A stretch of DNA of 64,000 nucleotides from Meiothermus sp. (GTDB lineage: Bacteria; Deinococcota; Deinococci; Deinococcales; Thermaceae), in NCBI RefSeq assembly GCF_026004115.1, contig NZ_BPIM01000001.1:2708501-2772500 (forward strand), in the 5' to 3' direction. Below the pieces are notes generated by a model. It was not told the origin of the DNA. It saw only the letters and a program-made list of their open reading frames with translations, and did not search any database. Both the position numbers and the translations under genes were made by a program. Position 1 is the first letter of the stretch. Every line of letters begins with the position of its first letter. This document shows positions 1-64,000 of the stretch, one piece after another.

Positions 1-1237
1 ACTTGAGCAGGGTGGCGCTGCGCCCTTCGGCTACCATCAGCCGGTGGAAGTCGTAGGTAACCCGCCCCTGGGCAATGGCCCTGGTCATGGCGTGGATAAT
101 CAGGTCGGCGGCTTCGGTCCAGCCCATATACCGCAGCATCATCTCGCCCGAGAGAATCACCGAGCTGGGGTTGACCTGGTCTTTGCCCGCATACTTGGGG
201 GCGGTGCCGTGGGTAGCCTCGAAGACCGCATGCCCGGTGTAGTAGTTCACGTTGGAACCGGGGGCAATCCCAATACCCCCTACCTGGGCGGCCAGGGCAT
301 CGGAGATGTAGTCGCCGTTCAGGTTCAGGGTGGCGATGACGCTATACTCGGCCGGGCGCAGCAGAATTTGCTGTAGGAAGTTGTCGGCGATCATGTCCTT
401 CACAACGATCTGCTTGCCGGTTTTGGGGTTGGTAAAAGTTTGCCAGGGGCCCCCGTCGAGGTCTACCGCACCATACTTGCTTTTGGCCAGGGCGTAGCCC
501 CAGTCGCGGAAGGCCCCTTCGGTGAACTTCATAATGTTGCCCTTGTGTACCAGCGTGACCGAGGGCAGGTCGTTGTCAATGGCGTAGTTGAGCGCGGCTT
601 CAACCAGGCGGTGGGTTCCTTCCTCCGAGACCGGCTTGATACCAATACCGGCGGTTTCGGGAAAGCGAATTTTGCTGTAGGGCTTGGGGAACTCGGCTTT
701 GAACCACTCGAGAAACTTCTGCACCTCGGGGCTATCCTTGGGAAACTCGATGCCGGCGTAGATGTCCTCGGTGTTCTCGCGGAAAATCACCATGTTGACC
801 AGCTCAGGGTGGCGCACCGGGCTGGGCACCCCCTCGAACCACTGCACCGGGCGCACGCAGGCATATAGGTCGAGTTCCTGGCGCAAGGCTACGTTGATGG
901 AGCGAATCCCACCCCCCACCGGCGTGGTGAGCGGCCCTTTGATGGCTACCAGGTACTCCCGGATGAACTCGAGGGTTTCTTCCGGCAGCCAGATGACCTC
1001 GCCGTAAACCTGGTTCGCCTTTTCGCCGGCATAGATTTCGGCCCAGGCAATCTTGCGCTTGCCGCCATAGGCTTTGGCAACCGCCGCATCCAACACGGGC
1101 TGCGCGGCTCGCCAGATGTCGGGCCCGGTGCCGTCGCCTTCAATGAAGCCCACAATGGGGTGGTCGGGTACGTGTAGCTTGCCTTCGTGAATGGAAATCT
1201 TCTCGCCAGCCGGAACCTTGATTTTCTGGTACGCCAT
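1..1237 (-). CDS. icd: NADP-dependent isocitrate dehydrogenase (partial, C-terminus beyond window)
   Basis: Reading minus from ATG 1237 gives [15 protein letters not shown], then [12 protein letters not shown], the nucleotide/substrate-binding start of isocitrate dehydrogenases. [22 protein letters not shown] (substrate-binding Ser/Asn/Arg region), [13 protein letters not shown] and [20 protein letters not shown] follow, all typical of the decarboxylating enzyme that makes 2-oxoglutarate in the TCA cycle. About 412 codons are visible before the left edge and no stop is reached. A -10-like TATGCT (minus, 1247-1252) lies 9 bases before the ATG, so the mRNA may be leaderless. Cofactor preference (NADP versus NAD) is assumed from family likeness, not shown. 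Confidence 0.95.
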
Positions 1238-1336
1238 AGCTCTAAGAGCATAACAGAAGCGGAATGCCTGGAGCTTGCCGCCAGGGATGCACAATGGCTA
1301 AATGCGCATAGCCGAAGGCGAAAACTGAGCACCCCG

Positions 1337-1897
1337 CTACAGGGCCCGTTCGTGCTCACCTTGTTCCAGCAACTGGTAAAAGCCCCTGGCATTGTGAAGG
1401 TAATGGGCCAGTATGCCAGGAACCAGGCTTCCGGTGAGCAAATAGGCTGTGCCGAACATCAGGCCGCCACAAAAAATAAACAGCGTATAAGCCCAGGCTT
1501 TGCGGTCTGGGACCGGATGGAACAGCGTAAACACCAGGGCTTGCAGGAGCACCCCCAGCCAACCCCCCAGCAAGGCGTTTTGCAGTGCTCCACGAAAAAA
1601 AACCTCCTCGGCCAGACCCGAGGCCAGGGCCAGCAGCAAAGCCTGATGATAGCTGATGCCCTGGGAGCGCATCGCTGCCCCGAGCTGGCCGTGCAGGGCT
1701 TCGGCGGCCCGGAAGCTCTGTGGAAACAGGCGGGAGAACAAGAACTCGAGCCCCATCAGGGCAAAGTACAGCCCCAGGAAAGCCAAGCCATCGCGCAAAG
1801 GGTCGGGGCTCTCTATAGCGACATAGCCTGCCAGCGCCATCCAGACCAGGCCCACCAGCAACAGTCCTATCTGGAGTAGCATGAAAAAGCGAAACAT
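1337..1897 (-). CDS. CPBP family intramembrane metalloprotease
   Basis: A 186-residue, very hydrophobic protein with several membrane segments. The three CPBP (CAAX protease and bacteriocin-processing) motifs are present in order: AEEVFFRGAL (the EExxxR motif), TLFHP (FxxxH) and HYLHN near the C-terminus. The catalytic Glu and His residues therefore look intact. Bacterial members are inner-membrane proteases of mostly unknown substrate. The gene starts 5 bases after the RAM-domain gene (1903-2187), so the two are probably cotranscribed, reading towards icd. Substrate and role are not inferable here. Confidence 0.85.
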   Translation of the reverse strand: MFRFFMLLQIGLLLVGLVWMALAGYVAIESPDPLRDGLAFLGLYFALMGLEFLFSRLFPQSFRAAEALHGQLGAAMRSQGISYHQALLLALASGLAEEVFFRGALQNALLGGWLGVLLQALVFTLFHPVPDRKAWAYTLFIFCGGLMFGTAYLLTGSLVPGILAHYLHNARGFYQLLEQGEHERAL

Positions 1898-1902
1898 GGA
1901 CG

Positions 1903-2187
1903 TTACAGGCCTTCGCTGCCGATATTAAAGCCCTGCTCGAGCAATTTGCGTGAATAAGCTCTAAAGGCCAGCAGGGTTTGGGTACGTTCAATGCCCTTTA
2001 GCTTGCGCAAGCCCAGGGTGACGATATCGTCGAGCTGCTCGAAGTCCTTGAAGCGCAAAATGGCTACCAGATCCCACTCCCCCGTAACCGAATACACCTC
2101 GGCGACTCCGGGAATTTCGGCCACAGCCTCGGCGGTCTCGGCGGTAGATTCGCGGCTGGTCTGGATTAGAACAAACGCAGTAATCAT
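1903..2187 (-). CDS. Stand-alone RAM-domain protein (Lrp/AsnC ligand-binding domain only)
   Basis: 94 residues beginning MITAFVLIQTSRES and containing VYSVTGEWDLVAILRF and IERTQTLLAF, the beta-alpha-beta fold of the AsnC/Lrp effector domain. There is no helix-turn-helix part. Such stand-alone RAM proteins are known in Thermaceae and are thought to form amino-acid-binding oligomers or to modulate full-length Lrp proteins. A -10-like TATCAT lies 6 bases before the ATG on the minus strand, suggesting a leaderless message. It is followed after 5 bases by the CPBP protease gene. The ligand cannot be told from sequence. Confidence 0.85.
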   Translation of the reverse strand: MITAFVLIQTSRESTAETAEAVAEIPGVAEVYSVTGEWDLVAILRFKDFEQLDDIVTLGLRKLKGIERTQTLLAFRAYSRKLLEQGFNIGSEGL

Positions 2188-2277
2188 GCCTGGATGATAC
2201 TTCAGATGCCGCCAACAAACAGTCGGGAAGGCGAGGGTTCAAGGCTAGAGGTCGAATAGCCCTTCGACCTTAGAGCT

Positions 2278-3018
2278 TTAGCTATCGGCAGCATCCACCA
2301 CGTGCGTCTGATGGGGGGTCTCGAGGATGAGCTGGGGCTTGAAGCGCACCACATCAGCGGAGACGAAATGCAAGGGGACGCCGTTCCAGCTTTTGGGAAG
2401 CCGCTCGGGGTCGGCCCCGTGCAGGTGCCCGTAGACCACACAGGTAGGCCGGTACTGTTCGATCAGCTCGGTAAAGCCGGTGGGGCCGCCGGTGGGGCCA
2501 TAGGGTGGGTAGTGCATGGCCAGAACCAGGTATTCATAGTCGTGGCCCTGGATGGTTTTGAGCGAAAGGGCCAGGCGCTCCACCTCCCGTTTGTAGATTT
2601 TTTCGTCTTCGGGGGTGAAGTTGTAGCTGCCGGGGGTGTCCCAACCGCGGCTTCCGGCGATGGCCAGGTTGCCGATAACGAGCGAGTCGTGCTGCAAGGC
2701 GTGCATTCGAGGGGGCAACACCTGCCGCAAACGGCTAATCGAAGGCCACCAGTAGTCGTGATTGCCCCGCAGCAATACTTTGGTGCCTGGAAGCAGGGCC
2801 AGGTCGGCGAGGTCGAGCAGGGCCTCGGGCAGCTTCATGGCCCAGGAGATATCCCCCGCCACAATGACCAGGTCGTCCTCGCCCACGGTTTTGCGCCACT
2901 CCTCGAACACCGCCTCGGGATGCCCGTCCCATTCGGGCCCAAAGATGTTCATGGGCTTGGGGAAGGCCTTAGAGAGGTGGATGTCAGCAATGGCGAAGAC
3001 GCGCATAAGTATTGGCAT
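2278..3018 (-). CDS. Calcineurin-like metallophosphoesterase
   Basis: 246 residues with the full metallophosphoesterase set in order: ADIHL (DxH), VAGDISWA (GD), LRGNHDYWW (GNHD), LAMHYPP (metal His) and VYGHLHG (GHxH). These bind a dinuclear metal centre. The length and motif spacing fit the small cytoplasmic YpbG/serine-threonine-phosphatase-like group rather than nucleases such as SbcD. The substrate is unknown. An alternative ATG at 3006 (MRVFAIADIHL) would give a tighter N-terminus. The divergent gene is recX. Confidence 0.85.
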   Translation of the reverse strand: MPILMRVFAIADIHLSKAFPKPMNIFGPEWDGHPEAVFEEWRKTVGEDDLVIVAGDISWAMKLPEALLDLADLALLPGTKVLLRGNHDYWWPSISRLRQVLPPRMHALQHDSLVIGNLAIAGSRGWDTPGSYNFTPEDEKIYKREVERLALSLKTIQGHDYEYLVLAMHYPPYGPTGGPTGFTELIEQYRPTCVVYGHLHGADPERLPKSWNGVPLHFVSADVVRFKPQLILETPHQTHVVDAADS

Positions 3019-3137
3019 TGGCTTCTAAAGCTACCGGCGAAAGCCGCAAATAGCAGTGTTTAGTGTCTAGGGTTCGGGCCCAGGCGTCAAGGGTGGGGAC
3101 CGCTAACTGCGCTCAACCTCGAGACATAATCTTAGAA

Positions 3138-3602
3138 GTGAAAGATGCCAGCCCCGACCAGGTGTTCTTGTACGCAGTGCGGCTTCTGGGGGCCCGGGCC
3201 TACCCGGAGGCGGCCCTGCGCCAGAAGCTGGCCCGAAAAGCCCCACTGGAGTTGGTGGAGGCGGTGATTCAGCGGGTCAAGGGCCTGGGCTATCTCGACG
3301 ACCGGCAGTACGCCGAGGGCTACGCCCGGCTTTATGCAGGCCGTTGGGGTGCGGCCAAGCTGCGCAGGGCCCTGCTGGAAAAGGGCGTCCCGCGCGAGAT
3401 TGTTGAAGAGGTGCTGACCGCACTGGCCGCCGAGCAAGACCCGGTTGCCGAAGGGGCGGCCTTGCTGCTGCGTTACCCGGGCCGCCACCGGGACGAGAAG
3501 CCCCGGGCCATTCGTTTTTTGCTAAACCGGGGCTATGCCTTTACCCACGCCCTGGCTGCCTGGGAGCTTTACCACGAGCAAGCCGAAAACCCGGAGGGCT
3601 AA
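3138..3602 (+). CDS. recX: RecX, regulator of RecA
   Basis: The product reads VFLYAVRLLGARAYPEAALRQKL, then VIQRVKGLGYLDDRQYAEGYARLY and KLRRALLEKGVPREIVEEVL, the repeated three-helix units of RecX. RecX binds RecA filaments and restrains recombination and strand exchange. The open frame reaches back to a GTG at 3063, but those 25 residues have no RecX character. A GTG at 3138 lies 7 bases after a CATAAT -10-like box (3125-3130), so I prefer that start (154 residues, usual RecX size). The 3' end overlaps the convergent aminopeptidase gene by 4 bases. recA is not in the window. Confidence 0.85.
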   Translation: MKDASPDQVFLYAVRLLGARAYPEAALRQKLARKAPLELVEAVIQRVKGLGYLDDRQYAEGYARLYAGRWGAAKLRRALLEKGVPREIVEEVLTALAAEQDPVAEGAALLLRYPGRHRDEKPRAIRFLLNRGYAFTHALAAWELYHEQAENPEG

Positions 3603-4828
3603 ACCCACTCTCCTGCCCGCATCAGCGCTTCGGACTGCCCGGACTCGGTGATGCCGTCCACGTCTATCTGGCTCGAGCCGATCATCCAGTCGATGTGAAT
3701 CAGGCTGCTGTTGGCCCCTTTGGCCGCGAGTGCCTCGGGGCTGAGCTGGCTGCCGCCCTCGATACATTCGCTGTAGGCTTGCCCCAGCGCGATGTGGCTG
3801 GCCGCATTCTCGTCGAACAGGGTATTGTAGAACAGCACCCCGCTTTGGGCAATGGGCGAGGAGTGCGGCACCAGAGCCACCTCGCCCAGGCTGCGGGCCC
3901 CTTCGTCGGTCTGGAGAACCCGTTCCAGGACTTCGCCGCCACGCTTGGCTTTGGCTTCCACCACCTGCCCCTTTTCAAAGCGCACCTCAATTTCCTCGAG
4001 CAGGCTGCCCTGATAGGAAAGCGGCTTGGTGCTTCGGACATAGCCCTCGATGCGGTCTTTGTGGGGGGCGGTGAAGACTTCCTCTGTCGGGATGTTGGGG
4101 GTGCAGACTACGCCGTTTTTGGCCTGTACAGCGCCACCGGCCCATATGTGGTTGTCGGCCAGCCCCACCAGCAGGTCGGTGCCGGGGCCTTTGAAGTGGA
4201 GGGCGCTGTAGCGCTTGTGGTTCAGGTAGTTGACCCGCTCGCTCAAGTTCTGGTTGTGGGCTTGCCAGGTGGCCACGGGGTCGGGGGTGTCGAGCCTCGA
4301 GGCCTTCCAGATGGCCTCCCAGAGCTTTTGTACGGCTTCCTGCTCCGAAAGCTCTGGAAAAACCACCCGGGCCCAGGCCGGATGGGGGTAGGCCACGATC
4401 GTCCAGTTGATGTGGTGGGTGGTGATGAGTTCCATCACGGGCCGGTAGGCCACCGAGCGGGCGCGGTTGGCCCGGGCCACCGACTCCGGGTTCTGGCCCT
4501 GAAGCAGGTTGGGATCGTTGCCCGCGATATGCAAACGGGCGGCCCCGCTTTGGAAGGCAGCAGCCATCCCGTCAAAAAGCCATTTTGGGGTTTTGTCGAA
4601 GGCGCTTTCGGGGGCGTGCTGGAAACGCAATAGGGTGTTGGCCTCGTCGTCGTAGAGGACGGTAACCAGCGGACTGCCGGCCCGGTAGGCCTGCTCGGCA
4701 ATCTTTCGGGCCAGGGGCGCTGCCTCGATGGGGGCTGTGATGACCAGTTCCTGCCCCTCCCGAAGCCCCAGACCTACATGTACCGCCACTTTTGCCAGTT
4801 GTTGGAGTTGGTGTGCAAAAGCTTCCAT
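3599..4828 (-). CDS. Aminopeptidase T-like M29 metallopeptidase
   Basis: 409 residues, the usual M29 length. The N-terminal part has KVAVHVGLGLREGQELVI and the peptidase half has NIPTEEVFTAP (metal Glu), LFDENAASHIALGQAY (metal His plus the conserved Tyr) and HIDWMIGSSQIDVDG (metal His/Asp). These match the dinuclear-metal sites of the thermophilic aminopeptidases AmpS, PepS and AmpT, which remove N-terminal residues from peptides in the cytoplasm. It is transcribed away from the trp leader; the two starts are about 58 bases apart. Confidence 0.92.
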   Translation of the reverse strand: MEAFAHQLQQLAKVAVHVGLGLREGQELVITAPIEAAPLARKIAEQAYRAGSPLVTVLYDDEANTLLRFQHAPESAFDKTPKWLFDGMAAAFQSGAARLHIAGNDPNLLQGQNPESVARANRARSVAYRPVMELITTHHINWTIVAYPHPAWARVVFPELSEQEAVQKLWEAIWKASRLDTPDPVATWQAHNQNLSERVNYLNHKRYSALHFKGPGTDLLVGLADNHIWAGGAVQAKNGVVCTPNIPTEEVFTAPHKDRIEGYVRSTKPLSYQGSLLEEIEVRFEKGQVVEAKAKRGGEVLERVLQTDEGARSLGEVALVPHSSPIAQSGVLFYNTLFDENAASHIALGQAYSECIEGGSQLSPEALAAKGANSSLIHIDWMIGSSQIDVDGITESGQSEALMRAGEWV

Positions 4829-4848
4829 CCCTCAACTTTACCCCAACC

Positions 4849-4877
4849 TTGACGCAAACCCCAGGGCTTGCTACCCT
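4849..4877 (+). promoter_or_regulatory. Promoter of the trp leader-trpBA operon
   Basis: TTGACG (4849-4854) and TACCCT (4872-4877) are separated by exactly 17 bases, a near-ideal sigma-A promoter. The predicted transcription start, about 7 bases on, falls 2-3 bases before the ATG of the leader peptide at 4887. The leader peptide would then be translated from a leaderless mRNA. Confidence 0.75.
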
Positions 4878-4886
4878 TTGGTCAAC

Positions 4887-4946
4887 ATGCGGATTCGTAC
4901 TCCCCGCAGCTACAAGTGGCACCACCAGCGCTGGTGGCGTGGGTAG
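4887..4946 (+). CDS. trpL: trp operon leader peptide (attenuator)
   Basis: A 19-codon reading frame, MRIRTPRSYKWHHQRWWRG. It has Trp at positions 11, 16 and 17, three of 19 residues, against roughly 1% in ordinary proteins. It starts within a few bases of the predicted transcription start. A terminator hairpin follows 37 bases after its stop, and trpB starts 187 bases after its stop. That is the classic layout of ribosome-mediated attenuation: low charged tRNA-Trp stalls the ribosome at the Trp codons and lets transcription continue into trpBA. The function is inferred from this layout; no homology search was possible. The same stop also closes a 72-codon frame antisense to the aminopeptidase start, which I do not consider real. 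Confidence 0.8.
   Translation: MRIRTPRSYKWHHQRWWRG
4922..4937 (+). promoter_or_regulatory. Pause/anti-terminator stem inside the trp leader
   Basis: Bases 4922-4929 (CCACCAGC) and 4930-4937 (GCTGGTGG) form a perfect 16-base palindrome. Its 3' arm contains the tandem Trp codons 16-17. AGCGCT at 4928-4933 recurs at 4969-4974, and CTCGAG at 4948-4953 recurs at 4984-4989. Both are self-complementary, so either pair could form an alternative helix to the terminator. The exact set of competing structures was not computed. Confidence 0.5.
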
Positions 4947-4983
4947 GCTCGAGCGTACCTTCTAAGGCAGCGCTTGGGCTTTT

Positions 4984-5012
4984 CTCGAGGTGTTGGCCTC
5001 GAGTTTTTCTTT
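4984..5012 (+). terminator. trp attenuator terminator
   Basis: The stem CTCGAGG (4984-4990) pairs with CCTCGAG (4997-5003) around a 6-base loop and is followed by the T-rich run TTTTTCTTT (5004-5012). It lies between the leader peptide and trpB, so it should abort transcription when tryptophan is plentiful. Confidence 0.8.
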
Positions 5013-5023
5013 GTTAGCTAACG

Positions 5024-5100
5024 ATAGTCCATAGTCGATAGTCCATAGTCGATAGTCCATAGTCCATAGTCGATAGTCCATAGTCCATAGTCGATAGTCC
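5024..5100 (+). repeat. Tandem heptamer repeat upstream of trpB
   Basis: Eleven consecutive heptamers, each ATAGTCC or ATAGTCG, fill 77 bases between the attenuator and the trpB ribosome-binding region (AGAAGAGGT, near 5121). The order is C,G,C,G,C,C,G,C,C,G,C by last base. Every unit begins on the same phase with no interruption. Variation in copy number would change the spacing from terminator to trpB without touching coding sequence. Confidence 0.95.
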
Positions 5101-5133
5101 AACGACCATAAACCCCCTTTAGAAGAGGTATTC

Positions 5134-7175
<2,042 letters not shown>

Positions 7176-7185
7176 AATCAGGCCG

Positions 7186-8046
7186 ATGAAGCGCATTGTG
7201 CAGGCTGAGTGTCTGGCGTACATCGCCACCCTGCCCGAGGCTGCTTTTCCCCTCATTTACCTGGATCCGCCGTTCAATACCCGCAAAACCCAGCAGCGCC
7301 GCCGTATTCGTGCGGTGGCCGACGCACAGGGGCCACGCAGGGGTTTTGCGGGCAGGCGTTATCGCACCGAGGAGCTTCCGGCCCCGGTCTATCCCGATCG
7401 CTACGACGACTTTGTGGCGTTTCTGCAGCCCCGGCTCGAGCAAGCCTACCGCCTGCTGACCCCCCAGGGCTCGCTTTTTGTGCACCTGGACTATCGCGAA
7501 GTGCACTACGTGAAGGTGCTGTTGGACCAGATTTTTGGTCGCAGGAGCTTTATCAACGAAATAATCTGGGCCTACGACTACGGTGGGCGCTCCAAAAACC
7601 GCTGGCCAGCCAAGCACGACACCCTCCTGTGGTACGCCAAAGACCCACGTCGGTACACCTTCAACTACGAGGCCATCGACCGCATCCCCTACCTGGCCCC
7701 CAAGATGGCCGGGCCAGAAAAGGCTGCTCGAGGCAAAACCCCCACCGATGTCTGGTGGATGACCATCGTGCCGACCTCATCCAGGGAAAAAACCGGCTAC
7801 CCCACGCAAAAGCCCCTGCGCCTGTTGGAACGCATCGTGCGGGTTCACTCCAACCCCGGCGAGACAGTGCTGGACTTCTTTGCGGGCTCCGGCACTACCG
7901 GCGAGGCGGCTGCTTTGAATGGGCGGGGTTTTGTCCTGGTGGACCAAAGCCCTGGGGCGGTGGCCGTGATGCAGCGTAGACTGGCCCCCTTCAAACCTGA
8001 GATAATCAATCCCGATGCGCCCCATCCTGTACCACAAGCTCGGTAA
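7186..8046 (+). CDS. Orphan beta-class DNA amino-methyltransferase (N6-A or N4-C)
   Basis: 286 residues. The catalytic motif LIYLDPPFN (D27-F30) comes first, and the AdoMet-binding FFAGSGTTGEAA (about 231-242) near the C-terminus. This order marks the beta class of N6-adenine and N4-cytosine methyltransferases. YPTQKPLRLLERIV just before the AdoMet motif is the usual motif X. No restriction endonuclease or specificity subunit is near, so it looks like an orphan, perhaps regulatory, enzyme. It starts 10 bases after trpA and its 3' end overlaps the next gene by 32 bases, so it is probably expressed with the trp genes. The target site cannot be read from the protein. Confidence 0.9.
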   Translation: MKRIVQAECLAYIATLPEAAFPLIYLDPPFNTRKTQQRRRIRAVADAQGPRRGFAGRRYRTEELPAPVYPDRYDDFVAFLQPRLEQAYRLLTPQGSLFVHLDYREVHYVKVLLDQIFGRRSFINEIIWAYDYGGRSKNRWPAKHDTLLWYAKDPRRYTFNYEAIDRIPYLAPKMAGPEKAARGKTPTDVWWMTIVPTSSREKTGYPTQKPLRLLERIVRVHSNPGETVLDFFAGSGTTGEAAALNGRGFVLVDQSPGAVAVMQRRLAPFKPEIINPDAPHPVPQAR

Positions 8047-8869
8047 TTTCGAGCTCTGGTTTTTGAGCGACGGCGAGCTGTGGCTGGACGGCGGCTCGAT
8101 GTTTGGTATCGTGCCCAGGCCCCTGTGGTCGAAACTTGCAATCCCAGACGAGCAAAACCGGGTCCGACTGGGGCTAAACCCCTTGCTGATTCGGGCCCGG
8201 AACCACCTGGTGCTCATCGAGACCGGCATAGACCGTAAGGCGGACGAAAAGTTCCGCCGAATCTACGGCCTGAGCGATACCAACCCCTTGCTGGGTCAGC
8301 TGGCGCTTTTGGGGGTGGAACCCCAGGACATTTCGCTGGTTGTTCACACCCACCTGCACTTCGATCATGCCGGGCTCAATACCCGCTGGGTGGAGGGACG
8401 GCTGCGGCCCACCTTCCCCAAAGCCCGCCACATCGTGCAAAAGCAAGAGCTTGAAGATGCCCTGCACCCCCACGAGCGCAGCCAGGCCAGCTACCGCCTC
8501 GAGAATGTCGAGCCTTTGCTGGAAGAGGGGTGCTTCGAGGTGGTCGAAGGCGAGGCTGAAATTCTTCCCGGCCTACAGGTCTTGCCGGCTCCGGGCCACA
8601 CCCTGGGCATGCAGGTGGTGGAGCTGGCCTCCGAGGGGCAAAACCTGGCCTACACCGGCGATTTAGTAGCCCTCAGCGCGCAGGCCCCTCTGCTTTACAT
8701 TCCCGCCTTTGACCTTTACCCCATGACCTCCCTACAGACCCGCAAACGCCTGTACGAGCGCTGGCTGGAGGGGCGCTACCTGCTGTGTTTTACCCACGAG
8801 CCGGGGCACCCTCTAGGCCGGCTGATGCGCACCGAGAAGGGTTACCAGGCCGAGCCCGTGTATCTGTAG
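8015..8869 (+). CDS. MBL-fold metallo-hydrolase
   Basis: 284 residues of the metallo-beta-lactamase fold: VVHTHLHFDHAG (the HxHxDH metal motif), LPAPGHTLGM (metal His) and YTGDLVAL (bridging Asp). The architecture resembles AHL-lactonase/YtnP-like cytoplasmic hydrolases. A quorum-quenching role is possible but not shown. Its start lies inside the end of the methyltransferase gene, suggesting translational coupling at the tail of the trpBA unit. Confidence 0.85.
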   Translation: MRPILYHKLGNFELWFLSDGELWLDGGSMFGIVPRPLWSKLAIPDEQNRVRLGLNPLLIRARNHLVLIETGIDRKADEKFRRIYGLSDTNPLLGQLALLGVEPQDISLVVHTHLHFDHAGLNTRWVEGRLRPTFPKARHIVQKQELEDALHPHERSQASYRLENVEPLLEEGCFEVVEGEAEILPGLQVLPAPGHTLGMQVVELASEGQNLAYTGDLVALSAQAPLLYIPAFDLYPMTSLQTRKRLYERWLEGRYLLCFTHEPGHPLGRLMRTEKGYQAEPVYL

Positions 8870-9236
8870 AGGTTGTCCTATCGTGCTTTTCACAGACTGG
8901 GCCGTCCGCGAAAACGAGAAGGGACAAAGAGACCTGCCTCGCCGGGGTGACACCAACTTTACCTGGATGGTTATCTTTGAGCGCCGTTCCTATACCCCTT
9001 CATCCGGCTACACCCCAGGTGTAGAGAGTCGCGTTCCCATCACTGGTAAATAGCACGGTAGGGGTGTCGCCACCTTCCGCCCAGGGGAGAAGACAAGGGG
9101 TTCAAGTGGATTTGGGTTGATATATCCAAAACGTGGACCGGGCCTGGCCCAAGGGTGCTTGGGTTTTGGGTTTCCAGGCCAGTGTTTTGTTCGAGACAAA
9201 GGATTCTCAGGATGGCTGGTTTTTGTAAAGAGCGCT
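8870..9236. other. Intergenic region with a family C repeat
   Basis: No convincing gene. Bases 8955-9118 are a family C repeat in reverse orientation relative to the copy at 47711-47891. No clear rho-independent terminator is visible for either convergent gene (the MBL hydrolase from the left, paaZ from the right). Confidence 0.7.
8955..9118 (-). repeat. Dispersed repeat family C, copy 1
   Basis: Its reverse complement lines up with 47711-47891 through shared blocks: CAAATCCAC then TGAACCC, CTTCTCCC then GGTGG and GACACCCC, CACCTGGGGTGT, GCCGGATGA, and a Trp-codon-free block related to AACTTTACC. It differs by small indels. It has one copy of an 18-base block that is doubled in copy 2. Confidence 0.7.
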
Positions 9237-11285
9237 CTAGGCTTGCGCTGCCTTCTCCCTTCGCTCCACCAGGGTCAGGATGTCGTAAAGGGCCACAGTC
9301 TTGCCCTCCTGATTGGTAATCTCCACTGCCCAGGTCACCACCCCGGTAGGCCGCTCGCCGGGGCGGGGGTCTTTGGCGGTTTTCGACTTGACCGTGAGGC
9401 GGGCCTGGATGGTGTCGCCAATGCCCACCGGCTCAATAAAACGCAGGTTCTCGAGCCCGTAGTTGGCCAGCACCGGCCCCGGTGCTGGGCTCACGAACAG
9501 TCCTGCCGCCGCCGAGATCAGGAAGTAGCCGTGGGCCACCCGCTTGCCAAAGATGGAGTCCCTGGCCCCGAGTTCGTCTATGTGAGCATAGAAGTAATCG
9601 CCTGTAACGTTGGCGAAGTTCACGATGTCGGCCTCGGTAACGGTGCGGCGGTGGGTGAGGAGGCTCTCGCCAACCTCGAGGTCTTCAAAGTATTTGCGGA
9701 AAGGGTGGATGAGGTCTTCCTTGACCTGCGCCCCACGCACGTACTCTTCGCTCAAGACCATCAGGGTGGTGGGGTCGGCCTGCACGGCACAGCGCTGCAG
9801 GTAGTGCTTGATGCCCCGCACTCCGCCGAGTTCCTCGCCCGCTCCGGCCCGGCCCGGCCCCCCGTGCAACAGCAGGGGGAGGGGAGAGCCGTGGCCGGTG
9901 GACTCGCGGGCATTTTCGCGGTTCAGAATTAGCATACGCCCGTGGTGGGTGGCGCAGCCGAAGAAGAGGGTGCGGGCCTCTTGGCGGTTGTACGTGACAA
10001 TGCTTCCTACCAGGCTCCCCTGGCCCCGACGGGCTAGGGCGATGGCCTCGTCCAGGTTTTCGTAGGGCATCAGGGTGGCCACCGGGCCGAAGGGCTCGAG
10101 GTCGTGCGCTGCACTCTCCCAGGGCCTGGGGCTATACAGTAAGGTGGGGGCCATGAAGCCGCCCTTCTCCCAGTCGCCGCCCAGAAGCGTGTGGGAGCCC
10201 TCATACGCTACCTCACAGCCCTGTGCTTTAAGCTGCTCGACCACGGCCAGCACGTCCTGGCGCTGCTGAGCCCCTACCAGCGGGCCCATGCCCACCTCCT
10301 GGCGGCTGGGGTCTCCCAGTACAACCTTCGCCAGTGCCTGCTGCAGGGCTTCCAGAACAGCTTCGCTTTTGTCTTTGGGGACGATAACCCGCCGAATGGC
10401 AGTGCACTTCTGGCCAGCTTTTACGGTCATCTCGCGTGCGACTTCTTTTACGAACAGCTCGAACTCGGGCTCGCCGGGCTCTACCGACTGCCCCAGTATG
10501 GCGCAGTTGAGGCTGTCGGCTTCCATGTTGAAGGGCACCGAACGAGCAACCAGGCTGGGATGCACCTTGAGCCTGCGTCCCGTGGCGGCTGAACCGGTGA
10601 AGGTGACGTTGTCCTGCTCGTTCAGGTGGTCAAACAGGTCGCCAATGCCCCCGCAAACTAGCTGAATGGCCCCCTCGGGCAGGATGTCCGACTCGAGCAT
10701 GGCCCGGAAGACCGCCTCGGTCAGGTAGGCGGTCTGGGTAGCAGGTTTAACGATGGCCGGAACCCCGGCAATCAGGCCCGGGGCCAGCTTTTCCAGCATG
10801 CCCCAGACTGGGAAGTTAAAGGCGTTGATATGTACCGCCACCCCTTCCTTGGGCACCAGGATGTGCCGGCCCAGGAAAGTGCCCTGTTTGGAGAGCGTCA
10901 GGGCGTCGTCTTCGGCCAGGAAGCGCGCGTTGGGCAGCTCGCGCCGCGCCAGCGACGAATAGCTGAAGAAAGTCCCTATGCCCCCGTCTATATCGAACCA
11001 GCTATCGTATTGCGTGGCCCCGGTCTTGTAGGAGAGGGCATAGAACTGTTCTTTGCGCGCTTGTAAATACTGGGCTAGGGCCCGTAGCATGGCGGCCCGC
11101 TCGTGGAAGGTGTAGCGCCGGAGGTTGGGCCCCCCCACCTTGCGGGCGTACTCAACCATGGCCTTGAAGTTGAGCCCCTCGCTGCTGACCAGGGCCACCG
11201 GCTCTCCATACACGGCATCCCGTACCAGGGTTCCTTCGGCGGGGCTTTGGTACCAGGCCCCGGCGGCGTAGCTGCTTATTTTCAT
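9237..11285 (-). CDS. paaZ: PaaZ-type bifunctional aldehyde dehydrogenase / enoyl-CoA hydratase
   Basis: 682 residues. An N-terminal aldehyde dehydrogenase domain of about 520 residues ([22 protein letters not shown] with the general-base Glu; [12 protein letters not shown] with the catalytic Cys) is joined to a C-terminal MaoC-like hotdog hydratase ([34 protein letters not shown]). This fusion is PaaZ, which opens the oxepin-CoA ring and oxidises the resulting semialdehyde in aerobic phenylacetate breakdown. The longest frame begins at 11324, but the operator and -10 box lie inside that extension. I therefore chose ATG 11285 ([13 protein letters not shown]), 7 bases after the -10 box. No other paa gene is in the window. 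Confidence 0.92.
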
Positions 11286-11292
11286 GCTAGGT

Positions 11293-11321
11293 ATTCTAAC
11301 AAACGCTTGTTTGTATGTAAG
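11293..11321 (-). promoter_or_regulatory. paaZ promoter
   Basis: On the minus strand CTTACA (11316-11321) and TAGAAT (11293-11298) are 17 bases apart. The -10 box ends 7 bases before the ATG at 11285, so the paaZ mRNA should be leaderless. The inverted repeat at 11300-11313 lies within the spacer, where a bound repressor would block RNA polymerase. Confidence 0.6.
11300..11313. promoter_or_regulatory. PaaR-like operator upstream of paaZ
   Basis: CAAACGCTTGTTTG is an inverted repeat between the -35 and -10 boxes of paaZ. From memory, the TetR-family repressor PaaR of Thermus recognises CNAACGNNCGTTNG; this site departs from it at one position. Phenylacetyl-CoA would be the expected inducer. 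The regulator gene itself is not in the window. Confidence 0.6.
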
Positions 11322-11426
11322 CAAATAGCTGATGGCGGCTGTGGCTAGCGCCTGAATGTTTTGTTGAGAAACCTATCCCTCCGGATTGGAAATCCGCACC
11401 CCCTATGCTCCGCCAACAACCTCTAG

Positions 11427-11551
11427 TACCAGATTCGGTCAGTTCGTCACCAAAGGGTGACGAACTAACCCGACCGAAGGGAGTGCTCTAGGATTCAAAA
11501 AGACAGCCTCTGGTGTTTTTGGCTTTGTGAACTGTCTTTTTGAATCCGGTA
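11427..11551 (+). mobile_element. MITE-like element family A, copy 1 (125 bp, intact)
   Basis: It begins TACCAGATTC and ends GAATCCGGTA, an imperfect terminal inverted repeat. It contains an inner stem (GTTCGTCACC/GGTGACGAAC) and a right-hand stem (GGATTCAAAAAGACAG/CTGTCTTTTTGAATCC). It encodes nothing. It has exactly the length of the copy at 62021-62145. TA at both ends would fit insertion into TA, as for IS630/Tc1 elements, but no transposase was seen. The rest of the 384-base gap holds a hairpin CCTCCCC/GGGGAGG (11581-11603) and no gene. Confidence 0.8.
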
Positions 11552-11669
11552 TAGAAGCCCAGTTCGCGAGGCAGCATAAGCCTCCCCAATAGCGTAGGGG
11601 AGGTTGGAGGGGTGCCTGAAGGCGAACCGAGTATTTTGACCAGACGCAGACTAAAGCGGTTCTGCGAAC

Positions 11670-12668
11670 TCAGTGGGTCAGTACCTTGCGCACCGCCTCG
11701 AGCACCCGTTTGGCGTCGGGGCGGTAGTGGTTTTCCACCGCGCTGAAGGGGGGGTAGGGGGCGTCCCAGCCTGCCACCCGCACGATGGGGGCTTGCAGGT
11801 AGTCCAGGGCCTCTTCGGCGATGCGGGCGGCAATCTCGGCCCCAAAGCCGCCGGTGCGCATGGCCTCGTAAACCACCACCGCACGGCCGGTTTTTTGTAC
11901 CGAGGCCAGGAGGGTCTGGGTGTCGAGGGGTATCAGGGTCTCGAGGTCCACCACCTCCAGCTCCACCCCCTCACGGGCCGCCACCTCAGCGGCCTTCAAG
12001 CAGACCTCCACCATGCCCCCGTAGCAGAAGAGGCTGGCGGCGCTGCCTTCGCGCACCACTCGAGCCCTGCCCAGGGGCAGGGTATAGTAGCCCTCGGGTA
12101 CCTCGCCCTTCACGCCGCGGTAGAGCTTGATGGCCTCCAAGAAGAACACCGGATCGGGGTCCTCGATGGCCGCGAGCAACAGCCCTTTGGTCCGCTCCGG
12201 CGAGGAGGGAATCACTACCTTAACCCCCGGCACATGCGTCAGGATGGCCTCCGGACTATCGGCGTGCTGTTCGGGGGTTTTTACCCCGCCGCCGTAGGGA
12301 GCCCGGATGACCATGGGGATGGTAAAGCGCCCTCGGGTGCGGTGGCGCATCCGGCCCAGGTGCGAAAGAATCTGATCCAGGGCCGGGTACAGGAAGCCCG
12401 CAAACTGAATCTCGGCCACAGGCCGTAGCCCAGCCATGGCCAGCCCGATGCCAAAGCCCACAATGCCGGACTCAGCCAGGGGGGTATCGAAGACCCGCCG
12501 CTCGCCGTACTTTTGCTGCAAGCCATCGGAGGCCCGGAAAACCCCGCCCATGGTGCCCACGTCCTCCCCAAAGACCACCACCCGGGGGTCTTGGGCCAGG
12601 GCCAGATCCAGGGCTTCGTTGATGGCCTGTACGTTGTTCAGAACGCGGGTTTGACGCTCGGCGATCAT
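11670..12668 (-). CDS. 2-oxoacid dehydrogenase E1 component, beta subunit
   Basis: 332 residues. [57 protein letters not shown] and [13 protein letters not shown] are hallmark beta-subunit motifs of pyruvate and branched-chain 2-oxoacid dehydrogenases. The subunit supplies half of the thiamine-diphosphate site. Its start overlaps the alpha gene by 4 bases. E2 and E3 are not adjacent, so the partner complex must be encoded elsewhere. Confidence 0.95.
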
Positions 12669-13699
12669 GCTTCCCCCCGTAGATAGTTCCAGGCGGCTTG
12701 CTGGTCGGGTTGCATCTCCTGGTACACCTGTTCCACAATCTCCCAGGGCTTGGGCTCGGGGGCCCGGTCGGCCTCCTCCACCGCCGATAGAAACTCGGCC
12801 TCGAGTTCCTCCGTGAGGAGGGCTTCCTGTGCCTCGCTCCAGAGCCCTAGGTGCAGGAGGCAGTTTTTCATGCGCAGAAGAGGGTCGCGTTTCAGCCAGC
12901 GCTCGGTTTCCTCCTCGGTGCGGTAACGGCTGGGGTCGTCGGAGGAGGTGTGCGGCGCAACCCGGTAGGTTAGGGCCTCGATCAGGGTCGGACCTTCGCC
13001 TCTGCGGGCCCTTTCCACGGCTTCCCTGGCCACGCTCCAGACCGCTACTAGGTCGTTGCCGTCCACCGTGATCCCTGGTATTCCGTAGCCCTGGGCCTTC
13101 TGGGCAATTCGTTGCACTTTCATTTGCTTCTGCGTGGGTACGCTAATGGCCCAGCCGTTGTTTTGTACTACCACCAGCAAAGGCGCATTGAACACCGAGG
13201 CAAAGTTGAGCCCCTCGTGGAAGTCGCCCTCGGAGGTGCCGCCATCGCCAATGAAGACCGCCGCTACGGCGTCTTTACCCAAAAGCCGTTGGGCATGGGC
13301 CACACCCGCTGCCTGGGGAATCTGGGTGGCGATGGGAATGTAAAACTGCACCATGTTCACGTTGGGGGGTGCGCCCCAGCCTGCCGGGTCGGCCCGCCAG
13401 CTCAGAATCAGCTTACTGATGGGCATACCAAAGGTGAGGGCGGCGGCGCTTTCGCGGTAGCTGGGCAGAAGCCAGTCGTGGTCGGCCTTCAAGCAAAGGG
13501 CCACCCCCACCTGCGCCGCCTCCTGGCCCCGGAAGGGGGGATACACCCCGAGCCGCCCCTGCCGCTGCAAGACCAGGGCCCGCTCGTCGAAGTGCCGGGC
13601 CCGGCGCAGGGCCCGGTAGCCTATGAGTAATGCCTCATTGCTTAGGGGTATGTCCCGCAACGGTTTACCGTGATCGTCGAGGTATTGCACTGTGTCCAC
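12665..13699 (-). CDS. 2-oxoacid dehydrogenase E1 component, alpha subunit (probably pyruvate type)
   Basis: 344 residues. The thiamine diphosphate motif runs from [17 protein letters not shown] to [11 protein letters not shown] (GDG...NN). [21 protein letters not shown] resembles pyruvate dehydrogenase E1 alpha (PdhA) more than the branched-chain enzyme, and [16 protein letters not shown] is the phospho-loop region. The reaction is oxidative decarboxylation with transfer of the acyl group to lipoyl-E2. I lean to pyruvate over branched-chain substrates, but sequence alone cannot settle it. Confidence 0.88.
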
Positions 13700-13863
13700 G
13701 CTGCTCAGTTTAGCCGAACTCGAGTCAGCAGTATGGGTTTAATCTGCGATACATGCAGAAAAAATTAACAAGCATTGTATCGTGAAAATAAGTGCAATTC
13801 GGAAGTGTATTCTGTGCTGCGACCTGCGGCAGGGCACTGCACAGTATTGTTCTGAGAACAGGC

Positions 13864-14988
13864 TCAGGAGTGCACCTTTTTCAGATAGCCCTGGAGCCGC
13901 TCCAAAGCTTGCTGGATTTCCTCATCGGTCTTGCAAAAAGCAAAGCGAAATAGGCCCTTGGGTGCGGGGTTCTGGATGTAAAACGCCGACCCGGGAATTA
14001 TCGCGACCCCAGCCTCGCGCACCAGGGTTTCGGCGTCGAGCTCGGGCAGTAGCGCCGTCAGGAAGTAGGTTCCAGCAGGGGAGAAAGTTTTGAGGCCCAG
14101 TGAGCGCAAGCCCTGCTCGAGCAAGTCCTTGCGGCGGCCATAGCTCTCGCGAAGCTGCTGGTAGAGTCCCTCTTGACGGGCGATGGGCAGGGCCTCGGCC
14201 ACGGCGGCCTGAAGGGGGGCTGCCGAGCAAAAGCTGCTCCACTGCCGCATGCCGGCTACCTGTTGGGCCAGGCCGGGCGGGGTCACAATCCAGCCGATGC
14301 GCCAGCCGGTGGCCTCGAGGCGCTTGCCCGCCGAGCCCACCGTGAAGACCCGCTCGGGCGCAAGCTCGCGGAACCGAATGGGCGGCTCTACAAAGTAAAG
14401 CTCGTCGTAGACCTCATCGCTGATGATCCAGAGGTCGTGCTCGCGCGCCAGGGCCACAATCTGCTCGGCCTCGGTGCGGGAAAAGACTGAGCCGGTGGGG
14501 TTGTAGGGGTTGGTGAGCAGAAGGGCCTGGGTGCGAACCGTAATGGCCCGTTCCAGCGCCGGTAAATCCACTTCCCAGCGGTCGGTGAGGCGCATCGGCA
14601 CCATAACCGGCTCTGCACCGGCAATGCGGGCCTGGGGGATGTAAACGTCGAAGTAGGGCTCGAGCATCACCACTTCATCCCCAGGGCCATACAACGATTC
14701 GGCCAGTGCGTGCAGGGCCTCGGTACCGCCTGCGGTGATAACCACGTCCTCGGGAGCAACGCCCAGGTCTGCGGCCACGGCCTCGCGCAAGCGGGGCAGG
14801 CCGATGGGCGGGGTGTACTGGTCAAAGGTGCCGATGGCCCGACGGGCCGCCGCCTGCAAAAACGCAGGCGGCGGATTGGAGGGAAAACCCTGTCCCAGGT
14901 TGATGGCCCCGTGCTGGGCAGCCAGGCGGCTCATGTGAGAAAAGACGCTCTCCTTAGAAAGCTGGGTGCGGGGGTGGAGGTTGGCCAT
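13864..14988 (-). CDS. Class I/II PLP aminotransferase (glutamine/aromatic or methionine type)
   Basis: 374 residues of fold-type I aminotransferase. INLGQGFPSNPPPAFL is typical of the kynurenine/glutamine-phenylpyruvate and methionine aminotransferase group. ITAGGTEALHAL, LTNPYNPTGSVF, IISDEVYDELYF and VGSAGKRLEATGWRIGW (PLP lysine) follow, and FRFAFCKTDEEI carries the substrate-carboxylate Arg. Exact substrates are not decidable. It is separate from the E1 genes by 164 bases on the same strand. Confidence 0.9.
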   Translation of the reverse strand: MANLHPRTQLSKESVFSHMSRLAAQHGAINLGQGFPSNPPPAFLQAAARRAIGTFDQYTPPIGLPRLREAVAADLGVAPEDVVITAGGTEALHALAESLYGPGDEVVMLEPYFDVYIPQARIAGAEPVMVPMRLTDRWEVDLPALERAITVRTQALLLTNPYNPTGSVFSRTEAEQIVALAREHDLWIISDEVYDELYFVEPPIRFRELAPERVFTVGSAGKRLEATGWRIGWIVTPPGLAQQVAGMRQWSSFCSAAPLQAAVAEALPIARQEGLYQQLRESYGRRKDLLEQGLRSLGLKTFSPAGTYFLTALLPELDAETLVREAGVAIIPGSAFYIQNPAPKGLFRFAFCKTDEEIQQALERLQGYLKKVHS

Positions 14989-15070
14989 GCAAAAAGAGTC
15001 TACCGTAAGGAACAGGTGCTCGATAAGAGCCCTCAGGCACGGGTGGGTTCGACCCGGTTGTCCGGAGGCT

Positions 15071-15400
15071 TTAGCGCATGGGCTTGCAGCCCTGGGCCAG
15101 AATCTTTCCAGTACGCTCGCTCATCAGGAAAGCCTCTTCAGAAGACCCGCTGCCTTTAGTCCACCAGGAAGCCCGACCGTCGGAATACTTGACCCCAGAG
15201 GCTGCCTCTACCTGGAACAAGGGCCCGTAGGTCTGGTTATTGAAGACCACCCCTACCCGGTCGAAGTTATTCTGATAGACGGCCCGTATTTGCACCCCGC
15301 CAGTGCAGCGGTAGGTTCGTTGCACCATATCTGCCGGCTGGGCCAAGCTATCAAAGCTCGCAAAGGAAGCAAGCAATACCCACAATATCCACACGCGCAT
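15071..15400 (-). CDS. Exported MliC-like (C-type lysozyme inhibitor fold) protein
   Basis: 109 residues with an N-terminal signal peptide, MRVWILWVLLASFASFDSLA. The mature part reads TYRCTGGVQIRAVYQNN, QVEAASGVKYSDGRASWWTKG and SEEAFLMSE. The Cys pair, the ASGxxYSDG motif and the WxKGxEAFL ending match the MliC beta-barrel. There is no lipobox, so it would be periplasmic and not lipid-anchored. A longer frame from 15415 (MTGGIM...) exists but begins before the signal sequence. It starts 11 bases after tpiA ends. Inhibitor activity is an inference from the fold. Confidence 0.7.
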   Translation of the reverse strand: MRVWILWVLLASFASFDSLAQPADMVQRTYRCTGGVQIRAVYQNNFDRVGVVFNNQTYGPLFQVEAASGVKYSDGRASWWTKGSGSSEEAFLMSERTGKILAQGCKPMR

Positions 15401-15411
15401 AATCCCTCCCG

Positions 15412-16158
15412 TCAAGCCGTGAGCAGCTTAAGATAGTCCCCCAGCTTCAAGCTCGAACCCCCCACCAGTCCGCCGTCAATGTTGGGCTGGGAGAATAGGG
15501 CAGCGGCGTTCTCGGGCTTGACCGAGCCCCCGTAGAGGATACGCAACTGCTCGGCAAAACCCGAACCGTAGCGGGCTATCAGCCAGGCGCGAATGGTACG
15601 GTGCATGGCCTCGGCATCCTCGGGGGTGGCGGTTTTGCCGGTGCCGATGGCCCAGACCGGCTCGTAGGCAATCACCAGATGCGAGGCCGAGGGGGGCTGC
15701 ACCCCCTGTAAGCTGCCCTCCAGTTGCTTGAGGGTGTACTCGACGTGATTGCCGGCTTCCCGTACTTCCAGGGGTTCGCCCACACAAAGAATCGGTGTGA
15801 TGCCATGCTCAAGGAGGCGCTGGGCCTTTTGGGCGACCAGAGCATCGGACTCGGCATGGTAGCTGCGCCGCTCGGAGTGCCCCACAATGGCGTATTTGCA
15901 GGCCAGATCGGCCAGCATTTTGGCCGACACCTCGCCGGTGTAGGCCCCTTCGGTGTGGGCCGAGACGTCCTGCGCGCCCCAGGAGACCCCGTGGCCCTCC
16001 AGAACTTCCGAGGCATAAGGTAGATGAGTAAAAGGCACCAGCAGGGCCGGCTCAGCCTGGCTAGCGGGCAGTTGATCAATCAGCTCCCGAAACCAGTGGC
16101 GGGCCTCGGAGGGGGTTTTGTACATCTTCCAGTTTCCGGCTACGAGTCGTTGGCGCAT
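15412..16158 (-). CDS. tpiA: Triosephosphate isomerase
   Basis: [11 protein letters not shown] holds the N-terminal Asn and catalytic Lys, IVGHSERR the electrophile His, and [19 protein letters not shown] the base Glu and flexible loop 6. [11 protein letters not shown] and [10 protein letters not shown] bind phosphate. It interconverts dihydroxyacetone phosphate and glyceraldehyde 3-phosphate. Start chosen at [11 protein letters not shown] (ATG 16158), not the ATG five codons upstream, to fit the family. 248 residues. Confidence 0.97.
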
Positions 16159-16277
16159 AGACGCTTCAATCATACGTTACATCGGAACCCCCAAGTCCTG
16201 CGAGGCGTCAGGGGCCAGTTTTTGCAGCGCAACTTTTTTTCGAAATATGCCGGCCTGCAAATACTGAGTAGCCTGTG

Positions 16278-16736
16278 CTAATCATGTTCTTCGTTCTCTT
16301 CAAGTGCGTTGATGCCCAGGCTGAGAACCAACCCCTGTATCAAGGCCTCCTTCTCAGAGAGGGAAAGCCGGGCTTCAGGATGGGTTAGTAGATAGACTCG
16401 AGGGGGCATGCTTCCTTCTCGTATGACTTCGGGAATATCGTCTAGCTCCTGTTTGTCACTGCCCCACAGGGACAGATTGAGCTTGCTACGACCCTCCTCC
16501 ACATCGCGCTGAACCAGCCAGGAGACGGGAGCGATGTGGCTGTACCAAGGCCAGCGGGTCTGGTTGCTGTGACAATCAGCACAGGCCCTAACAAAGAGCT
16601 CACGGGTCTGAGGGCTGTTCCAGGGAGGTTCGGCCACTATCGGCGGATTACGGTGGTCACGGCCATAGGGAACCAGTTGTATGGCCAGCAGCACCAGGGC
16701 CAGGGCCCCAAAAAACCACAGAATTATGCGTTTCAC
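16278..16736 (-). CDS. Membrane-anchored haem-binding (cytochrome c-like) protein
   Basis: 152 residues. A membrane anchor (KRIILWFFGALALVLLAIQL) is followed by FVRACADCHSNQTRWPW with C52, C55 and H56 (CxxCH), and SHIAPVSWLVQRDVEEGR. This is the small haem-binding domain family with one c-type haem, probably facing the periplasm, where it may take part in electron transfer or redox sensing. I chose GTG 16736 because GGAGGT lies 8 bases upstream. The ATG at 16751 overlaps that ribosome-binding site. Confidence 0.8.
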   Translation of the reverse strand: MKRIILWFFGALALVLLAIQLVPYGRDHRNPPIVAEPPWNSPQTRELFVRACADCHSNQTRWPWYSHIAPVSWLVQRDVEEGRSKLNLSLWGSDKQELDDIPEVIREGSMPPRVYLLTHPEARLSLSEKEALIQGLVLSLGINALEENEEHD

Positions 16737-16779
16737 AGATAGAACCTCCATGCGGCTCGAGCAAGCCCGCCAGACCCAC

Positions 16780-17252
16780 TCACGCCTCAAACCTTGGTGG
16801 CCAGGTAATTCTACAGACCCATCTGCTTAAAGCGATGCCCTCGAGTTTGAGGTTATAAGCCTGGTCGTGGGAGGATGCCAGCTCGTACAGGTTGGTGAGG
16901 GCATTCACCCACGCCCTGATGCCCACCACGTCTATATAGCTTTCGCCAAGACTCACATCATCAATTACGCCCTTGGCCCGATACTGAATTTCCACCGTAC
17001 GCAAACAGATACGATCCCGGTTACGCTCCGCAGCACCCCCGCTGAAGGGATTCGACGGTTGAGCTTTCGCCATCCAGGGTGATGGTGGCCATACTGGCAT
17101 CGATGGGCAAGCCCTGTAGCGTGAGTTGAGCTTCAGAGCCCTCCACGATGCCATTCATACAAACCACCTGCGAACTGGGTATCCCGGTGCCACAGGCCGC
17201 CAGGATCCCCCAGAAGGCCATGAGCCAGGATTCCAGCATACTTGGTTTTCAT
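16780..17252 (-). pseudogene. Frameshifted lipoprotein gene of unknown function
   Basis: An ATG at 17252, 9 bases after GGAGG, opens MKTKYAGILAHG. Removing one G from the GGGGG run near 17204-17208 continues it as a signal peptide ending LLGILAAC (lipobox). Removing one G from a second GGGGG run near 17036-17040 restores AAERNRDRICLRTVEIQYRA and the rest of the gene to the stop at 16780. Corrected length is 156 residues. As written, all three frames are needed. Either slippage in G runs has broken the gene or the sequence has two homopolymer errors. No family recognised. Confidence 0.6.
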
Positions 17253-17457
17253 GGCTGTTCACCTCCATTTCCCAAGTTAGGCAAAGCGGGTAACAAAGAG
17301 GTAACAGGGTGTTGCTCTGGAAAGGTCTGCGAGGGGGTCATATGCGACGTGGTTCCGGCCCTTGCGCTTTTTGCACAAAACACGGACAGAACCACTCACC
17401 AGTAGCGAGATGCAACATTGCACTCTGGCCTGAATTGCTCGTCTGGACAGTTTTTGT

Positions 17458-18171
17458 TTATGGGAAGGGCTGTGCGCTTTTCCAGCGAATGCTTGAGCCC
17501 TGTGCCTCACCCCTTAGCAGATACCAGCCCTGGCCGGGAGGAGCTACAGGACTCAGGCCCGCAGGCAAGGCGATCCATCGCCCGTTGGAGCTGCGTGCGA
17601 GTAATAGCGGCTCGCTGCCAGGCGTAACCGACCGTAATGCAAACCGTTTTACAGCGCCAAACTCGCTAGCGCTGGTGTACCAGACCTCTATCCAGCCAGC
17701 ACCCAGGCCCAGCAGTTCGCCGGGGCCCCTGTAGTAGCTGAAGAAAGTGGGGTGGGTCACCTCGAGGCTTCGAGCGTAGAAAATACCGTTCTCCCATCTG
17801 CCCTGGGCCTTGACCAACATCCTGGGGGCCAGGTAGGCCGCCCAGGGTGAGGTGGTTTCCAACCGACCCGCACTCAGGGCAACAATACCGTCTTTGGCAA
17901 GATTAATTTCGGCGTAGAGGGTATGGCCGCGTTCGTCCTGGCGCCGAGGCTCTGGCTTGCGATCTTTTTCATTGTCTTTCTCGCGCTCTCTATCGCTGCC
18001 TCTGCCCCCTTGAGCCCACGCGCTGGATGCAACAAGTAAGAGGGCCAGCACCTCGCGGCGGCCCAGCAACCTGTCCGGTTTCCTACCATTACTCGTCTCC
18101 TCGAGCCCGGTTTTTGCGGATACCGGCCCTGTAGGGTTGCGCAGGATGTGCGTGCGAATTGCTTCAGGCAT
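17458..18171 (-). CDS. Exported protein of unknown function downstream of the two-component system
   Basis: 237 residues from ATG 18171, which overlaps the end of the kinase gene by 8 bases. A long N-terminal region ends in RREVLALLLVASSAWAQ, a signal peptide whose RRE resembles a Tat motif. A charged linker rich in Arg, Glu, Asp and Lys follows, then a beta-rich domain (TLYAEINLAKDGIVALSAGR, RMLVKAQGRWENGIFYARSLEV). That domain recalls the OB-like repeats of DUF5666 proteins such as the one at 20189-20518. Co-expression with the kinase suggests it is a sensor partner or a target. I cannot name a function. Confidence 0.65.
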   Translation of the reverse strand: MPEAIRTHILRNPTGPVSAKTGLEETSNGRKPDRLLGRREVLALLLVASSAWAQGGRGSDREREKDNEKDRKPEPRRQDERGHTLYAEINLAKDGIVALSAGRLETTSPWAAYLAPRMLVKAQGRWENGIFYARSLEVTHPTFFSYYRGPGELLGLGAGWIEVWYTSASEFGAVKRFALRSVTPGSEPLLLARSSNGRWIALPAGLSPVAPPGQGWYLLRGEAQGSSIRWKSAQPFP

Positions 18172-19402
18172 GGAATCCTCCCGAAAAGACCAGGCTGGCT
18201 TCCAGACCGCCCTCGGGATGGTTGCGAATCTCCAGACGCCCCCCAAGGGCCTCCGCGACCTGGCGCACAAATGCCAGCCCCAGGCCCAGGCCGTCGCGTT
18301 GGTTATTGGGCCGGTAAAACGGTTCGCCCAGGCGCTCGAGGGCCTCTGCTGGAACCCCTGGCCCCTCATCCCGCACAATTAGACGCGGGGGATCGGAGGC
18401 CTCAAAACGTAGCCAGACTCGCCCGCTGCTATACTTGAGGGCATTGTCGAGCAGGTTGCCGATGGCCGCCTCGAGGGCTTCCTTGGGTGCTCGGAGGTTG
18501 GCAGGCTCAACCTCAAGATGAATTCGCTGTTGGGCTGCGGCCGGAAGGCGCTGCAATAGCTGTTGCAGGAAGTCCAGAACCTCTATCTGGGTTCGTTCTC
18601 CAGGCCCTCGCACCAGGGCCAGGAGACCCGTAAGGGTACGATCCAGGCGCTCGAGGTTTCTATCGAGCACGGGCAGCAACTCTTCTGGACGCATGGCCCC
18701 GTTGCGTACCGCCGAGGCAGTGGCCTTAAGGGTTGCCAGCGGGTTGCGCAGCTCGTGGGAGGCATACCGGGTAAAACTACGCTCACGCTCGAAGGCCAGA
18801 CGAACCTTGTGAACCATGCGGTTGAAGCTGCGGGTTAGCCGACCAATCTCGTCGGGTTTGCCTTCGGGCAAAGGGTTTGGGAAACGCTGCTCGGCCAGGG
18901 ACTCGCTTGCCCGCTCGAGGCGCTCCAGGGGACGGATCAACATGCCCCGCAGCAGCCAGGCCATGGCCACGGCCAGTACCCCAGATAGCAACAGGGTAAG
19001 CCATCCGGTGCGTAAATACTCCCGCAGGGCCCGGTTATGGTCAACCTGGTTGAGCGCTACGTCCAGTTCATATGCTCCGGGCAGTGGTTTGCGGTTGGTT
19101 AGCCAGGCCGGGTCGTTGTCGGGAAACGGGCCTCCACCCTCCAAAATCAGTCGATTACCTCTCAGGAGACGAAAACGACCCTGTAGCTCCGCAGAAATCG
19201 GTAAGTTGGCCGGGTTGAGGGTGGGTTCGGGGCCCTCGAGGTCAATGGCGCCTTCAACCAGCACCGCGTACTTCCCTAAGTCGCCCTGGAGGTCACGATC
19301 TAAGGAGGTGCGAAAACTCCAGTAACCCAGGGCCAACTGAAGCCCTGCTACAGCCAGGGCGAGCGTCAGCAAGGCCAAAAGCAGCTGTTCACGAAAGCCC
19401 AA
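18164..19402 (-). CDS. Sensor histidine kinase (HAMP-HisKA-HATPase)
   Basis: 412 residues. First membrane helix about 7-28, periplasmic domain about 30-132, second helix about 133-152. HAMP (RPLERLERASESLAEQRF) follows, then HisKA with phospho-acceptor H216 in SHELRNPLATL. The ATPase has an N box (N320 in IGNLLDNALKYS), G1 (VRDEGPGV) and G2 (DGLGLGLAFVR). All catalytic motifs look intact. The start is TTG 19402, overlapping the regulator gene. It should autophosphorylate and pass phosphate to the 19389-20051 product. The signal is unknown. Confidence 0.92.
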   Translation of the reverse strand: MGFREQLLLALLTLALAVAGLQLALGYWSFRTSLDRDLQGDLGKYAVLVEGAIDLEGPEPTLNPANLPISAELQGRFRLLRGNRLILEGGGPFPDNDPAWLTNRKPLPGAYELDVALNQVDHNRALREYLRTGWLTLLLSGVLAVAMAWLLRGMLIRPLERLERASESLAEQRFPNPLPEGKPDEIGRLTRSFNRMVHKVRLAFERERSFTRYASHELRNPLATLKATASAVRNGAMRPEELLPVLDRNLERLDRTLTGLLALVRGPGERTQIEVLDFLQQLLQRLPAAAQQRIHLEVEPANLRAPKEALEAAIGNLLDNALKYSSGRVWLRFEASDPPRLIVRDEGPGVPAEALERLGEPFYRPNNQRDGLGLGLAFVRQVAEALGGRLEIRNHPEGGLEASLVFSGGFHA

Positions 19403-20051
19403 GGCGATACCCTCCCGGTACAGTCACGATGACCTCAGGAGCCAACTTCTCCCGTATCCTTGAGACGTACATCCGCAGGGCGTGGTGTCCAGAGCTGGCG
19501 TCGGGAAAGACCCGGTCTAGAAGCTCGAGCACGGTGAACACCCGGTCTGGACTGAGGGCCAGAATCTCTAAAAGCGCAAATTCTTTCTCCGAAAGTATGA
19601 CTTCCTGGTGATGCCAGTAAACCCTGCGGTTGGCAAAGTCGATGCGCAAGGGATCGCGCTCCAGAACACTCTGTTTGGTTTGCCCGTCTCGCCGTAGCAG
19701 GGCGCGTATCCTGGCCAAGAGCTCGGGCACATCGAAAGGTTTGGTCAGGTAATCATCGCCCCCCAGATCCAGACCCTGTACCCGATCCTCCAGGGTGTCG
19801 CGGGCAGTGAGGAAGAGAATGGGTCTTTGGTTGCCCATCTGGCGTAGCTCCTGGGCCAACTGAAAGCCCGCGTCCTCGCCCTCGGGCAGCATGATGTCCA
19901 AAACCAGCAAATCGGGTTCGGCATCCACCAGCTTATCGTAGGCTTCTTGAAGATTTCTGGCCCAATCGACCTGATAGCGCTTTTGCACCAGCAGCGCTTG
20001 CAGCGCTGCGGCCAGGTCTTCCTCGTCCTCTACCAGCAAAATGCGCATCAT
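19389..20051 (-). CDS. OmpR/PhoB family response regulator
   Basis: 220 residues. In the receiver domain, acidic residues in LLVEDEED, phospho-acceptor D52 in LLVLDIMLPEG, T82 and K104 (YLTKPFD) are all present. The C-terminal winged helix reads LRIDFANRRVYWHHQEVILSEKEFALLEIL and SSGHHALRMYVSRIREKL. It is cotranscribed with the kinase (13-base overlap). The same-strand gene upstream (20189-20518) starts a likely shared operon. Confidence 0.95.
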   Translation of the reverse strand: MMRILLVEDEEDLAAALQALLVQKRYQVDWARNLQEAYDKLVDAEPDLLVLDIMLPEGEDAGFQLAQELRQMGNQRPILFLTARDTLEDRVQGLDLGGDDYLTKPFDVPELLARIRALLRRDGQTKQSVLERDPLRIDFANRRVYWHHQEVILSEKEFALLEILALSPDRVFTVLELLDRVFPDASSGHHALRMYVSRIREKLAPEVIVTVPGGYRLGLS

Positions 20052-20188
20052 CTTCTACTATAGCCATGCAAACGGCGAAAAAAGTCCCATGCTCGAGCTG
20101 CGTGCCCTGCCAATACTTGTTCCCGGATAAGCGGGGCTGGAGCGCGCCGGGCACAGTGGGCCCTGTACCCGGCACAAACCAAGCGGCT

Positions 20189-20518
20189 TTAGTTACCCTT
20201 GCTCACCCGAGAGCGCTCGAGGGTGCGAATTTCTTTTCCTGAGCGGGTTTTCAGCTCTACCTTGTACACCACCTCCTGGCCTTGTTGGCTGCGCACCTTG
20301 ACCTCTACATAACTGCCCACCACCGGACGCCCGTACTCGTACTGAACCCTGCTGGCCAGGGCCAGCTTCTGCCCATTGACCACCATGTACCCGGCTTGCC
20401 AGTTGATGGCTTCAACACGACCCTTCACTTCCTGGTAGGTTACCCCTTCATTCGGGGAGGCCCAGGCCAATGCCAGAAGAGAGCCGAACAGTAGAGAAAG
20501 ACGCTTGAGACTTTTCAT
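20189..20518 (-). CDS. Small exported DUF5666-like protein
   Basis: 109 residues: signal peptide MKSLKRLSLLFGSLLALAWA, then GRVEAINWQAGYMVVNGQKLAL and VVGSYVEVKVRSQQGQEVVYKVEL, the short beta-barrel pattern of DUF5666 proteins. GGAGG sits 8 bases before ATG 20518, which decides this start over upstream ATGs. It precedes the response regulator by 137 bases on the same strand. Role unknown; a periplasmic partner of the kinase is plausible. Confidence 0.7.
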   Translation of the reverse strand: MKSLKRLSLLFGSLLALAWASPNEGVTYQEVKGRVEAINWQAGYMVVNGQKLALASRVQYEYGRPVVGSYVEVKVRSQQGQEVVYKVELKTRSGKEIRTLERSRVSKGN

Positions 20519-20602
20519 ACGCATATCCTCCAAGGCACAGCTTGGAGGAGGCAGGTAACAAATTGCTAACAAGCAATAGGGATCAGGCTCTCATGTGTGT
20601 CA

Positions 20603-20660
20603 TACCAGATTCGGTTAGTTCGGCGCCGGATGGCGGCGAACTAACAGGGCCGAAGGGAGT
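20603..20660 (+). mobile_element. MITE-like family A, copy 2 (left half only)
   Basis: The element starts TACCAGATTCGG, has the left stem (GTTAGTTCGGCGCC/GGCGGCGAACTAAC), runs to GGGAGTG and stops. The right half is missing. Kinase-type coding sequence begins immediately after, with no gap, so a deletion or recombination has joined the two. Confidence 0.75.
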
Positions 20661-21075
20661 GCGCGCCGAGGCGGCTGGGGTTCATTTAGAAGTCAACACC
20701 AAGCCCCTCTCCATCTACGCCGACCCCAAGCGGATGCAGCAGGTGCTTCTTAACCTGCTGGAGAATGCCCTGCGCCACACCCCAAGGGGAGGTCGTATTA
20801 CCGTAAAACTTCATTCCCAGGGAGAGAACGCTGTGCTCGAGGTCTGCGACACTGGACCAGGCATTGCGCCTGAGCACCTTCCCCATCTCTTTGAGCGTTT
20901 TTACCGAGCAGAGGCCTCGAGGGCCCGCGAGAGCGGCGGCTCGGACCTCGGACTGGCCATCGTCAAGGCCCTGGTAGAAGCCCACGGAGGCCGTGTTGGT
21001 GCCGATAATCAACCAGAAGGCGGGGCTCGTTTCTGGATTCATCCACCCCTGATAAGGCTCGCTGAGGGAGCATAA
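20661..21075 (+). pseudogene. Truncated histidine kinase (ATPase domain only)
   Basis: RAEAAGVHLEVNTKPLSIYADPKRM opens a HATPase domain, then QQVLLNLLENALRHTP (N box), CDTGPGIAPEHLPHLFERFYRAE (G1/F boxes) and SGGSDLGLAIVKALVEAHGG. The G2 box has Asp where Gly is usual (GSDLGL). There are no membrane, HAMP or HisKA parts: the gene begins at the break in the MITE. The frame is open through the repeat, so a chimera from ATG 20594 is possible, but it could not autophosphorylate. Most likely a remnant. Confidence 0.8.
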
Positions 21076-21167
21076 TACCACGTGATATAGAAGAAGAAGG
21101 GCTGTGTTGCGCGCATGATATCTGACGGAATTACAACGTACCGACAAAAAAACGGTAGACTTTTGCC

Positions 21168-22829
21168 ATGATTCAAAGTCACATCAGCCCCAAGGAGCGG
21201 GAGTCCTCTCCCTTTAAGCAGAACAAGGACGCCTGGGTGCGGCTTATGGCCGACTTTCACACCTCGCTCGAGCAGATTCGTCAGGGTGGGGGCGCAAAAG
21301 CTGTGGAGCGCCAGCATGCCAGAGGACGGCTGACTGCCCGTGAGCGCATCGCGGCGCTGATAGACCCGGATACCGAACCGGAGGAAATCCTTGGCTATGC
21401 CGGCTGGCAAATGTACGCCGACTGGGGAGGGGCGCCCGGGGGTGGGGTGGTTACGGCCATCGGCAAAATTGCCGGTCGGGACTGGATGATCATCGCCAAC
21501 GACGCCACCGTGAAGGCGGGGGCTTTTTTCCCCATCACGGCTAAAAAGGTAATTAGGGCCCAGACCATTGCCCTAGAGAACCACCTGCCCACGGTGTACC
21601 TGGTGGACTCGGCGGGGGTTTTTTTGCCCTTGCAGGACGAGGTTTTCCCTGACCAGGACGACTTTGGCCGTATCTTTTACCTGAATGCCCGTATGAGCGG
21701 GATGGGCATTCCGCAAATCTCGGCCATTATGGGCAACTGTGTGGCCGGGGGGGCTTACCTGCCCCTGATGACCGATGCCCTCATCATGACCGAGGGCTCG
21801 GGGCTTTACCTGGCCGGCCCGGCCCTGGTCAAGGCCGCCATTGGACAGGAGGTGAGTTCGGAAGAGCTGGGCGGTGCGCGGATGCACGCCGAAGTCTCCG
21901 GAACCGTGGACTTCTACGAACCCGACGACGCCTCGGCCATTGCCCGGATACGCACGCTGGCGTCGCTATACGCCCGGCCGGCTTTGGCCCCCTGGGCAAC
22001 CGAGCGCAAAAGCGAGTTGGAGCCTTTTCACCCGCCCGAAGACCTGTACGGTCTGGTTTCGCCGGATGGCACCAAACCCTACGACGTAAACGAGGTGATA
22101 GCCCGGTTGGTCGATGGCTCCGAGTTTCACGAGTACAAGGCCCACTATGGCCAGACCCTGGTTTGCGGGTATGCCCGGCTGGGGGGGTTCCCGGTGGGAA
22201 TTGTGGCCAACCAGCGCCTGATTATCAAGAAGCCCGGAAAAATCGAGGTGGGTGGGGTTATCTACGCCGAGGCCGCCGACAAGGCCGCCCGGTTCATCCT
22301 GGAGGTCAACCAGCGCTTCATTCCCCTGTTGTTTCTGATGGACGTAACCGGCTTTATGGTGGGCAAGGAGTCCGAGCAGCAGGGCATCATCCGGCGGGGG
22401 GCCAAGCTGGTGAATGCAGTTTCCAACTCGGTGGTGCCCAAGATTACCCTTATTACCGGGGGCTCGTTTGGCGCAGGCAATTACGCCATGGCCGGCAAGG
22501 CATACGGCCCCCGTTTCATCTACGCCTGGCCCTCGGCTAAGTACGCTGTGATGAGCGGCAATGCAGCGGCCAAGACCCTGATGGAAATCGAGCTGGCCAA
22601 GCTCGAGCGCGAGGGGCGTAAGCCCACCGAGGAAGACCTGGTCGAACTCTACGAACGCATCAAGGGCCGCTACGAGGAAACCCTGGATCCGCGCTATGCG
22701 GCGGCCCGCCTGTGGGTCGACGAGATTATTTTCCCCCACGAGACCCGCGAGCGCTTGATCCGGAGCCTCGAGGTCTGCGCCTTGAACCCCACCCGGGAGC
22801 AGATGCGGGTGGGTGTATTCCAGGTCTGA
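21168..22829 (+). CDS. Acyl-CoA carboxylase, carboxyltransferase beta subunit (methylcrotonyl-CoA type)
   Basis: 553 residues with two crotonase-like halves. ARGRLTARERIAALIDP is near the N-terminus. FLPLQDEVFPDQDDFGRIFY is a signature of 3-methylcrotonyl-CoA carboxylase rather than propionyl-CoA carboxylase. NCVAGGAYLPLMTD and TLITGGSFGAGNYAMAGKAYGPRF form the oxyanion and acyl-CoA sites. It moves carboxyl from biotin to an acyl-CoA, for example in leucine breakdown. The biotin-carrying alpha subunit is not adjacent. I am sure of the family, less so of the substrate. Confidence 0.92.
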   Translation: MIQSHISPKERESSPFKQNKDAWVRLMADFHTSLEQIRQGGGAKAVERQHARGRLTARERIAALIDPDTEPEEILGYAGWQMYADWGGAPGGGVVTAIGKIAGRDWMIIANDATVKAGAFFPITAKKVIRAQTIALENHLPTVYLVDSAGVFLPLQDEVFPDQDDFGRIFYLNARMSGMGIPQISAIMGNCVAGGAYLPLMTDALIMTEGSGLYLAGPALVKAAIGQEVSSEELGGARMHAEVSGTVDFYEPDDASAIARIRTLASLYARPALAPWATERKSELEPFHPPEDLYGLVSPDGTKPYDVNEVIARLVDGSEFHEYKAHYGQTLVCGYARLGGFPVGIVANQRLIIKKPGKIEVGGVIYAEAADKAARFILEVNQRFIPLLFLMDVTGFMVGKESEQQGIIRRGAKLVNAVSNSVVPKITLITGGSFGAGNYAMAGKAYGPRFIYAWPSAKYAVMSGNAAAKTLMEIELAKLEREGRKPTEEDLVELYERIKGRYEETLDPRYAAARLWVDEIIFPHETRERLIRSLEVCALNPTREQMRVGVFQV

Positions 22830-23040
22830 AAGCGACTGCGTGCAGCCTGTTTTTCGAGCTCGATGCGCCCGGCGCTTTCTCGAGCGAACACAGTCTAAAC
22901 CCGGCCTTACCGGGTGGCTGCCTGGGTTATTCGATAGGGATTAAGAAAAACCTTAATAATGCGCCCAAACATGCTAACACCGTTATACTTGGCACGGGTA
23001 TCGACCCAAAAATAGAACCTGTGTCTGGAGGTCACTGGCT

Positions 23041-24252
23041 ATGCATCTTCGTTTTATCTGGGTAATGTTCTTGGCTTTGCTGGCCGCTTGTGGAAACCCC
23101 ACAGCTACAGAAAAACTGGCGCCGGTCCTGGGGCTCGATAACCCCAACGCCATTCAGGGGCAGTACATCGTTGTGTACAAAGACGATGCCAATGTACTGG
23201 CCTCGCTGCAGAGCCTGAAAGCCAGCCTGGGCGGGGGCGTTGGCGTGCAGCGGGAACTCCAGAGCCTCGGACTGCTCCCCGATGCCAGGGTACAGCAGGT
23301 TTACACCTCGGCATTGCAAGGGCTTGCTGCCAGCCTTTCGCCCGAGAATTTAGCTGCGCTACGTCAGGACCCTCGAGTAGCTTACATAGAGGCCGACCAG
23401 GTGATGCAGATAGATGCAACCCAGTCGGGTGCGACCTGGGGCCTGGACCGCATAGACCAGCGGGCCCTGCCCTTGAGCGGTACCTACACCTATAGCAACA
23501 CCGGCAATGGGGTGCGTGCCTACATCATCGATACTGGCATCCGGGTGAGCCACAGCGAGTTCGGGGGTCGGGCTGTGGTAGCTTTCGATGCTATTGGCGA
23601 TGGCCAAAACGGTAACGATTGCAACGGCCACGGCACCCATGTGGCCGGTACCGTAGGCGGCTCGGTGTATGGGGTCGCCAAGGGAGTGCGCCTGTATGCG
23701 GTGCGCGTTTTGAACTGCAGCGGCTCGGGTACTAACTCGGGGGTAATTGCCGGAGTGGACTGGGTGCGCCAAAACGCCCAGAAACCGGCCGTGGCTAACA
23801 TGAGCCTGGGTGGAGGAGCCTCGAGCGCCCTCGACACGGCGGTCAATAATGCCATCAACGCTGGAATCACCTTTGCCCTGGCCGCAGGCAACAGCAACCG
23901 CGATGCCTGCAATTTCTCGCCCGCGCGAGTAGCGGCAGGAATTACTGTGGGGGCGACTACATCTACCGATGCCAGGGCCTCGTACTCCAACTACGGAAGC
24001 TGCTTAGACCTCTTTGCACCTGGTTCTTCCATTACCTCGGCCTGGATCAGCAGCGATACCTCGACCAACACCATCAGCGGCACCTCCATGGCGACGCCAC
24101 ACGTTGCTGGCGTGGCAGCTTTGTATCTGCAAAGCAACCCCACGGCCACCCCTGCCACGGTGCGCAACGCTATCGTGGGCAACGCGACTTCCGGGGTGGT
24201 AGGCAGTCCGGGCCGTCGCTCGCCCAACCTTTTGCTATTCACGAACTACTAA
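23041..24252 (+). CDS. Aqualysin/proteinase K-like subtilisin, predicted lipoprotein
   Basis: 403 residues. The N-terminus (MHLRFIWVMFLALLAACGN) has a lipobox, so the precursor is probably lipid-anchored. An I9-type propeptide follows (GQYIVVYKDDANVL to RVAYIEADQ, about 40-120). The catalytic triad is D164 (IIDTG), H197 (NGHGTHVAG) and S349 (GTSMATPHVAG). Cysteines 194, 226, 290 and 321 match the two disulfides of aqualysin I. The C-terminal prosequence of aqualysin is absent: the protein ends just after the catalytic domain. GGAGGT precedes ATG 23041. Confidence 0.93.
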   Translation: MHLRFIWVMFLALLAACGNPTATEKLAPVLGLDNPNAIQGQYIVVYKDDANVLASLQSLKASLGGGVGVQRELQSLGLLPDARVQQVYTSALQGLAASLSPENLAALRQDPRVAYIEADQVMQIDATQSGATWGLDRIDQRALPLSGTYTYSNTGNGVRAYIIDTGIRVSHSEFGGRAVVAFDAIGDGQNGNDCNGHGTHVAGTVGGSVYGVAKGVRLYAVRVLNCSGSGTNSGVIAGVDWVRQNAQKPAVANMSLGGGASSALDTAVNNAINAGITFALAAGNSNRDACNFSPARVAAGITVGATTSTDARASYSNYGSCLDLFAPGSSITSAWISSDTSTNTISGTSMATPHVAGVAALYLQSNPTATPATVRNAIVGNATSGVVGSPGRRSPNLLLFTNY

Positions 24253-24266
24253 CCCTGGCGCTCAAT

Positions 24267-24308
24267 CCACCCTTTGCAGGAGCGATCTTGCAAAGGGTGG
24301 GCCTTTTT
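24267..24308 (+). terminator. Terminator of the subtilisin gene
   Basis: A perfect 12-bp stem (CCACCCTTTGCA/TGCAAAGGGTGG, 24267-24278 and 24289-24300) with a 10-base loop is followed by GCCTTTTT. It is 15 bases past the stop codon. Confidence 0.92.
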
Positions 24309-24310
24309 AA

Positions 24311-24587
24311 TGCCAGATTTGCCCCGAACGAAGTTATCCGCGTAGCGGAGGGCGATACCGCCCCTTGGAAGTTATCCGCGTAGCGGAGGGCGATACCGCC
24401 CCTTGGAAGTTATCCGCGTAGCGGAGGGCGATACCGCCCCTTGGAAGTTATCCGCGTAGCGGAGGGCGATACCGCCCCTTGGAAAGGGAGACGTTTTTTT
24501 GCCGACCAACAGGGAAGAGTGTCCTCCAGGATTCAAAAAGACAACCTCTAAGGTTTTTGGCTTTGTAGACTGTTTTTGAATCCGGTA
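24311..24587 (+). mobile_element. MITE-like family A, copy 3 (expanded by internal repeats)
   Basis: Left end TGCCAGATTT (decayed), right end GAATCCGGTA directly against the stop codon of the convergent gene at 24588. The left stem is lost and the middle is filled by four 38-bp repeats. The right-hand block GGATTCAAAAAGACA...TTTTTGAATCC is kept. 277 bases in all; no coding. Confidence 0.75.
24330..24481 (+). repeat. Four exact 38-bp tandem repeats
   Basis: Unit starts GAAGTTATCC and ends GCCCCTTG. Copies begin at 24330, 24368, 24406 and 24444, with no spacers and no differences. Each unit holds two small inverted repeats (CCGCGTAGCGG and GGGCGATACCGCCC). A single unit occurs inside the family A copy at 35470-35665, so the array is a local expansion of a MITE segment. 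Confidence 0.95.
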
Positions 24588-25772
24588 TTACCTGACTTTT
24601 TCGCTGCGGCGCTGTATGTGGGCGAGTACCTCCACCAGCTGCTCGAGGCTGCTCAAGTTGTGGACTGGCAAAAAATCGTCGATGTGAGGCATGGCAGCCA
24701 CCAAACCGCGGGTTAGGGGCTGGTAGCCAGGAGTGCCGATAAGCGGATTAAGCCAGATCAGGCGGTAGCAGAACTTCTGCAGGCGCTCCATCTCGAAGGC
24801 CAGGAGTTCGGGGTCGCCCTGATCCCAGCCGTCGGAGATGACCAGCACAATAGAGCCCCGCCCCAAAACCCGCTTGGCCCAGGTGTGGTTGAAGGTGCGT
24901 ACGCAAGCCCCAATGCGTGTGCCGCCGGACCAGTCCTTGACCTGCTGGCCCACCTCGGCCAGGGCCTCGTCCACGCTGCGCTTCTTGAGCGTGCGGGTGA
25001 TGCGGGTCAGGCGGGTGCCAAAGGTGAAGGTCTCAATCTGGCGCACGCCCTGCCGGGTCTGCTCGAGCGAAAAGGCATGCAAAAAATGCAGGAGCATGCG
25101 GGCGTAGCGCTCCATTGAGCCCGATACGTCGGCCAAAGCCACAATGGGGCGGGGTTTGTGCTTGCGCGAGCGTTGTTCTAACACCACCAGCTCGCCCTGG
25201 TGTTTGAGCGAGCGCCGGAAACTGCGGCGAAGGTCGAGTTGTTCCCTGCCGCTGGCCTTCAGGCGACGGCTGCGCCGCTCAGGTGGGTTCCAGACAAAGC
25301 CGTACAGCAGCTTGCGGGCGGCCTGTAGCTCCTGCTCGCTCATCTGGTCGAAGCGCTTCTGCTTGAGCACCTCGGTCTCCGAGAAAGTCAGGGCCCGATC
25401 GACGATGGGCTGGGGTTGATTGGAGGCGCGCTCTGAGGAAAGCGGTTCGCGCCCTACCTCGCCAGGACGGGCTTTCTGCTCTCTTTTGGGAGGGAGGGAG
25501 GTTTGGTTCAGTAGCTCGGCAGGAAAGCGCTCGAGGCCCAGGTTTTGCCAGAATTTGCGAAATACTTCGGCAAACTTGGCCTGGTCTTCCCGTCGGGTGA
25601 GCAGCGAGCTCTGGGCAGCGTAGAAAAACGCCACCGGGTCAAAGATCGGAATCTCACCCAGGGCTCGCGCAAAAGTAGCGGTCTGCCCGGGCGTAACCAC
25701 AATCCCCTCGCCCCGCAGGTTTCGTACGAAGGCCACCACGTGGCTCAGCAACTGTTCGGTGGGGGCTGTCAT
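24588..25772 (-). CDS. coxE: CoxE-like VWA-domain protein
   Basis: 394 residues with a C-terminal von Willebrand A domain: IVALADVSGSMERYARML (MIDAS DxSxS), a conserved Thr region (GTRIGACV) and LVISDGWDQGD. The N-terminal helical part is typical of CoxE. In CO dehydrogenase clusters CoxD (MoxR ATPase) and CoxE work together to mature the Mo-Cu active site, or more generally act as a chaperone pair. The start overlaps coxD by 4 bases. The stop codon touches a MITE end. Confidence 0.85.
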   Translation of the reverse strand: MTAPTEQLLSHVVAFVRNLRGEGIVVTPGQTATFARALGEIPIFDPVAFFYAAQSSLLTRREDQAKFAEVFRKFWQNLGLERFPAELLNQTSLPPKREQKARPGEVGREPLSSERASNQPQPIVDRALTFSETEVLKQKRFDQMSEQELQAARKLLYGFVWNPPERRSRRLKASGREQLDLRRSFRRSLKHQGELVVLEQRSRKHKPRPIVALADVSGSMERYARMLLHFLHAFSLEQTRQGVRQIETFTFGTRLTRITRTLKKRSVDEALAEVGQQVKDWSGGTRIGACVRTFNHTWAKRVLGRGSIVLVISDGWDQGDPELLAFEMERLQKFCYRLIWLNPLIGTPGYQPLTRGLVAAMPHIDDFLPVHNLSSLEQLVEVLAHIQRRSEKVR

Positions 25773-26668
25773 AGCGCCGTGGGCATCTGGGCCCGGGCCA
25801 AAAGGTCGCGGGCCAGGTTCTTGGCCTTGACCACATCGTCCTGGTACTTGAGCAGCACCCCTAGGGTGGCTTCGATGACTTCAGGGGCTAGCGCGGTCTG
25901 GCCCAGGGCCATGAGTGAGGAGGCCCAGTCCAGGGTCTCGGCCACACCGGGGGCTTTGTAGAGGTCTTGCTTGCGCAACTCCTGCACAAAAGCCACCGCT
26001 TGCTGGGCCAGTTTTTCCGGTACACCAGGCACTTTCTCCTGCACAATTCTGTATTCCTTCTCGAAGCTGGGGTAGTCGATCCAGTAGTACATGCAGCGGC
26101 GCTTCAGGGCATCGTGGATTTCGCGGGTGCGGTTGGAGGTAATGACCACCACCGGCGGTTTTTCGGCCCTCAGGGTGCCCACCTCCGGCACGGTAATCTG
26201 CCAGTCGGAGAGGAACTCCAGCAGAAAAGCCTCAAACTCCTCATCGGCCCGGTCGAGTTCGTCAATCAGGAGCACCGGAGGCTTGCCGTCGGTGGATTCC
26301 AGGGCTTGCAGCAGCGGGCGCTTGAGCAGAAAGTCGGCGCTGAAGACCTCGTGGCGCACTTTGTCCTGGTCGCGTTCGCCGCTGGCCTCCAGCAGCCTTA
26401 TTTGCATCATCTGGCGGGCATAGTCCCACTCGTACACCGCGCTGCTGATGTCCAGCCCTTCGTAGCACTGCAAGCGAATCAGGCGGGTGGAGAGCATCTG
26501 GGCCAGTACCTTCACAATTTCGGTCTTGCCCACGCCGGGCTCGCCTTCCAGCAGCAACGGGCGCCCCAGCTTGAGGGCCAGAAACACCGCAACCGAGAGG
26601 CCCTTGTCGGCGATGTAGTGGTGGGCCTCGAGGGCTTTTTGGGTCTCCTCGATAGAAGTTGGAAACAT
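25769..26668 (-). CDS. coxD: CoxD-like MoxR AAA+ ATPase
   Basis: 299 residues. Walker A GEPGVGKTEIVK, Walker B PVLLIDELDRADEEFEAFLLEFL, sensor 1 VVITSNRTREI, and an arginine-rich RRCMYYWIDYPSFEKE segment: a MoxR-type AAA+ ATPase. In cox clusters it is needed to assemble the Cu-S-Mo centre of CoxL. Start placed at MFPTSIEE (26668); a frame from 26686 exists. It lies between the FAD subunit and coxE on the same strand. Confidence 0.88.
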   Translation of the reverse strand: MFPTSIEETQKALEAHHYIADKGLSVAVFLALKLGRPLLLEGEPGVGKTEIVKVLAQMLSTRLIRLQCYEGLDISSAVYEWDYARQMMQIRLLEASGERDQDKVRHEVFSADFLLKRPLLQALESTDGKPPVLLIDELDRADEEFEAFLLEFLSDWQITVPEVGTLRAEKPPVVVITSNRTREIHDALKRRCMYYWIDYPSFEKEYRIVQEKVPGVPEKLAQQAVAFVQELRKQDLYKAPGVAETLDWASSLMALGQTALAPEVIEATLGVLLKYQDDVVKAKNLARDLLARAQMPTAL

Positions 26669-26735
26669 GGCAGTATCTTCACACAAGACAGAGGGGCCGA
26701 ATTACCTCAGCCCCTCACAATTGCCGCCAGGCTAA

Positions 26736-27572
26736 CTAGAGCCCTGCCGCCTGCATCAGAGCTCGCTTGGCCATCACGTCCACCAGGTGGGCGCGGTACT
26801 CCTTGGAAGCCACCAGGTCGTGGTTGAGGTGGTCGGGGGGCAAGAGTCCCTGACAGGCTGCGGTGATATTTTCTGCGGTCAGGGGTTTGCCAGCAAGGGC
26901 TTGCTCGAGTTTAGACAGCCGCATGGCGTGCTCGCCAGCGCCGGTTACCGCAGCCCGCACGGAGCCCCCATCCGCCACCACCGCAACCCCCACCACCGCA
27001 TAGCGGCTGGCCGGGTGAGGAAACTTGGCATAGGCCATGCGGGCCCCGGCCCGCACCGGCACGTGCACTTCGGTAAGGATTTCTCCTTCCTGCATGGCCG
27101 TGCTAAACATACCGGTAAAAAAGTTGTCGGCGGCTATTACCCGGGCCCCGCCGGGCCCCTGTACCTTGATTTTGGCGTCCAGCGCCAGCATCGAGGCAGG
27201 TAGGTCGGCAGCCGGGTCGGCGTGGGCCAGCGAGCCGCCGATGGTGCCCTTGGCCCGCACCATCGGGTCACCGATCTGGTGTACGGCTTGGGGGATGATG
27301 GGGCAGTGCTGTTTGAGCAGATCCGAGGTTTCCAGCTCGTGGTAGGTGGTCATGGCCCCAATCACCAGATGGTCGCCCTCGAGCCGAATCCCCCGCAGCT
27401 CGGCCACCTTGGAGATGTCAATCAGGGCCGGGGGTGAGGCCAGCCGCAGTTTCATGGTCGGAATCAGGCTGTGGCCGCCGGCCAGCAACTTGGCGTCCGG
27501 GTGCTGCTGGAGGAGGCTGATGGCTTCGGAGATACTACCGGCTTTTTTGTACGTGAATTCGGCTGTGTACAT
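26736..27572 (-). CDS. coxM: CO dehydrogenase-type FAD-binding subunit (CoxM)
   Basis: 278 residues of the xanthine oxidase medium-subunit family. LLAGGHSLIPTMKLRLASP and TIGGSLAHADPAADLPA are the two FAD-binding loops, and YAKFPHPASRYAVVGVAVV is in the C-terminal half. It carries electrons from the [2Fe-2S] centres of CoxS to the acceptor. The frame is intact, unlike its partners coxL and coxS. 71 bases separate it from coxL. Confidence 0.93.
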   Translation of the reverse strand: MYTAEFTYKKAGSISEAISLLQQHPDAKLLAGGHSLIPTMKLRLASPPALIDISKVAELRGIRLEGDHLVIGAMTTYHELETSDLLKQHCPIIPQAVHQIGDPMVRAKGTIGGSLAHADPAADLPASMLALDAKIKVQGPGGARVIAADNFFTGMFSTAMQEGEILTEVHVPVRAGARMAYAKFPHPASRYAVVGVAVVADGGSVRAAVTGAGEHAMRLSKLEQALAGKPLTAENITAACQGLLPPDHLNHDLVASKEYRAHLVDVMAKRALMQAAGL

Positions 27573-27643
27573 GATTCCTCCGGGAAAAGGGGGTAGGGGT
27601 GGGGCGTGGGAAGAACCCAGAGCCTACCACCCCATCCCAACCC

Positions 27644-30018
27644 CTAGTCGGCAGCTTGAGACAGTGGTTTGGTTGCCTGAATGGCCCGCCAGACCTTTTC
27701 GGGGGTGTAGGGCATGTCCAGGTGCACAATCCCGAAGGGCCGCAGGGCGTCCATGACGGCGTTGGCTACCGCAGCGGTGGAGGCGATGGTGCCGGCCTCG
27801 CCGATGCCCTTGATGCCCAGGGGGTTGTGCGGGCAGGGGGTCACGGTGTGGTCGTGCTCGATCTGTACCATGTCGTCGGCGCGGGGCAGGGTGTACTCGA
27901 GGAAGTTCCCCGATAGAATCTGGCCCTCCTTGTCGTAGACGGCCTCTTCCAGCAGGGCCTGGCCCAGGCCCTGGGCAACGCCCCCGTGCACCTGTCCGTC
28001 GGCAATGAGCGGGTTAATCACCGGGCCGCAGTCGTCCACCGAGAGGTAGCGCAAGAGCTTGACCTTGCCGGTGTCGGGGTCTACCTCCACCACGGCGATG
28101 TGGGTGCCGAAGGGGAAGACGAAGTTTTTGGGGTCGTAGAAGTGGGTGGCCTCTAACCCAGGCTCGAGGTCGGCGGGGTAGTTGTGGGCCAGGTGGGCCA
28201 TCAGGGCAATATCGAAGAAGGTCTTGGCCTTGTCGGGTACCCCCTTGACCATGAACTTGCCATCCTCGTGCACGATGTCGTCGGGGCTGGCCTCGAGCAG
28301 ATGGGCGGCAATCTTCTTGGCCTTATCGATAATCTTGCGGGTAGCCAGCACAATGGCCGAAAGGCCGGTAGGGGCCGAACGGGAGCCATACGAACCCCAA
28401 CCGTAGGGCATCCGCCCGGTGTCGCCGTGCACCAGCACCACATCCTCCACCGGAATCTGCAGCTCATCCGCCACCACCTGGGCAAAGGCCGTCTCGTGGC
28501 CCTGGCCGTGGCTGTGGGTACCGGTAAAGACTTCCACCTTGCCGGTGGGCATCACCCGCACCAGGGCGCTTTCCCACTGCCCCGCCTGGGCGCCCAGGCT
28601 GCCCACCAGGGCCGAGGGGGCCAGCCCGCAGGCCTCGATGAAGGTGATGACCCCGATGCCCATGTAGCGGCCCTGCTTGCGCCACTCTTCTTGCTGTTGA
28701 CGCAAGGCCTTGTAGTTGACAAGCTCCAGGGCCTTGTCTAGGTTGGCTTCGTAGTTGCCGGAGTCGTACTGCAAAGCCACCGGGGTCTGGTAGGGGAAGG
28801 CATCCGGGGGAATCAGGTTCTTGCGGCGGAACTCCACCGGATCCATGCCCAGCTCGTGGGCCATCACGTCTACCAGCCGCTCCAGGAGGTAGGTCGCCTC
28901 GGGCCGCCCCGCCCCCCGGTAGGCATCTACCGGCGTGGTGTGGGTAAAAGGGGCGGTTACGTGGCAGTAGATGTGGGGGGTGGTGTAGGTGCCGGCCAAC
29001 AGGCAGCCGTACAGGTAGGTGGGCACCGCCGGCGCAAAGGTGGTCAGGTAGGCCCCCATGTTGGCGATGGTGTCCACCCGTACGGCGGTAATCTTGCCGC
29101 TCTGGTCTACCGCCATCTCCGCCACGGTCTCGTGGTCGCGTCCGTGCGAGTCGGTCACAAAGCTCTCCGAGCGCCGGGCCGTCCACTTGACCGGGCGGTT
29201 TAGCTTCTTGGCCGCGTACAGCACGATGATTTCTTCGGGGTACTGATAGATTTTAGAACCAAAGCCCCCGCCCACATCCGGGGCAATCACCCGCAGCTTG
29301 TGTTCGGGGATGCCCATGATGAAAGCTGCAATCAAGAGGCGGTGGATGTGCGGGTTCTGGCTGGTCGTCCATAAGGTGTACTCGTCGCTGGCCTTGAGGT
29401 ACTGGGCCAGCGAGGCCCGGGGTTCCATGGCGTTGGGCACCAGCCGGTTGTTGCGCAGGTTGAGCTTGACGGTCTTGTGGGCGCTGGCAAAAGCCGCAGT
29501 CCACGGCGGCCTTGTCGCCAATGCTCCAGGTGAAGCAGACGTTGTCGGGTACGTCGTCGTGCACCGCTGGCGCGCCCGGCTTCAGGGCGTCGCTCCCCAG
29601 GGCTACGGCCGGCAGCGGCTCGTAGTCCACTTCCACAAGCTCGGCGGCATCCTCGGCAATCTGGCGGGTCTCGGCGATGACCGCCGCCACAATGTCGCCT
29701 ACGTGCCGGGCCTTGTCAAAGGTAATGGCGTAGTGGGGCGGGGTTTTGATGCCGGGGTGCAGCCAGCCAGTAGGAATGCCGTTGATCCCGGCGTCTTTCA
29801 TTTCCTGGCCGAGTAATCACGGCCAGCACGCCGGGGTACGAACGGGCCTTGGATACATCAATTTTTTTGATGCGGGCATGGGCATAGGGCGAACGCACCA
29901 TTGCCGCATGCACCATACCGGGCAGGGTCATGTCGTCGGTGTAGTTACCGGTGCCGGTGATAAAGCGGGGGTCTTCGACCCGCTTCATCGCCTTGCCAAA
30001 GAGTTTGTCGGCCATCAT
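27644..30018 (-). pseudogene. coxL: CO dehydrogenase-type Mo large subunit (CoxL), two frameshifts
   Basis: The start MMADKLFGKAMKRVEDPRF at 30018 (GGGAG upstream) runs in one frame to VLAVIT. An extra base near 29811 shifts it; KDAGINGIPTGWLHPG continues in the second frame. An extra base near 29498 shifts again, and [15 protein letters not shown] runs to the stop. Removing one base at each site gives 790 residues, the right size. [18 protein letters not shown] and [10 protein letters not shown] are Mo-cofactor motifs. AYRGAGR marks form II, not the AYxCSFR loop of proven CO oxidisers, so the substrate may not be CO. Inactive as read, unless these are sequencing errors. Confidence 0.85.
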
Positions 30019-30089
30019 TTACTCCCTTCGAAATCTCTGGGTTAGGGGACGCCAGTGCCTGAGCAAAAATGCCGAACCCCGCGACCCAA

Positions 30090-30592
30090 TCAATCGTCTG
30101 CCGCCGCGCCAATTTTGCCGGCCATCTTGTCGGCGGCGTACTGCACCGCCCGAACGATATTGTGGTAGCCGGTGCAGCGACACAGATTGCCCTCGAGGGC
30201 ATGGCGGATTTCAGCCCTCGCTGGGCTGCGGGTTTTTGTTGAGCAAATCGACAGCCGCCATAATCATGCCGGGGGTACAGAAACCACACTGCAGGCCATG
30301 CATTTCCCAAAAGCCCTCCTGCACAGGATGCAGGTTGCCTGCGCTGCCCAGCCCTTCAATGGTGGTCAAGTTGCAGCCGTCGGCTTGAACCGCAAACATG
30401 GTGCAGGACTTTACCGCCTGACCGTCCACGATGTACCGTACAGGCCCCACACTGGCTGGTATCACAGCCCACATGGGTTCCGGTAAGACCCAGGGTTTCC
30501 CGCAGGTAGTGAACCAGCAATAGACGCGGTTCGACCTCGTTGTGGTGCTCGACCCCATTGACCGTAACCTTAATTTGTACTTTGTCTGGCAT
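30090..30592 (-). pseudogene. coxS: CO dehydrogenase-type iron-sulfur subunit (CoxS), two frameshifts
   Basis: From ATG 30592, [17 protein letters not shown] and [15 protein letters not shown] give the N-terminal plant-type [2Fe-2S] ligands. An extra base near 30433 shifts to [19 protein letters not shown] and [22 protein letters not shown] second extra base in the CCC at 30215-30217 shifts to [21 protein letters not shown], ending at 30090. All eight Cys ligands are present across the three frames. Removing two bases gives 166 residues, normal for the family. Upstream of coxL by 71 bases. Confidence 0.85.
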
Positions 30593-31021
30593 GCTTCCTC
30601 CTGTAGATTGAGCGGGTTATGCTGCTGAACGAATGCTGCGCAAGACGATACCAACGGGCGGGCCCTGGTCGCCCCCCCAAAACCCTGGCATGCTCGCGCT
30701 ACTGCGAAGCCTGCGGCTTTACCATCGCCGAAGGGCCGCCCCACCAGGGGTACATGTATCTGCTTGGGTTCGGCAAGAAAGACGGACAGAACAAATCGCC
30801 ACCTCGAGCTTCTGGCTACCCAAAAAACATTCCAACCAAGCCAAACCAACAAACTGGGTGCACCTGTAGCTGAAAAATCTTTAGACCATACTATATACCC
30901 CCTTAGATGAGAGTGACAAGAAGTGGTTCTTTTAGCAGATGCCCGGAAATGCGGCAAATGTGTTCTGCTGGCAAAGTTGGAGTAGCCTTGTGGGTGTAAG
31001 TTTGAAATAAGGGAAGAGCTT
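30593..31021. other. Divergent control region between coxS and xdhC/coxF
   Basis: 429 bases with no convincing gene. An AT-rich patch near 30878-30902 (AAAAATCTTT...CATACTATATA) is the most promoter-like stretch and could serve either strand. GGGAAGAG lies before the ATG at 31022, and a GGAGG-type site lies just upstream of coxS. Frames of 78-84 codons here have poor composition and no recognisable domain. Confidence 0.5.
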
Positions 31022-32110
31022 ATGGCAAACGAGACACCCCTGCTGTTAGCTGCCCTCGAGGCTGCCTGGGCCGAGGGCAAAGAAACTGCTCTGGCCACCG
31101 TGGTGCGGGTGATTGGCTCGGCTTACCGCCGCGAAGGGGCCAAGATGCTGGTGCGCGAAGACGGCGGCTCGGCCTGCATGATCTCGGGGGGCTGCCTCGA
31201 GCAAGAGATGATCGAGATTGCCATGCAAATCCTGGCCCGGGGCCGGCCAGAGCGCACTATTTTCGACTACAACGAGGAAAAGACCTGGTGGCCGGGTTGT
31301 GGCGGCACGGTGGAGGTCTGGGTGGAGCCGGTGGGGCCGCAAAGTTTATTACACCGCTGGCTTCAGGAGACCACCGAGTCGGAACCCTCGGTGCTGGCCA
31401 CGGTGGTGGCGGGGGGGGAGGGGAGGATCTGGCTCAAGCCCGATGGGGCCCTCGAGGGTCACATTTCCCCGCCCGAACTGCACGAGCAGGTGCTTCGAAT
31501 TGCACGGCAGATGCAGGGCGGCACCTCCCGACCCACCACCCGCTACGTGCAAGAGGCCGAGGTGTTTTTTGATGTGAGCAGCCCCATCCCCGAGCTGGTT
31601 TTGTTCGGTGCGGGCCACGACGCCAAGCCCATGGCCAACCAGGCGCTGGTACTGGGTTTCAGGGTGACGGTGGTGGATGCCCGGCCCGAGCTGTTGCAGG
31701 GTTTTGAAGGCTGCCAGACCATTCAGGCTGCCCAAGATGAGTACGCCCAGAAGGTACAGCTCAGCCCTCGCCAGCACGTTATCGTGATGAACCACCACCT
31801 TGACATCGACCGCCAGGCTTTGCGTTTTGCCCTGGAATCGCCGGCTCGTTATGTAGGCATGCTTGGTCCGCGCAATCGCCTGGAGAAGATTCTCGAGGCC
31901 CTGCAGGCCGAAGGCTTTGTGCCCAGCCCCGAGCAGATGGCCCGCCTGCGGAACCCTATCGGACTTGATATCGGCGCGGAGAGCCCGGAAGAGATTGCGG
32001 TGGCAGCCCTGGCCGAGATTGTAGCCCTGCAAAGGGGTTTTCAGGGAGGCTTCCTGAACGATAAAAAGACTGGGATTCACGAAGCGGCCTCAGCGCAGGT
32101 TATGACCTGA
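31022..32110 (+). CDS. XdhC/CoxF family Mo-enzyme maturation protein
   Basis: 362 residues. The N-terminal XdhC domain reads [24 protein letters not shown] and [15 protein letters not shown]. The C-terminal Rossmann domain reads [35 protein letters not shown]-like and [15 protein letters not shown]. These proteins bind Mo cofactor and insert or sulfurate it in xanthine-oxidase-family enzymes. Placed opposite the coxSLMDE genes, so it is probably the CoxF partner. The frame is intact. Confidence 0.9.
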
Positions 32111-32160
32111 TTGCCACTTGAAAAGAGTTGAGCCCGGGGCTTCAGGCTTTTATCGCTTTG

Positions 32161-32280
32161 CCCTCTCCCTCTCTCCGCGTCGGAGAGGGTGGCGTCACTG
32201 CGGTTAGCCTGGTGCTCGTTTGGCCCAATAGGCCACTTCTGATGGCAACCCGGTGTTGCCGGGTGAGGGGGCTGCAACCC
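32161..32280 (+). repeat. Hairpin-rich repeat, possible family C relative
   Basis: CCCTCTCC...GGAGAGGGTGGCGTCAC on the left and AACCCGGTGTTGCCGGGTGAGGGGG on the right, with a TTTGGCCCAATAGGCCA-type hairpin between. The plan (G-rich hairpin, GGTGGnGnCAC, later CCGG(A/G)TGAGGG) resembles copies at 8955-9118 and 47711-47891, but the middle does not align. It occupies most of the gap before the tRNA promoter. Confidence 0.4.
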
Positions 32281-32326
32281 ATGCTTCCAAGCAAATGATA
32301 AGAACTGGCTCGGGGATTTTCCTGCC

Positions 32327-32355
32327 TTGACGAGGCAGGGTTTCCCGCCTAAGAT
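32327..32355 (+). promoter_or_regulatory. Promoter of the tRNA-Met pair
   Basis: TTGACG (32327-32332) and TAAGAT (32350-32355) are 17 bases apart. The predicted transcription start is about 30 bases before the first tRNA, a normal 5' leader for RNase P. Confidence 0.75.
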
Positions 32356-32392
32356 TGAGTTTGCGGTTTTGGGGTTTATCCCTACCGACCGG

Positions 32393-32470
<78 letters not shown>

Positions 32471-32493
32471 CATGCGCCCTTTGAGGCGCACCT

Positions 32494-32570
32494 GGCTATG
32501 TAGCTCAGCTGGTTAGAGCACACGACTCATAATCGTGGTGTCGGCGGTTCAAGTCCGCCCATAGCCACCA
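32494..32570 (+). tRNA. Elongator tRNA-Met (CAT)
   Basis: 77 bases with a fully paired acceptor stem (GGCTATG/CATAGCC), D arm AGCTCAGCTGGTTAGAGC, anticodon CAT in ACGACTCATAATCGT, and encoded CCA. Its body resembles elongator tRNA-Met more than the lysidine-modified tRNA-Ile2, though that isoacceptor also has CAT. It is 24 bases after the initiator tRNA. Confidence 0.93.
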
Positions 32571-32571
32571 G

Positions 32572-32606
32572 AAAGCCTCCCGCTTCGTGCAGGGAGGCTT
32601 TGTTGT
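32572..32606 (+). terminator. Terminator of the tRNA-Met operon
   Basis: AAAGCCTCCC (32572-32581) pairs with GGGAGGCTTT (32592-32601) around a 10-base loop, followed by GTTGTTT. It begins 2 bases after the second tRNA. Confidence 0.85.
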
Positions 32607-32684
32607 TTGGCTGAGCCGGAATGGACAGCAAAAGAACATTTGCGCTCTACTCCTTCAGGCCCGATATGCGGTAGATTTGTGGCC

Positions 32685-33506
32685 ATGAGTTCGACCTACG
32701 AGCAAATCCAGCAGACGGTCAACCACATTCGCACCCAAACCGACTTTGTGCCTGAAGTGGGCATTGTACTGGGCTCGGGCCTGGGGCCCCTGGGCGACGA
32801 GATCGAGGTAGTGGCCAGTTTTCCTTACAGCTCTCTGCCCAATTTTCCTTTGTCCACTGCTCCGGGTCACGAGGGAAAGCTTATTTTAGGGCGGCTCGAG
32901 GGCAAAAACGTACTGGCCTATAAGGGCCGGGTGCACTGCTACGAGGGGTATACCCCAGCGCAAGCGGCGTTTCCGCAGCGGGCTGGGTTTTTCCTGGGGG
33001 CCAAAACTTTCTTCATCACCTCGGCAGCAGGGGGGCTAAACCCGGCCTGGAACGCCGGGGAACTGATGCTGCACAGCGATTACATCAACTATGCCCCCCT
33101 TTCTCCCCTCACCGGGCCCAACGACGAACGCTTGGGGCCGCGTTTCCCGGTAACCTTTGACGCCTACGACCCGGAGCTGCGCGGCCTGGCCCAGAAAGTC
33201 GCCCGGGCGCAGGACTTTCAACTTAGAGAAGGGGTATACGCCTGGTGGCCGGGGCCGCAGTTTGCCAGCCGGGCCGAACTCAGGCTGCTGCGTACCCTGG
33301 GGGCCGATGCCATCGGGATGTCCACTGTGCCGGAAGTAATTGCCCTGCGGCATCTGGGGGCGCGGGTGCTGGGCCTTTCGACCATCACCGATATGGCCGT
33401 GCCCGAGCGCGACCACCACGCCACCGAGCAGGAGGTGCTGGCCACGGCGGCCCGGAGTGGGGCCTTGTTTCGCAGGTTTGTGCGGGGCATCCTGGCGGCC
33501 CTGTAG
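32685..33506 (+). CDS. Purine nucleoside phosphorylase (PNP-I/PunA type)
   Basis: 273 residues from ATG 32685. EVGIVLGSGLGPLGDEI binds phosphate. ITSAAGGLNPAWNAGELMLHSDYIN and IGMSTVPEVIALRHLG contain the purine and ribose contacts of the trimeric enzyme. It splits purine nucleosides with phosphate for salvage. The frame is open to 32607, inside the tRNA terminator, but PNP homology starts at MSSTYEQIQQTV. yggS follows after 15 bases. Confidence 0.93.
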   Translation: MSSTYEQIQQTVNHIRTQTDFVPEVGIVLGSGLGPLGDEIEVVASFPYSSLPNFPLSTAPGHEGKLILGRLEGKNVLAYKGRVHCYEGYTPAQAAFPQRAGFFLGAKTFFITSAAGGLNPAWNAGELMLHSDYINYAPLSPLTGPNDERLGPRFPVTFDAYDPELRGLAQKVARAQDFQLREGVYAWWPGPQFASRAELRLLRTLGADAIGMSTVPEVIALRHLGARVLGLSTITDMAVPERDHHATEQEVLATAARSGALFRRFVRGILAAL

Positions 33507-33521
33507 CCCGGACAAGCAAGC

Positions 33522-34166
33522 ATGAGCCTTCCCAAAGTTCTGGAGCGCATTGACAATGCCTGCCGCAGGGCGGGCCGAGACCCCCAGGCGGTGCGGCTGG
33601 TGGCCGTAACCAAGGAACACCCGGTGGCCGAGATTCGGGAGCGGGTCTTGCGGTATGGCCGGTTTCCCCTGGGCGAGTCGCGCATTCAGGAGGCCTTGCC
33701 CAAAATGGACGAACTTGTGGCCGAGTGGCACTTTATCGGGCCCCTCCAGCGCAACAAGGCCAGGTTTGCGGTGCGCTTTGAGCTAATTCACTCCATAGAC
33801 TCGGTTCGGCTGGCCGAGACGGTAGCCCGCAAGGCCATGGAAAATGGCAAGGTGCAGCGGGTACTGCTCGAGCTCAACCTGGGCCGCGAACCCCAGAAAC
33901 ACGGGTTCCTGGAGGAGGAGTTGCCCGAAGCTCTCGCTCAGATACGTGCGATGGAGGGCCTGCGGGTAGAGGGCCTGATGACCGTGGCCCCCTACGCAGA
34001 AGACCCCGAGAGGGTGCGGCCCATTTTTGCACAGCTCTCGCGGCTGGCCGACCTGTACCGGCTTCCCGAGCGGAGCATGGGCATGTCGGGCGATTTTGAA
34101 GTTGCGGTGGAGGAGGGCGCGACCTTGGTGCGGGTGGGGCGGGCCATATTCGAACCGGATACTTGA
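33522..34166 (+). CDS. YggS/PLPBP pyridoxal phosphate homeostasis protein
   Basis: 214 residues, an alanine-racemase-like barrel without the second domain. VRLVAVTKEHP holds the PLP lysine (K31), FPLGESRIQEAL the conserved ESR-type motif, EWHFIGPLQRNKAR the GPLQxNK motif, and RSMGMSGDFEVAVEEGATLVRVGRAIF the phosphate loop. It controls free PLP levels. Its place just before divIVA recalls the ylmE-divIVA order of other bacteria. Confidence 0.93.
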   Translation: MSLPKVLERIDNACRRAGRDPQAVRLVAVTKEHPVAEIRERVLRYGRFPLGESRIQEALPKMDELVAEWHFIGPLQRNKARFAVRFELIHSIDSVRLAETVARKAMENGKVQRVLLELNLGREPQKHGFLEEELPEALAQIRAMEGLRVEGLMTVAPYAEDPERVRPIFAQLSRLADLYRLPERSMGMSGDFEVAVEEGATLVRVGRAIFEPDT

Positions 34167-34250
34167 GTGAAGCGAGGAATACCAGGGTAACCGAATGGCT
34201 TTTGAGCGCTGTCCTCGATATTTTTGTATAGCCTGTAGTAGGCTAAAGCC

Positions 34251-34739
34251 GTGGATGAGCGCATGACGGGTGAGTTTCGGATGAGCGAGCGGGGCGACCT
34301 CACACCTCTGGACATTCGCTATCAGGAGTTTCGACAAGGGCTTCGGGGTTACTCAGTAGCCGAGGTGCGCGAGTACCTGGGCCGGGTGGCCGATGTGCAG
34401 ACCGCCCTGATTGAAGAAAACGAGCGCCTGAGAAGCCATATCCGCGAGCTCGAGGCCGAACTGGCCAGGTCCAAAGAGGGCGAGGCCGAACTCAAGCGGG
34501 CGGTGGTAGCGGCTGAACGCATTGCCCGCGAGATTAAGGCCCAGGCCGAGCGCGAGGCCGAGCTTATCAAGCGCGAGACCGAGTCCGAACGGCAGGCAGC
34601 GCTTCAGGAGCTGATAGACCAGATGAAGCGCATCAAAGCCGACATAGAGCAGGTTCGCAACGAGCGCGACCTGTTTGTGGGCCAGTTTCGGGCTTTGTTG
34701 GAAGGTTACATGTCTTCACTGGATAGGTTCAAACGCTGA
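34251..34739 (+). CDS. DivIVA-domain coiled-coil protein
   Basis: 162 residues. LTPLDIRYQEFRQGLRGYSVAEVREYLGRVAD is the N-terminal DivIVA lipid-binding crossover region, followed by about 120 residues of coiled coil (ENERLRSHIRELEAELARSK onward). DivIVA proteins mark curved membranes at poles and septa. A TAGGCT -10-like box ends 6 bases before GTG 34251, so a leaderless GTG start is likely; ATG at 34281 is the alternative. Confidence 0.88.
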   Translation: MDERMTGEFRMSERGDLTPLDIRYQEFRQGLRGYSVAEVREYLGRVADVQTALIEENERLRSHIRELEAELARSKEGEAELKRAVVAAERIAREIKAQAEREAELIKRETESERQAALQELIDQMKRIKADIEQVRNERDLFVGQFRALLEGYMSSLDRFKR

Positions 34740-34935
34740 TGCTGATGTGCTGTCGCAGGTCGAAGGCCAGAGACTTGGAGCTACCTACCCGGGAGCCTGC
34801 GATGGGTTCGGCGTTTTTTGGGAATTGGGATGAGGAAACTCAAAAAAAGCTCCGAATCGGCGTCAAAATGACGGAAAAGCGCAGAGATTACCTTTGTCCT
34901 TGCCCTGGGTCGGCACCTGACACTTGGCTTTATAG

Positions 34936-35463
34936 CTATCGCACACCCAGGCGAGCCAGGGCCGCCAGCCAGCTCTCGCGCTGCCAGTAGGTTTCCTTAA
35001 ACTGACCCCGCACGGCAAACCCCGTAGCCCTGAGTCCAATTTGCTCGGCTAGAATGAGCGCCCTGGGCAGGTGAGGCTCATCGGTTACGATAATCACCTG
35101 AGCCTTGCCGATGATAGGCGCAATGTTGCTCAGATTCTCCCAGGTGCGGCGGCTTTCTTTTTCACAGTAGAGAACCGAACGCGGGACGCCCCTGGCATGC
35201 AGATACCGACAGCCGACCTCGCCCTCGCTGTAGCGGTCACCGGGGCGACGCCCGCCCGTGACGGCAATGCGGGGGGCATAGCCCTGGCGGTACAGGTGCA
35301 GGGCGGCCTCGAGCCTGTTTCGGAAGATAACCGAGGGCACGCCGTTGTACTGCGCGGCCCCCAACACCACAATCCAGTCGGCTTTTTGCAGCGAACCAGA
35401 AGCGGCTTTGGGGCTAAAGAAAACGAGCCCCAGAAAGAGCATTCCAAGCGTCCACCACCGCAT
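34936..35463 (-). CDS. DUF218 (YdcF/SanA-like) membrane protein
   Basis: 175 residues from ATG 35463: a membrane anchor (MRWWTLGMLFLGLVFF), then WIVVLGAAQYNGVPSVIFRNRLEAAL, ITVTGGRR-like APRIAVTGGRRPGDRYSEG, and ESRRTWENLSN with later IIVTDEPHLPRA. These are the DUF218 motifs of SanA, ElyC and YdcF, linked to envelope integrity and peptidoglycan precursor control. The longer frame from 35541 runs into the MITE at 35470-35665 and is not used. The first codon is 7 bases from the element end. Confidence 0.82.
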   Translation of the reverse strand: MRWWTLGMLFLGLVFFSPKAASGSLQKADWIVVLGAAQYNGVPSVIFRNRLEAALHLYRQGYAPRIAVTGGRRPGDRYSEGEVGCRYLHARGVPRSVLYCEKESRRTWENLSNIAPIIGKAQVIIVTDEPHLPRALILAEQIGLRATGFAVRGQFKETYWQRESWLAALARLGVR

Positions 35464-35469
35464 ATGTAA

Positions 35470-35665
35470 TACCGGATTCAAAAAGATAATCATCCAAACC
35501 AAAGATCCCCAGAGGCTATCTTTTAGAATCCTAGAGCACACCCCTCCCTGTCGGTCGGCGAAGAAAGCGTCTCCCTTCCAAGGGGCGGTATCGCCCTCCG
35601 CTACGCGGATAACTTCGGCCCTGTTAGTTCGCCGCCATCCGGCGCCGAACTAACCGAATCTAATA
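35470..35665 (-). mobile_element. MITE-like family A, copy 4 (196 bp long form, inverted)
   Basis: Reads TACCGGATTCAAAAAGATA at the left and CCGAATCTAATA at the right. The right end is decayed (AA for GG). It contains the stem GTTAGTTCGCCGCC/GGCGCCGAACTAAC and one copy of the 38-bp unit tandemly repeated at 24330-24481. It lies between the DUF218 gene start and the end of the HAD gene. Confidence 0.8.
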
Positions 35666-35677
35666 TAAATCCTACCC

Positions 35678-36253
35678 CTAGCGCTGCAAAAGTGCTTGCA
35701 ACAACTCCCCAGGGTACTCGAAACGGGGGTGCAAAGTCGAGTTGTGCGGCGTGGCCAGAAACCATACCGGTAAGTCTATGGCCTGCGCTGCCCGCAAGTC
35801 CCCTTCTGAGTCGCCGATGTAGAGCACCTCGCAAGGCTTGAGTTTAAAGTGCTCCAGGGCCAGCTGCAAAAGGGCCGGGCTGGGCTTGGGTGGGGCATCC
35901 TCCCGTGTCAACACCAGGTCAAAGGCTAGCCGGTGCTTTCGCAATGCAGCTTCGGTAGCAATACGGTGATTATTGGTCAGGAGGGCAGTGTTGAGAGCTA
36001 TAACACTCAGCTCCTCAAGCAAGTCCGCCATACCTTCGCGTAGCTCGGAACTGGCCGACAAAGCCTGCTCGTACTGCAATAACTTGTGATGAAGGAGAGC
36101 CTGTTCGTCCGTTGGGCGCCTTGCAATGCTTTCCAGAATGAGCAGGTCGGGCTCGAGGCCGTGGCTTTTTTTAAAAGCTGTCCAGGGGTTGACAGCCCTC
36201 GGCTTCAGTACCGTGTCATCCAGATCAAAGAAAACCGCCTTCAAAGCGTTCAC
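35678..36253 (-). CDS. HAD-superfamily hydrolase
   Basis: 191 residues. AVFFDLDDTVLKP has the nucleophile and acid/base pair (D10, D12), LLTNNHR is motif II, DAPPKPSPALL has the motif III Lys, and YIGDSEGDLRAA is motif IV. The helical cap lies between motifs I and II. This fits phosphoglycolate-phosphatase-like enzymes; the substrate is unknown. Confidence 0.88.
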   Translation of the reverse strand: MNALKAVFFDLDDTVLKPRAVNPWTAFKKSHGLEPDLLILESIARRPTDEQALLHHKLLQYEQALSASSELREGMADLLEELSVIALNTALLTNNHRIATEAALRKHRLAFDLVLTREDAPPKPSPALLQLALEHFKLKPCEVLYIGDSEGDLRAAQAIDLPVWFLATPHNSTLHPRFEYPGELLQALLQR

Positions 36254-36362
36254 ACCTCAAAGCGTACCTGGAAAGGTCTGGATAGGCTGTGGCCTCTTGT
36301 GACTTTTATCATCTTCCCCTGACAAAACGGGTGCTATACTTATTGTAAGTTGAGACCACGAG

Positions 36363-36409
36363 CCGCGCTCCCGGAAGCCCAAAACGGTGGAGGGGGCGGG
36401 TTTGTTTTT
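36363..36409 (+). promoter_or_regulatory. Candidate terminator/attenuator in the hflX leader
   Basis: CCGC (36363-36366) and CTCC (36368-36371) can pair with GCGG (36396-36399) and GGAG (36389-36392). A T-rich run TTTGTTTTT (36401-36409) follows, 24 bases before the hflX start codon. The TATACT box at 36334-36339 would place transcription start upstream of it. The stem is interrupted by bulges, so this is only a candidate for attenuation of hflX. Confidence 0.35.
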
Positions 36410-36432
36410 AGCTCAGCTTGGGTGATTGATTA

Positions 36433-38121
36433 GTGGAGAAAATCTTCGGACGCACCAACGGTCTCAAGCCTAGCGAAAAGAAGCGCCTTGCCAACCTGTA
36501 CAACCGCCGAGTGGGGGCCAGCCGGCTTGTGTCGGCTGAACTGGTTCGCACATTGGCGGCTCTGTCAGAGGAGCTGGAAAAGCCTATCAGCCTGCTGTTT
36601 GACCGGGGCGGGCGGGTGATTCGGGTGGCGGTGGGGGATGCGAAGGAACTGCCCGTGCCCGAGTCGGCCCTGGTAGAAACCCGCCTTTCCGGCTATCGCG
36701 TGCTGCACACCCATCTGGGCAGCGGCGGGCTTTCACGACCCGACCTCTCGATGCTGTTTTTGCACCGACTGGATGCCATGGCGGCCCTGGAGGTAGAACA
36801 AGGCCACCCCGGCAAGCTGCACCTGGCCCAGCTTTCGCCGCCCAGGGCCGATGAGGAAGACTGGCAGATTCTGCCCTCCAGGCCCTACCACGAATACCTG
36901 GAGTGGGATGTAAGTGCGGCGGTGGGCGCACTGGAAGAGGAGCTGTCGCGCCAGGCTCGAGGGCTGGACTTACGGGACGGCTCGGGCGAACGAGCCTTGC
37001 TGGTAGGGCTCGACCAGGGCGAAGGGGTGCAGGCCGAGGTAGATCTGTCTGAACTGGCCGAGCTGGCCCGCACTGCCGGAGCCATAGTGGCCCACAAGGA
37101 GCTGGTGTTCCGCCCCAGCCTCGACCCACGCTATGCGGTGGGCCGAGGCAAGGTGGAGGAACTGGTGTCGCAGGCTTACCACCAAAACGCGGGCACCCTG
37201 ATTTTTGGCATAGAACTGAGCGCGGCGCAGGCCCGGGAGCTCGAGGCCATCACCGGCCTCAAGGTGTTGGATCGCACGCAGCTCATCCTTGACATCTTTG
37301 CCCAGCACGCCCGCACCCCCGAGGCCAAGGTACAGGTGGAGCTGGCCCAGCTCAAGTATCTGCTGCCCAGACTGGTGGGTAAGGGCAAAGAGCTGTCCCG
37401 CCTGGGCGGCGGTATCGGTACCCGGGGGCCGGGGGAGACCAAGCTCGAGGTGGATCGGCGCCGTTTGCAAGACCGCATCGCCGAGCTGACCCGCAAGCTG
37501 CGAGAAATAGCCGGCCGGCGCCAGGAAACCCGGCGACAGCGTGAGAAATCGGGCCTGCCCATCGTGGGGGTGGTGGGCTATACCAACGCCGGCAAAACCA
37601 CCCTGATGCAAGCACTGGCCAAAAAGGGCGAAGAGGGCGAGAACAAACTGTTTGCCACCCTGCGGCCGCTGACCCGCCGGGGCTTCCTGCCCGGTATTGG
37701 AGAGGTGCTCTATACCGATACGGTAGGCTTCATTCGCCGTATGCCCAGCGACTTGCTGGAGGCTTTCCGCTCGACCTTGGAAGAGCTGCGCGACGCCGAC
37801 GTACTGCTGCATGTGCTGGATGCTTCCCAGGAGGGTGCCCTGGAGCGCTATCAGGTAGTCGAAGGCTTGCTGGCCGACCTGGGTGTAGAGGCAAAGCGTA
37901 TCCTGGTGCTCTCCAAAGCCGATCAGGCCGGTGGCTTCGACCTCGAGTTCCTCAAAGAGCGTTTGGGGGGGGTGTCCGTTTCAGCAGTCAAGGGTTTTGG
38001 ACTTCAGGAACTCAAGGAAGCTCTGGCCAGTGCCCTTGTGGGCCAGGGGGTGCGTCCGGCGGCATGGGCGTATGTGCCCCCTGAAGTGGCGGCAGCAGTA
38101 CCGGCTTCAACTGACCGATAG
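36433..38121 (+). CDS. hflX: HflX ribosome-splitting GTPase
   Basis: 562 residues from GTG 36433. The HflX domain has GRGKVEELV and LGGGIGTRGPGETKLEVDRRR. The GTPase domain has G1 GYTNAGKTTL, G3 YTDTVGFI, G4 LSKAD and G5 SAVKG. HflX splits stalled ribosomes after stress. It is longer than typical HflX of about 430 residues because of about 200 N-terminal residues (MEKIFGRTNGLKPSEKKRL onward). That extension also occurs in some other HflX lineages. Confidence 0.94.
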   Translation: MEKIFGRTNGLKPSEKKRLANLYNRRVGASRLVSAELVRTLAALSEELEKPISLLFDRGGRVIRVAVGDAKELPVPESALVETRLSGYRVLHTHLGSGGLSRPDLSMLFLHRLDAMAALEVEQGHPGKLHLAQLSPPRADEEDWQILPSRPYHEYLEWDVSAAVGALEEELSRQARGLDLRDGSGERALLVGLDQGEGVQAEVDLSELAELARTAGAIVAHKELVFRPSLDPRYAVGRGKVEELVSQAYHQNAGTLIFGIELSAAQARELEAITGLKVLDRTQLILDIFAQHARTPEAKVQVELAQLKYLLPRLVGKGKELSRLGGGIGTRGPGETKLEVDRRRLQDRIAELTRKLREIAGRRQETRRQREKSGLPIVGVVGYTNAGKTTLMQALAKKGEEGENKLFATLRPLTRRGFLPGIGEVLYTDTVGFIRRMPSDLLEAFRSTLEELRDADVLLHVLDASQEGALERYQVVEGLLADLGVEAKRILVLSKADQAGGFDLEFLKERLGGVSVSAVKGFGLQELKEALASALVGQGVRPAAWAYVPPEVAAAVPASTDR

Positions 38122-38371
38122 CCGGCCCCAGCAAACCACTCTCAATTCGGAACTCTCTACACGCAGGCAGTGATGGCCTTTGTATCTTTGGTCAAAGGTT
38201 TTCAAAGCCGATTATACAGATGATGCCGCATTCAAAAGGACAGTTTGCAAAAAAACCTATTGAATGCAGCGTCGTATAGACCCCCATACACTGCCTACCC
38301 TCCCCAGGCAGGGGAGGGCAAGGGGGGTGCTATGGAAGGGCAAATCCCCAGGTATAGCCATCTATACTACG

Positions 38372-38471
38372 CTGTATTGAATCCTGGGCTGTATTGAATC
38401 CTGGAGCACACCTCTCCCTGAGGGTCGGTAAAAAAGCGTCACCCGTCGGTGACGAAACCACCGAATCTGAC
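38372..38471 (-). mobile_element. MITE-like family A, copy 5 (degraded, inverted)
   Basis: Reads TTGAATCCTGG (repeated twice), GAGCACACCTCTCCCTGAGGG, the stem CGTCACCcgtCGGTGACG and CCACCGAATCTGACA. These correspond to the reverse complement of the intact copies, with the left end truncated. Confidence 0.65.
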
Positions 38472-38503
38472 AATCGAATGTGTGTGGCTTGCGATGTACG
38501 GCA

Positions 38504-38564
38504 GGGTTGGTGCATAAAGTAAAACCACGCCTTCCTCCCCCAACGGGGGAGGCTAGGTGGGGCC
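38504..38564 (-). repeat. Dispersed repeat family B, copy 1
   Basis: 61 bases: GGTTGGTGCATAAAGTAAAACC, then a strong hairpin CCTCCCCCAACGGGGGAGG and CTAGGTGGGG. It is the inverted counterpart of 61941-62001 and, like that copy, lies next to the TACCAGATTC end of a family A element. Confidence 0.8.
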
Positions 38565-38749
38565 ATAACACCCAGAGAGGTCACCTACCTGCGGGCATTT
38601 TTTCAGCACCAAACGTCTGAAGTGTCCCTGGCTGAGGTTTGCCAGGTTTCACGCACCGACCCTGCGATGTACGGGTCTGCGTTTGATTTACGCCCGCGGT
38701 TTTGTGTAGATTTACATTTGGACGTCGAAATTCGAAGCAGGGGTTTGCG

Positions 38750-39016
38750 TCAATAGGTTTGAAAACCCTTCAAGCCGGTGGCCTCGCTCCACTGAACGTC
38801 TAGCTGCTCAACTCTTGCACCCCTGGGGCCCTGGCGTAAGTGGTGAATCAGGTGCTCGAGGTCGGCTTTTTCGCCCTCGGCTACCACTTCTACCCGCCCA
38901 TCCGCAAGGTTCTCGGCGTAGCCGGCGAGGCCAAGTTCAAAAGCTTTTTTGCGGGTAAAATAACGGTATCCTACCCCTTGCACCTGTCCACTAACCAGTA
39001 CGGTGATTCGAAGCAC
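38750..39016 (-). CDS. acyP: Acylphosphatase
   Basis: 88 residues, the typical size. [23 protein letters not shown] has the catalytic arginine (R18), and [17 protein letters not shown] has the catalytic asparagine (N36). It hydrolyses acyl phosphates such as 1,3-bisphosphoglycerate or carbamoyl phosphate. A single gene, reading towards the repeat region. Confidence 0.95.
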
Positions 39017-39226
39017 GACTTCAATCTACAATAGTGTCGCATAAACCAGCCAATAGAGCACCGGCCCATCCTGATATGTCCGGAGGTACCAAGCCATGTG
39101 TATGGCTAGTTGTCCAAGGGGTATTTTGGACTTGACACAAAATTGGCCAGTTTTTAACCGCTTGGATTGGCCTGCAATGGGCAATTTCCTAGATTCCACT
39201 CAGACTCTTGGGCTAGACTAAGTGTT

Positions 39227-42200
39227 GTGCGGTTTGGGCGCTGGCTTCCGGTAATTTTGCTCCTCCTGCTGGTGGGGCTGCCAGCTTTTCCACCGCTCAT
39301 CAGCTATGTTTTGCAAGAGGGCCTCAAAGCGGCCAATTTTACTGGACAATGGCAGGCGGTCGGCGGGTATTTACTCGGCGGAATCGAGCTGCGGGGGGTG
39401 AAGCTCGAGGGACACGGGCTACAGCTCGAGGCCCAGCGCCTGCGGATTGGCTACAACCTGCTCAGTCTGCAACGACGGGAACTGCCCTTGCGGATTTTCG
39501 CCGAAGAAGGCGATGTTTTTTTACGCTGGGATGCAATTATTCCCGAACAGCGCCAGCCGGGAGCCCCTGCGCCCATCCGCCTGCGGGTGGATGAGCTGGT
39601 GCTGAACCGCGTCAGCGTGCAGATCGAGCAGAGCCAGAAGTTTTTTTTGCCCACCCTGCGGGCTACCGTGCGGGGCAGCGGCCCCTATCAGGTCTCGGTG
39701 GCGCTCCCGGATGGAAAACTCATGGGAACAGTTCAGCGTACCGGGCGTGAGTTCGAGGCCTGGCAGATCGAGGCCAGGGGCGACTTGAGGGCGGCCCGTT
39801 ACTGGTTCGATGGCTTTGAGGCGGGGGAGCTCTGGGGCACCTGGACGATTAGCCCTAAGGTCAAAAACGGCATTCTGGGCAAGAACCAGATCAAGAACGC
39901 GCGGGTGAAGATTGTGGGCTTCAGCCTTAGCGATATTTTCGGCAGCGTGGATTTTGATGGGCAGAGGGTCACGGCCAACCTGGTTGGGCGGGGTCTGGAG
40001 GGCCCCCTCAAAGGCTCGGCCACCGTGGACCTGCCCAACCAGGAGTACCGCTTTCGGGTGGAGGGCAACCCTACCCTGCCGGCCCTGGCGCAAAACTTTG
40101 GCCTGCGGCTGCCCATTAGCGGGGGTGGGCCGCTGGTGCTCGAGGGCCGTGGCTGGCAGAACCTGGTGTTGAGCGGGCGCTACCGCGGCGAGGGCCGCCT
40201 CCTGAACGAGCCCCTAACCTATGAAGGAACCCTGGCCTTCGATAAAAAGTTCCGCCTCGATACCGTGGTGGATGGTGCTTTTTTCGACCGAACCTTTCAG
40301 GCCACGGTGGCTTTGCGCAACACCGACGAGTACACCGTGGCCTTGCGCGACTCCTTTCGCAGCAACCTGCGCCTGAGGGGCAAGGGTTCCATCACCCAGG
40401 CCGAGGGCACCCTGGTCTGGCCCAAACCTCTACTCGGAGAAGCAGCACTGCGCTTTGCCAGCAGCGGGCCGCGCTGGAGCCTGGTGGTGCAGTCGGAAAA
40501 CGTGGGCCTGCCCACCGCCAAGCCCTTTAGCCTGTCGGGCAGCTTACAGGGGCAGGGCCCGGGGGTGCAGGGCCGGCTGGGGGCGGTGAGCCTGAGCGGC
40601 ACCTGGGATAACCTGCAGATGCAGCTTTCGGGCTTGGAGCTGCTGGTCGGCCAGCTTACCGGGCAGGCCAGCCTGAAAGCCGGACGCTTTAGCGGCGACC
40701 TCAACTACGACTCGCCCTATACCCGCTTCCCCCTTGCGGTACGGCAGGAGGGCAACGCCTGGCGGCTTTCCAACCGCTATGCCGAGGGGCTTTACCGCAA
40801 CGGGGTGTTTACCCTGGGGGTGCGCGACCTGCCGCTGCAAATCCTGGAAGCGTTCAAGCTCTCGGGCGATTTGCGCTACGCTGAAGGCAGGCTCTCGGGC
40901 GGCTGGAACCTGCAAAGCGAGCGGGTAGCGCTGGACGGGGAGCTCTACGACCTGGCCACCCGCTACCGGGGCGAGGTACGCACCCCCCTGCGGGTGCTGC
41001 CCCTGAGCGGCACCGCCGATAGCGCCGGCCTCAAGGCCCGGCTCGAGACCCTCGATATCACCGCCAACGGAACCGATGGACTGCGGCTGCGGGGGCCTCT
41101 GGTGCTGGGGCCACAGATTCGCCTGGAAGCCAACCTGGGCTTGCAGGGCTCGCTTTACAAGGGCCAGGTGGATTTCGATTCGCCCTGGCTACGCGGCACC
41201 GTGGAGGGGCGCGGGGCCACGCTGTGGGCCGACACCGAGGGCTACGCCGAGCTTAGCGGCCCGGTCTGGCCCACCACGGCACTCGAGGGTCGCCTGACCC
41301 TACCGCTCACGGGCGCGATTGAAGTTCCCCCGGTGCCCCTGCAAGGAAACCGTACCGAGGTGCGCTGGCCGGGGGGGCGGGTCGAGCTGAAGGCCGGGCT
41401 CCCCTTTGAAGGCATCCTGCCGCTATTGGTAAACCGCGAGCCCGGCAGCCTGCAGGCCCGAGGGAACCTTGAGCGGGGCAGCCTGGAACTGCGCACCCCC
41501 TATGGCGTGGTGAATGGGCAGGGTGCCTGGCGCAACCTGGCGGTGCGGGGGCGTCTGAATTACGCCGGATACGCGGGCGAGCTGCAGGGGCAGGCCGATT
41601 TGTTTGGCCTGGCCTACCAGGGGCGCTTGCGCCTGCCGCAGCTGGAGGGGGCGCTTCAGTTCCGGGGCCGCAGCACCAACCTGAGCTACTCCGGGCTCTT
41701 TCAGAATGGCCGCCTGACCCTGGCCGGGGATTATCGCCTGGTAGCGGGGAACCCCCTGGAAGGGCTGCGCCTGCGGGCGATTGCTACCGGCTACGACCTG
41801 CGCCGCTGGGGGCTGCCGGGAACCCTGACGGGTAACTGGTCGGAGCGGGGCGGGCGCCTGAGTCTGGAAACCTCCTATGGGCAGGCCCAGATGACGGGTC
41901 GGGCCTTGCTGGGGCCGGCGAGCCTGGAAGCCCAGAGCCCCTACGGCACGGTGCGCGGCGTGGTCAGCCCCCAGTCGGTGGCGCTCAGGGGCAGTTTGCG
42001 GCTACCTTATCTGAGCGGCACGGTCGAGGTGGCGGGGCCATGGAACAACCTGGAAGCCAGGGGCCAGGGGCGCTACAACCTGCCCTATCTGGAACCCCAG
42101 CCCTGGCGGCTCAGTGCGGATGTGCTGGAGCAAACCTGGAAGCTGGAAGGGCCCTTGGAACTGGAAGGAAAGGGGCTTTCCTATGCCGGAAGGGTGAACT

Positions 42201-45200
42201 GGCCCTACCGAGTTCTGGAGCGTTCGGGGGTGTTGCAAGGCAGCGTGGAAGGGCAGTCGCTTGCCATTGAGGGGAGCCTTCGCACCATCTATGCGGGCCT
42301 TCCCCTCAGCGCTACCGTGCAGGCCGAAGGCGCCGATCTGGCGCGGCTGCAAGCGAGCCTCAACCTACCCGAAGGCCGGATGCAACTGGTTAGAGGGCAG
42401 GTGGGGTTCGACCTCGAGACTGCCCACCTGGCCCAAATTTTCAACGCCGATGTGCAGGGGCGCCTGAGCGGAAGCCTGGACTTGGCGGGGTTGCTTTCAT
42501 CAAGTGGCCTTGCTTCCGCCGTGCCGGAGGGCGAGATGGCGGGGCAGTTGCAGGTCTATGGGCAGCGGGTGGTGGTGGATTACAAAGACCGATCCCTATC
42601 GGCTTTTTTGCCACAGTACCGGGCCGGGGTGGTGGTGGAGCTCGAGCCCGGCAACGACCCCCGGATCATTGGGGTGGGCGACCTCGAGGGTCTGCTCCGC
42701 GTGGGTGAGCAGCTTCAGGGCCGGTTGTCGTACCGCGTGCAGGATGTGAACGTAGAAGCCCAGATAGGGGGCCCGCGCTTACGGCCCGAGTTTGCGCTGG
42801 TGACCGATACCCCTCTGGCCAAGATTACGGTGCAGGGGAGCTATGCCCTTCAGCAGAGCCGGGGGCAGGCCCAGGTATGGCTCGAGAGCCCCTATGCCCA
42901 GGCCAGCCTGGAACTCTCCAGCACAGGCAGCAAGTACCAGGCCAGCGGAAGGCTTACCAGCCTGCAATACCTGCGACAAAACGGGCCCCTGCGCCTGAGT
43001 GGCGAAGGCGCCCGCTGGGCGCTTGTCTGGGCTGCGCCCATGCGGGTAGAGGCCCAGGCTCAGGCGGCCAATTTGGAGGAGGTGCGGCTTTCGGGGCAGG
43101 GGAGCCTCGAGGTGGGTGAACGCCTTTTTGCTCTATCGGGCAACCTGGCCCTAAGGGGCGAAACCTTCACCGGTCTGATGCGGGCCCAGGGCGAGCAGAT
43201 CGCCCTGGAGCTGCGAGGAGAAGGCAACAGCCTGGCGGCACGTGGCACCGCCTACGACGCCTACGTGGAGGCCCGAATCAACCGCCAGGGCGACCTGAGC
43301 GGCCAGGTGGGCTATACCCGCACCCTGGCCGCCAATACCCTGAAAGCGCGGGGCACCTTAGGTGGAACCCTGTTCAAGCCGGAGCTGCTGGGCGAGGGCA
43401 CCCTGGCAGGGCGTGGGGCCGAAGTGGCCCTCAGGTTTGGCTACCAAGCCGTCCCCCCTCGGGACGGCCAGGAGCCCGTGCGCCCAGAGGAGCAGCTCTG
43501 GGCCGAAGCCCGGGGGGCGGGGTTGTCGGCCAGCCTGGCCCGGGGCCGGTTAAAGCTCAGTATGGACAGCGACCTCGAGCCCTTTACAGGCCTGCCCATC
43601 CGCCTTCAGACCCAGGGCGAAGGGCCCTGGGAGAGCCTGAGTCTGCCGCTTACGTTGCGTGGCCCCAACCTCGAGGCCAGCGGTACAGCCCTCCCGGCAA
43701 AGCTGCAGGCCCAGATCGGGGGTCGCTACGCGCAACAGCGCTTTGACCTGAGCTACGACGGCGAGCTGCAACTGCAGCTGGATGGCCCCTATGCCAGCGG
43801 CACAGCCCGCTGGCGGGGCAATGCGCCGAGTGGGTTGCTGCAACTCGACGTTCCGCTGCCCGGTGGGCGGCTGGTGGGGCGGGCCAGCCTGGGGGAGGGC
43901 CGGGTCGAGCTCGAGGGCCGGGAGGGCTGGCAGGGCTCTTTGCGGGGGCAGTTGCGCGAGGGCTGGGCCCAGCCGGCCCGCTGGCAGCTCGAGGCCAGCC
44001 TGCAAGGCCCCTTGCCCGTGCAGGGTGCATCCGAGGCTACCCGGCTTTTGTTGCAGGGCCGCCTCGACCTCGACGCCGCGCCGCTTTCCCTGCGGGGCAG
44101 CGCAGAGGTACGGGTGCCGGAGTGGGGCGCGGTGCAACTCAGCGCCCAGGGCAGTGAAATTGACCTGCGCGGCCTGGCCGAACTGGCCCCCCTTTCCGGA
44201 CGCCTGCGCTTGAACCCCTTACAGCTCAACTGGTCGTATGTGGGCGCTTTGCCCCGGGGGCTGGGGAACCTCGAGGCCCGGGGTATCTATCCGGGCCAGT
44301 GGATTGCGGGCCAGTACCAGATTGCTGGTCAAAGGGCCAACCTCGAGGGCCAGGACACCCGCTTGCGCCTCCGCGCCGTAGGGCTGGAGGCTACCCTGAC
44401 CCCTGAGGGGCTCGAGGCCCGACTGCAAAACTACAACCTGAGCGGCCTCCAGCTGAGCGGGCGTGTCGGCGGCCACTGGAATAGCCTGGAGGGAAGCCTG
44501 GATTGGGATGCGCTGGGCCGCCGGGGCGCCATCCAGGCGGCCTGGCGGCAGAATCAGTTGCGGGCCAGTCTGAGCGGAGATCTGGCGGGTTCGGTGGTCT
44601 ATGCTCAGACCTGGTCGGGGGGGGTGCGCTTCCGCGAGGGCAGCCTCGAGCTTTCCGGGGCGGGGATTCCGGTGGTGGATGGCGAGGTGCTGGGCCTGGC
44701 GCTGCGCTTGCGCTATCCCCTGCTCCAGGTGGCCCCCAACCGCGAGAGCCTGGACAGCCCAACCCCGGCCAGCACCAGGCGGGCCAGCAGCCTGACGATC
44801 AACCTCTCGGACCGCAGCGCTTCGGGCGGGCTGGAGGTGCGAAATGTGGAGGTGCGGGGCCGGGGGCCCGAACTCGAGGCGGTCTATCCATTAGCGGGCG
44901 GGCGGCTGGTAGCAGACCTGGATTTACAGACCTTGGCGGTGCGCCTTGCAGCCCCCGAGCTGGGGTCTGGGGAACTCCAGTTCAAGCAGGGTCAGCTTGG
45001 CGGGGGGCTCAATCTCACGGCCTATGGACTGGGGTTGGCCCTGGAAGGCGCGGGCTCCAAAGCCGATGTACGCGTCACCCATCCCGAGACCTCCTGGCTT
45101 CCCTGGAAAACCGGCACGCTGCGTGGACAAATTAGCCTGGATGGGCGCTGGCAACTGAGCTACCTCGATGCCGAAGAGAAACAGCGAATAGAAGCCGAAG

Positions 45201-47623
45201 GTCGCCTGCTCGAGGCCGTACTTAGCGCCCGGGGGCCCTGGCTTCAGGGGCAGATGAAGTACACCGGCCAGGGGGATTGGCTGGGCAACCTGAACATCGA
45301 TTTGCCCCTGGAACTGCTGGCCAGCCGACTACAGCTCAAAATCGAGGGGAAGGAAACCCTCTCGGCCAAAGGCAGCCTGGTCGGCGACCTGGGGCGCCTG
45401 GAAGTGGAAGCCAGCCTGGCCCGCGACGGCCTGCGGGCCCGCGCCGGTTTCAGCGACCTGGCCCTGGAGGAAGTCCCGCAGGTCAGCAGCCGTCTGCCCT
45501 TCATTACTGGGCGCGCTTCGGGTTCGCTGGAGTACAGCCAGGGTGTGCTCCTGTTCAACCTGAGAAGCCCCGGTCTGCGGGTCCGAGGTGACGACCTGGC
45601 CCTGGCTACCCGTGCCCAGGGTTCCTTCAGCAACGGCCTGCTGCAGGCCGACCTCAGTTTCGAGCGCACCGGTAATCAAGGCACGCTGGGCGAAAACGGG
45701 GTGCTGGGCTTCAACCGCACCACCGCCAGGGTCAAGCTGGAAAATGGCATCCTGAGTGGGGAAGCTACCGCAGCCTCTTTTCCCTTGCACTGGCTGTTTT
45801 CCACCTGGGCGGGCGATTTGGCCGGGCAGGCCTACTGGACGGGTCGGACCGCCTTCAGTTTCAACACCCGCAACCCCTGGGCCTCCAAAGGCATCTGGGT
45901 GGGCGAGTACCTTCGCTTCCAGGGAGGCGGCGATACCCTGGTGGGTACTGCCGCCCTGCGCTTTGAGCAGGAGCGGCTCTACATAGACCAACTGGCCCTC
46001 TCGGGCAAGGGTACCTGGAGCGGCTCGGGTTTCTATGGCCGGCAGGGCAGCAACCTTCGCTTGAACCTGGAGAATACCTCCTTCACGCCGGTTCTGCAGG
46101 TGATACCCAACCTCAAGCCCTTGGCTCCCGAGGGCAGCGGCACCTTGCGCCTGGCCTCCAGTGGGCAGGTTTTCGACCTGACGCTGGAAAACTTCAATTT
46201 CAAACTGGGGCCGGTGCGGGCCGAGACCCCCCGCGCGGTGCTGAAGGTGGGCGATACTGCCAGCGCTGAGGGACGCATCAAACTGACCGCACCTTATCCG
46301 GCCGAGGCCCAGCTCTCCGGCGAAGGTGACCTCCGTAACTTCACCGTACGGGCCAAAGGAACCACCAATCTACCGCTACTCAGCCCAGATGAGCCGTTTG
46401 CTTTGAGCTTTAGCTATCCCGCCTATACCCTGGACGCCACACTGGAAAAGCAGGATGCTCGTCTTTATGGCACGCTTTTCCCTCAGCTGATCCTGACCTT
46501 GCAAGGGCAGGTACCGGTGCGCTATCCGCAGTACTTCTTGCTCGATGGACTACTGGAGACCAACCTGATCCTGCGCTACGTGCGCGGGACCTATCTGGTG
46601 CAGGGTTCTGCCGATGTAGTTAGGGCCCGGCTGGGCTTCCCGGAGGGGCAGCGGGAGGTCACCATCGCGGCTCCACCCGAACCAGGGGCCACCCGAGCGG
46701 CCAGTGTAGTGCCTGTGGAGTTTAATAACGTTCGTCTGCGGGCCGAGCGGGGCATTCTGATTCAAGAGACGCTGGCCCAGGGCGAGCTAGCAGGCGAACT
46801 CTTCCTCAACGGCGATTTCACCAATCCCTTCCTCTCGGGCGAAGTGGTGGCGCTCAGGGGCAATTTCAAGCTCTGGGATCGGGATTTCACCATCCGCGAC
46901 CGCTTGCCCGACGAACGGAGCTATGCTCGCTTCAGCCCTGCAGCGGGCATCCTGCCCGATTTGCAGATTGTGGCCGATACCCAGGTGCAAGACCGGGGCC
47001 AGGATAACCGGCGCATTCAGATCAACCTGACCCTCAAAGGAGAGTTCGTGCGGCAGAACGGTCGCATCAAGGTCAACCTGACCCCTACCTTCGTGGCCCG
47101 CTTCAACAACGATATCGCCCGCAAAAACGACGGCCAGCCCTATACCGATGCCGAAATCTACGCCCTGTTGTTGCTGGGCCGCTCCGATCTTTCGGCGCTG
47201 CCGGCCGATATTGCCCAGACCGGCCTCCAGGCGGCAGTGCAGAACTTTATCGTGGGGCAGCTCGAGCGCGAACTGGCCAAAGCCCTGGGACTTGATCAGG
47301 TCAGGGTTGAAATTCCTGCCCTCAACGGGGGTACCCTCGAGGAAACCCGTTTTACCATCGGGCGCTACCTGTTGCCTGAGCTGTTCTTCGCTTATACGGT
47401 AGACTTGCGGGGCTACCAGACCATCTTTGCCGAATACCAGCAAGGCGACTACCGCTTTCGCTTCAGCAGTGAAATTTTCCCCCAACCACGGCCCGAGTTC
47501 TCCTTCGGCTATACCATCCGCCCCATCGGAGCCGACCTTACCCTGGACATCGCAACCGGCATTGGCGATGGCACCCGCAACGACGGGGTCAAATTCGGCC
47601 TGGGATTTACCTTCCGTTTCTAG
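39227..47623 (+). CDS. Giant TamB/DUF490-like envelope protein
   Basis: 2798 residues from GTG 39227. An N-terminal membrane anchor (VRFGRWLPVILLLLLVGLPAF) is followed by about 2500 residues of short beta-strand repeats (patterns such as GxLxLxxxxY and LRGxxxW), as in AsmA/TamB beta-taco proteins. The C-terminal DUF490 domain contains PTFVARFNNDIARKNDG, YALLLLGRSDLSALP and ends FGLGFTFRF with a terminal Phe. TamB-like proteins span the periplasm and are linked to lipid transport and outer-membrane assembly. The TAGACT box 7 bases before GTG 39227 decides the start; the frame is open to 39167. About twice the length of E. coli TamB (1259 residues). Confidence 0.9.
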   Translation: MRFGRWLPVILLLLLVGLPAFPPLISYVLQEGLKAANFTGQWQAVGGYLLGGIELRGVKLEGHGLQLEAQRLRIGYNLLSLQRRELPLRIFAEEGDVFLRWDAIIPEQRQPGAPAPIRLRVDELVLNRVSVQIEQSQKFFLPTLRATVRGSGPYQVSVALPDGKLMGTVQRTGREFEAWQIEARGDLRAARYWFDGFEAGELWGTWTISPKVKNGILGKNQIKNARVKIVGFSLSDIFGSVDFDGQRVTANLVGRGLEGPLKGSATVDLPNQEYRFRVEGNPTLPALAQNFGLRLPISGGGPLVLEGRGWQNLVLSGRYRGEGRLLNEPLTYEGTLAFDKKFRLDTVVDGAFFDRTFQATVALRNTDEYTVALRDSFRSNLRLRGKGSITQAEGTLVWPKPLLGEAALRFASSGPRWSLVVQSENVGLPTAKPFSLSGSLQGQGPGVQGRLGAVSLSGTWDNLQMQLSGLELLVGQLTGQASLKAGRFSGDLNYDSPYTRFPLAVRQEGNAWRLSNRYAEGLYRNGVFTLGVRDLPLQILEAFKLSGDLRYAEGRLSGGWNLQSERVALDGELYDLATRYRGEVRTPLRVLPLSGTADSAGLKARLETLDITANGTDGLRLRGPLVLGPQIRLEANLGLQGSLYKGQVDFDSPWLRGTVEGRGATLWADTEGYAELSGPVWPTTALEGRLTLPLTGAIEVPPVPLQGNRTEVRWPGGRVELKAGLPFEGILPLLVNREPGSLQARGNLERGSLELRTPYGVVNGQGAWRNLAVRGRLNYAGYAGELQGQADLFGLAYQGRLRLPQLEGALQFRGRSTNLSYSGLFQNGRLTLAGDYRLVAGNPLEGLRLRAIATGYDLRRWGLPGTLTGNWSERGGRLSLETSYGQAQMTGRALLGPASLEAQSPYGTVRGVVSPQSVALRGSLRLPYLSGTVEVAGPWNNLEARGQGRYNLPYLEPQPWRLSADVLEQTWKLEGPLELEGKGLSYAGRVNWPYRVLERSGVLQGSVEGQSLAIEGSLRTIYAGLPLSATVQAEGADLARLQASLNLPEGRMQLVRGQVGFDLETAHLAQIFNADVQGRLSGSLDLAGLLSSSGLASAVPEGEMAGQLQVYGQRVVVDYKDRSLSAFLPQYRAGVVVELEPGNDPRIIGVGDLEGLLRVGEQLQGRLSYRVQDVNVEAQIGGPRLRPEFALVTDTPLAKITVQGSYALQQSRGQAQVWLESPYAQASLELSSTGSKYQASGRLTSLQYLRQNGPLRLSGEGARWALVWAAPMRVEAQAQAANLEEVRLSGQGSLEVGERLFALSGNLALRGETFTGLMRAQGEQIALELRGEGNSLAARGTAYDAYVEARINRQGDLSGQVGYTRTLAANTLKARGTLGGTLFKPELLGEGTLAGRGAEVALRFGYQAVPPRDGQEPVRPEEQLWAEARGAGLSASLARGRLKLSMDSDLEPFTGLPIRLQTQGEGPWESLSLPLTLRGPNLEASGTALPAKLQAQIGGRYAQQRFDLSYDGELQLQLDGPYASGTARWRGNAPSGLLQLDVPLPGGRLVGRASLGEGRVELEGREGWQGSLRGQLREGWAQPARWQLEASLQGPLPVQGASEATRLLLQGRLDLDAAPLSLRGSAEVRVPEWGAVQLSAQGSEIDLRGLAELAPLSGRLRLNPLQLNWSYVGALPRGLGNLEARGIYPGQWIAGQYQIAGQRANLEGQDTRLRLRAVGLEATLTPEGLEARLQNYNLSGLQLSGRVGGHWNSLEGSLDWDALGRRGAIQAAWRQNQLRASLSGDLAGSVVYAQTWSGGVRFREGSLELSGAGIPVVDGEVLGLALRLRYPLLQVAPNRESLDSPTPASTRRASSLTINLSDRSASGGLEVRNVEVRGRGPELEAVYPLAGGRLVADLDLQTLAVRLAAPELGSGELQFKQGQLGGGLNLTAYGLGLALEGAGSKADVRVTHPETSWLPWKTGTLRGQISLDGRWQLSYLDAEEKQRIEAEGRLLEAVLSARGPWLQGQMKYTGQGDWLGNLNIDLPLELLASRLQLKIEGKETLSAKGSLVGDLGRLEVEASLARDGLRARAGFSDLALEEVPQVSSRLPFITGRASGSLEYSQGVLLFNLRSPGLRVRGDDLALATRAQGSFSNGLLQADLSFERTGNQGTLGENGVLGFNRTTARVKLENGILSGEATAASFPLHWLFSTWAGDLAGQAYWTGRTAFSFNTRNPWASKGIWVGEYLRFQGGGDTLVGTAALRFEQERLYIDQLALSGKGTWSGSGFYGRQGSNLRLNLENTSFTPVLQVIPNLKPLAPEGSGTLRLASSGQVFDLTLENFNFKLGPVRAETPRAVLKVGDTASAEGRIKLTAPYPAEAQLSGEGDLRNFTVRAKGTTNLPLLSPDEPFALSFSYPAYTLDATLEKQDARLYGTLFPQLILTLQGQVPVRYPQYFLLDGLLETNLILRYVRGTYLVQGSADVVRARLGFPEGQREVTIAAPPEPGATRAASVVPVEFNNVRLRAERGILIQETLAQGELAGELFLNGDFTNPFLSGEVVALRGNFKLWDRDFTIRDRLPDERSYARFSPAAGILPDLQIVADTQVQDRGQDNRRIQINLTLKGEFVRQNGRIKVNLTPTFVARFNNDIARKNDGQPYTDAEIYALLLLGRSDLSALPADIAQTGLQAAVQNFIVGQLERELAKALGLDQVRVEIPALNGGTLEETRFTIGRYLLPELFFAYTVDLRGYQTIFAEYQQGDYRFRFSSEIFPQPRPEFSFGYTIRPIGADLTLDIATGIGDGTRNDGVKFGLGFTFRF

Positions 47624-47961
47624 TGCACGGATAACTTGTTTTGCGGCATGTCTTGAAGCACGTCGATTGCCCATAAATGCGATTAATTGCGATGCGCGGC
47701 TCATTTATACCAAATCCACATGAACCCTTTACCTTCTCCCAACGGGGAGAAGGTGGTGACACCCCGACTGCGCCATTTACAAATAGCGATAGGAACACGC
47801 TTGACTGCACCTGGGGTGTCGCCGGATGAGGGAGCTTGGGATGACCCTCAAAGCTAACTGCCTGGGTAAAGCTAACCGCCTGGGTAAAGTTGTTAGAGTC
47901 CTCTTCACAAAGATCGAGTCCTACCAGGGTTAGGAATCCTTTGTCCCAGAAGAGACGCAGC
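47624..47961. other. Intergenic region with a family C repeat
   Basis: 338 bases between the convergent TamB-like and deacetylase genes. Most is a family C repeat (47711-47891). No terminator-like hairpin with a T run was found for either gene. Confidence 0.6.
47711..47891 (+). repeat. Dispersed repeat family C, copy 2
   Basis: Contains hairpin CTTCTCCCaacGGGGAGAAG, GGTGGTGACACCCC, CACCTGGGGTGTCGCCGGATGAGGG, and two successive 18-base blocks starting GCTAACTGCC and GCTAACCGCC, each ending TGGGTAAA. The copy at 8955-9118 (inverted) has one such block. Confidence 0.75.
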
Positions 47962-49143
47962 TTATTGGAGCTCGGCCTTGGGCTTTGGCCCATACTTGTC
48001 CAGGATGGTTTCGCGGCTGATATACACCACCTGGGCAGGGTCGGTGAACAGGTGACGCGCGATCTCGCCCCGGTAGAGCCAGGCAAACCAGGCGGTAGTA
48101 ATTTTGGACTGCAGTTCCATAGCTTTAGGCACTGGATGGGTCTTAAATCCCAGGGCCAGCGCCCCTTGCCCCAGATAGCTGTAGCCGAACAGAAACCGTA
48201 TCTCAGGGTGCTCCTCAAGAAACTGCACGGTTTCTTTGAAAGTTTCCCGGAAAGCTCGCAAGACCTGTATGGGGGTCATGTCGGCCAAACGGGCCGACTC
48301 AAAGTGGATGTGGGCGCAGGGCGTCCCCTTGGGGTACTCGGGCAGGTCGGGGCCGGGGTAGGGCTGGAGTTCCAGGCGCAGGATGTGGTTGTAACGATAC
48401 CCCACCTTGATGTTGCCCACCTTTCGGTCGTAGCGTTCCTCATAGCCCTGGTTAATCCGGATCAAGCCCTGGCGCGGGCCCAGGGGTTTTAGGGGAAGCT
48501 CACCTAGCTTGACCGGTTGATAGCCGTTTTCCACCAGCCTGGGCAGCAGTAACTCCAGTACGCTGAGGGTTCGGGCCGGGCCGTCGTGCAACAGCACCAC
48601 CGAACCCCCCTTGATGTAAAACATCATTCGCTGGACGAGTTGTTCGGCAGGTTTGTCCAGCCAATCTTGCGATTCAATATCCCAAAGTACAACTTGTTTG
48701 CCCTGCACTCTGGCGAATAGACGGGTAAAGGGGGAGTGAATGCCCCAGGGAGGGCGGTAGAGTTTTCCCGGACTCTTCTGAATGTGTACCCACTCCGTCC
48801 AGGGGGCCATCAGCACGGCGGGACGGTGCCAGTAGCCATGGGCCTCGAGCTGGTGGCCTGCCGAGGCCATCTTTTCTACCAGGTCGGGTCGTTGTTCGGC
48901 CTGCTGACCGGTCAGGAAAAAAGTAGCTTTGAGGTTGTATTTTTGCAGCAGCCCCAGAATGGCCTCGGTCTGTTCTGAGGGGCCGTCGTCGAAGGTCAGG
49001 GCTATTTTGGGTTCAGCCCGGTTGCCCCAGGCCAGTGCTCCAACGCCCATCCAGCGGCCCAGCACCTCGGCCAGGGCGTAAAGCAGCAGTACGGCAACGA
49101 CCAGCGAACCGATCAGGGTTGCGATGTCCACCAGGGCCTCCAC
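47962..49143 (-). CDS. Membrane-anchored polysaccharide deacetylase with C-terminal YkoP-like domain
   Basis: 393 residues. One N-terminal membrane helix (about 8-27) is followed by a NodB-type deacetylase: ALTFDDGPSE (D52/D53), EAHGYWHRPAVL (metal His pair), YRPPWGIHSPF and VVLLHDGPAR. From about residue 230 a separate domain (YRYNHILRLELQPYPG, AHIHFESARLADMTP, FLFGYSYLGQG) resembles YkoP of Bacillus. The enzyme removes N-acetyl groups from a cell-envelope glycan. It overlaps the MFS gene by 31 bases and probably shares its operon. Confidence 0.85.
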   Translation of the reverse strand: MEALVDIATLIGSLVVAVLLLYALAEVLGRWMGVGALAWGNRAEPKIALTFDDGPSEQTEAILGLLQKYNLKATFFLTGQQAEQRPDLVEKMASAGHQLEAHGYWHRPAVLMAPWTEWVHIQKSPGKLYRPPWGIHSPFTRLFARVQGKQVVLWDIESQDWLDKPAEQLVQRMMFYIKGGSVVLLHDGPARTLSVLELLLPRLVENGYQPVKLGELPLKPLGPRQGLIRINQGYEERYDRKVGNIKVGYRYNHILRLELQPYPGPDLPEYPKGTPCAHIHFESARLADMTPIQVLRAFRETFKETVQFLEEHPEIRFLFGYSYLGQGALALGFKTHPVPKAMELQSKITTAWFAWLYRGEIARHLFTDPAQVVYISRETILDKYGPKPKAELQ

Positions 49144-50294
49144 AAAGCCACTACGTAAAATACACTAAGCAAAAGCATAATTGCTCCACCGGCAAAGAAA
49201 GGCGCGTTGTTGGCAATTGCAGCGGCCAGCACGCCCCCGACTGCCGGGCCAGTGGCGTGTCCCAGCCCTTCCACAGTCATCAGAGTACCCCAGGCAGCGG
49301 CCCGGTTGTTTTCTGGCAGCAAGCGCACCACAAGCGCATTCCAGGCCGGGCCAAAGCAGCCAAAGCCTACCCCACCCACCACGGCCAGCAGCAGCAAAAC
49401 GGGAAGTTCGGGTTTCAGGCCAAGGCCAATCATGGCCAAGCCAATGAACAATAGCCCCACAATCAGCAGTTCGCGGGGGCTTTTACGGTCGGCGTGGCGG
49501 CCTGTCCAGATGAGCAAAATAGTGGAAATGGCACCACCCAGTACGATCAAGACAGTGATCCAGAACATGCTCAAGCCCAGCCCCTGGGCGTACTTGAGAA
49601 TGTAAAAACTGAACAAAGCTGGGGCAAAGGTCTGCCCAAAGGCGGCGGGAATAAAGAGCAGAAGCCGTCGCCACGGATAGAGTTCTTGCCTTGGTGGGCG
49701 AACGCGTTCGGGCCGGAAAATGAGCGAAAGGCCGATCAGGATAACCGCTATTTGGATCCACTCGAGGATGTTCAAGGCCAGGCCAGGATTGACCTTGGTC
49801 AAAAAACCTATTCCGAGCACACCAATTCCCGTCCAGGGAGCGGTCAGCATGTTGGTCAGGGTGACTGCCCGGCCCTCCCGTCCCTGTACAGCTACCTGGC
49901 TGCTAAGCGTTAGCAAGCCGGGGAAGATGGCCGAAAGCGACACCCCCCAGACCAGACTGAGGCTAAACAACAAAACTGGTGACTGCGCGTAGGGCACAGT
50001 CAGCAATGCCAGTAACCCTATCGCTCCACCGACCAGCGTGACAATACCCATGCCCAGCTTTTGCGAAAGGTAACCACCCAGGCTCTTGCTGAAACTGTCC
50101 GACAGGAGGTGAATGCTCCAGGCGGTGCCAATCACGGCCAGGGTGAAGCCCAGGCTACCCCCATGAATAGCCAGGTATCCGGCGTAGAATCCGTTGCGAA
50201 CCCCCTCCAATAAGCCCCAGGCCAGTATCAGGCGGGCTACCGCCGACAATCCTCTGAGGCGCCAGGGGGAAAGACGTTGTAACTTGAGGCGCAC
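49113..50294 (-). CDS. Major facilitator superfamily transporter
   Basis: 393 residues with about 12 membrane helices. SFSKSLGGYLSQKLGMGIV is the cytoplasmic loop after helix 2 and TGRHADRKSPRELLIVG the matching loop in the second half. PAWNALVVRLLPENNRAAAWG is typical of drug or sugar exporters of the family. The substrate is unknown. Overlap with the deacetylase gene suggests an envelope or glycan-related role. Confidence 0.85.
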   Translation of the reverse strand: MRLKLQRLSPWRLRGLSAVARLILAWGLLEGVRNGFYAGYLAIHGGSLGFTLAVIGTAWSIHLLSDSFSKSLGGYLSQKLGMGIVTLVGGAIGLLALLTVPYAQSPVLLFSLSLVWGVSLSAIFPGLLTLSSQVAVQGREGRAVTLTNMLTAPWTGIGVLGIGFLTKVNPGLALNILEWIQIAVILIGLSLIFRPERVRPPRQELYPWRRLLLFIPAAFGQTFAPALFSFYILKYAQGLGLSMFWITVLIVLGGAISTILLIWTGRHADRKSPRELLIVGLLFIGLAMIGLGLKPELPVLLLLAVVGGVGFGCFGPAWNALVVRLLPENNRAAAWGTLMTVEGLGHATGPAVGGVLAAAIANNAPFFAGGAIMLLLSVFYVVALWRPWWTSQP

Positions 50295-50310
50295 GGCTTA
50301 GAGTATACCT

Positions 50311-50994
50311 GTGCGCATCTCGGTGGTAATTCCGGCTCGAAATGAAGAACAATTTATATTAGGGTGCTTGCAAGCACTCAAGGCCCAGACCTTGCCGCCC
50401 GACGAAATTATCGTGGTGGACAATGGTTCAACTGACCGGACGGGCGAGCTGGCGGTGGAAATGGGGGTCAAGCTGGTCAACTGTCCTACCCCGGGGGTTG
50501 CGGTGGCGCGCCAGGCCGGACTAGAAGCGGCTACGGGCGACTGGGTGGCCACGACCGATGCCGACAGCCGACCGGTAGCAGGCTGGCTCGAGGCCCTGCG
50601 ACCCCACATGGAGAACAGCGTGGCTCTCTATGGCCCCATGCGCATGTTTGGACTTCCGGCCTGGCAGGAGGAACTTACCGAACTGGGCTATGGCGTTTTT
50701 CTGAAGATGATGGCGCTTTTGGGCAAGCCCAACCTGGCCGCTGCGAACATGGCTTTCCACCGCCAGACGGCCCTGGAGCTGGGGGGCTACCCCATGGTCG
50801 AGGCCAGGGAGGACGTAATTCTGGGATGGACCTTGATGAGGAAGGGCCGGGTTCGCTACGTGCGTGACGCCCTGGTACTCACTTCAGCCCGCCGAGTTCG
50901 GGGAGGTTGGCTCCCTTTTTTGTGGCGGCAGGCTATGAACCTTGGCGGGAATTCGACAGGCTATTTTGCGGCAGCCGAGGGAAGGGAATCTTGA
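50311..50994 (+). CDS. Family 2 glycosyltransferase
   Basis: 227 residues, GT-A fold. VVIPARNEEQFILGCLQAL, IIVVDNGSTDRTGELA (NDP-sugar Asp) and WVATTDADSRP (DxD metal motif), with REDVILGWTLMRKGRVRYV as acceptor region. It is divergent from the MFS gene (16 bases between starts) and its last 62 bases overlap, antisense, the end of the next glycosyltransferase gene. Confidence 0.9.
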   Translation: MRISVVIPARNEEQFILGCLQALKAQTLPPDEIIVVDNGSTDRTGELAVEMGVKLVNCPTPGVAVARQAGLEAATGDWVATTDADSRPVAGWLEALRPHMENSVALYGPMRMFGLPAWQEELTELGYGVFLKMMALLGKPNLAAANMAFHRQTALELGGYPMVEAREDVILGWTLMRKGRVRYVRDALVLTSARRVRGGWLPFLWRQAMNLGGNSTGYFAAAEGRES

Positions 50995-52141
50995 GCCGGC
51001 GCGGCTCAAACTCCACCAGCCGAGTCGCCTCGTCGTAGATGGCCACAATCTGTTCGGCTACCCGGCGGGCTGTGCGCCGGTCGGCAAATTTACGGGCCCC
51101 TTCACTAAAGCGCTGCCGCAGAGCCTCGTCCCGCAGCAGCTCGAGGGCCCGTTCGGCCATGGCCTGGTAATCCCCTGGCGGCACCAGATAGCCGCTGCTG
51201 CCCACCTCCACCCCTTGCAGGGTGCCCTCGGCCCCCACCACTACCACCGGAACGCCCACCGCCTGGGCCTCCCAGATGACGAGCCCCTGGGTCTCGGTCT
51301 CGCTGGCAAACAAAAATAGCTCGGCCATGCGGTAGTAGCCGCCGATTTTTTCGTAGGGCACCGGCCCCACGAAGGTAATGTGCTCCCCGACGCCCAGCTG
51401 GTGGGCCAGTTGGGTTAGCTCTTCCTGGTCGGGCCCCATCCCCACCAGGGCCAGATGAGCGTCCGATTCCTTGCGAATTTCCGCCAGAGCTTTAATCACT
51501 ACATCCACGCTTTTTTCCTTACCCAGCCGCCCTACATGCAGCAGGCGACGCTTACCGGCGGGCCAGGGCGAGACCGGATCGGGGGCGGTTTGCAGGATAT
51601 CGGTATCGATGCCGGTGGGAATCACCTTGATCTCTCGCTCGATTTCATAGCTCTCGGCCAGCTTTTTGACCGGGTCGGTGGGGGCGATGACCACGTCGGC
51701 GCGGTTGTAGAAGGCCTGGCAGACCTTTTGCATGATGCCGACGTATTTGTCCAGCGTAGCCACACCAGGGATGTAGTGGGCGTATTTTTCCAGGTGGGTG
51801 TGAAAGGTAGAAACGTGGGGCAGGCGGTTGCGGTAGGCCAGCCGGGCCCCCCAGATGCCAATAAAAAGCGGGGTGTGGGTGTGGAAGATCTCGAACTCGG
51901 TGGGCAGCAGGCGGCTGCTGGGCATGGCCAGGCGCTGATTTTCGAAAAAAGGATAGGCCACACTGGGCACCCGCACCACCCACTCCTCCCTGGGGTCGGC
52001 GTCGGGCATTTCGGGGGCCAGCACCCAGGCCTCGTGCCCCATGCGGCGCAGCTCGCGCTTGAGCAAATAGACGCTGGTGGCGACCCCGTTTGGCCCTGGC
52101 AGGTAGGTGTCGGTGAACAGGCCGATGCGGTACAGGCGCAC
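50933..52141 (-). CDS. Family 4 glycosyltransferase (diacylglycerol glucosyltransferase-like)
   Basis: 402 residues, GT-B fold. IGLFTDTYLPGPNGVATSVYLL and FHTHTPLFIGIWGARLAYRN are in the N-terminal half. VIPTGIDTDIL, LLHVGRLGKEKSVDVVI and ETETQGLVIWEAQAVGVPVVV (EX7E) are in the C-terminal half. The motif set is like enzymes that glycosylate diacylglycerol or phosphatidylinositol, which would fit the glycolipids of Thermaceae. The acceptor is an inference. Confidence 0.9.
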   Translation of the reverse strand: MRLYRIGLFTDTYLPGPNGVATSVYLLKRELRRMGHEAWVLAPEMPDADPREEWVVRVPSVAYPFFENQRLAMPSSRLLPTEFEIFHTHTPLFIGIWGARLAYRNRLPHVSTFHTHLEKYAHYIPGVATLDKYVGIMQKVCQAFYNRADVVIAPTDPVKKLAESYEIEREIKVIPTGIDTDILQTAPDPVSPWPAGKRRLLHVGRLGKEKSVDVVIKALAEIRKESDAHLALVGMGPDQEELTQLAHQLGVGEHITFVGPVPYEKIGGYYRMAELFLFASETETQGLVIWEAQAVGVPVVVVGAEGTLQGVEVGSSGYLVPPGDYQAMAERALELLRDEALRQRFSEGARKFADRRTARRVAEQIVAIYDEATRLVEFEPRRLKIPFPRLPQNSLSNSRQGS

Positions 52142-52220
52142 GGGTATATGTTAGCACAGCCGACAATTGTTGCTTCTGCTGAGGTTTCGCCACGAACGAA
52201 CCCAGTGGTGAGCGAATAGT

Positions 52221-53099
52221 TCAGTATCTGGGCGGGGGATTGCGAAGACCCTCGAGCCACCCTTTCCAGATTATCTTTGCGCCCCCCAATCCCCGCTCAC
52301 GTAGCCTAGCCACAAACACCCCCAGGCTGTTGAGCGCCCAGAAGGTTTTTCCTAAAGGGCCAAAGGCATCGGAGCGCACCAGCCAGGCCCGGTTGCGGGC
52401 CTCGAGGTAAAACTGTTCGTCGCTAGCGGTGATTGCCGAGCTAAAGGGATTGCGGGTTTTGTGTACGACCACGCTATCCTGAACCAGGAAGCCCAGGCCA
52501 CGGCGTAAGAGCCTACCAGAGTACTCGAGGTCGTCGTTCCAGAGAAAGTAGTCCCTGGTGGGTAAGGGATGCGCCATGGCGGCAGCACGGCTGACCAGCA
52601 TAGAAGCATAGGTGCCAAAGCGTATCGGCAACAGTTTCTGCTTCCTGGACTTGAGCAGCAAGGCGGGGCGGCGGAGGTCGGGCCATGGGATGCCCATAGG
52701 GTGAGGGCGCCCATCTGTCCAGACCAGCCGGCTTAGCAACAGGTTGGGCTCGAGGCCCATCCCCCGCACCCTGCGAAGGCCCTCGAGCATAAGGAAAAGA
52801 CTGTCCGGCTCAGGGTGCGCGTCGTCGTCGAGTAGCCAGATCCAGTCGTATTCCAGGTCCCTGGCCAGGGCCAGGCCATGATGAAATCCACCTGCCGCGC
52901 CGGTGTTTTCGGGCAGACGCACGTAGCGAAGCGCGGCGAACCGTTGCCGCACCATTGCCTCGGTGCCATCGGTCGAGGCGTTATCCAGCACCAGCACCTC
53001 GGCGGGCGGGTAGGTTTGTTGCAGGATGCGCTGCAAACACTCCTCGAGGAGCGCTTTGCGGTTGTGGGTGACCACCAGGGCCAGCACGCTATCCGGCAT
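52221..53099 (-). CDS. Family 2 glycosyltransferase (rhamnosyl/galactofuranosyl type)
   Basis: 292 residues from ATG 53099. LALVVTHNRKALLEECLQ, LVLDNASTDGTEAMV, YVRLPENTGAAGGFHHGL and IWLLDDDAHPEPDSL (DDD motif) are typical of GT2 rhamnosyl- or galactofuranosyltransferases. YFLWNDDLEYSGRLLRRG is the downstream catalytic-base region. The frame is open upstream to 53213, but that part overlaps the LpxB-like gene and lacks homology. Overlap with that gene is 11 bases. Confidence 0.88.
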   Translation of the reverse strand: MPDSVLALVVTHNRKALLEECLQRILQQTYPPAEVLVLDNASTDGTEAMVRQRFAALRYVRLPENTGAAGGFHHGLALARDLEYDWIWLLDDDAHPEPDSLFLMLEGLRRVRGMGLEPNLLLSRLVWTDGRPHPMGIPWPDLRRPALLLKSRKQKLLPIRFGTYASMLVSRAAAMAHPLPTRDYFLWNDDLEYSGRLLRRGLGFLVQDSVVVHKTRNPFSSAITASDEQFYLEARNRAWLVRSDAFGPLGKTFWALNSLGVFVARLRERGLGGAKIIWKGWLEGLRNPPPRY

Positions 53100-54288
53100 G
53101 GGCACCCCCCAAAGCCAGTGTTTGACGAATCTCCTGGGCAATTTGGGGCAAGGCTCCCCGGGGCCCGTTGCGCTCGAGGCCCTCCCTTCGCGCCGCCTCA
53201 CGAGCTGCTTCATCCGTCAGAAAAACCCGCACAGCTTCGGCCACGGCCTTGGGGCTAGGTTCCACCAGGCGCAGGGCTTTGCCCAGCAACCGACTCTGGC
53301 GCAGGGCGTTGGGGTAGATGTACTGAGGGCCAGGGGTAGAGAAGGCTACCACCGGAATACCCATCCCGGCGGCCTGCTCGTTGGCAGTCCCGGCAGTGCC
53401 GATGGCGACCTGCCCCACGTGCAAAATGGCCGAGAAGGCACCCCGCAACAGCCAGACCCGGTGCTGTGTGGATACGGCGCTGGCGGTGTGCTCGTCCTGC
53501 ACTTCGAGGCGCCAGCCCTCCGGTAGCGGTACGTGCTGGAAGTCGCCGGCCCAGGCCACCAGACCCTGCATCTCGGGAAGCAGGGCCGCGCTTTCGAGCA
53601 TCAGGGGCAGGCTAAAGCGCACGTCACCGCGGGTGCCGGGCAGCAAGACCAGCACCGGCCTGCCATCCAGCACCCCGCTCAGGTCGCGTTCGGGGGCCGA
53701 TAGGGTATCCATGGCCATGCTGCCCACGAAACGGGCCTTGTGCATGCCAAGCTGCTGGGCGCGCTGTTCGCTCAGCTTGTCGCGCACGTATACGGCCTGC
53801 ACGAAGCGGTGCATCCAGCGCTCGTAGAACAGGTAGTCCTCGGCGGCAAACTGGTTGGGCTGTTTGAGCCGCTCCCAGATGCTACGGCCCCCCCAGTAGT
53901 AGTGAGAGATTTGTGGCTGAAGGTGAAACAGCGGCAGCCGCCCCCAGTCCGAGGCCAGCACGCCGATGGCCAGGGTATAGGCGTCGCCCACCGCGGCCAC
54001 CGCCTGCACCTCGCCCCGGGCAAGCTGGGCGGCCCGGATCTGCCGGACGATTTCCAGATGAAAACCGGCCTTCAGGTCGGCAATCAGGTTCTCCAGGCTA
54101 TTGAAGGGGAAGCCCCCCGAGGGCATCTGGGTGCGGGGGCCCAGGATGCGTTCGACCTTGCCTTCGTACCGCTTGCCAGCCCCCACCAGGGGCAGGGCCG
54201 CCAGCGAGAGGCCCTCCAGGTATGCGCAGAGAGAAGCGCCGATCAGGTCTTCGGCGTTGCCGCCAGAGATGATGAGCACATCGGTCAT
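53089..54288 (-). CDS. Lipid-A-disaccharide synthase-related glycosyltransferase
   Basis: 399 residues. LIISGGNAEDLIGASLCAYLEG, PLVGAGKRYEG and the C-terminal AIGTAGTANEQAAGMGIPVVAF with FSTPGPQYIYPNALRQSRLLG recall LpxB. No other lipid A genes are seen, and this subfamily occurs in bacteria that lack lipid A. It may make another glycolipid. Overlaps pcp by 4 bases at its start and the GT2 gene at its end, forming a tight minus-strand operon. Confidence 0.82.
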   Translation of the reverse strand: MTDVLIISGGNAEDLIGASLCAYLEGLSLAALPLVGAGKRYEGKVERILGPRTQMPSGGFPFNSLENLIADLKAGFHLEIVRQIRAAQLARGEVQAVAAVGDAYTLAIGVLASDWGRLPLFHLQPQISHYYWGGRSIWERLKQPNQFAAEDYLFYERWMHRFVQAVYVRDKLSEQRAQQLGMHKARFVGSMAMDTLSAPERDLSGVLDGRPVLVLLPGTRGDVRFSLPLMLESAALLPEMQGLVAWAGDFQHVPLPEGWRLEVQDEHTASAVSTQHRVWLLRGAFSAILHVGQVAIGTAGTANEQAAGMGIPVVAFSTPGPQYIYPNALRQSRLLGKALRLVEPSPKAVAEAVRVFLTDEAAREAARREGLERNGPRGALPQIAQEIRQTLALGGAHAG

Positions 54289-54971
54289 GCCGATTCAACC
54301 TTGCGCGCAGGCAGGCTGCTCGAGGCCCCAGTACCGGGCATTTTCTGCTGTGGGGTGGACGCTGGCCCGGTCTTGGGTAACTGCTCGAGGGTCACCTGCA
54401 AGGCCAGCCGGATGGCCTGGGCCTGGGTTTGGAGTGGCACAAATGCCTGGGGCTTGTGCAGGGCCAGGGTTTCGTCGGGGGGCAGGTGGATGAACCCGGC
54501 AGGCGCCTCCAGCGGCAGCGTGGCCAGGGCCAGGTACATCACCTGGTTGCACAGATACAGCCCCGCGCTGTTGCTGACCACGCCAGGAATGCCCGCCTCG
54601 GCCCAGCGGGCCTGGATGGCCCGGATGGGGAGTCGGGTGTGCAGGGCCAGGGGGCCCCCCGGCAGAATGGGGGTGTCTTGCAGGTGGTGCCCGCCATTGT
54701 CGGCGATTTCAAAGTCGAGCAGGTTTACCGCCAGGCGCTCGAGCGACAGGAGTGCCCGGCCTGCGGCCAGCCCCAGGTGGAGCGCAGCGGCAGGCTGGTG
54801 GCGACGGTAGAGCTCCTGCAGGGCCTCGGGCGCCCGGAGGGTGTCTACCGGCAGCGTGGCGCGCACCAACTCGGCCTGGCCCAGCCGGTTGGGCAGGTGC
54901 TCGAGCAAAGCGCTGCTGGGGTTGTGCGGTAACCCGGCAAAAGGCTCAAAACCGGTAACCAGAATCTTCAC
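54285..54971 (-). CDS. pcp: Pyroglutamyl-peptidase I
   Basis: 228 residues from GTG 54971: [19 protein letters not shown] (substrate pocket), [13 protein letters not shown] (catalytic Glu region), [19 protein letters not shown] (catalytic Cys) and AGFIHLPPD (catalytic His). It removes N-terminal pyroglutamate. A TACACT box lies 6 bases before the GTG, suggesting a leaderless transcript. The frame is open to 55610 antisense to mfd; that extension is not coding. Confidence 0.9.
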
Positions 54972-55082
54972 GCTGTTAGTGTAACAAGTCCTGCTTTGCA
55001 ACCCAGGCGCCGGGGTAGACTGCGGTGCTCCTCCAGGGCTCCCCTGGTGGAACTTTTTGCCTTGCAAAAACAACCCACTTTT

Positions 55083-58000
55083 ATGAACACAACCGCACAA
55101 TCCATCCACAACCACTACCTGCCTGGCCTGCCCCAGGTGGCCCGTGCGCTGCTTTTTGCCCAGGGCGAAGGCCCCCGGGTGTTGCTCTGCCCCCTCGAGC
55201 GCCTGAGTCTGTATGCCGACCTGGGGTCGCTGGGGATCTCGGCTTACGTGAACCCCGGCCTGGAGGCCGTTGGCGAGGCGCAGGTGGTGGTGATGAGCTA
55301 CGAGGAGGCCCTGGCCCCATTCCCCGAACGACCCGAAGACTGGCGGCTGGTGCTCGAGGTGGGCCGCAGCTACCTGCGCGAAGACCTGCTCGAGCGCCTC
55401 TATCGCATGGGCTACCTGGGCGAACCCGACGAAGATGAAAAAGCCGGTTTCCGGGTGCGCGGGGAGATTGTAGAGATTGGCGAGGTTCGCCTGGAGTTCT
55501 TTGGCGATGAACTCGATGGCCTCAAGGTGGCGGGGGAAGCCCGGCAGCGCTACGTTCTGACGGCCCGCGTAGGCAAGGCCGAGACCTGGGACGCCCACAA
55601 AATCCTGCACTTCCCCGGCACGGTCTACCTCGATACCCCAGCCCTGGCCCCCGAGGCGCTCTGGCCCCTAATAGCAGGGCGGGATCGGGTGGCCTTTGGC
55701 CTGGGGGGGCCAGAACTGCCCTCCCAGCACCTGCCCTACAGGCCCCTCCCTCCCTACCGGGCCCGCCTCTCGCAGTTTGTGGATGATGTGCACACCTGGA
55801 TGGGGGCGGGTTTTTCGGTGGTCTTTTTCTATCGGCACCCCAAGAGCCGCAGCTACCTGCTACACAAACTACAGGGGTCAGGGGAGAGGGGTCAGGGTTC
55901 CGGCGAGCGGTCCTATGCCCTGGCGCCCGACACCCTTCGTTCTACCCCGATCCTGTCACCCAAACCGGGAACCCTGAATCTGGTGCCCGCCCCCTTCGAA
56001 GGGGCCTTCCTGGACCCCGAGCGGCGCACGGTGTATCTGAGCGAAGCCCATCTGTACGCCTTTGGGGGGGCAGAAGTACTGCGGAACCGGCGGGTGGTAG
56101 CGGGCGAGGCCGACCCTGGGGCGCTCTCGGTAGGCGACTACCTGATTCACCCCGAGCACGGCATCGGGCAGTACCTGGGCCTGGAAACCCGCGAGGTGCT
56201 GGGAGCCAAGCGCGACTACCTGGTCTTGCAGTATGCGGGCGAGGGGAAGATGTACCTTCCGGTAGAGCAGCTACCCCTCCTCAAGCGCCACCCCGGCACC
56301 ACCGATGACCCCCCGGCCCTCTCCTCGCTGGGCAAGGGGGAGTGGAAGCGCACCCGGGAAAAGGCCCAGCGCGACGCCGAGGAGCTGGCCCAGCGGATGC
56401 TGGTACTGCACGCCAAGCGTGAGGCCACGCCGGGCCGGGCTTTTGGCCCGCTGCCCGAGTGGGATTCCCTGGTGGAGCAGAACTTTCCCTTCGAGCTGAC
56501 CCCGGACCAGCACAAGGCCCTGGAAGAAACCCTGCGCGACCTCGAGGCCCCCCGGCCCATGGAGCGCCTGATCTCGGGCGATGTGGGCTTCGGCAAGACC
56601 GAGGTGGCCCTGCGGGCGGCCCACCGGGTGGTGGGACATGGCGCTCAGGTAGCGGTGCTGGTGCCTACCACGCTCCTGGCCGAGCAGCACAAAGAAACCT
56701 TTCAAAAACGCCTGGCGGGCCTGCCGGTACGGGTGGCAGCCCTCTCGCGTTTTGTTTCCGAGCGCGAGGAGCGGGAAATCCTGAAAGGCCTGGCGCAGGG
56801 TACCGTGGATATCGTGATCGGCACCCACCGCCTCTTGTCCCCCGACGTGCGCTTCAAAGACCTGGGCCTTCTGGTGGTGGACGAGGAGCACCGCTTTGGG
56901 GTGGCCCAGAAGGAGCGCATCCGCGAACTCAAGGAGGCCGTGGACACCCTGTTTTTGTCGGCCACGCCCATCCCCCGCACGCTCTACAGCGCCCTGGTGG
57001 GCCTGCGCGACCTGAGTAGCATCCAGACTGCCCCGCCGGGCCGCAAGCCCATCCAGACAGTGCTGGCCCCCTACGACCCCGCGCTGGTGCGACAGGGGAT
57101 TATGGACGAGCTCGAGCGCGGCGGCAAAGCTTTCTACGTACACGACCGGGTGGCTACCATACTGGCGCGGCGCCAGTACCTCGAAGCCCTCGTTCCCGAG
57201 GCCCGCTTTGGGGTGGTGCACGGCCAGATGCACGAGGCCGAGGTAGAGGAGACCATGCTGGCCTTTGCCGAGGGGGCTTTCGACGTGCTGTTGGCTACCA
57301 CCATCATCGAAAGCGGCCTGGACATCCCCGAGGCCAACACCATCCTGGTCGAGCGGGCCGACAAGCTGGGCCTGGCGGCCCTCTACCAGCTCCGCGGGCG
57401 GGTGGGCAGGCGGCAGGAAGAGGCCTATGCCTACCTGTTTCACCCCCTGCGCCTGACCGAGGGCGCCGAGCGCCGCCTGGCCGCCATCGCCGACCTTTCC
57501 GACCTGGGTTCGGGGCACCTTTTAGCCGAGAAGGACATGGAAATTCGTGGGGTGGGCAATCTGTTGGGGCCCGAGCAGCACGGGCATATCCGCGCGGTGA
57601 GCCTGGAAATCTACACCGAGCTTTTGTCGGAGGCCATCCGCAAGCTCAAGGGGGAGAAGGTGGAGCCGGAGCGTCACGTCACCCTCGACCTCCAGCTTTC
57701 GGCCCGCCTCACCCCCGAGTACATCCCCAGCCCCGAAGCCCGCAGCCGCTACTATGGCCGCCTGGCCGAAACCCGCAACCTGGCCCAGCTTTCCCGCATT
57801 GCCAGGGAAATCAAGGAACGCTACGGCCCCGCACCCGAGGAGGTGGAAAACTTCCTGGCCCTCAGCAAACTCCGGCTGGTAGCACAGTCCAAGGGGGTGG
57901 TCTCCATCACCGAGGACATGCTTCACCTGCAGATTGCCTTCGAGACCGTCCGCCTCGACTACGACGCCAAAGCCCTGCGGGCCTTACCCTTCCGGGTCGA

Positions 58001-58100
58001 ACCCACCCAGTACCCGCCGGGGTTTCGTATTCCCAAAAAAGGTTTAGACCCTAAGCGGTTTGTAGAGGCCCTCAGCGAGGTGCTTTATCTGGTGGACTGA
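55083..58100 (+). CDS. mfd: Transcription-repair coupling factor Mfd
   Basis: About 1005 residues from ATG 55083; in-frame GTG or TTG codons upstream are possible because no ribosome-binding site precedes the ATG. The UvrB-like N-terminal part has [13 protein letters not shown] and [23 protein letters not shown]. The RNA-polymerase-interaction domain has [17 protein letters not shown]. The translocase has Walker [55 protein letters not shown] and LRGRVGRR. It frees stalled polymerase and recruits UvrA. A stretch at about residues 264-302 looks like inserted low-complexity sequence (see findings). Confidence 0.96.
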
Positions 58101-58126
58101 TCAAGTACTTATGCTACCCTGATCAC

Positions 58127-58519
58127 GTGGAAACCCAGTTGATCGAAAGCATTGAAGGGGTATTTGCTGGGTATCCGCAGGTGCAAGCCGCTTTCTTGTT
58201 CGGCTCCCGCGCCTTTGGGGAGGCTCGCCCGGATAGCGATTGGGACCTGGCGGTGTACCTCGAGCCCCCAGAACTCGATCCCACGCTGGAGATCCTGACC
58301 GACTTGGTGAAAGCCGGTTTTGAGCGCACCGACTTGGTGGTTTTGAACCAGGCCCCACCCGTGCTGGCCTTCGAGGTAGTGCGGGCCAACAAGGTGATTT
58401 ACCGGCGGGAGGGGTTTTGCGTGGGCAGCTATGTTTCGCGGGTGGTGCGGGAATACTGGGACTTAGAGCCCCTCTTGCGCATCCAGCGGGAAGCTATGAA
58501 AAGGCGGTGGCTGGGCTGA
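58127..58519 (+). CDS. MNT-type minimal nucleotidyltransferase (MntA-like)
   Basis: 130 residues from GTG 58127. AAFLFGSRAFGEARPDSDWDLAVYL is the GSx10DxD motif of minimal nucleotidyltransferases, and FERTDLVVLNQAPPVLAFEVVRANKVIYR the following beta strand. MntA proteins are usually the antitoxin that AMPylates a HEPN toxin (HepT); no HEPN gene is next to it. A TACCCT box ends 6 bases before the GTG, so it is probably a leaderless gene of its own, 26 bases after mfd. Confidence 0.85.
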   Translation: METQLIESIEGVFAGYPQVQAAFLFGSRAFGEARPDSDWDLAVYLEPPELDPTLEILTDLVKAGFERTDLVVLNQAPPVLAFEVVRANKVIYRREGFCVGSYVSRVVREYWDLEPLLRIQREAMKRRWLG

Positions 58520-58544
58520 GGTATCCGCGGGTCTTAGGGGGGAT

Positions 58545-59657
58545 TTATTTAGCCTCCAAAGCTTCCCACAGCCGCAAGATGATACCGTGAAGAATGGCTA
58601 CCCCAGCTCGAGCCACTCCTATTCTCTTACCTCGAGCCCATAAAAGTTTTTGCCCCTCGAGTTCGCGCACTGCCGGCTCGAGCTTTTCCCAGACCTCCAA
58701 ACTCGTCTGCCGCTCGAGCTCTCCTACTTCCACCCCCTCGGCCAGCCGCAGGCCCAACATCAGGGCTTCTTTGACGTGCTCGAGGGGGCTTATTTCTTCC
58801 ACCGAGGGCCCTTCCCCTGCCAGCCAGCGCGGAAGCGGTGGGTTGGTGGCACGGATGGCATATAGGGCTTTTCCCGCTAGATCAGGCAGGTGCGCCGCCG
58901 CGCCAGGCCCCAGCGCCCCCCAGAAGCCCAGTTGCCAGTAGAGCTTGTTGTGCCTGCTTTCCTGGTGGGGTAGGGCAAAGTTGGAAACCTCGTACCGCAC
59001 AAACCCGGCTTCGCCCAGAATCTCCTCGGCCTGTTCGAATGCGCGGGCCTCCTGCTCCTCGTCGGTTTGCAGGTTGGCCAGCGCAAAGGGCGTGCCGGGC
59101 TCTATTTGCAGCGTGTAGGCCGAAATATGCCCCACGCCCAGGGCGCGGGCTTCGCGCAGGTCGGCCGCGAAGTCCTGGCCGGGCAGGCCCAGAATCAGGT
59201 CCAGCGAGGTGCGGAAACCGGCTTCCAGGCTCATCTCCACCGCCTTCAGGGCGCCTTTGCGTCCGTGGGCGCGGCCCAGGGTGCGCAAAACTTCGTCCTG
59301 GAAGCTCTGTACCCCCAGCGAGAGCCGGTTCACCCCCAGGCCCCGCAGCAGTTGCAGCCGCTCGGGGTTTAGCGTACCGGGGTTGGCCTCCATGGTGACC
59401 TCGGCTTCGCGGATGTCCCAGGGCAGGGCAGCAAATAGGGCTTGTAGCTCGGCGCTGCGTAGGAAGCTGGGGGTGCCGCCGCCAAAGTAAAGGGTTTTCA
59501 GGGGCTCCGGGTACTGCGCATAGAGGGCTTTGGCTTCCTCGGCGAGGCGCTCGAGGAAGGCCGCTACCACCCCCCCGTGCCGCCTGACCACGTGAAAATC
59601 GCAGTAGGGGCAAAGGGTGGGGCAGAAGGGAACGTGAACGTACAGGCCCTGCATCAT
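58545..59657 (-). CDS. hemW: HemW, radical-SAM haem chaperone
   Basis: 370 residues. YVHVPFCPTLCPYCDFH has the CxxxCxxC iron-sulfur site (C12, C16, C19). LYFGGGTPSFL and EANPGTLNPERLQLLRGLGVNRLSLGVQSF are the radical-SAM core. The protein lacks the extra N-terminal Cys motif of true HemN oxidases. HemW inserts haem into respiratory proteins. Its start overlaps the alpha/beta hydrolase stop (ATGATG). Confidence 0.92.
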   Translation of the reverse strand: MMQGLYVHVPFCPTLCPYCDFHVVRRHGGVVAAFLERLAEEAKALYAQYPEPLKTLYFGGGTPSFLRSAELQALFAALPWDIREAEVTMEANPGTLNPERLQLLRGLGVNRLSLGVQSFQDEVLRTLGRAHGRKGALKAVEMSLEAGFRTSLDLILGLPGQDFAADLREARALGVGHISAYTLQIEPGTPFALANLQTDEEQEARAFEQAEEILGEAGFVRYEVSNFALPHQESRHNKLYWQLGFWGALGPGAAAHLPDLAGKALYAIRATNPPLPRWLAGEGPSVEEISPLEHVKEALMLGLRLAEGVEVGELERQTSLEVWEKLEPAVRELEGQKLLWARGKRIGVARAGVAILHGIILRLWEALEAK

Positions 59658-60586
59658 CCGCCGCTTCGCAAAGCCTGCCCAAAGAAGCTCCGGGCCCGGC
59701 GCATCAGGGTGTTGTAGTCGTTGCCCCTGAAAGTGTGGCCCGCCCCGGGGTAGGTAAAACACTGGTGAGAAACGTTGTTTTTCCGCAGCGCTGCGCAAAT
59801 TTCTTCGGCCCAGGCGTAGGGGGTCTGGGTATCGGCGGTACCGTGGTGCACCTGCACCGGGGCCCGGATACGGGCGTAAAAGTTGATGGGGGAGATTTGC
59901 GCCAGGGTCTCGGGCGGCGTATTGAGTTCGTTGCAGCCACGCTGACGGTTGGTGAAGACAAAGCAAATTTGCCGCGCATTCTTCAGGTCGTCGCCGTGCA
60001 TGGTGCCGTAGAGCAAAACTGCCCGAATTTGCGGGTCGAGTACCGCTACCCGCTGGGCAATCCCGCCGCCCATGCTGTGCCCCATCAGCCCCACGCTGGG
60101 CAGGGCTTTTTCCAGGGCGCCCCGCCCGGCCTGGGCCCGCACAATGGCGGCCAGGTCGAGTATTTCCCGTGCATACAGCACCCTCGAGGCCCCTTGCTCG
60201 GGGCTCCCCTGCGACAGCCCATGCCCGCGCAGGTTGGGGTGAAGGGTGACGAAGCCGGCCCGGGCCAGCCCGTCGGCGTAGCGGGTGGTGTAGGCCAGGG
60301 TGCGGTAGGTGGCAGGGTTCACATACCCGTGAATCACAATCACCACCGGAAAGCGCCCCGCCGTGTTGGGCACGTTCATGAAGCCGTACATGGTCAGGCC
60401 GTCGGAGGGGTAACGCACCAGATAGCGGGTGAAGCTGGGGTTGCGCTCCAACACCCGCTCGGCCACCAGGGCCCCGCCGCCGTAGCGAAGGCGGCTGAGT
60501 TCGGCAATGGTGACCGCATTCTGGCCCAAGGCCAACGGGGCCACCCACAACAAGCCAAGAGCGAATAGGGCGTGTAGCTGGCGCAT
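59654..60586 (-). CDS. Exported alpha/beta hydrolase
   Basis: 310 residues. Signal peptide MRQLHALFALGLLWVAPLALG, then FPVVIVIHGYVN (oxyanion), GLMGHSMGGGIAQ (nucleophile Ser), VHHGTADTQTP (Asp) and YPGAGHTF (His). This is the dienelactone-hydrolase/S9-peptidase-like group acting outside the cytoplasm. The substrate is unknown. It is translationally coupled to hemW. Confidence 0.87.
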   Translation of the reverse strand: MRQLHALFALGLLWVAPLALGQNAVTIAELSRLRYGGGALVAERVLERNPSFTRYLVRYPSDGLTMYGFMNVPNTAGRFPVVIVIHGYVNPATYRTLAYTTRYADGLARAGFVTLHPNLRGHGLSQGSPEQGASRVLYAREILDLAAIVRAQAGRGALEKALPSVGLMGHSMGGGIAQRVAVLDPQIRAVLLYGTMHGDDLKNARQICFVFTNRQRGCNELNTPPETLAQISPINFYARIRAPVQVHHGTADTQTPYAWAEEICAALRKNNVSHQCFTYPGAGHTFRGNDYNTLMRRARSFFGQALRSGG

Positions 60587-60714
60587 GGGTCAAAGATACG
60601 GTACCGGGACGCGCCCTAGGTTGCCGGAGGGCACATTGACCACCGGAGCCCGCGTGTCTTTGGCGTAATTCATCACAGGGGTCGGTAACGTGTGCATGTT
60701 ACACTTAGCCTACT

Positions 60715-61206
60715 ATGGTTGAGCCTGCCATCGCACTCTTTGGGGGCGCTTACGAGAAGGCTTTGCACGTCCTCGAGGAGTTGTTGCGCGAGAGCGGGGC
60801 GCGCTACGTGCTGTTGCTAGACCGTAAAGGGTTTGTGCTGGCCCACAAAGAAGCCCTCTGGGCGCCCAGGCCCCCAGCGCTGGACTCGCTGGCTACCCTC
60901 ATCGCCGGAAACGCCGCAGCTACGCAGGCCCTGGCCAAAATGCTGGGCGAGCCCCGCTTCAACGAGCTACTGCACCAGGGGGCCACGCACGGGCTGTACG
61001 CCGAGGAGGTGGGCGAACTGGCCTTGCTGGTGGTCATCTTCGATAACTCGGCCCCGGTGGGCCGGGTCAAGCTTTTTGGCAAGCGGGCCGTGCAGGCCCT
61101 CGAGGTCATCACCAGGGACGCAGTGGTGCAACCTGGAACCCTCGGGATTGATCATGAGTATCGGGACGGGGCCAGTGCCCTCCTGGACGAACTATTTGGG
61201 AACTGA
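60715..61206 (+). CDS. mglB: Roadblock/LC7 protein MglB
   Basis: 163 residues: [49 protein letters not shown] and [21 protein letters not shown] are the Roadblock/LC7 fold of MglB. MglB is the GTPase-activating partner of MglA and marks the lagging pole. mglA follows after one base. A TACACT box lies near 60699-60704, 10 bases before the ATG. Confidence 0.92.
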
Positions 61207-61207
61207 T

Positions 61208-61798
61208 ATGAGCACGATTAACTTTGCCGCCAGAGAAATCAACTTCAAAATTGTCTACTACGGCCCCGGAATGTCCGGTAAGACCACCAACCTTAAGTGG
61301 GTCTTCCAGCAGGTGCCGCAAAACCGCAAAGGGGAGATGGTCTCGCTGGCTACCGAGGACGAGCGCACCCTCTTCTTCGACTTTTTGCCGGTAGATCTGG
61401 GCGAGGTTAAGGGCTTCAAGACCCGCTTCCACCTCTATACCGTGCCGGGGCAGGTCTTTTACAACGCCAGCCGAAAGCTGATCTTGCGGGGGGTGGATGG
61501 CCTTGTGTTTGTGGCCGACTCGGCCCCCAACCGCCTCAGGGCCAATGCCGAATCCATGCGCAACCTGCGTGAGAACCTGGCCGAGTATGGTATCAAGGCC
61601 GAGGACATTCCCATCGTGCTCCAGGCCAACAAGCGCGACACCCCCGATGCCCTGCCGGTGGAGATGATTCAGGCCGTGATTGACCCCGAGATGCGCCTGC
61701 CCATCTTCGAGGCGGTAGCCACCACGGGAATGGGGGTCTTCGAGACCCTCAAGGCTGTAAGCCGCCAGGTGCTCTCCCGAGTGGCGGCGGCCAGTTGA
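61208..61798 (+). CDS. mglA: Ras-like GTPase MglA
   Basis: 196 residues: [16 protein letters not shown] (P loop), [17 protein letters not shown] (switch I), [22 protein letters not shown] (switch II) and [13 protein letters not shown] (guanine specificity NKRD). MglA sets cell polarity and, with type IV pili, twitching direction. It lies one base downstream of mglB, an order shared with Thermus. Confidence 0.96.
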
Positions 61799-61940
61799 GC
61801 GTTTTGATAAATCTCCCAAGTCCTATCTCGGTGGTAGCTTGGCAGTGTTGGTGCGTAAACGCCCGCAAACCTTAGCGAACGCTTTAGGCAGCCAGTGTTG
61901 CAAAAAATGCTTGTAGGCAGGCGACCTGGCCGGGTATTAG

Positions 61941-62001
61941 GCCCCCACCTAGCCTCCCCCGTTGGGGGAGGAAGTAGAGGTTTTACTTTATGCACCGGCC
62001 C
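61941..62001 (+). repeat. Dispersed repeat family B, copy 2
   Basis: GCCCCCACCTAG, hairpin CCTCCCCCGTTGGGGGAGG, then GGTTTTACTTTATGCACCGGCC. Reverse complement of 38504-38564 with few differences. Confidence 0.8.
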
Positions 62002-62020
62002 TGGGTAGCTTGGCTTTTTA

Positions 62021-62145
62021 TACCAGATTCGGTTAGTTCGTCACTCTTCAGTGACGAACTAACCCGACTGAAAGGAGTGCTCTAGGATTTAAAAAGATAG
62101 CCTCTGGACTTTTTGATTTGAATGACTATCTTTTTGAATCCGGTA
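62021..62145 (+). mobile_element. MITE-like family A, copy 6 (125 bp, intact)
   Basis: Same length and plan as 11427-11551: ends TACCAGATTC and GAATCCGGTA, left stem GTTAGTTCGTCACT/AGTGACGAACTAAC, right stem around TTTAAAAAGATAG/CTATCTTTTTGAA. Flanked by TA at both ends. Confidence 0.82.
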
Positions 62146-62413
62146 TTGGGTGTGGGTGTGTGTTTCGTGCATGGATTTCGAAGTCTGTGCCTGGTCATTC
62201 TCAGCGAAGCGAAGAATCGGGTGCGCTACTAGCCACACAATCGCTCTACAGGCGCGGGTTTGGATTTCTCGTTGGCTGGGCCTCCTCGGAAGGACGCAGT
62301 GACCGGTATGCAGCAACTTTGAAGGTTTCGGGACTTGCGGCTCGAGACCCAAGACCTGCCACTGCGCCTATCGGTCTCGGCCTGCCGACCTGGGATTGGT
62401 ATGCTATGGAGGC

Positions 62414-63469
62414 ATGAAAACCACCCCACTTCATCCAGCGCACCTGGCTTTGGGAGCCAAGATGCTGCCTTTTGCCGGCTATGAGATGCCCATTCAGTAC
62501 ACCTCCATTACCTCCGAGCACCTGGCCGTGCGGGGGCTCGCGGGCATGTTCGACGTGAGCCACATGGGGGAGTTCTGGATACGGGGGCCGGGGGCGCTTT
62601 CGTTCTTGCAATATGCAACCCTGAACGACGTCTCCAAGCTCAAGGTGGGGCGGGCCCAGTACTCCATGCTGCCCAACGCGCAGGGGGGGCTGGTAGACGA
62701 TATTTACATCTATCGAACGGGCGAGAGTGAATATTTGATGGTGGTGAACGCGGCCAACATCGAGAAAGACTGGGCTCACCTCAACAGCCTGAAGGCAGGT
62801 TTTGAAGTAGAGCTCGAGAACGCCTCCGACTTCTTTGCCCTTATTGCCGTACAGGGCCCCCAGGCGGTAGCCGTGCTGCAAAAGCTCTCGGACACCGACC
62901 TGGCCTCGCGCAAGAAGAACGATACCTTTATGGGCAAGCTCTCCGGCAAGTGGGTGCGCTTTGCCCGCACCGGCTACACCGGTGAGGATGGCTACGAGGT
63001 GTTTGTGGCCCCGGATGAGGCCCGGGCGGTCTGGGAGGCTTTGTTGGGAGCGGAAGTGACCCCATGTGGGCTGGGGGCGCGGGATACCCTGCGGCTCGAG
63101 GCGGGCTTCCCCCTCTATGGCCACGAGCTAACCGACGAGACCAGCCCCCTTTGTACGCCCTTTAGCTGGGTGATTAAGAGCCACAAGGAGTTTCACGGCA
63201 AAGAAGCTCTGCTAAAAAGCCCCTGCGAGCGGCAACTGGTGGGCTTGCAGGTGGAAGGGGGCATTCCCCGCGAGGGTTACCGGGTGATGCAGGGGGGGCG
63301 GGAAGTGGGTATTCTGACTTCGGGTACACATTCACCCGTGCTAAAGAAGGGTATCGGTATGGCGTATGTGAAGGCTAACCTGGCCGCCGTGGGGACGCCC
63401 CTCGAGGTCGAAATTCGCGGCAGAATGGCAGCCGCAACCGTGGTCGAGATGCCTTTTGTTAAGTTGTAG
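62414..63469 (+). CDS. gcvT: Glycine cleavage system T protein (aminomethyltransferase)
   Basis: 351 residues from ATG 62414. MFDVSHMGEFWIRGPGAL, YSMLPNAQGGLVDDIYIYR (catalytic Asp region), FARTGYTGEDGYEVFV and LEAGFPLYGHELTDETSP are the folate-binding motifs. It moves the methylene group from the H-protein aminomethyl-lipoate to tetrahydrofolate. gcvH follows after 72 bases. A leaderless start is likely because the GGAGG seen is only one base from the ATG. Confidence 0.96.
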   Translation: MKTTPLHPAHLALGAKMLPFAGYEMPIQYTSITSEHLAVRGLAGMFDVSHMGEFWIRGPGALSFLQYATLNDVSKLKVGRAQYSMLPNAQGGLVDDIYIYRTGESEYLMVVNAANIEKDWAHLNSLKAGFEVELENASDFFALIAVQGPQAVAVLQKLSDTDLASRKKNDTFMGKLSGKWVRFARTGYTGEDGYEVFVAPDEARAVWEALLGAEVTPCGLGARDTLRLEAGFPLYGHELTDETSPLCTPFSWVIKSHKEFHGKEALLKSPCERQLVGLQVEGGIPREGYRVMQGGREVGILTSGTHSPVLKKGIGMAYVKANLAAVGTPLEVEIRGRMAAATVVEMPFVKL

Positions 63470-63541
63470 CCAGGTCTCGGAGAACCCTGACCCTGTGCTT
63501 TAGGGCTTGTTTGGCAATAAACTGACTGCCGAGGTGACATC

Positions 63542-63922
63542 ATGAACTATCCTTCCGAGCTAAAGTACACCAAATCGCACGAGTGGGTTCGCCTCGAGGG
63601 CGACGTAGCCGTGGTGGGTATCACCGATTTTGCCCAGGATGCCCTGGGCGACGTGGTGTTCGTGGAACTGCCGCAGATGGGCAAGGTTGCCGAACCGGGG
63701 GCGGCGATAGCGGTGGTGGAGTCGGTCAAGACCGCCTCGGATATATACGCGCCGGTAGCGGGTGAGATCATCGAGGTGAACGATGCTTTGGGCGACAAAC
63801 CTGAATTGCTTAACCAGTCGCCCTATGGAGAAGGGTGGCTGTTCAAGATGAAGGTCAATCCTGCCGACGTGGAGGGGCTTTTGTCGGCGGCGGATTATCA
63901 GGCTGTAGCGGAAAGCCAGTGA
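63542..63922 (+). CDS. gcvH: Glycine cleavage system H protein
   Basis: 126 residues: SHEWVRLEGDVAVVGITDFAQDALGDVVFVELP, then VVESVKTASDIYAPVAGEI with the lipoylated lysine (K63), and PYGEGWLFKMKV. It is the lipoyl carrier linking the P, T and L proteins. GAGGTGA lies 5 bases before the ATG. The next 78 bases to the window edge contain a possible ATG at 63946 but no recognisable start of gcvP. Confidence 0.97.
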   Translation: MNYPSELKYTKSHEWVRLEGDVAVVGITDFAQDALGDVVFVELPQMGKVAEPGAAIAVVESVKTASDIYAPVAGEIIEVNDALGDKPELLNQSPYGEGWLFKMKVNPADVEGLLSAADYQAVAESQ

Positions 63923-64000
63923 TCTTTTTGAGCGTCGGGTGGGCAATGCATACCCAGTATTCGTTGAGCGCAATGCCCATTGGCTGCCAGACCCGTAACC

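Follow-up and report, generated by a model that had tools for sequence, protein, structure and literature searches.

The trpBA genes of the Meiothermus window (the whole stretch of DNA analysed here, 64,000 nucleotides) are preceded by a short, Trp-containing leader ORF, and comparison of this leader with its counterparts in other Deinococcota indicates that selection is acting on the amino acids of the peptide and not on its Trp codons alone. Amino acid leader peptides are usually thought to be important through their regulatory codons only; in the leader described here most of the peptide is conserved, across three families of a deeply branching phylum, and on mRNAs that apparently have no 5' UTR. 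The reading that we favour, with slightly better than even confidence, is that of a cis-acting leaderless leader of trpBA which needs its own amino acid sequence, the nascent chain assisting a stall of the ribosome near the last conserved Trp codon. The features of the locus are the following.

4849-4854, plus strand: -35-like element TTGACG, read in the sequence
4872-4877, plus strand: -10 motif TACCCT (TAnnnT), with a 17-nt spacer from TTGACG and 9 nt before the ATG
4884-4885, plus strand: predicted 5' end of the transcript, from the -10 spacing alone
4887-4946, plus strand: leader ORF MRIRTPRSYKWHHQRWWRG*, ATG at 4887, 19 codons, read in the sequence and conserved in relatives
4896-4937, plus strand: conserved peptide core RTPRSYKWHHQRWW, positions 1-14, from the alignment of non-Thermus leaders
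4922-4937, plus strand: hairpin A, the palindrome CCACCAGCGCTGGTGG (CCACCA-GCGC-TGGTGG), from the minimum-energy fold
4945-4981, plus strand: hairpin B, beginning at the leader stop codon, 12-pair stem, from covariation
4984-5008, plus strand: intrinsic terminator, hairpin C CTCGAGGT-GTTG-GCCTCGAG (4984-5003) then T-run TTTTTCTTT, from a terminator scan and comparison with relatives
5024-5101, plus strand: tandem heptamer array ATAGTC[CG], 11 copies, between terminator and trpB
5123-5128, plus strand: Shine-Dalgarno-like AAGAGG of trpB, read in the sequence
5134-6384, plus strand: trpB (PF00291; 68-99% identical to full-length TrpB of relatives in the order)
6381-7175, plus strand: trpA (PF00290; 4-nt overlap with trpB)

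The sequence-only reading of this region had called a strong promoter, a leaderless 19-residue peptide with three Trp including a WW pair, a palindrome over the Trp codons and a terminator hairpin. The peptide (Trp codons at 4917, 4932 and 4935), the palindrome and the terminator hairpin with its T-run were all recovered, the region containing two terminator-like sites compared to 0.3 in shuffled sequences. The promoter elements are present as described, but the word strong was an overstatement, as a sigma-70 scan of the region by an E. coli yardstick returned no promoter at all, because TACCCT is far from TATAAT (three of six matches). TTGACG or TTGACC is found at the equivalent place in most Meiothermus and in several Marinithermaceae-like relatives. 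The heptamer array, which is absent from some relatives and has a single other such place in the genome (C1:322037), is probably outside the regulatory switch. A gene for an N6/N4 DNA methylase follows on the same strand 10 nt past trpA (window 7186-8046).

The motif TAnnnT near a start codon is a known leaderless -10 motif of Deinococcus-Thermus and typically lies 6-7 bp before the ORF (PMC12340547). Of about 71 distinct leaders, 70 have it 5-10 nt ahead of the ATG (6 nt in 42 of them), compared to a baseline of 5.7% of all ATGs in these loci, a comparison to be weighed bearing in mind that the 70 leaders were chosen for having TAnnnT and that about one motif-less leader (such as L054) was excluded. 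None of these 70 leaders has a Shine-Dalgarno-like pentamer. In the window itself the ATG lies 9 nt past the -10 motif, so that the 5' end is expected 2-3 nt before the ATG. Since this geometry is conserved in the absence of a Shine-Dalgarno sequence, translation from a leaderless transcript, as originally proposed, is well supported by the comparison.

The distribution of the leader was addressed with a profile of 28 rows, which at E<=4e-4 matched 81 out of 111 Deinococcota genomes, among which the Deinococcaceae are seemingly under-represented. In the 74 genomes with checked coordinates trpB follows the leader on the same strand at a distance of 61-978 nt (median 95); the remaining seven were absent from our trpB list or had trpB on a different contig, and in those inspected trpB was again downstream. 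Within the genus (relatives such as Meiothermus hypogaeus, M. taiwanensis and M. rufus) a short ORF upstream of trpB encodes a near-identical peptide, and the same holds for other Thermaceae, for Trueperaceae and for a Marinithermaceae-like family, the family names being our own assignment. Because the same peptide recurs upstream of trpB across 81 genomes the observation is far beyond chance. Each matching genome carries one leader locus, the exception being G101 with two matches on separate contigs of a fragmented assembly, which probably represent one locus assembled twice, and the profile search gave no convincing paralogous locus before other genes. A scan for [YF]KWHHQ[RK]W-type DNA in the genomes of 84,980 species showed the motif to be confined to this phylum save for two matches, in Bacteroidales and Fusibacter, which look like chance as the rest of the peptide is unrelated. 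Rfam covariance models gave no relevant match to the leader region even at E<=10, Pfam and NCBIfam gave none to the leader peptide, and in open-access papers we found nothing on Thermus or Deinococcus trp leader peptides or on the motif. In genome G096 a gene for an EamA-family transporter lies between leader and trpB (L149, 155-1045, minus strand), and the leader may therefore control the transporter there.

Alignment of the leaders gave the consensus R-x-R-T-P-R-[SA]-[YF]-K-x-[HR]-H-Q-R-W. Among 50 non-Thermus leaders the core residues R1, T2, K7 and H10 were conserved in all 50, P3 and R4 in 49 and Q11 in 48, while position 13 was Trp in 45, the other five having Phe there and Trp at position 14. 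Codon choice is free, with all six Arg codons used at R1 and all four Thr codons at T2. Over 12 codons the pN/pS of the non-Thermus leaders was 0.25 in frame compared to 2.9 and 1.2 for the two alternative frames, and synonymous sites were close to saturation; the ratio was 0.10 within the Meiothermus group, in frame only, and 0.94-1.0 in the spacer of Trueperaceae taken as control. It should be noted that pN/pS was derived from pairwise counts which ignore the tree; the occurrence of invariant residues beside nearly saturated synonymous sites is tree-independent. The palindrome was dropped as sole cause of the conservation, as codons 1-7, which are outside any hairpin, have a pN/pS of 0.19 (bootstrap 0.15-0.21); part of the HHQ conservation may come from base-pairing with the Trp codons in hairpin A. 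The comparison across relatives proposed earlier, for conserved Trp codons and stem covariation, did show that no non-Thermus leader is without a Trp codon and that hairpin B covaries, but what is conserved is nearly the whole peptide. Many Trueperaceae leaders have one Trp codon only, at the end. The conserved block stops at W13/W14, and the tail beyond it is unconserved and 0-13 residues long (38 in one case). The Marinithermaceae-like genus g19 has kept RTPR.YKW with an ending in AFHHG, which speaks against the model favoured here.

An internal control is provided by the trpE operon, and the earlier statement that the leader serves trpBA rather than trpE is right for this leader but incomplete, as a separate leaderless leader of ordinary type, MVRTAQVKGWWWP* (L151, minus strand, 3012-2971), precedes trpE in this genome. 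In seven Thermaceae genomes the trpE leader before its Trp block is 55% identical, compared to 96% for RTPRSYK at trpB, and conservation of the whole peptide is therefore not simply the norm for Trp leaders in this clade. The trpE and trpB leaders of the phylum share being mostly leaderless, Trp-containing and placed before trp genes, but the peptides are different, and the WWWPG type of the Thermaceae keeps mainly its Trp block, as expected of an ordinary attenuator. Among the trpE leaders (L151, L152-L209) the WWWP(G) type is found in Thermaceae and in the Marinithermaceae-like family. Trueperaceae have a distinct conserved trpE leader peptide, (S/R)WTG(V/A)LGRW, with CGA as the codon of the Arg preceding the last Trp in all copies listed. 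An attenuator was reportedly described in a 1988 paper on the trpE region of T. thermophilus.

At the level of RNA structure, the strand folds better than shuffled sequences (z -2.9). In hairpin A the His-His-Gln codons pair with the Trp-Trp codons, and most Meiothermus-type relatives likewise form this hairpin when the naked RNA is folded. Hairpin B has compensatory changes at five pairs in 13 Meiothermus-group leaders, with a covariation score reached by none of 500 shuffles, and is followed after 2-4 nt by the terminator hairpin, which is conserved in most Meiothermus-type relatives. Outside the Meiothermus-type genera most leaders, including most of those of Trueperaceae and the Marinithermaceae-like family, were without a convincing terminator. 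When a ribosome with an assumed footprint was placed at Trp8, Trp13, Trp14 or the stop codon of 16 leaders in equilibrium folding, no mutually exclusive antiterminator was found: the terminator hairpin had a probability of about 1 at nearly all ribosome positions, the exception being L017, and hairpin B was the sole structure to vary with ribosome position. As folds were at equilibrium and the footprint assumed, a kinetic switch is compatible with these results. Pairing of CTCGAG of hairpin B with a terminator arm was considered as an antiterminator and dropped, as about half of the Meiothermus relatives lack this sequence. The excess of C over G in the spacer was +0.18 in Trueperaceae and +0.22 in f4/g12, compared to +0.03 and +0.07 upstream; such C-rich, G-poor spacers are absent from Meiothermus and Thermus. 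The rho gene is present in all ten genomes tested. The composition of these spacers is only suggestive of a Rho-dependent output.

In the nascent-chain model that we favour, the ribosome would arrive at the Trp codon of core position 13 with Arg12 in the P site and the chain RxRTPR[SA][YF]KxxHQR in the upper exit tunnel, and would pause at that codon in a manner sensitive to a shortage of charged tRNA-Trp or to a ligand. Expression of trpBA would follow from the pause, and termination from completion of the leader. The output in Meiothermus would be the intrinsic terminator about 40 nt past the stop codon, a ribosome at which would cover the 5' arm of the conserved hairpin B; in Trueperaceae and part of the Marinithermaceae-like group, where the spacer is C-rich and G-poor and mostly has no terminator, it would perhaps be Rho. 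Since conservation stops at Trp13/14 and a variable tail follows, we infer that the constrained event occurs at decoding of the Trp codon and not at the stop codon; at that moment residues 1-12 would be in the upper tunnel, and a nascent-chain-assisted pause is therefore favoured. Stalling, its site, its signal and its read-out are in this sense deductions from the pattern of conservation. It counts against the model that no structural terminator switch was found, which leaves the route from stalling to antitermination in Meiothermus unexplained. An extension that we hold tentatively, somewhat below even confidence, is a phylum-wide family of arrest leaders on leaderless mRNAs, whose RxRTPR[SA][YF]K..HQRW chain would sense Trp status and whose read-out would have been swapped between lineages (an intrinsic terminator in Meiothermus and, in the others, Rho or translation) with the peptide kept; if true, the sensor was retained while the output changed from a terminator to something else.

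An ordinary ribosome-mediated trp attenuator, in which stalling at Trp codons is all that counts, the peptide acts as a passive clock and a terminator or Rho reads the ribosome position, would account for the Trp codons at core positions 8, 13 and 14, for a pause-type hairpin A above them, for the terminator and T-run and for the fact that all non-Thermus leaders contain a Trp codon, and an ordinary WWW leader does exist at trpE. We nevertheless consider it unlikely, as it does not predict purifying selection on RTPR..K beside nearly saturated synonymous change, nor the single terminal Trp codon of many Trueperaceae leaders, nor the lack of an antiterminator in the simulated folds. Trp codons alone are also insufficient because in Thermus the RTP core is retained although Trp codons are few or absent. 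The classical Trp-codon attenuator of the sequence-only reading was accordingly not borne out, given also that most other families carrying the peptide have no terminator. A special form of our favoured model, overlapping it, is a TnaC-like arrest peptide which senses free tryptophan or another metabolite in the tunnel, with codon starvation secondary. Conservation spanning the length of the tunnel, an aromatic (W/F/Y) rather than strictly Trp residue at position 13 and conservation in Thermus without terminal Trp codons are all consistent with this form; we rate it as rather unlikely, since the variable tail length places any arrest away from the stop codon and the TnaC signature (Trp12, Asp16 and Pro24 before the stop codon) is absent, the aligned leaders having neither such spacing nor a terminal Pro. 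The leader peptide peTrpL of Sinorhizobium meliloti has been reported to act in trans (PMC7298713), and by analogy a released small peptide, which would here be strongly basic and conserved over most of its length, might do the same. This is improbable for a peptide encoded only upstream of trpB, missing from several Thermus genomes and ending in a tail of 0-13 residues, which would be odd in a functional free peptide.

The leaders of Thermus deserve separate consideration. Their type, MRARTPFAFKRRHGRYRA, has a pN/pS of 0.35. The core is devoid of Trp in eight of the 16 distinct copies, and positions 13 and 14 are never Trp; leaders that are constrained and yet lack the terminal Trp codons are a poor fit to Trp-codon sensing. 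Several Thermus genomes have no leader, and the leaders L057 and L060 are frameshifted. Thermus spacers are G-rich, contrary to those of Trueperaceae and g12. A second -10-like element, TAGGAT, lies between leader and trpB (at loci such as L045, L048, L031, L032 and L023) and is kept by Thermus genomes without the leader. For Thermus alone we give an even chance to the leader being a decaying relic bypassed by this downstream promoter, a scenario in keeping with the retention of TAGGAT in leader-less genomes and with the two frameshifts, but at odds with a pN/pS well below 1.

When compared to known systems the leader shares with E. coli trpL a short ORF with Trp codons, hairpins, an intrinsic terminator (in the window and most Meiothermus-type relatives) and trp biosynthetic genes downstream, but differs in being leaderless, in preceding trpBA only, in the conservation of most of the peptide and not of the Trp run alone, in having no competing antiterminator that we could find, and in that the terminator is missing in most other families keeping the peptide. 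Cysteine-rich leaderless short ORFs of mycobacteria were reportedly treated by Canestrari in 2020. Those ORFs are likewise leaderless, regulatory, located before an operon and rich in the relevant amino acid (PMC4633059), but concern another amino acid and another phylum, and in our leaders conservation extends to the residues outside the sensing codons. With TnaC of the E. coli tna operon (PMC8429421) the leader has in common residues constrained along the length of the exit tunnel, a Trp-related operon and, in some families, a possible Rho-type spacer after the ORF; unlike in TnaC the constrained block ends at an often internal Trp codon and not at the stop codon, the operon is biosynthetic where tna is catabolic, and the leader is leaderless. 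If the nascent chain does act, relatives of Thermus thermophilus would possess an arrest peptide whose translation begins on a leaderless message. The ribosomes of T. thermophilus are favourites for structural work, and the mechanism is therefore directly testable by toeprinting and cryo-EM. In families f2 and f5, which have no leader, an operator-like palindrome is present near the start of trpB, e.g., TAGACAATCGGTCTA (L038, L043, L142, L145, L025-L028), which suggests repressor control instead.
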